A stretch of 22,197 nt of DNA from IMG/VR virus record IMGVR_UViG_3300025771_003749, positions 1 through 22,197 of that record. One strand, written 5' to 3'. Origin of the DNA: a virus. The stretch's first letter is position 1, and each line of letters opens with the position of its first letter. The notes beneath the pieces are model-generated. The model had not been told where the DNA came from and searched no databases. It saw nothing but the letters and a program-made list of their open reading frames with translations. The position numbers and the translations under genes are program-made. Positions 1 through 22,197 of this stretch are shown here, piece after piece.

Positions 1-2
1 GC

Positions 3-65
3 CGCTTTGTTGTTATTGATGTCGCCGAAGATGGCGAAAATGGCTGTCAAATTGTTTACCCATAG
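3..65 (+). CDS. C-terminal fragment of an unidentified protein
   Basis: An open frame entering from the left edge encodes 20 residues and ends at TAG 63-65, with the tail ...GENGCQIVYP. Only the very end is present, so no function can be assigned. It runs in the same direction as the genes that follow and lies 18 bases before the next start, so it probably belongs to the same transcription unit. Confidence 0.5.
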   Translation, partial: RFVVIDVAEDGENGCQIVYP

Positions 66-83
66 AAAAAAGGATTAAGGTAA

Positions 84-281
84 ATGACTATTGCATTTGA
101 TCGTGCAGCATATCAAAAAGTTTTTAATGATCTCGACGAATATCGAGATTACTGCCGCTTTGAAGGCAAGGTCTTTAATGAAAAGGCTTTGTATAATCGT
201 GATGATAAGAATTGGCAGTCTTATCTAAAATACCAAAACTATCTACGTGCTAAGTCACGTGCGAAAGGTCGTAAAAAATGA
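84..281 (+). CDS. Small basic hypothetical protein
   Basis: This gene encodes 65 residues with an acidic/aromatic N-terminal half and a strongly basic tail (RAKSRAKGRKK) that could bind nucleic acid. No known domain, signal peptide or membrane segment is visible. An AGGATTAAGG stretch just upstream is a good ribosome-binding site for the ATG at 84. Its stop overlaps the next start as ATGA at 278-281, so it is the first member of a chain of translationally coupled genes that runs to 7581. Function unknown. Confidence 0.75.
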   Translation: MTIAFDRAAYQKVFNDLDEYRDYCRFEGKVFNEKALYNRDDKNWQSYLKYQNYLRAKSRAKGRKK

Positions 282-1444
282 GAAAACTGTTTTACATGGG
301 CTTGGAGCCCTATGAAGGCAGGTATACTCTACAACTTACAGAATGGTCTCGTCGGGCATTTGCTCGACGAAACATTGACTGGGTAGATGTTCCTGGAACA
401 ACAATCGATAACACAAAAGCAATCCAAATAGGCCAAGTGCTAGATGCACATGGCCGTTCCTACTTTGCAATGTCGCAAATGATGAACTTGGTGCAAATGA
501 TGCGTAACGGTGAAGTTACAGGTGAAGATGTTATCTTCTTTGAAGACATGTTCCAGCCTGGTATGGAATCGTTGCCATATATTATGGATCAGATTCCTGC
601 TAAACAGCGTCCTAAAGTGTTTATTCGCTGCTTGGCACAAGCAATTGACCCAGATGACTTTGTGCATGTTTGGGGCATGAGCAAGTGGATGAGTTTGTAT
701 GAAGAAATGTGCAATGAGTTTGTTACTGGTGTTTTAGCAAGTAATGAAGAAATGGTTGCACATATGAAGATTGCAAATTGGAAAGCGCCTATCTACAACA
801 TCAGCGGACTTGCATTTGATAAACAAGAAGTGCAAGAACGTTGTGGAGAAGATCTGACTCCTTGGAATGAACGTTTAAACAGAGTTGTGTTTGCAGCACG
901 TTTTGATCAAGAAAAACAACCAGATTTCTTTATGGATCTTGCAAGCAACTATGCAGAAGATAATATTGAGTTTGCTATTTTACAAGGCGGGCCTTTGCGT
1001 AGTAATAATCAAAAATACGTTGACAGGGCAAGAAACTTAGAAAAAGATGGTGTGATAACAATTTACGAAAATCTTAAAAAAGATGAATATTACAGTATGC
1101 TTAATAACAGTAAGGTTATGATTAACTGTGCATTACAGGACTGGACTAGTAATACTGTAAGTGAAGCAGATGCACTAGGATGTAACGTGCTGTTTCCAGC
1201 ATACAGAAGTTTTCCAGAGATCTTTGCAAACGATCATACAAGAATGTATGTGCCTTGGAGTTTACAAGATGCACAAGATAAACTAACGCTGTTGTTAGAT
1301 AAACCCCATGAAAAAATGGGTGCAATCAGTGATTGGACCAGTGCAACTATCGAACGTTACATTGATATTATGCAAGGTAATGGTGAACAATGGCGTAGAG
1401 ATACAAACCGTTACAGAGACTACGTTTCGGAGAACAAGTATTGA
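278..1444 (+). CDS. GT-B-like glycosyltransferase
   Basis: This 388-residue protein has the two-domain shape of a GT-B (GT4-like) glycosyltransferase. The N-terminal half begins MRKLFYMGLEPYEGRYT and contains a hydrophobic strand followed by acidic residues (VIFFEDMF, 85-92). The C-terminal half starts at about residue 202 with VVFAARFDQEKQPDFFMDLA, the usual first strand and loop of the nucleotide-sugar domain. It continues to SEADALGCNVLFPAYRSFPE (295-314), which resembles the acidic donor-binding segment of the family. It starts in an ATGA overlap with the preceding gene and overlaps the following epimerase by 4 bases, which fits a sugar-transfer unit. The acceptor (phage DNA, a virion protein or a host surface glycan) cannot be read from the sequence. 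The GT class is fairly secure; the subfamily is inferred. Confidence 0.75.
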   Translation: MRKLFYMGLEPYEGRYTLQLTEWSRRAFARRNIDWVDVPGTTIDNTKAIQIGQVLDAHGRSYFAMSQMMNLVQMMRNGEVTGEDVIFFEDMFQPGMESLPYIMDQIPAKQRPKVFIRCLAQAIDPDDFVHVWGMSKWMSLYEEMCNEFVTGVLASNEEMVAHMKIANWKAPIYNISGLAFDKQEVQERCGEDLTPWNERLNRVVFAARFDQEKQPDFFMDLASNYAEDNIEFAILQGGPLRSNNQKYVDRARNLEKDGVITIYENLKKDEYYSMLNNSKVMINCALQDWTSNTVSEADALGCNVLFPAYRSFPEIFANDHTRMYVPWSLQDAQDKLTLLLDKPHEKMGAISDWTSATIERYIDIMQGNGEQWRRDTNRYRDYVSENKY

Positions 1445-2322
1445 AGGTAATTGTTACAGGTGCATCAGGTTACATTGGTAGTCATGTATGTAGAGCTCTA
1501 GCAGAATACGGACACGAAGTCCATGGGTTAGATATAAACATACATGGCGAGCACAATGATGTAGAACAATATTGCCATAAGTTTTGGAAACAAGATATTA
1601 TGGATAAATTTTTACATGGATGGGCTGATGCATGTGTTCATTTGGCAGGACTTAGTTTAGTAGGTCCTAGTATGCTTTATCCTACACAATATTACCAAAA
1701 AAATGTTATGGGCACTAAAAATGTTATTGAAAGCATTAGAACACCGCATGTGTTATTTGCTGGAACTAGTAGTGCATTTGAAATGGCAAGCCCATATGCA
1801 CGTAGCAAAGTATGTGCTGAAGATGTAATCAAAGAAAAAGCAGAAGGTTACACAATATTTAGATTCTTCAATGTAAGTGGCACAGATGGTGTCAATAGAC
1901 AACTAGGAGAACCTACACATCTTATTAGAGTTGCAGCAGAACATGCTGTTGGTAAACGTGATAAGATTGAAATATATGGCACAGACTACAACACAAGAGA
2001 TGGCACTTGTATACGTGATTATATTCATGTAGTAGATCTTGCAGATGCTATTGTAAATGCCATCAATTCTGGTCCTACTAATACACCATACGAATGTTTA
2101 GGTTCTAACGTTGGTTACAGTGTAAGAGAAGTTATTAAAACCATGCAAGAAGTTACTGGTAAAAAACTTAATGTTGTAGAATCGGAACGTAGAGCAGGGG
2201 ATGCTGTCAGCAGTGTAGTTGACGAACTAAGTAAACATGTAAAGTTAAATAAAACAATAGAGGATATGTGTTATGACCAATTCAAATTGGAACTCGGACG
2301 AAACTTACACAATTACAACTGA
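1441..2322 (+). CDS. NAD-dependent sugar-nucleotide epimerase/dehydratase (GalE-like extended SDR)
   Basis: This 293-residue protein is an extended short-chain dehydrogenase/reductase. The NAD-binding motif GASGYIGSH is at residues 7-15, followed by the strand end GLDIN (29-33). The catalytic pair is Y119-x3-K123 (SPYARSK), with TSSAF upstream supplying the Ser/Thr. The segment YGTDYNTRDGTCIRDYIHV is close to the classic UDP-glucose 4-epimerase signature. The start is TTG, because the Rossmann motif begins within a few residues of it. A GGAG lies just upstream, and the start overlaps the glycosyltransferase stop by 4 bases. It is somewhat short for GalE (about 340), so substrate specificity is uncertain. 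It probably supplies or interconverts the sugar nucleotide used by the neighbouring glycosyltransferase. Confidence 0.85.
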   Translation: MKVIVTGASGYIGSHVCRALAEYGHEVHGLDINIHGEHNDVEQYCHKFWKQDIMDKFLHGWADACVHLAGLSLVGPSMLYPTQYYQKNVMGTKNVIESIRTPHVLFAGTSSAFEMASPYARSKVCAEDVIKEKAEGYTIFRFFNVSGTDGVNRQLGEPTHLIRVAAEHAVGKRDKIEIYGTDYNTRDGTCIRDYIHVVDLADAIVNAINSGPTNTPYECLGSNVGYSVREVIKTMQEVTGKKLNVVESERRAGDAVSSVVDELSKHVKLNKTIEDMCYDQFKLELGRNLHNYN

Positions 2323-2635
2323 TAATGTAGACGAAAGTGGATTTGTTTATTCGATAGACTCATCTACAATTTCAGATATTACAACAGCAACTATAGATAC
2401 CAGTGCATTTGATGATTTAATTTCATTAGATGGAGATATCACTTTAACCATTGATACAAATACTTTTGATCCAAAAGAGTTTGAAGATATAATGCCTAGT
2501 GTTGCAAAAGTAGAAGACATGTGCATGGATTATCCTGCACTAAAAATGGCATACGATAATTTTAAAACTATTTACAGTATGGTGCACCAAGACTGGGTAG
2601 GACGCCAAGAGGATGATGACCCACTTCCATTCTAA
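2273..2635 (+). CDS. Acidic Ser/Thr/Asp-rich small protein of unknown function
   Basis: This gene encodes 120 residues. The first 65 are rich in D, T, S and I and low in basic residues (for example STISDITTATIDTSAFDD), suggesting extended beta repeats or disorder. The last 45 or so look helical and end in an acidic tail, EDDDPLPF. The ATG at 2273 lies 50 bases inside the epimerase gene, but AGGA at 2261-2264 gives it a well-placed ribosome-binding site. Its 3' end overlaps the radical SAM gene by 23 bases. The C-terminal part resembles, from memory, small conserved proteins of marine T4-like phages. Being coupled to a radical SAM gene, it could also be a substrate or partner of that enzyme, which is speculation. 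Confidence 0.7.
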   Translation: MTNSNWNSDETYTITTDNVDESGFVYSIDSSTISDITTATIDTSAFDDLISLDGDITLTIDTNTFDPKEFEDIMPSVAKVEDMCMDYPALKMAYDNFKTIYSMVHQDWVGRQEDDDPLPF

Positions 2636-3554
2636 TTGCGCAGCATTATACAATCACACTAATGTTAGGGGAGGCAATCGTGTCTACCCCTGCTGTCGTT
2701 ATAAGCAACCTATACAAACGTTTGATGGTGATATAGGTAATATATTACACAGCAACGAATACAAAACCCTACGAGATAATTGGACAATAAATGATCCAAA
2801 TTGTGCTAAGTGTATGCACGAAGAAATATTGGGCAAACAAAGTTTAAGACAAAAATTCAATGAAGAATACAGCACAGAGAAAGTAGAACTAAAGTATCTA
2901 GAAGTAGGCTTTGACAACATATGTGATTTAACCTGTGATGGCTGTTGGGAAGAATGGAGCAGTTCGTGGTGGGCTAAAAAGAATCCAGACTTACCTCTAA
3001 AACAAGGCATTACCAGCACAGAAGAATTTACAAATATTCCTGCAACTGTAAACAAAGTTGTATTCTTGGGCGGCGAACCTCTAATGACCAATAGACACAA
3101 ACGGTTTTTAGAGTCATTCGATACCTTAGAAGATCTTGAAGTAGAATATTTTACAAACGGTATGCATAAACTAGTTGAAGAAGATTATATTCTTTTGAAT
3201 GAATGTAAGCGTGTTCATTTTACTGTGAGTATAGACGGTGTAGGCGCATTAAACGAAAAAGTTAGAAATGGCAGTGTGTGGAGTAGAGTGTTAAAAACAC
3301 TACAAGAAATACACAGCACATTTGATTACACAATACATACAACTATACATAAAAATAACTGGCACGGATTGCCAGAACTTGCAGAATTTACAAAAAATTA
3401 TGCAAATTGGACAACAAATCTCTTGACATATCCGAAAAAGTTAGATATAATAAACTTAGAGCAGTCTGATAAAGATAAACTAATAGAAATAGTAAACACA
3501 TATGAAATACCAAATAGGCAATATATTGAGGCGCACTTGAAAGGAGAAGCATGA
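2613..3554 (+). CDS. Radical SAM protein with N-terminal SPASM/twitch-like cysteines
   Basis: This 313-residue protein carries the radical SAM cluster motif C104-x3-C108-x2-C111 (CDLTCDGCW) and the SAM-binding GGEP at 153-156, so it should bind a [4Fe-4S] cluster and make a 5'-deoxyadenosyl radical. N-terminal to the core is a second cysteine set: C9, C27-C28 in YPCCRYK, and C64-x2-C67. It resembles the auxiliary-cluster (SPASM/twitch) regions of peptide-modifying radical SAM enzymes, but sits before the core instead of after it. The start may be the ATG at 2613 or 2616, since the AGAGG lies immediately upstream of both. It overlaps its neighbours by 23 and 4 bases. The substrate is unknown; a peptide or sugar is possible. 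Confidence 0.8.
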   Translation: MMTHFHSNCAALYNHTNVRGGNRVYPCCRYKQPIQTFDGDIGNILHSNEYKTLRDNWTINDPNCAKCMHEEILGKQSLRQKFNEEYSTEKVELKYLEVGFDNICDLTCDGCWEEWSSSWWAKKNPDLPLKQGITSTEEFTNIPATVNKVVFLGGEPLMTNRHKRFLESFDTLEDLEVEYFTNGMHKLVEEDYILLNECKRVHFTVSIDGVGALNEKVRNGSVWSRVLKTLQEIHSTFDYTIHTTIHKNNWHGLPELAEFTKNYANWTTNLLTYPKKLDIINLEQSDKDKLIEIVNTYEIPNRQYIEAHLKGEA

Positions 3555-4165
3555 TGGACATGCGCAGTTATGAGGAGTGGCAAACGCACAGTGCTGAAGA
3601 AAGTGCAGTAGATGATGTCACTTGGAGTAATAATGATTTGCTTACCTTAAATTGGGAAGCAACTTATATGACAGACGAGATTCCAGAAGATAGTTCATGG
3701 GATACGTTTGCTACAAAAAATAAAAAAGCATTAGAAGCAATGTATAAACAATGGGGCGTCCCTAAGGAAGGTTCATTGCATTACATGTGTATTAGACCAG
3801 AACTTACAAAAGGACTAAGCAGTCTTATCATACCATATGCACATATGCATTTTAACTACAACTTTTTAAAACTTACACCAGGTTGTAGTTTAATGTGGCA
3901 CTTTGATACATATGCAACATTTGTAAAATACAATCAAATCAGCGAAGATGACGCACATAATGTTTGTAGAACTGTTGTAATGATGAAAGATTGGGATAGA
4001 GGTCAAGTTTTGCAAGTAGGTGAAGAAGTATACACTCATTGGAGTGCTGGAGATACTTACACTTGGAAAGGTGACACATGGCACGGTATGGCTAATTTTG
4101 GTCCAAGTGATTGTATTGTTTCGCAAATTACTTTCTTGGATGAAGATGACAGATATACCCAATGA
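3551..4165 (+). CDS. Probable Fe(II)/2-oxoglutarate oxygenase (cupin fold)
   Basis: This gene encodes 204 residues. H117-F-D119 (MWHFDTYATF) followed by H178 (GDTWHGMANFG) forms an HxD...H facial triad on a double-stranded beta-helix, in the arrangement seen in aspartyl/asparaginyl hydroxylases and phage 2OG oxygenases. The segments LKLTPGCSLMWH and VYTHWSAGDTYTWKGDTWHG look like the paired strands of the jellyroll. No clear 2OG-binding arginine could be assigned with confidence. The gene starts in an ATGA overlap with the radical SAM gene (the ATG at 3554 is an alternative) and runs into the aminotransferase-like gene. Its substrate is unknown, but its place in the cluster suggests hydroxylation of the same product. 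Confidence 0.6.
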   Translation: MMDMRSYEEWQTHSAEESAVDDVTWSNNDLLTLNWEATYMTDEIPEDSSWDTFATKNKKALEAMYKQWGVPKEGSLHYMCIRPELTKGLSSLIIPYAHMHFNYNFLKLTPGCSLMWHFDTYATFVKYNQISEDDAHNVCRTVVMMKDWDRGQVLQVGEEVYTHWSAGDTYTWKGDTWHGMANFGPSDCIVSQITFLDEDDRYTQ

Positions 4166-5048
4166 TAAACGTGGTATGGATTTTGGCAGTGCATTTGCCA
4201 TACAAGATCCAGCAGCAATAAAAATACTAAGAGAGCCGTTTGATTTACAGTGCGTCAATAGCGATAGTGTTATTGACGAATATCTGCATGAATACGATGC
4301 ATGGATACGCAGCACCACAAGTAATAGTTTTACTGGATTAGAAGATTTCAAGTATCGTTGTTTTAGTAATGGCACTACAGAAGTATTTGATAAATTTTAT
4401 ATGAAAAATGCAAAGCGTAGATTCCGTTGTTTCAAAGGCGAATACATGTATCACAAACTAGCATGGCGTGACAAGTTTGTTTGGGCTTACATTGAAGACG
4501 AACCATTACACAAAGCAGATGCAGTGGTAATAAGTTTACCTTTTGCAGACACAGGAGATAAGCACACTGAATATCACGAATTGATGCGCAAGTGTTGCGA
4601 TATGAATATTCCTGTATTGGTTGATTGTGCATACTTTGGAGCATGTAGAGATATTAATTTTGATTTAGCATATAGATGCATTACAGACGTCACATTTAGT
4701 TTGAGTAAAAGTTTTCCTGTTGCATATGCTAGAATCGGTATGCGTTATACAAGAGTAGACGACGACGATACAATGTTTGTGTATCATAAAATCAACTACA
4801 ATAACAAAATTGGTGCTGCTTTAGGATTAAAATATTTCAACAACTTTACCCCAGATTACATTTCACAAAAATATATTGACAAACAACTTAATTTCTGTAA
4901 TACTGTAGGAGTAAATCCAAGTAGAACAGTGTTGTTTGGCATAGATGATAAAAACATGTATAACCAATACAATCGCGGCGGAAATACAAATAGATTAAGT
5001 TTTCACAAGCAATATATAAAAGGATTAGATTTTGCCAGTTCAAAGTAA
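4146..5048 (+). CDS. PLP-dependent aminotransferase-like protein (fold type I)
   Basis: This protein has about 300 residues. Its central part follows the fold-type-I plan: SNGTTEVF as the phosphate-binding turn, DAVVISLPFADTGD, then PVLVDCAYFGAC with the pyridine-N-binding Asp. Next comes TFSLSKSFPVAYARIG, whose Lys (codon 4707-4709) is the expected Schiff-base lysine; the SLSK-F...RIG pattern is that of class I/II aminotransferases. It is short for the family (380-420 residues). The start is uncertain: an upstream extension to 4020 would lie wholly within the oxygenase gene and looks like read-through. ATGs at 4140, 4146 and 4176 are all possible. The neighbouring amidinotransferase suggests it makes a primary amine that is then guanidinylated. 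Confidence 0.65.
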   Translation: MTDIPNDKRGMDFGSAFAIQDPAAIKILREPFDLQCVNSDSVIDEYLHEYDAWIRSTTSNSFTGLEDFKYRCFSNGTTEVFDKFYMKNAKRRFRCFKGEYMYHKLAWRDKFVWAYIEDEPLHKADAVVISLPFADTGDKHTEYHELMRKCCDMNIPVLVDCAYFGACRDINFDLAYRCITDVTFSLSKSFPVAYARIGMRYTRVDDDDTMFVYHKINYNNKIGAALGLKYFNNFTPDYISQKYIDKQLNFCNTVGVNPSRTVLFGIDDKNMYNQYNRGGNTNRLSFHKQYIKGLDFASSK

Positions 5049-6090
5049 TAACGATTGGGATCCATTAGAAGAAATTATTATCGGCACAGCAGAAAACTGT
5101 GTGCATCCCACTATGAATAAAAGCACACATAGTTTTATCTATGGCGGTGAAGATTATGAAGATATCAAACACTTTGACGGGCAGCCTATAGCGCAATGGA
5201 TTGTTGACGAAGCAAACGAAGATTTAGATGGACTAGAAAAGTGTTTGCAAGGATTGGGTGTAAAAACAATGCGTCCTGATCCTATCGATCATAACCAAAA
5301 GTTTAGCACACCTGAATGGACTACTACAGGTTGGTATACATTTTGTCCACGTGATTTGCTGTTGCCATTGGACAATATGATTATTGAATGTCCTAGTCCA
5401 ATGCGGGCAAGATATTTCGAAACTAGAGCATATTATAAACATTTATATGGCTGGATGAAAGAAGGCACACAATGGATCAATGCTCCTAAACCTATTCTAA
5501 CTGATGATAATTATCAACTGGAGGACCGCAGTGAAGCAACGCTTGTTAACAAAGAAATTATTTTTGATGCTCCTAATATCGTTCGTCTTGGTAGGGATCT
5601 TCTCTGCCAAGTTAGCAATAGTGGCAACCAACTTGGTTTTGAGTGGCTGAAAACTATACTTGAGCCAAGAGGCTATCGTATCCACGTAGCAGAAAAGTAT
5701 TACAGTTTTGCACACTTTGACAGCACTGTATTGCCGTTGCGTCCAGGACTAGTGTTGTTTAATGCAGGACGACTTAGTGAAGATTGGTATCCACCTATCT
5801 TTAAGGATTGGGATAAGATTTGGGTTGGCGAAGAAGATTTACACGTTCCGCCAGCAAATACAGGTGTTGCTCCGTGCTCACCTTATATTGGATTAAACTT
5901 TTTGAGTGTTAATCCAGAACTTGTTATTGTTGATGAAAAGCAAGAAGCACTTAGACGTATACTAGGCAAACATGGTATTGATACAATAGGCCTTCCAATG
6001 CGTCAAGCACGTAGCATGAGCGGAGGGTTCCATTGTGCTACATTAGACACTAAGCGTAAAGGCAGTTTGGAGGACTATTTTGCAACATAG
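5032..6090 (+). CDS. Amidinotransferase of the arginine:glycine amidinotransferase family
   Basis: This 352-residue protein matches the glycine/inosamine-phosphate amidinotransferase family along its length. The segment FDAPNIVRLGRDLLCQ (178-193) corresponds to the catalytic-Asp region, HFD (228-230) to the catalytic His loop, and GGFHCATLD (331-339) carries nucleophile C335, followed by KRKGSLEDY. Family members move the amidino group of arginine to an amine, giving a guanidino compound and ornithine. The start is TTG at 5032 with AAAGGA 8-9 bases upstream, overlapping the aminotransferase-like gene by 17 bases. The acceptor amine is unknown: glycine, an amino-cyclitol as in streptidine synthesis, or an amino sugar. 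All triad elements are present, so an active enzyme is likely. Confidence 0.9.
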   Translation: MPVQSNNDWDPLEEIIIGTAENCVHPTMNKSTHSFIYGGEDYEDIKHFDGQPIAQWIVDEANEDLDGLEKCLQGLGVKTMRPDPIDHNQKFSTPEWTTTGWYTFCPRDLLLPLDNMIIECPSPMRARYFETRAYYKHLYGWMKEGTQWINAPKPILTDDNYQLEDRSEATLVNKEIIFDAPNIVRLGRDLLCQVSNSGNQLGFEWLKTILEPRGYRIHVAEKYYSFAHFDSTVLPLRPGLVLFNAGRLSEDWYPPIFKDWDKIWVGEEDLHVPPANTGVAPCSPYIGLNFLSVNPELVIVDEKQEALRRILGKHGIDTIGLPMRQARSMSGGFHCATLDTKRKGSLEDYFAT

Positions 6091-6301
6091 TATAGAACAA
6101 TGGATTGATCGTATAAATGCAATGAAAGATTTGTGTATTCAAGCTCATAGAGTTAGAAACGAATTTAGTGAATTAGCAGATCAAACATATGACAAAGATC
6201 ACTGTAAACACTTGCTAGAACAAGTTCAATCATTGGCTGCTAGTATAGCAAACGAAAAGATTACAGAAATTAAAACAGAGATGGATTCATGGAAAAAATA
6301 A
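6080..6301 (+). CDS. Small helical hypothetical protein
   Basis: This gene encodes 73 residues, almost entirely amphipathic helix (heptad-like spacing in EQVQSLAASIANEKITEIKT), possibly a small coiled-coil protein. It starts at TTG 6080 with GGAGG upstream at suitable spacing, and overlaps the amidinotransferase by 11 bases and the next gene by 13. No recognisable domain. It may be an accessory subunit or simply a conserved phage small protein. Confidence 0.65.
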   Translation: MQHSIEQWIDRINAMKDLCIQAHRVRNEFSELADQTYDKDHCKHLLEQVQSLAASIANEKITEIKTEMDSWKK

Positions 6302-6852
6302 AAAGAAAATACTACACTTGGGACGATGTACATAAGTGCGCTCATAAACTAGCATTAGAAATGTATAAAACTGGATTCAGACCAGACTATATTGTGGGTC
6401 TAAACAGAGGTGGATTGCCTGTAAGTGTTGTGCTAAGTCACTTACTTGACTGCAACCATTATGCACTAGATGTTAGACTACGTGATAACAAAGGCAACGA
6501 AGGACCAGAATCTAACTGCTGGATGGCTGAAGATGCATTTGGTTATGTATCTGAGATTGATAGAGATGATGTTTGGAATAAATCTTACAGCGATCCTGAT
6601 AAGAAAAAGAAAATACTAATTGTAGACGATATCAACGACACTGGTGCTACATTTGAATGGATCAAAAATGATTGGCGTAGTGGTTGTTTACCAGACAATC
6701 CAAACTGGGATACCATTTGGGGTAAAAATGTAAGATTTGCTGTAATGTGTGAAAAAACTCATACACAGTTTGATGGTGTTGATTATGTTTACCAAACAAT
6801 AGATACTAGTGAAGAAGACACTTGGGTGGTGTTTCCATGGGAATATGATTAA
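6289..6852 (+). CDS. Phosphoribosyltransferase (type I, purine PRT-like)
   Basis: This 187-residue protein has the PRPP-binding motif ILIVDDINDTGAT (109-121, two Asp followed by DTGAT) and the upstream YIVGLNRGGLPVSVVLSHLL (34-53), the pyrophosphate-loop region of type I phosphoribosyltransferases. The C-terminal DTWVVFPWEYD is like that of xanthine/hypoxanthine PRTs. It would join a base to PRPP, probably in purine salvage. A stretch of about 45 residues between the strand ALDVRL and the PRPP motif, including WMAEDAFGYVSEIDRDD, may be a lid. It overlaps both neighbours by 8-13 bases. A link to the deazaguanine genes downstream is possible but unproven. Confidence 0.8.
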   Translation: MEKIKRKYYTWDDVHKCAHKLALEMYKTGFRPDYIVGLNRGGLPVSVVLSHLLDCNHYALDVRLRDNKGNEGPESNCWMAEDAFGYVSEIDRDDVWNKSYSDPDKKKKILIVDDINDTGATFEWIKNDWRSGCLPDNPNWDTIWGKNVRFAVMCEKTHTQFDGVDYVYQTIDTSEEDTWVVFPWEYD

Positions 6853-7078
6853 AGACTGGTCACTTAAAGATATTAAAACTGAGATAAGTAAAATATCGTG
6901 GGCAGAATCTGATCCTCGTATGGATGGATTTGTGACTTGGGGATGTAAGCAAGAGCTTTACGAAATCCTTTGGTATGTAGAAGAAAAATTGCGTAAGTGT
7001 TCAACCTACGCAGGCGAAGATGACTTTCTCAAAGAACACGATAAAGAAATGACGTGGAGAATATTGAATGAAGACTAA
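6845..7078 (+). CDS. Small hypothetical protein
   Basis: This gene encodes 77 residues when read from ATG 6845 (MIKDWSLKDIKTEI). The same frame is open upstream to 6809, but that stretch lies inside the phosphoribosyltransferase gene. The 6845 start has GGGAA just upstream and leaves the 8-base overlap typical of this region. The protein is mixed helical with two Trp-containing segments and a Cys in KLRKCSTYAGED. No known domain. Confidence 0.6.
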   Translation: MIKDWSLKDIKTEISKISWAESDPRMDGFVTWGCKQELYEILWYVEEKLRKCSTYAGEDDFLKEHDKEMTWRILNED

Positions 7079-7253
7079 GTATGCTATAAAGTTAATGTTG
7101 TCTGCTGATGACTGGATTTACGTAACTGAGGATACAGAAGCACCAATGTTTCATATTCATCCTGTGTTATTTGATTCAAGACAAGCAGCAGAAAAACATG
7201 CTGAAATTTGGAATAAAAGATTTACTAAAGTAGTTAGGTGGAGAGAAAAATGA
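7068..7253 (+). CDS. Small conserved phage protein
   Basis: This gene encodes 61 residues. The pattern ADDWIYVTE...PVLFDSRQAAEKHAEIW, a beta strand followed by a helix, is one I associate with short proteins of marine T4-like phages, of unknown role. It overlaps the upstream gene by 11 bases and the following 42-residue gene by 4 (ATGA). Confidence 0.65.
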   Translation: MKTKYAIKLMLSADDWIYVTEDTEAPMFHIHPVLFDSRQAAEKHAEIWNKRFTKVVRWREK

Positions 7254-7378
7254 GTTGCACTTGTGGCAGATCGCCAACCGGTAGATGCGTAGGTTGGCAC
7301 AACTTGACAGAGGAGCAATACCTCGAGAAAAAAGCACAATATGAAGCAAGACAGACACAGAAGGAGAATAGCAAATGA
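7250..7378 (+). CDS. 42-residue protein with CDGSH-like Cys/His motif
   Basis: This short frame runs from ATG 7250 to TGA 7378 with GGAGAGAAAA upstream. It is joined by ATGA overlaps to both neighbours, which argues that it is translated. The N-terminus reads C3-T-C5-G-R-S-PTGR-C13-V-G-W-H17, followed by a charged helix (LTEEQYLEKKAQYEAR). The order C-x-C-G-x-S...C-x-G-x-H parallels the CDGSH (mitoNEET-type) [2Fe-2S] signature, although the spacing between the second and third Cys is one residue shorter and the Asp after the third Cys is Val. It could instead be a small zinc ribbon-like site. A metal ligand set is likely; which metal is unknown. Confidence 0.7.
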   Translation: MSCTCGRSPTGRCVGWHNLTEEQYLEKKAQYEARQTQKENSK

Positions 7379-7581
7379 GTATGTCAGCACAATTAGCTAA
7401 GGCTGCAAGAATGCACGCCGAAGGTGAGCTTGAAAGAGCTAAAACAAATATCATGGTATACATGAACCAATCAGTAGGTATTGGTGAACATAGCGACATT
7501 GTTGAGGCCATTCAAGAAGAATTGGATAAAATGGCAGCAGCGGAAGATCGTATCGAAATGCTTAATAAGTATTTTTCTTGA
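7375..7581 (+). CDS. Small helical conserved phage protein
   Basis: This gene encodes 68 residues, mostly helical with alternating Ala/Glu (KAARMHAEGELERAKTN, then EAIQEELDKMAAAED). It probably forms a short coiled coil. The segment VGIGEHSDIVEAI in the middle looks like a conserved turn. It begins in an ATGA overlap at 7375-7378 with AAGGAG upstream. It ends the long chain of overlapping genes; the next gene has its own promoter. Confidence 0.7.
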   Translation: MSMSAQLAKAARMHAEGELERAKTNIMVYMNQSVGIGEHSDIVEAIQEELDKMAAAEDRIEMLNKYFS

Positions 7582-7606
7582 CTTTTTATCTAAATAATGT
7601 TACTAT
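7578..7606 (+). promoter_or_regulatory. Sigma70-like promoter for folE-queE
   Basis: TTGACT at 7578-7583 and TACTAT at 7601-7606 are separated by 17 bases, the ideal host sigma70 spacing. The -35 overlaps the last codons and stop of the upstream gene. It lies in the first intergenic gap after the overlapping gene chain and points at folE. A small hairpin (ATAGAC 7612-7617 with GTCTAT 7624-7629) follows in the leader, before the CGGAGA ribosome-binding site. Confidence 0.65.
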
Positions 7607-7644
7607 AAACAATAGACATCCTCGTCTATAACTCGGAGAATTAA

Positions 7645-8349
7645 ATGGAAACAGATTTAAACACTTATGCCTCACAGAAAATTCGCAGCAGAATTGAAAA
7701 AAACGGAGGCAGATATTGGGCCGGTGATAACATCAGCCAGTATATCGAAGAAGGTGAGCGTGATGAGCTTATCAACGAACTTACTATCAAATTTGACGGC
7801 GTGCTAAACAGCCTTGTAATTGATACTGATACAGATCCTAATTCAATGGACACCGCAAAGCGTCTTGCGAAAATGTATATTAATGAATTGATGAGCGGAA
7901 GGTATGATCCAATGCCCAACGCTACAGCATTTCCTAATCATACAGATGATCGATATGATGGTATGTTGGTTGTTCGCAGTGAACTTACAAGCATGTGTTC
8001 ACATCATCACCAAACTGTTAAAGGTGTAGCATACATTGGTATCATTGCTGCTGATACACTTATTGGACTTAGCAAATACACACGTATTGCCCAATGGTGT
8101 GCTAGACGTGGAACACTACAAGAAGAACTTGCTATGGATATTGCCAAGGAAATTATGGCAGCAACTGGCAGCAACGATGTTGCTGTTTATATCCAAGCTA
8201 CTCATGGTTGTTGCGAGAATCGTGGTATTCAAGCACACAGCAGTCTTACACAAACAACTGTGCTAAAAGGTTGTTTCAAGTCAGATGATGCTGTTAAAAA
8301 AGAGTTCATGGATAATATTAAATTACAACAAGGATACTCACCGCGATGA
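7645..8349 (+). CDS. folE: GTP cyclohydrolase I
   Basis: This 234-residue protein has the catalytic core of GTP cyclohydrolase I. C118-SH-H121 followed by H187-G-C189 (THGCCENRG) supplies the zinc ligands and catalytic His. LIGLSKYTRIAQWCARRGTLQEEL (139-162) is the signature helix region. The enzyme turns GTP into 7,8-dihydroneopterin triphosphate, the first step both for folate and for the 7-deazaguanines preQ0/preQ1. The queE start overlaps its stop by ATGA, which points to the deazaguanine route. QueD and QueC are not in this window. The start is ATG 7645 with CGGAGA upstream, and the gene is driven by a sigma70-like promoter. Confidence 0.9.
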   Translation: METDLNTYASQKIRSRIEKNGGRYWAGDNISQYIEEGERDELINELTIKFDGVLNSLVIDTDTDPNSMDTAKRLAKMYINELMSGRYDPMPNATAFPNHTDDRYDGMLVVRSELTSMCSHHHQTVKGVAYIGIIAADTLIGLSKYTRIAQWCARRGTLQEELAMDIAKEIMAATGSNDVAVYIQATHGCCENRGIQAHSSLTQTTVLKGCFKSDDAVKKEFMDNIKLQQGYSPR

Positions 8350-9242
8350 AATTAAGATATAGTGAAGCTTTTTATAGTGTTCAAGGCGAAGGTAAATTTG
8401 TAGGAGTGCCAAGTGTATTCCTACGCACCTTCGGTTGTAACTTTCGTTGTATGAACTTTGGCGTTGATAAAAGTGTTGGCAGTCGTTGGGAGCAACACGC
8501 AAAAGGTCAACGTTACAATGCTGAGGTAAAGCAACTGTTGGATGATGGTGTTCACGAAACTACAAAAGAGTTTAATGACCTGCCTATTGTCCATACTGGC
8601 TGCGATACATATGCAAGTATCTATCCAGAATTTAAACACTTCAATATGCTTAAAAGCGTAGATGAAGTTGTAGAACACTTGCTTAGTTTGTTACCAGAAG
8701 GCAAATGGACTATGGATAACGGACAAGACGTTCATCTTATTCTCACAGGCGGAGAGCCACTACTTGCTTGGCAACGGTTGTATGTCGAGCTATTTGAACA
8801 CCCAGGTATGCAGGATCTTAAAAATGTCACAATCGAAACCAACACTACACAGCATCTACACGATGACTTCTACAACTATCTCAACGGTCACGAAAGAATT
8901 CAGCTCACTTTTAGCTGTTCTCCCAAACTATCCGTATCGGGCGAGTCTTGGGATGATGCTATTAAGCCTGATGTTGCTCGTGAGTATTCCCTTGTTGATG
9001 GCGCTGATATGTATTTTAAGTTTGTTGTTGCTGATCAGAGTGATGTTGACGAAGTTGGTAGAGCAGTTGATACCTATCGTAAAGCGGGCGTGGACGTTCC
9101 TGTATATCTCATGCCGCTTGGGGGTAGGTCGGAAGAATACACTCTCAACGTTCAAGAGGTGGCGAACCTCTGTATGGAACGAGGGTGGCGGTTCTCGCCA
9201 AGACTCCATATTAGCCTATTCGGAAATGCCTGGGGCACTTAA
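8346..9242 (+). CDS. queE: 7-carboxy-7-deazaguanine synthase with split cluster motif
   Basis: This 298-residue protein is QueE-like: YSVQGEGKFVGVPSVFLR at 10-27, TGGEPLL at 134-140, and the C-terminal LFGNAWGT of the family. QueE converts 6-carboxy-tetrahydropterin to CDG, the ring-contracting step to preQ0. The usual CxxxCxxC-DT motif is interrupted. C31-x3-C35 is followed by MNFG, and the third cysteine appears after a 50-residue insertion as T-G-C86-D-T. I interpret C86 as the missing cluster ligand. The insert 36-85 is polar and charged. Coupling to folE supports the assignment. Product use (modified phage DNA or tRNA) is inferred. Confidence 0.85.
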   Translation: MKLRYSEAFYSVQGEGKFVGVPSVFLRTFGCNFRCMNFGVDKSVGSRWEQHAKGQRYNAEVKQLLDDGVHETTKEFNDLPIVHTGCDTYASIYPEFKHFNMLKSVDEVVEHLLSLLPEGKWTMDNGQDVHLILTGGEPLLAWQRLYVELFEHPGMQDLKNVTIETNTTQHLHDDFYNYLNGHERIQLTFSCSPKLSVSGESWDDAIKPDVAREYSLVDGADMYFKFVVADQSDVDEVGRAVDTYRKAGVDVPVYLMPLGGRSEEYTLNVQEVANLCMERGWRFSPRLHISLFGNAWGT

Positions 9243-9315
9243 AGAAAACTTAGATAGTATTCCAAAAGGCATCAAAAGCGAAGAAGAATACGAAAAGATA
9301 AGGAAACATTTATGA
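9226..9315 (+). CDS. Possible 29-residue peptide gene
   Basis: A short frame from ATG 9226 overlaps the end of queE and stops at 9315 in an ATGA overlap with the next gene. It encodes a charged helical peptide (MPGALKENLDSIPKGIK...). CGGA lies very close to the ATG, so initiation would be weak or coupled. The 4-base overlap with the next start, and the fact that it would otherwise leave the only gap in this stretch, argue for translation. It is too short to identify. Confidence 0.4.
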   Translation: MPGALKENLDSIPKGIKSEEEYEKIRKHL

Positions 9316-9509
9316 AAGATCCAAAAGTAACAGAACTTGTTAAAAAGTTTCAGAATCAGTTAAAAGATATTAACAATCTTTGGACTGTATTACAAAAAGA
9401 AGGTGTTTATATTGATTTAAGAGCAGAAGGCACACATACCTATGATGATCCTAAGTATTTTTCAATAACACGCATAACACAAAGTGTGGAATATTTAAGG
9501 GAGAAATAA
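9312..9509 (+). CDS. Small hypothetical protein
   Basis: This gene encodes 65 residues with a helical N-terminus (KVTELVKKFQNQLKDINNL) and a beta-rich C-terminal half. AAGGAAA precedes the ATG at 9312. No recognisable domain. It ends one base before the next gene, in the same direction. Confidence 0.65.
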   Translation: MKDPKVTELVKKFQNQLKDINNLWTVLQKEGVYIDLRAEGTHTYDDPKYFSITRITQSVEYLREK

Positions 9510-9510
9510 A

Positions 9511-9924
9511 ATGGGATGGTGGAATAAAAAGGTAAGAGATCTTACTGGCATAACTGCACAACAAGAAGCTCTAGCAGCAGAACAGAAGCGTATTGAAGAC
9601 GAATCTAATGCTTTACTAAAGAAAAAAGACCCAAAAGCTCTTGCTACAAAAAGAAAAGAGCCTTGGGTAAATGTGCTTGATATGCAAGTTAACGGTGATA
9701 ATATTCGTAATGGTTTTTTTGAATTAGACTGGAACAAATATTTTATCGAAGAACTTATTGAAAACGGATACGGCACTGAAGCTGACAAAGAAGAAGAAAT
9801 TGTAGATCGTTGGTTCCGTGACATTGTTTATAATATGTTACAAGAAGAACCAGTAGAGCAACCAGTCAATACAGGCTACATCAATGTAGTGCCAATTGAC
9901 AGAGGGAAAAGTGAGGTTTCATGA
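9511..9924 (+). CDS. Conserved phage hypothetical protein
   Basis: This gene encodes 137 residues: a helical N-terminal third (TAQQEALAAEQKRIEDES), then PWVNVLDMQVN, FFELDWNKYFIEELIENGYG and EEEIVDRWFRDIVYNML. This pattern of short conserved blocks is, from memory, common to T4-like marine phages without known function. The C-terminus ends GYINVVPIDRGKSEV. GGGAGAAATAAA precedes the ATG. It is coupled by ATGA to the next gene. Confidence 0.75.
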   Translation: MGWWNKKVRDLTGITAQQEALAAEQKRIEDESNALLKKKDPKALATKRKEPWVNVLDMQVNGDNIRNGFFELDWNKYFIEELIENGYGTEADKEEEIVDRWFRDIVYNMLQEEPVEQPVNTGYINVVPIDRGKSEVS

Positions 9925-10115
9925 AAGTTGCTAAAAATATGATCCTTATTAAAGGAGATCATAGTATGGCCTTTAGTGTAAGACGCCGTAAGGAGTCAGT
10001 TGAGATTGATTACTACAAAGACACATACAAATATTTGTCTCAAAAATTATCACTTGACGAAGGAAGTATTTTATATTATAATGCTATTGAATCAGGCTAC
10101 AAAGAGGCATTCTAA
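9921..10115 (+). CDS. Small hypothetical protein with two possible starts
   Basis: This gene encodes 64 residues from ATG 9921, which overlaps the previous stop as ATGA with GAGG upstream. A second in-frame ATG at 9966 has a much stronger AAAGGAG at 9951-9957 and would give 49 residues (MAFSVRRRKES...). The longer form adds a short hydrophobic/basic leader, MKVAKNMILIKGD. The conserved-looking part (SVEIDYYKDTYKYLSQKLSL) is present in both. Its stop shares one base with the RNase H start (TAATG). Confidence 0.65.
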   Translation: MKVAKNMILIKGDHSMAFSVRRRKESVEIDYYKDTYKYLSQKLSLDEGSILYYNAIESGYKEAF

Positions 10116-11101
10116 TGACATACATTCTTATTGATACTGCTAACACGTTTTTTCGTGCTCGTCATGTTGTTCGAGGCGACATTGATACAAAAGTTGGCAT
10201 GGCAATGCATATCACCCTTAACAGTATTAAGAAAGCGTGGCAGGACTTTGATGGTTCGCACGTTGTTTTCTGTTTAGAAGGACGCAGTTGGCGTAAGGAC
10301 TATTATGAGCCTTACAAGCGTAATCGCAAAGAACATCGTGACGCTATGAGCCCACGTGAAGCAGAAGAAGATAAAGTGTTTTGGGAAATCTTTGACGAGT
10401 TTAAAGAGTTTGTTACAGACAAGACTAACTGCACAGTTTTGCACAATCCTGTGTTAGAAGCAGATGATCTTATTGCAGGTTGGATACAGAATCACCCTAA
10501 TGACAATCATGTTATTATTTCAACAGACGGTGACTTTGCACAACTAATTGCACCCAATGTTCGTCAATACAATGGGGTAAGTAATACTACTATTACTAAT
10601 GAAGGATATTTTGATGACAAGGGCAAGGCCGTGTGCGATAAGAAGACAGGAGAGCCAAAGTCTGCTCCTGAACCCGAATACATGCTTTTTGAGAAGTGTA
10701 TGCGTGGTGACACTAGCGACAATGTTTTTAGTGCCTACCCTGGTGTGCGCAAGAAAGGCACAAAGAACAAAGTAGGATTGCAAGAAGCATTTGCAGATAA
10801 ACAAACAAAAGGCTACAACTGGAATAACATGATGCTACAACGTTGGGTAGATCATGAAGGTGTAGAGCATCGTGTGCTAGATGATTATACACGTAATGTT
10901 ACATTGTGTGATTTAACTGCACAACCAGAACACATTAGACAAGAAATAAATAACACTATTCAAGCGGTAGAATGTAAAAATATTTCACAAGTTGGTATGA
11001 GACTTATGAAGTTTTGTGCTCGTTGGGATTTACAACGTATCGCAGACAATGCAGCACAATTTGCAGAGCCGTTACAAGCGAGGTATTCACATGTCAATTA
11101 A
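10115..11101 (+). CDS. rnh: T4-type RNase H / 5'-3' exonuclease
   Basis: This 328-residue protein belongs to the FEN/5'-3' exonuclease family, close in size to T4 RNase H (305). Acidic metal ligands are visible in order: D7 (ILIDTAN), E115-x-D117-D118 (LEADDLIAGW), D138 and D140 (STDGDFAQL), and D199-x2-D202 (GDTSDN), followed by the helix-turn segment YPGVRKKGTKNKVG. In T4 this enzyme removes RNA primers and adjoining DNA during lagging-strand synthesis. The ATG shares one base with the upstream stop and has AGAGG upstream. The C-terminal 100 residues are less recognisable. Confidence 0.85.
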   Translation: MTYILIDTANTFFRARHVVRGDIDTKVGMAMHITLNSIKKAWQDFDGSHVVFCLEGRSWRKDYYEPYKRNRKEHRDAMSPREAEEDKVFWEIFDEFKEFVTDKTNCTVLHNPVLEADDLIAGWIQNHPNDNHVIISTDGDFAQLIAPNVRQYNGVSNTTITNEGYFDDKGKAVCDKKTGEPKSAPEPEYMLFEKCMRGDTSDNVFSAYPGVRKKGTKNKVGLQEAFADKQTKGYNWNNMMLQRWVDHEGVEHRVLDDYTRNVTLCDLTAQPEHIRQEINNTIQAVECKNISQVGMRLMKFCARWDLQRIADNAAQFAEPLQARYSHVN

Positions 11102-11564
11102 AGCTAATCCTATTTTGCAAGACAAATTTTGGATTGTAGAGGAACAAGGAGAAAAGGTAGGAACACTCACTAAAAATGATGATGGATATATTTTTAGTAA
11201 GAAAGGCAAGATAAGTTTTTTTCAATCAGCAAAAGAAATTAATAATGAGTTTGGTAAAAATTTTCTTACTGCTAAAATTACCACACCCGACGATAATAAA
11301 GAATTAAGTGTCCATGGATATCCTACACGTAGCACACCGTTCAATAGCATGTATGACATCCAAAGAAAACTTCCATTGTTTACTAAAAGTGAAAAAAGTA
11401 AAAGCATTTATTGTGCTGGATTTTATCTAATACGATTTAATGTTAACTGGCTTAAAAGTTTTTGTCCTAAATTAATTACAGTTGAAGAAAATGATTATAT
11501 GGGTCCATACAAAACTGAAATCGAAATGAAACTAGCACTTAGCAATGTCAAACGATCCCATTAA
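11091..11564 (+). CDS. Conserved phage hypothetical protein
   Basis: This gene encodes 157 residues from ATG 11091, which has GCGAGG upstream and gives the short overlap with RNase H seen elsewhere. The same frame is open to 11016, but that part lies inside RNase H. Blocks such as HGYPTRSTPFNSMYDIQRKL and YCAGFYLIRFNVNWLKSFCP look conserved and resemble proteins of marine T4-like phages, of unknown role. There is no signal peptide or membrane span. Confidence 0.7.
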   Translation: MSIKANPILQDKFWIVEEQGEKVGTLTKNDDGYIFSKKGKISFFQSAKEINNEFGKNFLTAKITTPDDNKELSVHGYPTRSTPFNSMYDIQRKLPLFTKSEKSKSIYCAGFYLIRFNVNWLKSFCPKLITVEENDYMGPYKTEIEMKLALSNVKRSH

Positions 11565-11790
11565 TACCGGCCCCATACAAGCATTTATAAAACAAGTTCA
11601 AGCTGCTGAAAACAGTCGTGCAAAAGAAGTTCGCATGGATATTACACAAGCTAAAAACCTTTCATTTACATTAGGCATAGTAATGAGTAGATTACATGGC
11701 GATCTTGAAAAATTTGTGAAAGAAAATGCCGGCGGTGGGTCTGATGAAATCATACAAGTGCAAATTGGTAGCACTGGTGAATGGCAATAA
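11545..11790 (+). CDS. Small conserved phage protein
   Basis: This gene encodes 81 residues: NTGPIQAFIKQVQAAENSRAKEV, a basic/helical centre with TLGIVMSRLHGDLEKFV, then a Gly-rich turn and a short tail. It is mostly helical, with no identified fold. The start at 11545 overlaps the upstream gene by 20 bases and has no strong ribosome-binding site, so it may depend on coupling. It is the last gene before the late promoter-like element at 11805. Confidence 0.65.
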   Translation: MSNDPINTGPIQAFIKQVQAAENSRAKEVRMDITQAKNLSFTLGIVMSRLHGDLEKFVKENAGGGSDEIIQVQIGSTGEWQ

Positions 11791-11804
11791 CAATATTGCA
11801 TAAA

Positions 11805-11813
11805 TGATAAATA
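11805..11813 (+). promoter_or_regulatory. T4-like late promoter element (TGATAAATA)
   Basis: TGATAAATA resembles the T4 late -10 octamer TATAAATA with G in its first position. It sits in the short intergenic gap before the gene at 11841. By the T4 geometry, transcription would start near 11819, inside the left arm of the hairpin described at 11813-11842. The identical nonamer occurs at 16611-16619 before the fibre gene. Confidence 0.5.
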
Positions 11814-11842
11814 TATGCGTATATAACTAAGGATACGCATAT
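11813..11842 (+). promoter_or_regulatory. Start-codon-masking hairpin
   Basis: ATATGCGTAT (11813-11822) and ATACGCATAT (11833-11842) are a perfect 10-base inverted repeat with a 10-base loop, plus one possible G-U pair outside. The loop holds the ribosome-binding site AAGG, and the right arm contains the first two bases of the start codon at 11841. In a long read-through RNA this would block initiation. An RNA starting at the overlapping late promoter would lose most of the left arm. Confidence 0.7.
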
Positions 11843-12122
11843 GAGTAGACCAAAGCCAATTGTTTTATGTGAATTTGTTGATGGTAAAACCTACAAAAGT
11901 GAGCAAGTGCTCGATGCCGAAGCCATATGGGCAGTATTCTACAAAGACAAACCTTTCAACTTAAAATCTCAAAATAAACTTACAAACTATCCTGGACCAA
12001 AATATAAAAAAACAAGTTTTTCAAATCCAGGACACGCAAAAAATCTAGCCAAAAAGTTAAACCAAATATTTAAAACTGACGAATTCAGTGTTTACAAATT
12101 AACCGCAGGCGAAAAAATGTAA
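11841..12122 (+). CDS. Conserved phage protein, probably late-expressed
   Basis: This gene encodes 93 residues, basic, with blocks SEQVLDAEAIWAVFYKDKPF and YPGPKYKKTSFSNPGHAKNL that I associate with conserved unknowns of marine T4-like phages. There is no domain of known function. It is the first gene after a TGATAAATA element, and its start codon lies in a hairpin, so it is probably translated mainly from late transcripts. Its stop abuts the next start (TAA then ATG). Confidence 0.75.
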   Translation: MSRPKPIVLCEFVDGKTYKSEQVLDAEAIWAVFYKDKPFNLKSQNKLTNYPGPKYKKTSFSNPGHAKNLAKKLNQIFKTDEFSVYKLTAGEKM

Positions 12123-12515
12123 ATGAATAAACGTGTATTTACAAAACTTTTTCTAAAACAGTTAAACAAAGCAACCAGTGATGAAAATGTTGCACAATAT
12201 ATGCACATTTGGTGGCAAAACACAAGAGAAAAAAATGTTGGAGGGTTACGTCTTACAGAAGCAGGATTTGATATGTTATCTGAAATAGATCTAACATCGT
12301 ATCATATACCGTATCCTCCTGATATGCCCTTGACTACACAAGTAATTATATTTTTAGACCAATTTATTGATTGTCCATACTACTTAACAAACAAAGGTAT
12401 TCACGTCACAAATGAAAAGAAAGCTGTTGAACTTACACTTTTCAGTGGAGACTTACGTAAGTATGGTATTACAAAAGCAATGAAAAGATCAGAAAATCTT
12501 CAAAATAACGGTTGA
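12123..12515 (+). CDS. Conserved phage hypothetical protein
   Basis: This gene encodes 130 residues and starts immediately after the previous stop. Its blocks include WWQNTREKNVGGLRLTEAGF, YHIPYPPDM and YYLTNKGIHVTNEKKAVEL, with a GGLRLTEAGF...LTNKGIHV layout like a small winged-helix or DNA-associated fold, but this is only a resemblance. No ribosome-binding site of strength is visible, so coupling is likely. The downstream promoter overlaps its last codons. Confidence 0.65.
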   Translation: MNKRVFTKLFLKQLNKATSDENVAQYMHIWWQNTREKNVGGLRLTEAGFDMLSEIDLTSYHIPYPPDMPLTTQVIIFLDQFIDCPYYLTNKGIHVTNEKKAVELTLFSGDLRKYGITKAMKRSENLQNNG

Positions 12516-12539
12516 CCTTTACGTTTTTTATGCTATATT
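12512..12539 (+). promoter_or_regulatory. Sigma70-like promoter for the MoxR gene (extended -10)
   Basis: TTGACC at 12512-12517 and TATATT at 12534-12539 are 16 bases apart, and TGC precedes the -10 (TGnTATATT), an extended -10. It lies over the last codon of the previous gene. It is followed by a leader nearly identical to that of the VWA gene at 13764. Confidence 0.7.
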
Positions 12540-12540
12540 A

Positions 12541-12574
12541 AAGTATAGGCACTGAAAACAATGAGGAATACAAT
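12541..12574 (+). repeat. Shared leader, copy 1
   Basis: AAGTATAGGCACTGAAAACA, then ATGAGGAATACAAT, leads into ATG 12575. The second copy at 13735-13763 has the same ATAGGCACTGAAA and GAGGAATACAAT blocks with small gaps. It includes the ribosome-binding site GAGGAA. The match is far better than chance for leaders of two unrelated genes, so it suggests common control or a duplicated expression cassette. Confidence 0.7.
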
Positions 12575-13660
12575 ATGTCAGATCTAAGAACAGTTTCGCC
12601 AAACAAGGCAAAAAATAGTTTGCGCCGGGCTATGCGCAAAAAACGTCCTGTGTTTGTATGGGGTCCTCCAGGTATTGGTAAGTCAGATATTGTAAAACAG
12701 GTTACTGATAGTTTTCCTAACAGTCATCTGATTGATATTCGACTATCTCTTTGGGAACCCACAGACATCAAAGGTATCCCATACTTTGATAGTAATCAAA
12801 GTAAAATGGTTTGGGCTCCACCCATGGAGTTGCCAGATGAAGAAATGGCAGCAAAGTATGATCATATTACTTTGTTCCTAGACGAAATGAATTCTGCGGC
12901 ACCAGCAGTTCAGGCAGCAGCCTATCAGCTGACACTAAACCGTAGAATTGGTAATTACCGTTTGCCAGACAATGTTATGATTGTTGCGGCAGGTAATCGC
13001 GAAGCAGATAAAGGTGTTACTTACCGTATGCCTGCTCCGCTTGCAAACCGCTTCGTTCACTTAGAACTTGCTGTCAATTTTGATGATTGGCAGGAGTGGG
13101 CTGTTGCGAATACAATTCATAAAGATGTTGTTGGTTATTTGACATTTGCCAAAGGCGATCTTTATGATTTTGATCCACGTAGTTCTAGCCGTTCGTTTGC
13201 TTCTCCTCGCACATGGACATTTGTAAGTGAACTTATCAGCGACGACGACGGAGACGAAGCAACCACTACAGATCTTGTTGCTGGATCTGTTGGTGAAGGA
13301 CTTGCAATCAAGTTTATGGCGCATAGGAAAATCGCAGGGCAAATGCCCAATCCAAGCGATATTCTTGCAGGCAAAGTCAAAGAGTTGCAGACACAAGAAA
13401 TCAGTGCCAAGTATTCCTTAACTGTATCTCTTTGTTATGAGCTTAAAGAAGCAAGTGACAAAAATGATAAGAAGTTTGACGATAAAGTTAATAACTTCTT
13501 ACGCTTTGCAATGGACAATTTTGAAACTGAGTTGGTTGTAATGGGCATCAAGCTCGCACTTACACAATACTCGTTGCCAATTGATCCAGACGCTATTGAG
13601 TGTTTTGACGAATTCCATGATCGTTATGGTAAGTATATCAAGGCAGCTCAGAGTGTGTAA
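12575..13660 (+). CDS. MoxR-family AAA+ ATPase
   Basis: This 361-residue AAA+ protein has Walker A GPPGIGKS at 30-37, Walker B LFLDEMN at 100-106, sensor-1 VAAGNRE around N141, and an arginine-finger candidate in LANRF (157-160). The LIDIRLSLWEPTDIKG segment after Walker A and ALTLNRRIG-like segment after Walker B (YQLTLNRRIGNYRLPDN) are typical of MoxR ATPases. These act as chaperone-like remodellers paired with a VWA protein, which follows here at 13764. It has its own promoter and leader and ends at an intrinsic terminator. The target is unknown. Confidence 0.85.
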   Translation: MSDLRTVSPNKAKNSLRRAMRKKRPVFVWGPPGIGKSDIVKQVTDSFPNSHLIDIRLSLWEPTDIKGIPYFDSNQSKMVWAPPMELPDEEMAAKYDHITLFLDEMNSAAPAVQAAAYQLTLNRRIGNYRLPDNVMIVAAGNREADKGVTYRMPAPLANRFVHLELAVNFDDWQEWAVANTIHKDVVGYLTFAKGDLYDFDPRSSSRSFASPRTWTFVSELISDDDGDEATTTDLVAGSVGEGLAIKFMAHRKIAGQMPNPSDILAGKVKELQTQEISAKYSLTVSLCYELKEASDKNDKKFDDKVNNFLRFAMDNFETELVVMGIKLALTQYSLPIDPDAIECFDEFHDRYGKYIKAAQSV

Positions 13661-13671
13661 GACGCCATATG

Positions 13672-13705
13672 GGTGGGCAGAATTAATTTTCTGCCCATCT
13701 TTTCT
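13672..13705 (+). terminator. Intrinsic terminator after the MoxR gene
   Basis: GGTGGGCAGAA (13672-13682) pairs with TTCTGCCCATC (13689-13699) as an 11-base-pair stem with one G-U pair and a 6-base loop. It is followed by TTTTCT. It stands 12 bases after the MoxR stop and directly before the next promoter, so MoxR and VWA are separate transcription units. Confidence 0.8.
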
Positions 13706-13706
13706 C

Positions 13707-13734
13707 TTGACAAAAGTAAATAGTAGTGTATTAT
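13707..13734 (+). promoter_or_regulatory. Sigma70-like promoter for the VWA gene
   Basis: Consensus TTGACA at 13707-13712 and TATTAT at 13729-13734 are 16 bases apart, immediately behind the terminator. The leader that follows is the near-copy of the MoxR leader. Confidence 0.7.
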
Positions 13735-13763
13735 AAGTATATAGGCACTGAAAGAGGAATACA
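13735..13763 (+). repeat. Shared leader, copy 2
   Basis: AAGTATATAGGCACTGAAAG, then AGGAATACA, leads to ATG 13764. Aligned with 12541-12574 it differs by a two-base insertion (TA) and a five-base deletion between GAAA and GAGGAA. It carries the GAGGAA ribosome-binding site. Confidence 0.7.
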
Positions 13764-15080
13764 ATGTTAGATTTTTTACCGCAATATGTTGCAATGAAAA
13801 TGTCAACAGAAAAGACAGCATCTGAACTTAGAACATGGCAACCAGATCCTGATCTTACTGATGCACAACTTGACGAAATGGACAAAGAAGTATACGAGCG
13901 TATTATTACAGCTCGTGTAGGTTTATTGTTGCGTCATCCGTTTTTTGGCAACATGGCAACACGTTTAAAAATACAACGTGCTGATTGGTTGCCTACTGCC
14001 GCAGTTGATGGTAGAAACTTGTTCTATAATGTGCAGTTCTTCAATGCAATGGACAATAAAGAAGTTGAATTTGTTCTTGCACATGAAATCTTACACATGG
14101 TATTTGATCATTTAGAACGCAGAGATGACAGAGATCCACGCCTATACAATATCTCTGCAGATTACATTGTAAACAATACATTGGTAGATGAACGCATAGG
14201 CACCATTCCTAGTATTGTAAATTGTTTCCAAGATTTCAAATACAGAGGATGGACTTCAGAAGAAGTATATGACGAACTTTTTGAAGAGGCTAAAAAGAAT
14301 GGTAAAGAATTTTTAGAACAACTTGGTGAAATGCTTGACGAACACATCGACTGGGAAGGCGATGGTGATGGCGAAGGCAAAGATGGTAAGGGAAAAAGCA
14401 GACCTAAATACACCAAAGAAGAACGTGAACAGATCAAAGACGAAATCAAAGAAGCAATGATTCAAGCAGCGCAAAGTGCTGGTGCTGGCAACACACCTGC
14501 TGGTGTGCAACGTTTGATTAAAGAAATCACAGAGCCTAAAATGAATTGGCGTGAGTTAATTCAACAACAGATTCAAAGCACAATAAAAAGCGACTACACA
14601 TTTAGTCGTCCAAGCCGCAAAGGCTGGCATACTGGTGCTATATTGCCTGGTATGAACTTTATGGACACTATTGATATTTGTGTCGGGATTGATATGAGTG
14701 GCTCAATTGGAAATAGCCAAGCTGCTGATTTCTTAGGCGAAGTAAAAGGTATCATGGAGCAATTTAAAGATTACAAAATTAAAATCTGGTGTTTTGATAC
14801 TCAAGTTTACAACGAAGACGACTTTAGTGCAGACGATGGTAGAGACATTACCGAATATGAAGTTGTCGGCGGCGGCGGCACAGACTTTATGTGTAACTGG
14901 AATTACATGAAAGAAAACAATATTCAACCTAAACGTTTTATCATGTTTACAGATGGATACGCTTGGGATAGCTGGGGAGATCCAGACTGGTGCGAAACTG
15001 TGTTCTTAATTCATAGTCATCATGATAAGAATCTTGAGGCACCATTTGGAATGACAGCGCATTATAATGAGGCTGCATAA
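13764..15080 (+). CDS. VWA-domain protein with zinc-metallopeptidase-like N-terminus
   Basis: This 438-residue protein has an N-terminal HExxH motif, H107-E108-x2-H111 in FVLAHEILHMVFDH, like the putative metallopeptidase domain (DUF2201-type) often joined to VWA. A charged linker (about 197-235, rich in D, G, E and K) follows. The C-terminal VWA-like domain has a complete-looking MIDAS: D310-M-S-G-S (DMSGS), T374-D375 (GGGTDF) and D397 (FTDGY). It presumably works with the MoxR ATPase just upstream as a remodelling or proteolytic pair. GAGGAA precedes the ATG at a good distance. Peptidase activity is unproven, because many such domains are inactive. Confidence 0.8.
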   Translation: MLDFLPQYVAMKMSTEKTASELRTWQPDPDLTDAQLDEMDKEVYERIITARVGLLLRHPFFGNMATRLKIQRADWLPTAAVDGRNLFYNVQFFNAMDNKEVEFVLAHEILHMVFDHLERRDDRDPRLYNISADYIVNNTLVDERIGTIPSIVNCFQDFKYRGWTSEEVYDELFEEAKKNGKEFLEQLGEMLDEHIDWEGDGDGEGKDGKGKSRPKYTKEEREQIKDEIKEAMIQAAQSAGAGNTPAGVQRLIKEITEPKMNWRELIQQQIQSTIKSDYTFSRPSRKGWHTGAILPGMNFMDTIDICVGIDMSGSIGNSQAADFLGEVKGIMEQFKDYKIKIWCFDTQVYNEDDFSADDGRDITEYEVVGGGGTDFMCNWNYMKENNIQPKRFIMFTDGYAWDSWGDPDWCETVFLIHSHHDKNLEAPFGMTAHYNEAA

Positions 15081-15082
15081 GT

Positions 15083-15364
15083 ATGCTTAAAGGAAAAATA
15101 AATCCTTTAAATGTTTTTAAAGCTAGAAAGGTTGAGTTTTGTCCTTCCTACTTTGAAACAACTATTTTTCCAACTAGGTATAATCTATCTGATAGTATTG
15201 CAGATTGGATAGATAATCATTGTTCAGGAAGATATTATATTGGAAAAACAATGACCATAGATAAACTGGACAAACAAATGTCACAAGGAGTAAAAGTAGG
15301 CTTTGAAAACTCAAAAGAACTAAGTTATTTTTTACTGGCTTGTCCACATTTGAAATATAACTAA
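15083..15364 (+). CDS. Small hypothetical protein
   Basis: This gene encodes 93 residues starting two bases after the VWA stop, with GAGG 10 bases upstream. The segment SDSIADWIDNHCSGRYYIGK looks like a small folded core, and the end is FLLACPHLKYN. No recognisable family. A perfect 8-base inverted repeat (15087-15110) lies over its first codons. Confidence 0.65.
   Translation: MLKGKINPLNVFKARKVEFCPSYFETTIFPTRYNLSDSIADWIDNHCSGRYYIGKTMTIDKLDKQMSQGVKVGFENSKELSYFLLACPHLKYN
15087..15110 (+). repeat. Inverted repeat over the first codons
   Basis: TTAAAGGA (15087-15094) and TCCTTTAA (15103-15110) form a perfect 8-base repeat with an A-rich 8-base loop, followed by ATGTTTTT. It is A/T-rich and may only weakly fold. 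It could tune translation or cause some termination; it may also be chance. Confidence 0.35.
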
Positions 15365-15399
15365 TTTTGCCCAAATAAGTAATTACAAGGAGATATTAA

Positions 15400-15660
15400 A
15401 TGGCAGAAGAAACAAAAACTCAAGCAAATCCAAACGAACTTACAATTCAAGATTTAGCGACCATGAAAGGTATTATTGATGTTGCAAGTGAACGTAGTGC
15501 GTTCAAGCCAAAAGAAATGGCAGCAGTAGGCATTATCTATAATAAACTTGAAATGTTTTTGAAAGATGTAGAAGAACAGCAAAAGGCTGCACAAGCAGCA
15601 GCAGCGGCAGCACAAACAGCGCCTCAAGCGCCGCAAGCAGAGGCTGTAGAAAGCGAGTAA
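15400..15660 (+). CDS. Small conserved phage protein with Ala/Gln/Pro-rich tail
   Basis: This gene encodes 86 residues. Residues 14-60 form a helical conserved-looking core (LTIQDLATMKGIIDVASERS, then KEMAAVGIIYNKLEMFLKDV). The last 25 are a low-complexity stretch of Ala, Gln, Pro and Glu. AAGGAG (15387-15392) precedes the ATG at 7 bases. Similar core sequences are, from memory, shared by marine T4-like phages next to structural genes. Function unknown. Confidence 0.75.
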   Translation: MAEETKTQANPNELTIQDLATMKGIIDVASERSAFKPKEMAAVGIIYNKLEMFLKDVEEQQKAAQAAAAAAQTAPQAPQAEAVESE

Positions 15661-15663
15661 ACT

Positions 15664-16284
15664 ATGTTAAAACACGTAGGAAGACTAAGAACAAACAAAA
15701 GAAGAGTTGTAGTAGCGTATAGAACAATACCTAATGACCCTTATAGTTGTTTGTGTATCATGTCTGATTCATTATCATCAGCTGATCATGACGATGTTAT
15801 GAAATTAGTTGAATCAGATGCAGGACAATCATCAGATGAATTTTATCAAGCAATGGATAGAGTGTATTTGTCAGACGGCAGACCAATGTTAGCAGGATTG
15901 CATAAACAAGGTCATTTGCGTAAAATGCCAACAGCTGATGTTGAAATGACACCTAACCACAAGTCGGCAGTTCCATTAAATGAACTCAATCAAATTATTG
16001 CTGATCAAAAAGGTGTTGCGCTAGAAGATTTGGCTGTTAAACCAAATAACCCACAAGCGCAAGCGTCGGCACAAACCCCTGCTACAGAAACAGTAGCAGA
16101 GCCAATAGCAGCACCTTTGGCAGCAAGTGCTAATGAAGTGTTGACTGATGAACAAATTGCTGCAAAAATGCGTAGCGATGCAGATCGCTTATTTAAAGAG
16201 GCTAAAGCCTTACGAGAGCAAGCGGAAGAATTATCTCCAACTAAACGCAAAACTACTCGTAAACAGACTGAGAGTGCTACGTGA
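15664..16284 (+). CDS. Conserved phage protein of unknown function
   Basis: This gene encodes 206 residues. The N-terminal 120 form a compact domain (LKHVGRLRTNKRRVVVAYR, then KLVESDAGQSSDEFYQAMD, then HKQGHLRKMPTADVEMTP). The linker 127-160 is rich in Ala, Pro and Thr. A C-terminal helix (EQIAAKMRSDADRLFKEA) and a basic tail follow. The N-terminal domain resembles a common unknown of marine T4-like phages. It starts four bases after the previous stop. A structural or assembly role is possible from its position. Confidence 0.75.
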   Translation: MLKHVGRLRTNKRRVVVAYRTIPNDPYSCLCIMSDSLSSADHDDVMKLVESDAGQSSDEFYQAMDRVYLSDGRPMLAGLHKQGHLRKMPTADVEMTPNHKSAVPLNELNQIIADQKGVALEDLAVKPNNPQAQASAQTPATETVAEPIAAPLAASANEVLTDEQIAAKMRSDADRLFKEAKALREQAEELSPTKRKTTRKQTESAT

Positions 16285-16287
16285 CAG

Positions 16288-16599
16288 GTGAATCAATCAA
16301 ATTTTGACACTGAAAGTGAAGAATACTGGCAAGACATATTTAACTCAATTGAGATAGAAGTCTTGCCAGTTGAATATATGAATCAAGTGAATATCCATTT
16401 CAAAGATGGAACTGTTTGGGAAGTTGACATCAAAGACAGTTTGAAGAAACAAACTTCTACGGATATCGAAGATAGTCTAGACGAATTATTTCAAGCATAC
16501 GAAGAAAAAATACAAAATGTAGATTATCGTATGGATATGGATAAAATCAAAAAAGATGTTGCTAAACGAGTCAGACGTTTTCTTAAAGTAAACAAATAA
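16288..16599 (+). CDS. Small conserved phage protein, GTG start
   Basis: This gene encodes 103 residues from GTG 16288, the only start that fits between the previous stop (16284) and the conserved-looking sequence (NFDTESEEYWQDIF...). It contains VLPVEYMNQVNIHFKDGTVW, a beta hairpin-like segment, and a basic C-terminus (KRVRRFLKVNK). It resembles an unknown family of T4-like marine phages. No clear ribosome-binding site. Confidence 0.7.
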   Translation: MNQSNFDTESEEYWQDIFNSIEIEVLPVEYMNQVNIHFKDGTVWEVDIKDSLKKQTSTDIEDSLDELFQAYEEKIQNVDYRMDMDKIKKDVAKRVRRFLKVNK

Positions 16600-16602
16600 T
16601 AG

Positions 16603-16644
16603 CTCTTAGGTGATAAATACTTATAAGAACATATCACCTAGGAG
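16603..16644 (+). promoter_or_regulatory. Shine-Dalgarno-masking hairpin overlapping the late promoter
   Basis: CTCTTAGGTGATA (16603-16615) pairs with TATCACCTAGGAG (16632-16644) over 13 base pairs with a single G-U pair and a 16-base loop. The right arm contains the ribosome-binding site TAGGAG of the fibre gene. The left arm overlaps the TGATAAATA element. RNA starting about 16625 would lack the whole left arm and leave the site free. Confidence 0.75.
16611..16619 (+). promoter_or_regulatory. T4-like late promoter element (TGATAAATA)
   Basis: The same nonamer as at 11805-11813, 32 bases before the fibre-gene start. It resembles the T4 late octamer TATAAATA except for its first base. By T4 spacing the transcript would begin near 16625. 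Its position before the virion genes supports late control. Confidence 0.55.
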
Positions 16645-16650
16645 ATTCAT

Positions 16651-18210
16651 ATGGCATTACAGCTACGTCGTGGAACTAATGCAGAAAGAGCGACAGAAAC
16701 GTTTGCAGCGGGCGAACTTGTCTATACAACAGATACAAAACAACTTTATATCGGTGACGGCTCTACAGTCGGCGGTATACTAGTATCAAACAGTGTTGCA
16801 AGCTCTCCAGCAAATCTTACACAAAATTTAAATTTAAACGGATTTAATATTTCAGGAACAGGAAATATTACAGCAACCGCATTTGTCGGTGACGGTAGCG
16901 GACTAACAAATCTACCAGATACGGGCGGATCTGGAACTGGAGTTATCGAAGGCCAAGAGTATGCTATTGACATCCAAGGTAGTGTTAGAGGTGATGACAC
17001 AACTTTAATTGTTGATAGTGCATTAGGCAGAGTAAGTGCAGATCTATACGGCGATGGTAGTAATATTACTAACATTACACTAGACCAATTATCAGATGTT
17101 GATACAACAGGTATTTTTACAAACGCTATACTAAAATGGGATGGCGCAGCTTGGACAATAGCCAGCGACGAAACAGGCGGCGGTGTAGGAGGTACAGGTA
17201 TCCTCGAAGGCCAAACATATTTTATTAGTATTACAGGTGATGTAGTAGCAGATGATTCATCTATAATAGTTGACTCATTCAACAAAACATTTAGAGGCTC
17301 ATTAGACGGTGAACTTCGCGGTAGTGTATTTGCAGAAAGTTCGACGTTATTGGTAGATGCAATAAACAGCGTAATTGTTGGTGAAGTTGATTCGCCTTCA
17401 GTAACTGCTGAAATACTAGTAGCAGAAGACCAAACTAATCCTCAAATTGATGTTAAAAAATCATCCACTGGAGATATGAGCGCCTATACAGGTAAGTTAG
17501 GTGAAATTATATTTAAAACTAGGGGCAGTGATGGTGATAAAAGCTATGGAATTATACAAGGATATACAAGTGGTATTATTATTGGAACCAATGATAATGG
17601 CGTAGACTTTCCTGCAGAGACATTAAACACCATAGGCAAAACTGGAGTTGCATTGGGTGGAATTAATCCTGCAGCAAGATTAGATGTTAGAGGCAATGCT
17701 ATCATACTTGAAGAAGTAAAAATTGGTTCATTTACAACTGCTGAGCGCAATGATTTGACAGCAGCAAACGGTATGTTATTATACAATGCAGATACTAATG
17801 AGTTCCAAGCATATGAAAACGGCGGCTGGACTGCAATGATCTCTGACTTAGGTAATATTACATTTGCTGGTAGTGTAATTGATACTAGTGATAGTAGTGG
17901 AATCACAGTAACACCAGCTGTCACACTGAGCAGTGATTTAACAGTAGAAAACAATTTAACAGTAACAGGCAGTGTTACAGCAGATAAATTCATATCCACT
18001 GGCACTGAAACACCTGAAATTAGCGCAAGTGCTAACTTAAACTTAACAGCAGGAAATGCTGTTGTGGTAACAAGTTCACCACTACGTATGGCAAGTTTTA
18101 CTACAACAGAAAGAAACGCATTAGCAGCCCAAAACGGCGACATTATATACAATACAACGGATAACAAATTCCAAGGTTATGAAAACGGTGCATGGGCTAA
18201 CTTAATCTAA
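16651..18210 (+). CDS. Modular tail-fibre-like structural protein
   Basis: This 519-residue protein begins MALQLRRGTNAERATETFAA and continues to DTKQLYIGDGST, the N-terminal motif common on phage fibres and tropism proteins. The middle carries fibre-like GDGSGLTN and GDGSNITN turns and two related modules starting GTGVIEGQEYAIDIQGSV and GTGILEGQTYFISITGDV. The C-terminal third contains a 40-residue module twice: 358-397 (IGSFTTAERNDLTAANG...) and 480-519 (MASFTTTERNALAAQNG...). The composition is Ser/Thr/Asn/Gly-rich, with no catalytic domain and little Cys. Host receptor binding or an adjoining fibre segment is likely. It sits behind a late promoter-like element. Confidence 0.8.
   Translation: MALQLRRGTNAERATETFAAGELVYTTDTKQLYIGDGSTVGGILVSNSVASSPANLTQNLNLNGFNISGTGNITATAFVGDGSGLTNLPDTGGSGTGVIEGQEYAIDIQGSVRGDDTTLIVDSALGRVSADLYGDGSNITNITLDQLSDVDTTGIFTNAILKWDGAAWTIASDETGGGVGGTGILEGQTYFISITGDVVADDSSIIVDSFNKTFRGSLDGELRGSVFAESSTLLVDAINSVIVGEVDSPSVTAEILVAEDQTNPQIDVKKSSTGDMSAYTGKLGEIIFKTRGSDGDKSYGIIQGYTSGIIIGTNDNGVDFPAETLNTIGKTGVALGGINPAARLDVRGNAIILEEVKIGSFTTAERNDLTAANGMLLYNADTNEFQAYENGGWTAMISDLGNITFAGSVIDTSDSSGITVTPAVTLSSDLTVENNLTVTGSVTADKFISTGTETPEISASANLNLTAGNAVVVTSSPLRMASFTTTERNALAAQNGDIIYNTTDNKFQGYENGAWANLI
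17722..17841 (+). repeat. Fibre C-terminal module, copy 1
   Basis: Encodes residues 358-397. The pattern is (I/M)-(G/A)-SFTT-x-ERN, then NG, YN, T/DN and F, then YENG-x-W. It matches copy 2 at 18088-18207 by protein, with more drift at the DNA level. Confidence 0.7.
18088..18207 (+). repeat. Fibre C-terminal module, copy 2
   Basis: Encodes residues 480-519, the very C-terminus of the fibre-like protein, repeating the module of 17722-17841 (SFTTTERN, NTTDNKFQGYENGAW). Confidence 0.7.
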
Positions 18211-18220
18211 GGGGGCTTAA

Positions 18221-21130
18221 ATGAGCGAAAAAGAATATATTGTCACACTAGAAGCAGGTGTTGACTACGATGCATTCAATGCAGAAATGATTGCAAACAC
18301 GGGTGCAGGAGATATTCCTAATCGCACAGTTGCAGTAGCAAACGCAAGACCATTGAGTCAGCGTAACACACATTACAGTTTGACTGACGAAGAAGCTGTT
18401 GCGTTACGTAATGACAGTAGAGTTGTAGATGTTCAAATTCCACCAGAACTTAGAGACGATATTGAAATCGGCTTTAATGCTTATCAAAGTGGTGTATGGA
18501 CACGAGACACAGTTACACAGCAATCAAATTTAAATTGGGGTAATCTTCGTTGCACAAAAGTAAATGATCCATGGAATGGAAATACACTTACTGATATCAG
18601 CGACAACTACAAATACACTCTAACAGGTAAAGGTGTAGATGTTGTAATTCAAGACAGTGGTATACAACCAACTCATTGGCAGTTTACAAATATTAATTAC
18701 GATCCAAATAATATGTACAACAAAGGTCCACTGACATCTGATAATACAAACGGAGCAGTTTTTGACAGATCTATACAAGTAAAAGGTGTTAAAATTGTTT
18801 TAGCTGGAGCAGTTGGTGGAGCAACCACAGTTCCTGATGAATGGGGCAATAAAGTTGCGCAGATGTATAATTGGTTCCTTGATCCAACAGCAGCAAATGT
18901 TTCACCGCCAATCCAAGAAAAGTTTATACTTACACTTAGAGGTGATGCTGAAGTTAGCTGGCACCAAGGCAAACAAACAGCACAACGTGTTGGCTACGGC
19001 GGCGGTGATTCATATGATCCAAACTGGTTAACAGACGACGGAGCAGCACAGTATGCCGGTTATGTTAACTTTTTAGATAGTCATGAGATGAATGATATGG
19101 TATGGTATCAAAACAGCAGTGGCACGCCAGGAACTGGTGACATTGATGCTCAAGAAGTTATCGAACACATATTTCATACACTACACATGCACGGACTGCC
19201 AGCGCAAGACTTAAAATTGTATGCTTACTTAGCAGCTGATTGGCAAAGTGGCGAGCTATTCGCAGCAATGGAAGAAGCATTTGACGCAAGCAAATGGGAT
19301 CCATCAGGTTATCAAAGTCCAGCAAATGCTTGGAAAACTGACTCAGACGCATTTGAAGTAGCAGCAAAAGAATACTTGTATCTACTAAACTTTTGTATGT
19401 TTGATTATTCAAGTTTATGGGATGGCGGTAGTCTTGCTCCTGAATGGACAGACGATGTTAGAACACCAGCACAAATTGAATCAACACTTCCGTTAGGTTA
19501 TGCGTTATTTAAAAAGTATATCGAACCATGTATTGCTAAAGTTTCTAAAAGAGCTATACAGAGTTTATTCCGTGACGGAGACACAGGCAATCCATTTGAT
19601 GCAGGACACTCAGGATATTCACCAGATGTACTAAGCAGAGTGCAACAAATAGATTGGTACGCTCACAGTGGTATAAGCGGCACACAAAGCGCCAATCACT
19701 ATAGAGACTATAACGGACACGGATCACACTGTGCTGGCACCGTAGCAGGTCGCACATTGGGCTGGGCACGTGAAGCAAACATATATTCTGTAAAAGTTAA
19801 TGGCTTAGAAGGTTCAGGCGATAGTGGAACTGGTATCAGTATAACAAATTGCTTTGATGTTATCAAAGGCTGGCACAACAACAAGCCATTAGACCCTAAG
19901 ACTGGATTTAAGCGTCCTACAGTGGTCAATGCTAGTTGGGGATATAGCGGAACTAGATCAGGAACATTAACCGGCGGTGTTTATAATGGACAAAGTTGGA
20001 GCACAGGAGCAGGTCAACCTTGGCCAGATACTGAAGCAAGTCATTTGGAATATGCAGGCATTCACGGAAAGTATTACTCATTAGGCCTTTCAAGACGCAT
20101 TAACGTAAGAGTTGCAAGCGTTGATGCAGACTTACAAGAATGTATAGATGCTGGTGTTATTTTCTGTATTGCAGCAGGAAACAGCTATTACTACATCGAT
20201 AGTGCAACTGGACCAAATTGGAACGACACTGCGAATTTTGGTTTAGGGCAGGAAAATATTTTTAGAGGTAGTTCTCCATATGATACAGAAGCATTTATGG
20301 TAGGAAACATTGATAATACTTACTACTTAGGTAAAGAACAAAAAGCAGAATCAAGTTGTTTTGGCCCAGGTGTAGATATAAATGCACCTGGGACGTATAT
20401 TATGAGTTGTGCAAGTAGTGACAAAAGCGGAGCATGTGATTTAACCGATGGCACTGACGGTAGTGTTACTACTGTTAACGACCCAGGGTCAAATAGCGCA
20501 AGTGATCCTTTAATGAAAATATCAGGCACAAGTATGGCTTCACCACAGGTTGCTGGCATGGTTGCTTGTATACTACAAGCAAATCCTGGAATGACTCCTG
20601 CACAAATGAAAACATATATCCACAACAATAGTTTACAAGATTTGCTTTGGGAAGATACAAATCACACCATAGTAGCAGATACATTTACAGCTTCTACCAC
20701 TGTTGCAAATGGCACAACTGATTATACTTTTACAGCTGGCACAGATAGGATTGGTGCTGTCAGCGGAAACGATCCAACTATTACTATCTATCAAGGTGAC
20801 ACTATTGAAATTACAAATAGTATAGGCGCTCATCCTTTATATATTAAAACTGTCTCAGGTGTTGCAGATACAGCCAACCAAGTAACAACACCAGCAGCAA
20901 CAGGACAGGGTGCTACAAATGGCACTGTTAGTTGGACACCTGCACTTCCAGGAAGATTTTACTATCAGTGTAGTTCTCATGCAGACATGTGGGGTCAGAT
21001 AGAAGTATTACCAAGAGTAGATTGGAATAATACTGACAACATAGGAGACGGTCCTAATAGGTATCTTTATTCACCATTGTTTAGCACAGGTGATAATATA
21101 CAGTATAAAGGTCCTATTTCAAGAACTTAA
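18221..21130 (+). CDS. Subtilisin-like (S8) protease with large insert and cupredoxin-like C-terminus
   Basis: This 969-residue protein has a complete subtilase triad: D145 (VIQDSGIQ), H500 (NGHGSHCAG) and S771 (GTSMASP), with oxyanion N654 (AAGNS). About 355 residues separate Asp and His instead of the usual 30-40. The insert holds an unidentified, partly helical region with a His cluster (HIFHTLHMHG, 316-325). Residues 1-90 may be a propeptide-like domain. The C-terminal region (815-930) looks like a type-1 copper cupredoxin: H871, then C917-x2-H920-x2-M923 in YYQCSSHADMWG, with amicyanin-like spacing. The ribosome-binding site AAGGGGG is strong. It follows the fibre gene, so a virion-associated protease is likely. 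There is no signal peptide. Confidence 0.85.
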   Translation: MSEKEYIVTLEAGVDYDAFNAEMIANTGAGDIPNRTVAVANARPLSQRNTHYSLTDEEAVALRNDSRVVDVQIPPELRDDIEIGFNAYQSGVWTRDTVTQQSNLNWGNLRCTKVNDPWNGNTLTDISDNYKYTLTGKGVDVVIQDSGIQPTHWQFTNINYDPNNMYNKGPLTSDNTNGAVFDRSIQVKGVKIVLAGAVGGATTVPDEWGNKVAQMYNWFLDPTAANVSPPIQEKFILTLRGDAEVSWHQGKQTAQRVGYGGGDSYDPNWLTDDGAAQYAGYVNFLDSHEMNDMVWYQNSSGTPGTGDIDAQEVIEHIFHTLHMHGLPAQDLKLYAYLAADWQSGELFAAMEEAFDASKWDPSGYQSPANAWKTDSDAFEVAAKEYLYLLNFCMFDYSSLWDGGSLAPEWTDDVRTPAQIESTLPLGYALFKKYIEPCIAKVSKRAIQSLFRDGDTGNPFDAGHSGYSPDVLSRVQQIDWYAHSGISGTQSANHYRDYNGHGSHCAGTVAGRTLGWAREANIYSVKVNGLEGSGDSGTGISITNCFDVIKGWHNNKPLDPKTGFKRPTVVNASWGYSGTRSGTLTGGVYNGQSWSTGAGQPWPDTEASHLEYAGIHGKYYSLGLSRRINVRVASVDADLQECIDAGVIFCIAAGNSYYYIDSATGPNWNDTANFGLGQENIFRGSSPYDTEAFMVGNIDNTYYLGKEQKAESSCFGPGVDINAPGTYIMSCASSDKSGACDLTDGTDGSVTTVNDPGSNSASDPLMKISGTSMASPQVAGMVACILQANPGMTPAQMKTYIHNNSLQDLLWEDTNHTIVADTFTASTTVANGTTDYTFTAGTDRIGAVSGNDPTITIYQGDTIEITNSIGAHPLYIKTVSGVADTANQVTTPAATGQGATNGTVSWTPALPGRFYYQCSSHADMWGQIEVLPRVDWNNTDNIGDGPNRYLYSPLFSTGDNIQYKGPISRT

Positions 21131-22035
21131 ATTTGGTTTGCGTTAGCGATAAAGTTTTTAAAATTACTAATTCTAAATGTAATTCTATGTAAAACCCTTT
21201 TTGCAAGTATTTCAGGATCGTCTTGTGTGCGTTTATGCAATGTAAGTAATTGATCCATTAAAACAATATCTCCTGGTTGCCACCAATGCTCATAAATGTA
21301 TTTGTCTTGGAAAAGATGATCTTTTAATTTTTGTTTTAGTGTTTCGTCTTTACTTACTATGTCACATCTATTATTGGTATAAAAGTATAATCCTTCTACA
21401 CCAGCAGCATTTTTTTGTTTTAGCCACATTTTATATGTAGTATTTTCTTGTGCTTTTTGAGCAAAGTGTTTGTATTCAGGAGCACCCTTTGCCCAAACAT
21501 CAGGACGATATTCGTATATTGCATAAACATCTTCTATTTGCTCTTTTAGTTCAGACGATAAGTCATTGTAGGCTAAATTTGTATTCAAAAATAGTGTGCT
21601 TGTATTTTCACAATGTTCTACACCTTGCAATGCAACGCCATCGGCTCTATCTAAACCATTCAAATTGGCATGCCAATCAAGTGTGCCTGAGCCAAAAATA
21701 CCTGTGTGTTTATTGTTAATCTTTTTACCTGTAACCCGCTGGACAGGATAATTTGCCATATCTGTGCAAGTCATAGGATCAATAAATCTATCCCAAGTAT
21801 CTACATCATTACCGTATTGATCCCATTTCATTTGTGACCAGTTAGATACACTACCGCTCATTAAGTGAATTAATTTAGTAAAACTGCCAGGACATTGTTT
21901 TTGATCTTTGAACACAACTACCAAACGCTCTTTAAGTATTTGAAATAGTTCGTCAGCTTGTGATTTATCTATATTTGTAATATCTATATCACTTACTTCT
22001 ACTGCTACACCATTTTTTATTTCTTTAATTTGCAT
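21127..22035 (-). CDS. TauD/TfdA-like Fe(II)/2OG dioxygenase homologue with altered triad
   Basis: This 302-residue protein on the minus strand has the TauD-like layout: an N-terminal segment (GVAVEVSDIDITN, ERLVVVFKDQ), TLDWHANLNG (118-127) at the position of the HxD pair, and MDQLLTLHKRT with distal His H267, followed by RVLHRITFR with the 2OG-binding Arg. Position 124 is Asn (H122-A-N124) where Asp or Glu is normally required, so iron binding may be weakened or changed. AAGGA precedes the ATG. It overlaps the subtilase stop by 4 bases (convergent) and the upstream minus-strand gene by 11. The substrate is unknown. Confidence 0.75.
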   Translation of the reverse strand: MQIKEIKNGVAVEVSDIDITNIDKSQADELFQILKERLVVVFKDQKQCPGSFTKLIHLMSGSVSNWSQMKWDQYGNDVDTWDRFIDPMTCTDMANYPVQRVTGKKINNKHTGIFGSGTLDWHANLNGLDRADGVALQGVEHCENTSTLFLNTNLAYNDLSSELKEQIEDVYAIYEYRPDVWAKGAPEYKHFAQKAQENTTYKMWLKQKNAAGVEGLYFYTNNRCDIVSKDETLKQKLKDHLFQDKYIYEHWWQPGDIVLMDQLLTLHKRTQDDPEILAKRVLHRITFRISNFKNFIANANQI

Positions 22036-22195
22036 TTGTCAAATCCTTATATATACCTAAGTCTTCAAACATTACATCATGCACAGCAATTCTAAACAAT
22101 AATCTATCTTTTGTAGGCTCTGCTACACCATGAGATACTTGTGTATTAAGTATGGTTAATGTTTGATATGTAAGCTCAAATTTTTTATTGTCTTT
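22025..22195 (-). CDS. C-terminal part of an unidentified protein (possibly a dioxygenase)
   Basis: A minus-strand frame entering from the right edge encodes 56 residues and ends at 22025, overlapping the start of the dioxygenase gene by 11 bases. The segment ILNTQVSHGVAEPTKDRLL, then FRIAVHD, could be the distal-His and Arg strand end of another 2OG oxygenase (SHG...R), but the rest is missing. It shows that the minus-strand operon continues rightward. Confidence 0.5.
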   Translation of the reverse strand, partial: KDNKKFELTYQTLTILNTQVSHGVAEPTKDRLLFRIAVHDVMFEDLGIYKDLTNAN

Positions 22196-22197
22196 TT

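Follow-up and report, generated by a model that had tools for sequence, protein, structure and literature searches.

The 11841 gene, its neighbourhood and two start-site hairpins

The analysed DNA (hereafter the window) is a stretch of 22,197 nucleotides from a virus (IMG/VR record IMGVR_UViG_3300025771_003749), and it carries, at positions 11841-12122 of the plus strand, a conserved gene coding for a protein of 93 amino acids. This protein is 50-66% identical to homologues from the jumbo phages PA5oct, Phosso, Atu_ph07 and SCTP-2, all annotated as hypothetical proteins, and has at least several hundred relatives in IMG/VR. No PHROG or Pfam family matches it, and its confident AlphaFold2 model (pLDDT 88.9) gave no informative match against the PDB and viral structures, where the hits were limited to two phage proteins, both uncharacterized. 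The next gene (12123-12515, +; phrog_15638) begins directly past the stop codon of the 11841 gene and is probably carried on the same late RNA. Upstream, a codirectional gene (11545-11790, +) lies 50 nt before the putative switch, so that read-through RNA would carry the whole hairpin described below. Early read-through across 11841 is plausible, because the genes are codirectional, no terminator-like site was found on the plus strand between 9800 and 12700, and a sigma70-like promoter (TTGACG-17-TATAAT, 11 of 12 positions; 10054-10082, +), a candidate source identified by consensus match only, is present. Further upstream (7645-9242, +) there are genes resembling those of 7-deazaguanine synthesis, and the matching neighbourhood of PA5oct contains an annotated 7-carboxy-7-deazaguanine synthase gene, which suggests that phage DNA or tRNA may be modified.

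Ahead of the 11841 gene, TGATAAATA (11805-11813) includes the T4-type late promoter GATAAATA (11806-11813, +), located 35 nt before the ATG, and the last base of GATAAATA is the first base of a 10-bp inverted repeat. This repeat, read directly and recovered by a repeat search, is composed of a 5' arm, ATATGCGTAT (11813-11822, +), a loop of 10 nt, ATAACTAAGG (11823-11832, +), and a 3' arm, ATACGCATAT (11833-11842, +), the two arms being complementary at 10 of 10 positions. The Shine-Dalgarno sequence TAAGGA (11828-11833, +) has its TAAGG in the loop, and the start codon (11841-11843, +) provides its A and T as the last two bases of the 3' arm. The first-pass annotation had described a late-promoter motif overlapping a perfect 10-base inverted repeat, with the ribosome-binding site in the loop, the start codon in the stem and only four of the ten left-arm bases (11819-11822) left in a transcript started at 11819, and its description is exact on each of these points. 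An intrinsic terminator at 11813-11842 was also considered and discarded, since no terminator-like site was called there and no run of T follows the stem.

The hairpin is the sole perfect 10-bp inverted repeat with a loop of 3-20 nt in the window. Shuffled versions of the whole window contained between zero and three such repeats, mostly none, and local shuffles of 60 nt yielded one in 12 of 5000 cases. Taken alone, the 11841 hairpin is only moderately improbable, and it is the comparison with relatives that makes the case.

A second site of the same design precedes a gene coding for a protein of 519 amino acids (16651-18210, +), which by domain match has an N-terminal Mtd_N domain and is a fibre-like structural protein. 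Here TGATAAATA starts at 16611 and GATAAATA occupies 16612-16619 (+), with a predicted +1 at 16625. The 5' arm, CTCTTAGGTGATA (16603-16615, +), shares bases with the promoter and ends before this +1, and the 3' arm, TATCACCTAGGAG (16632-16644, +), contains the Shine-Dalgarno sequence. The window thus contains TGATAAATA at 11805 and 16611 only, each time overlapping with a start-site hairpin. Near these structural genes there is also an ORF of 969 amino acids (18221-21130, +) whose translation shows the subtilisin-like motifs GHGSHCAGT and GTSMASPQVAG.

Late promoters and probable late transcript starts in related phages

Late promoters of this type are already known, as TATAAATA in T4 and as NATAAATA in cyanophages (PMC2988020, PMC2984593). 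The looser form TATAAATA is uninformative in the window, because with one mismatch it is found 60 times versus 54 expected by chance, and only GATAAATA carries information. That this is a T4-style late promoter, as had been proposed from the letters alone, is supported by the conservation of the upstream region and by the long relatives, where GATAAATA is often strand-biased and lies 12-64 nt before ORFs, the genes behind it coding for tail tube, tail fibre, head-tail adaptor, neck and virion structural proteins. A gp55-type late sigma (phrog_234, phrog_12791) is encoded by 12 of the 13 long relatives, whereas the 275-kb G001 record yielded none and none was seen in the 22-kb window, itself a fragment; the link to a late sigma holds at the level of the group, from the long relatives and not from the window.

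The position of the late transcript start can be approached through ATG codons. Across the loci, counted from the G of GATAAATA, seven ORF-opening ATGs have an offset of 13 and none has one of 12 or 14-16, a cluster not seen with permuted motifs. In the 11 long marine records, a spacer of 5 is found in 39 of the 94 ATAAATA...ATG pairs whose spacers fall within 1-12 (p about 3e-18 against a uniform distribution), a count in which ATGs were taken regardless of ORF context and to which partly related records contribute; in PA5oct this spacer occurs in 8 of 24 pairs. The simplest reading is that the offset-13 AUGs are probably the +1 of leaderless late mRNAs, and therefore they would place the +1 of the window, independently, at 11819 (+), 13 nt from the G of GATAAATA. 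The first-pass annotation had arrived at the same position from T4 late geometry, and the T4 late spacing (PMC2988020) agrees with it.

The seven candidate genes, which lack a Shine-Dalgarno sequence and whose ATG follows the G of GATAAATA at exactly 13 nt, are L091:19475-19816 (-), L094:9311-10432 (-), L095:11104-11535 (+), L097:4204-4503 (-), L099:14964-16001 (-), L111:8507-8866 (-) and L111:5042-5227 (-); genes for the tail tube, a tail fibre-like protein and virion structural proteins are among them. They provide evidence for probably widespread leaderless late mRNAs in the jumbo/marine myophage group. The hairpin layout of 11841 recurs at L099:13638-14138 (-), which corresponds to G001 near 254172, in front of a gene weakly similar to the terminase small subunit: the late promoter is followed by TAGTAGC, whose pairing partner GCTACTA lies at the ATG.

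Conservation, pairing and energetics of the leader

The 305 loci of the 11841 gene family were reduced to 177 distinct upstream regions, of which 170 contain NATAAATA (157 as GATAAATA and 13 as CATAAATA), nearly always 25-45 nt ahead of the ATG. The dominant form of the leader is GATAAATATATRCGTA...AAGGA..ACGYATATG, and its two arms covary. The variable stem pair is GC in 91 cases, AU in 26, GU in 7 and AC in 1; since the relatives are related by descent, these raw counts are not probabilities. In a tree built from 670 nt starting at the 11841-type gene, 15 left-arm and 21 right-arm changes collapse into 22 combined ones; the supported branches offer 8 independent pairs, of which about 7.2 changed jointly and none in opposite directions (median p 0.016). 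The 279-nt gene alone gave a tree with support too weak for this paired-change test, and the 670 nt were used instead. In a register-free control, true arm partners form 6.95 of 8 Watson-Crick pairs versus 6.41 +/- 0.05 when partners are swapped. The alignment itself contains 23 double changes, whereas shuffles gave 10.8 +/- 2.9 and none of 500 reached that number; this count is blurred because MAFFT misaligns the 3' arm in some rows, so the register-free count is preferred.

These data bear on the idea that no regulatory hairpin exists, the left arm being an extended promoter or initially transcribed element, the right arm a favoured spacer between Shine-Dalgarno and AUG, and their complementarity a coincidence. 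The left arm is indeed under stronger conservation than the right one, and the pairing in the window, taken alone, could come from AT-rich DNA; but other late promoters of the same phages lack the left-arm sequence, paired changes occurred in about seven independent lineages and replacement hairpins have arisen convergently, making coincidence improbable.

These replacements are seen in some leaders that lack the common arms and still form other hairpins over the start region. In L225, TCTCCGTAT pairs with ATACGGAGA around a variant of the promoter; in L171, GTTAACTCCT lies ahead of the promoter and AGGAGTTAAC ahead of the ATG; and further unrelated hairpins with the same effect are found in L275, L309, L265, L302 and L017 and in the cultured phages Atu_ph07 and PA5oct. 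Predicted sequestration is absent from the leaders of L280, L318, L299, L303, L006 and SCTP-2. The simplest account is that selection acts on the function and not on one sequence. Conservation together with repeated reinvention therefore suggests strong selection against early making of the 93-aa protein, which probably matters late or is harmful early. The switch appears to have been kept, compensated and reinvented across hundreds of environmental phage contigs, which form an extensive natural collection for the study of a classic mechanism.

Sequences resembling parts of the hairpin occur elsewhere. A degenerate element (about AACTRCGTAGATAACT), similar to the left arm plus loop, is located some 24 nt upstream of GATAAATA in about 50 of 170 leaders (e.g. 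L040, L054 and L046), and AATAAATATATACGTATATAACTTAAAGGAG, again left arm plus loop and without a matching right arm, occurs once before another gene, in L092 at G001:117371 (-). As a genome-wide motif, TRCGYA-N-WTAAY has few copies and no clear excess over a reversed control.

I-TevI is known to repress its own synthesis by binding at its late promoter, and in a comparable way the repeat could be a DNA operator, on which a dimeric phage repressor would occupy two TRCGTA-like half sites over the promoter and start, the RNA hairpin being a by-product. The half-site-like TRCGTA, the element near -24 and the isolated left-arm sequence at G001:117371 would fit such an operator. However, the spacing between arms varies freely among relatives, unrelated leaders retain pairing and lose the motif, the 16651 family has a different sequence, and the excess of G-U (7) over A-C (1) is what pairing of the sense-strand RNA predicts, so the operator, like the coincidence, has a low probability.

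Folding energies point in the same direction as the covariation. The energy needed to open the region from Shine-Dalgarno to AUG has a family median of 9.3 kcal/mol in the long RNA versus 3.2-3.3 in the late RNA. At 11841 in the window, where the comparison with and without the left arm had been put forward as a check on the first-pass proposal and came out as that proposal predicts, the values are 9.6 kcal/mol for the long RNA and 3.8 for the late RNA from 11819, a difference of 5.8. This difference amounts to 6.4 kcal/mol in canonical leaders, 5.1 where the same gene has a non-canonical leader and 6.8 in the 16651 family, whereas other late genes give 1.2 and shuffled 5' leaders 1.6-2.5. The 16651 hairpin, conserved in related sites (17 distinct), is stronger than that of 11841, with 16.4 kcal/mol versus 3.2 and a difference of 13.2. 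T4 e, 49 and I-TevII, used as positive controls, gave differences of the same sign of 12-15 kcal/mol, so that the computed hairpin at 11841 falls short of its T4 counterparts in strength. With shuffled AT-rich 5' leaders as the reference, the site in the window does not reach significance by itself (p about 0.15); the weight of the 11841 case comes from conservation and covariation.

The hairpin could also be a docking site for a protein or a small RNA, or a temperature-responsive structure, with control exerted in trans and not by the promoter. RegA-like translational repressors are present in T4-type phages (PMC3014915) and the loop is partly conserved. On the other hand, the late start regularly coincides with part of the hairpin, a structure that late RNA therefore lacks, the replacement hairpins share no common loop, and the energy gap holds from 10 to 37 C; control in trans is accordingly the least probable of the readings considered. 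All three explain less than a switch coupled to the transcript start, the main reason being that this position repeatedly carries hairpins unrelated to one another.

Proposed switch and its relation to known systems

A start-site-coupled translation switch at 11841, with a second one of the same design at 16651, is very probable on the evidence of the sequence elements, their conservation and covariation, the rebuilt hairpins, the energetics and the sigma gene of the relatives; the actual +1, the early read-through RNA, the early silence and the timing are the parts of the switch that we infer. RNA reading in from upstream early or middle promoters would carry both arms and fold into the hairpin, which would lock away the start signals, the Shine-Dalgarno sequence in the loop and the AUG in the stem, preventing ribosomes from starting. 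Later in infection, a phage sigma of the gp55 type would steer the host RNA polymerase to GATAAATA, and the resulting late RNA would begin at about 11819, inside the 5' arm. The four leftover bases of this arm would be too few for a stem, allowing the late RNA to be translated. The 16651 gene would be governed in the same way.

Tentatively, and with somewhat less than even probability, these hairpins (11841, 16651 and possibly that of the G001 terminase small subunit gene) and the leaderless late mRNAs could be two gates obeying one rule based on the late 5' end. In the leaderless case the AUG would be the +1 base, with no Shine-Dalgarno sequence, and the same AUG would stay untranslated inside early read-through RNA. 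If this is true, the timing of the proteins would be set by the 5' end of the RNA and not by RNA abundance.

This kind of switch is already known. In T4 e, soc, 49 and I-TevI, the read-through RNA folds and is silent and the late RNA lacking the 5' arm is translated (PMC3014915), and the same switch operates in other homing endonucleases (PMC2988022); the first-pass annotation had rightly named e and soc as precedents. Its presence, breadth and covariation in jumbo/marine myophages were not found in the literature searched, and neither were such hairpins anywhere outside the T4 relatives, in a search that covered mostly open-access papers. The late promoters of the cyanomyoviruses S-PM2 and Syn9, NATAAATA, have almost the same core as those of the window, and the available part of their description reports no start-site hairpin (PMC2984593).

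At 16651 the left arm overlaps the late promoter, as it does in I-TevI, I-TevII, SegB and Aeh1 MobE (PMC2988022), I-TevII having the closest T4 geometry; however, those are mobile endonucleases, whereas here one gene codes for a small conserved protein and the other for a structural protein of the fibre-like type. T4 e and soc resemble 11841 in that a long early RNA folds over the start and the RNA of an adjacent late promoter is translated (PMC3014915), but e has two late promoters and a stronger stem that contains the Shine-Dalgarno sequence, and it codes for lysozyme, while the 11841 gene gives no sign of being a lysis gene. The closest T4 geometry to 11841 is that of gene 49, which is listed in PMC3014915 and in which the late promoter is followed at once by the 5' arm, the 3' arm lies by the AUG and the late RNA loses most of the 5' arm; the 11841 site differs in gene and phage group, in its shorter stem and in having the Shine-Dalgarno sequence in the loop. 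The sequence comparison thus supports the assignment of the 11841 switch to the e/soc/49/I-Tev kind of T4, in a distant jumbo/marine myophage group.
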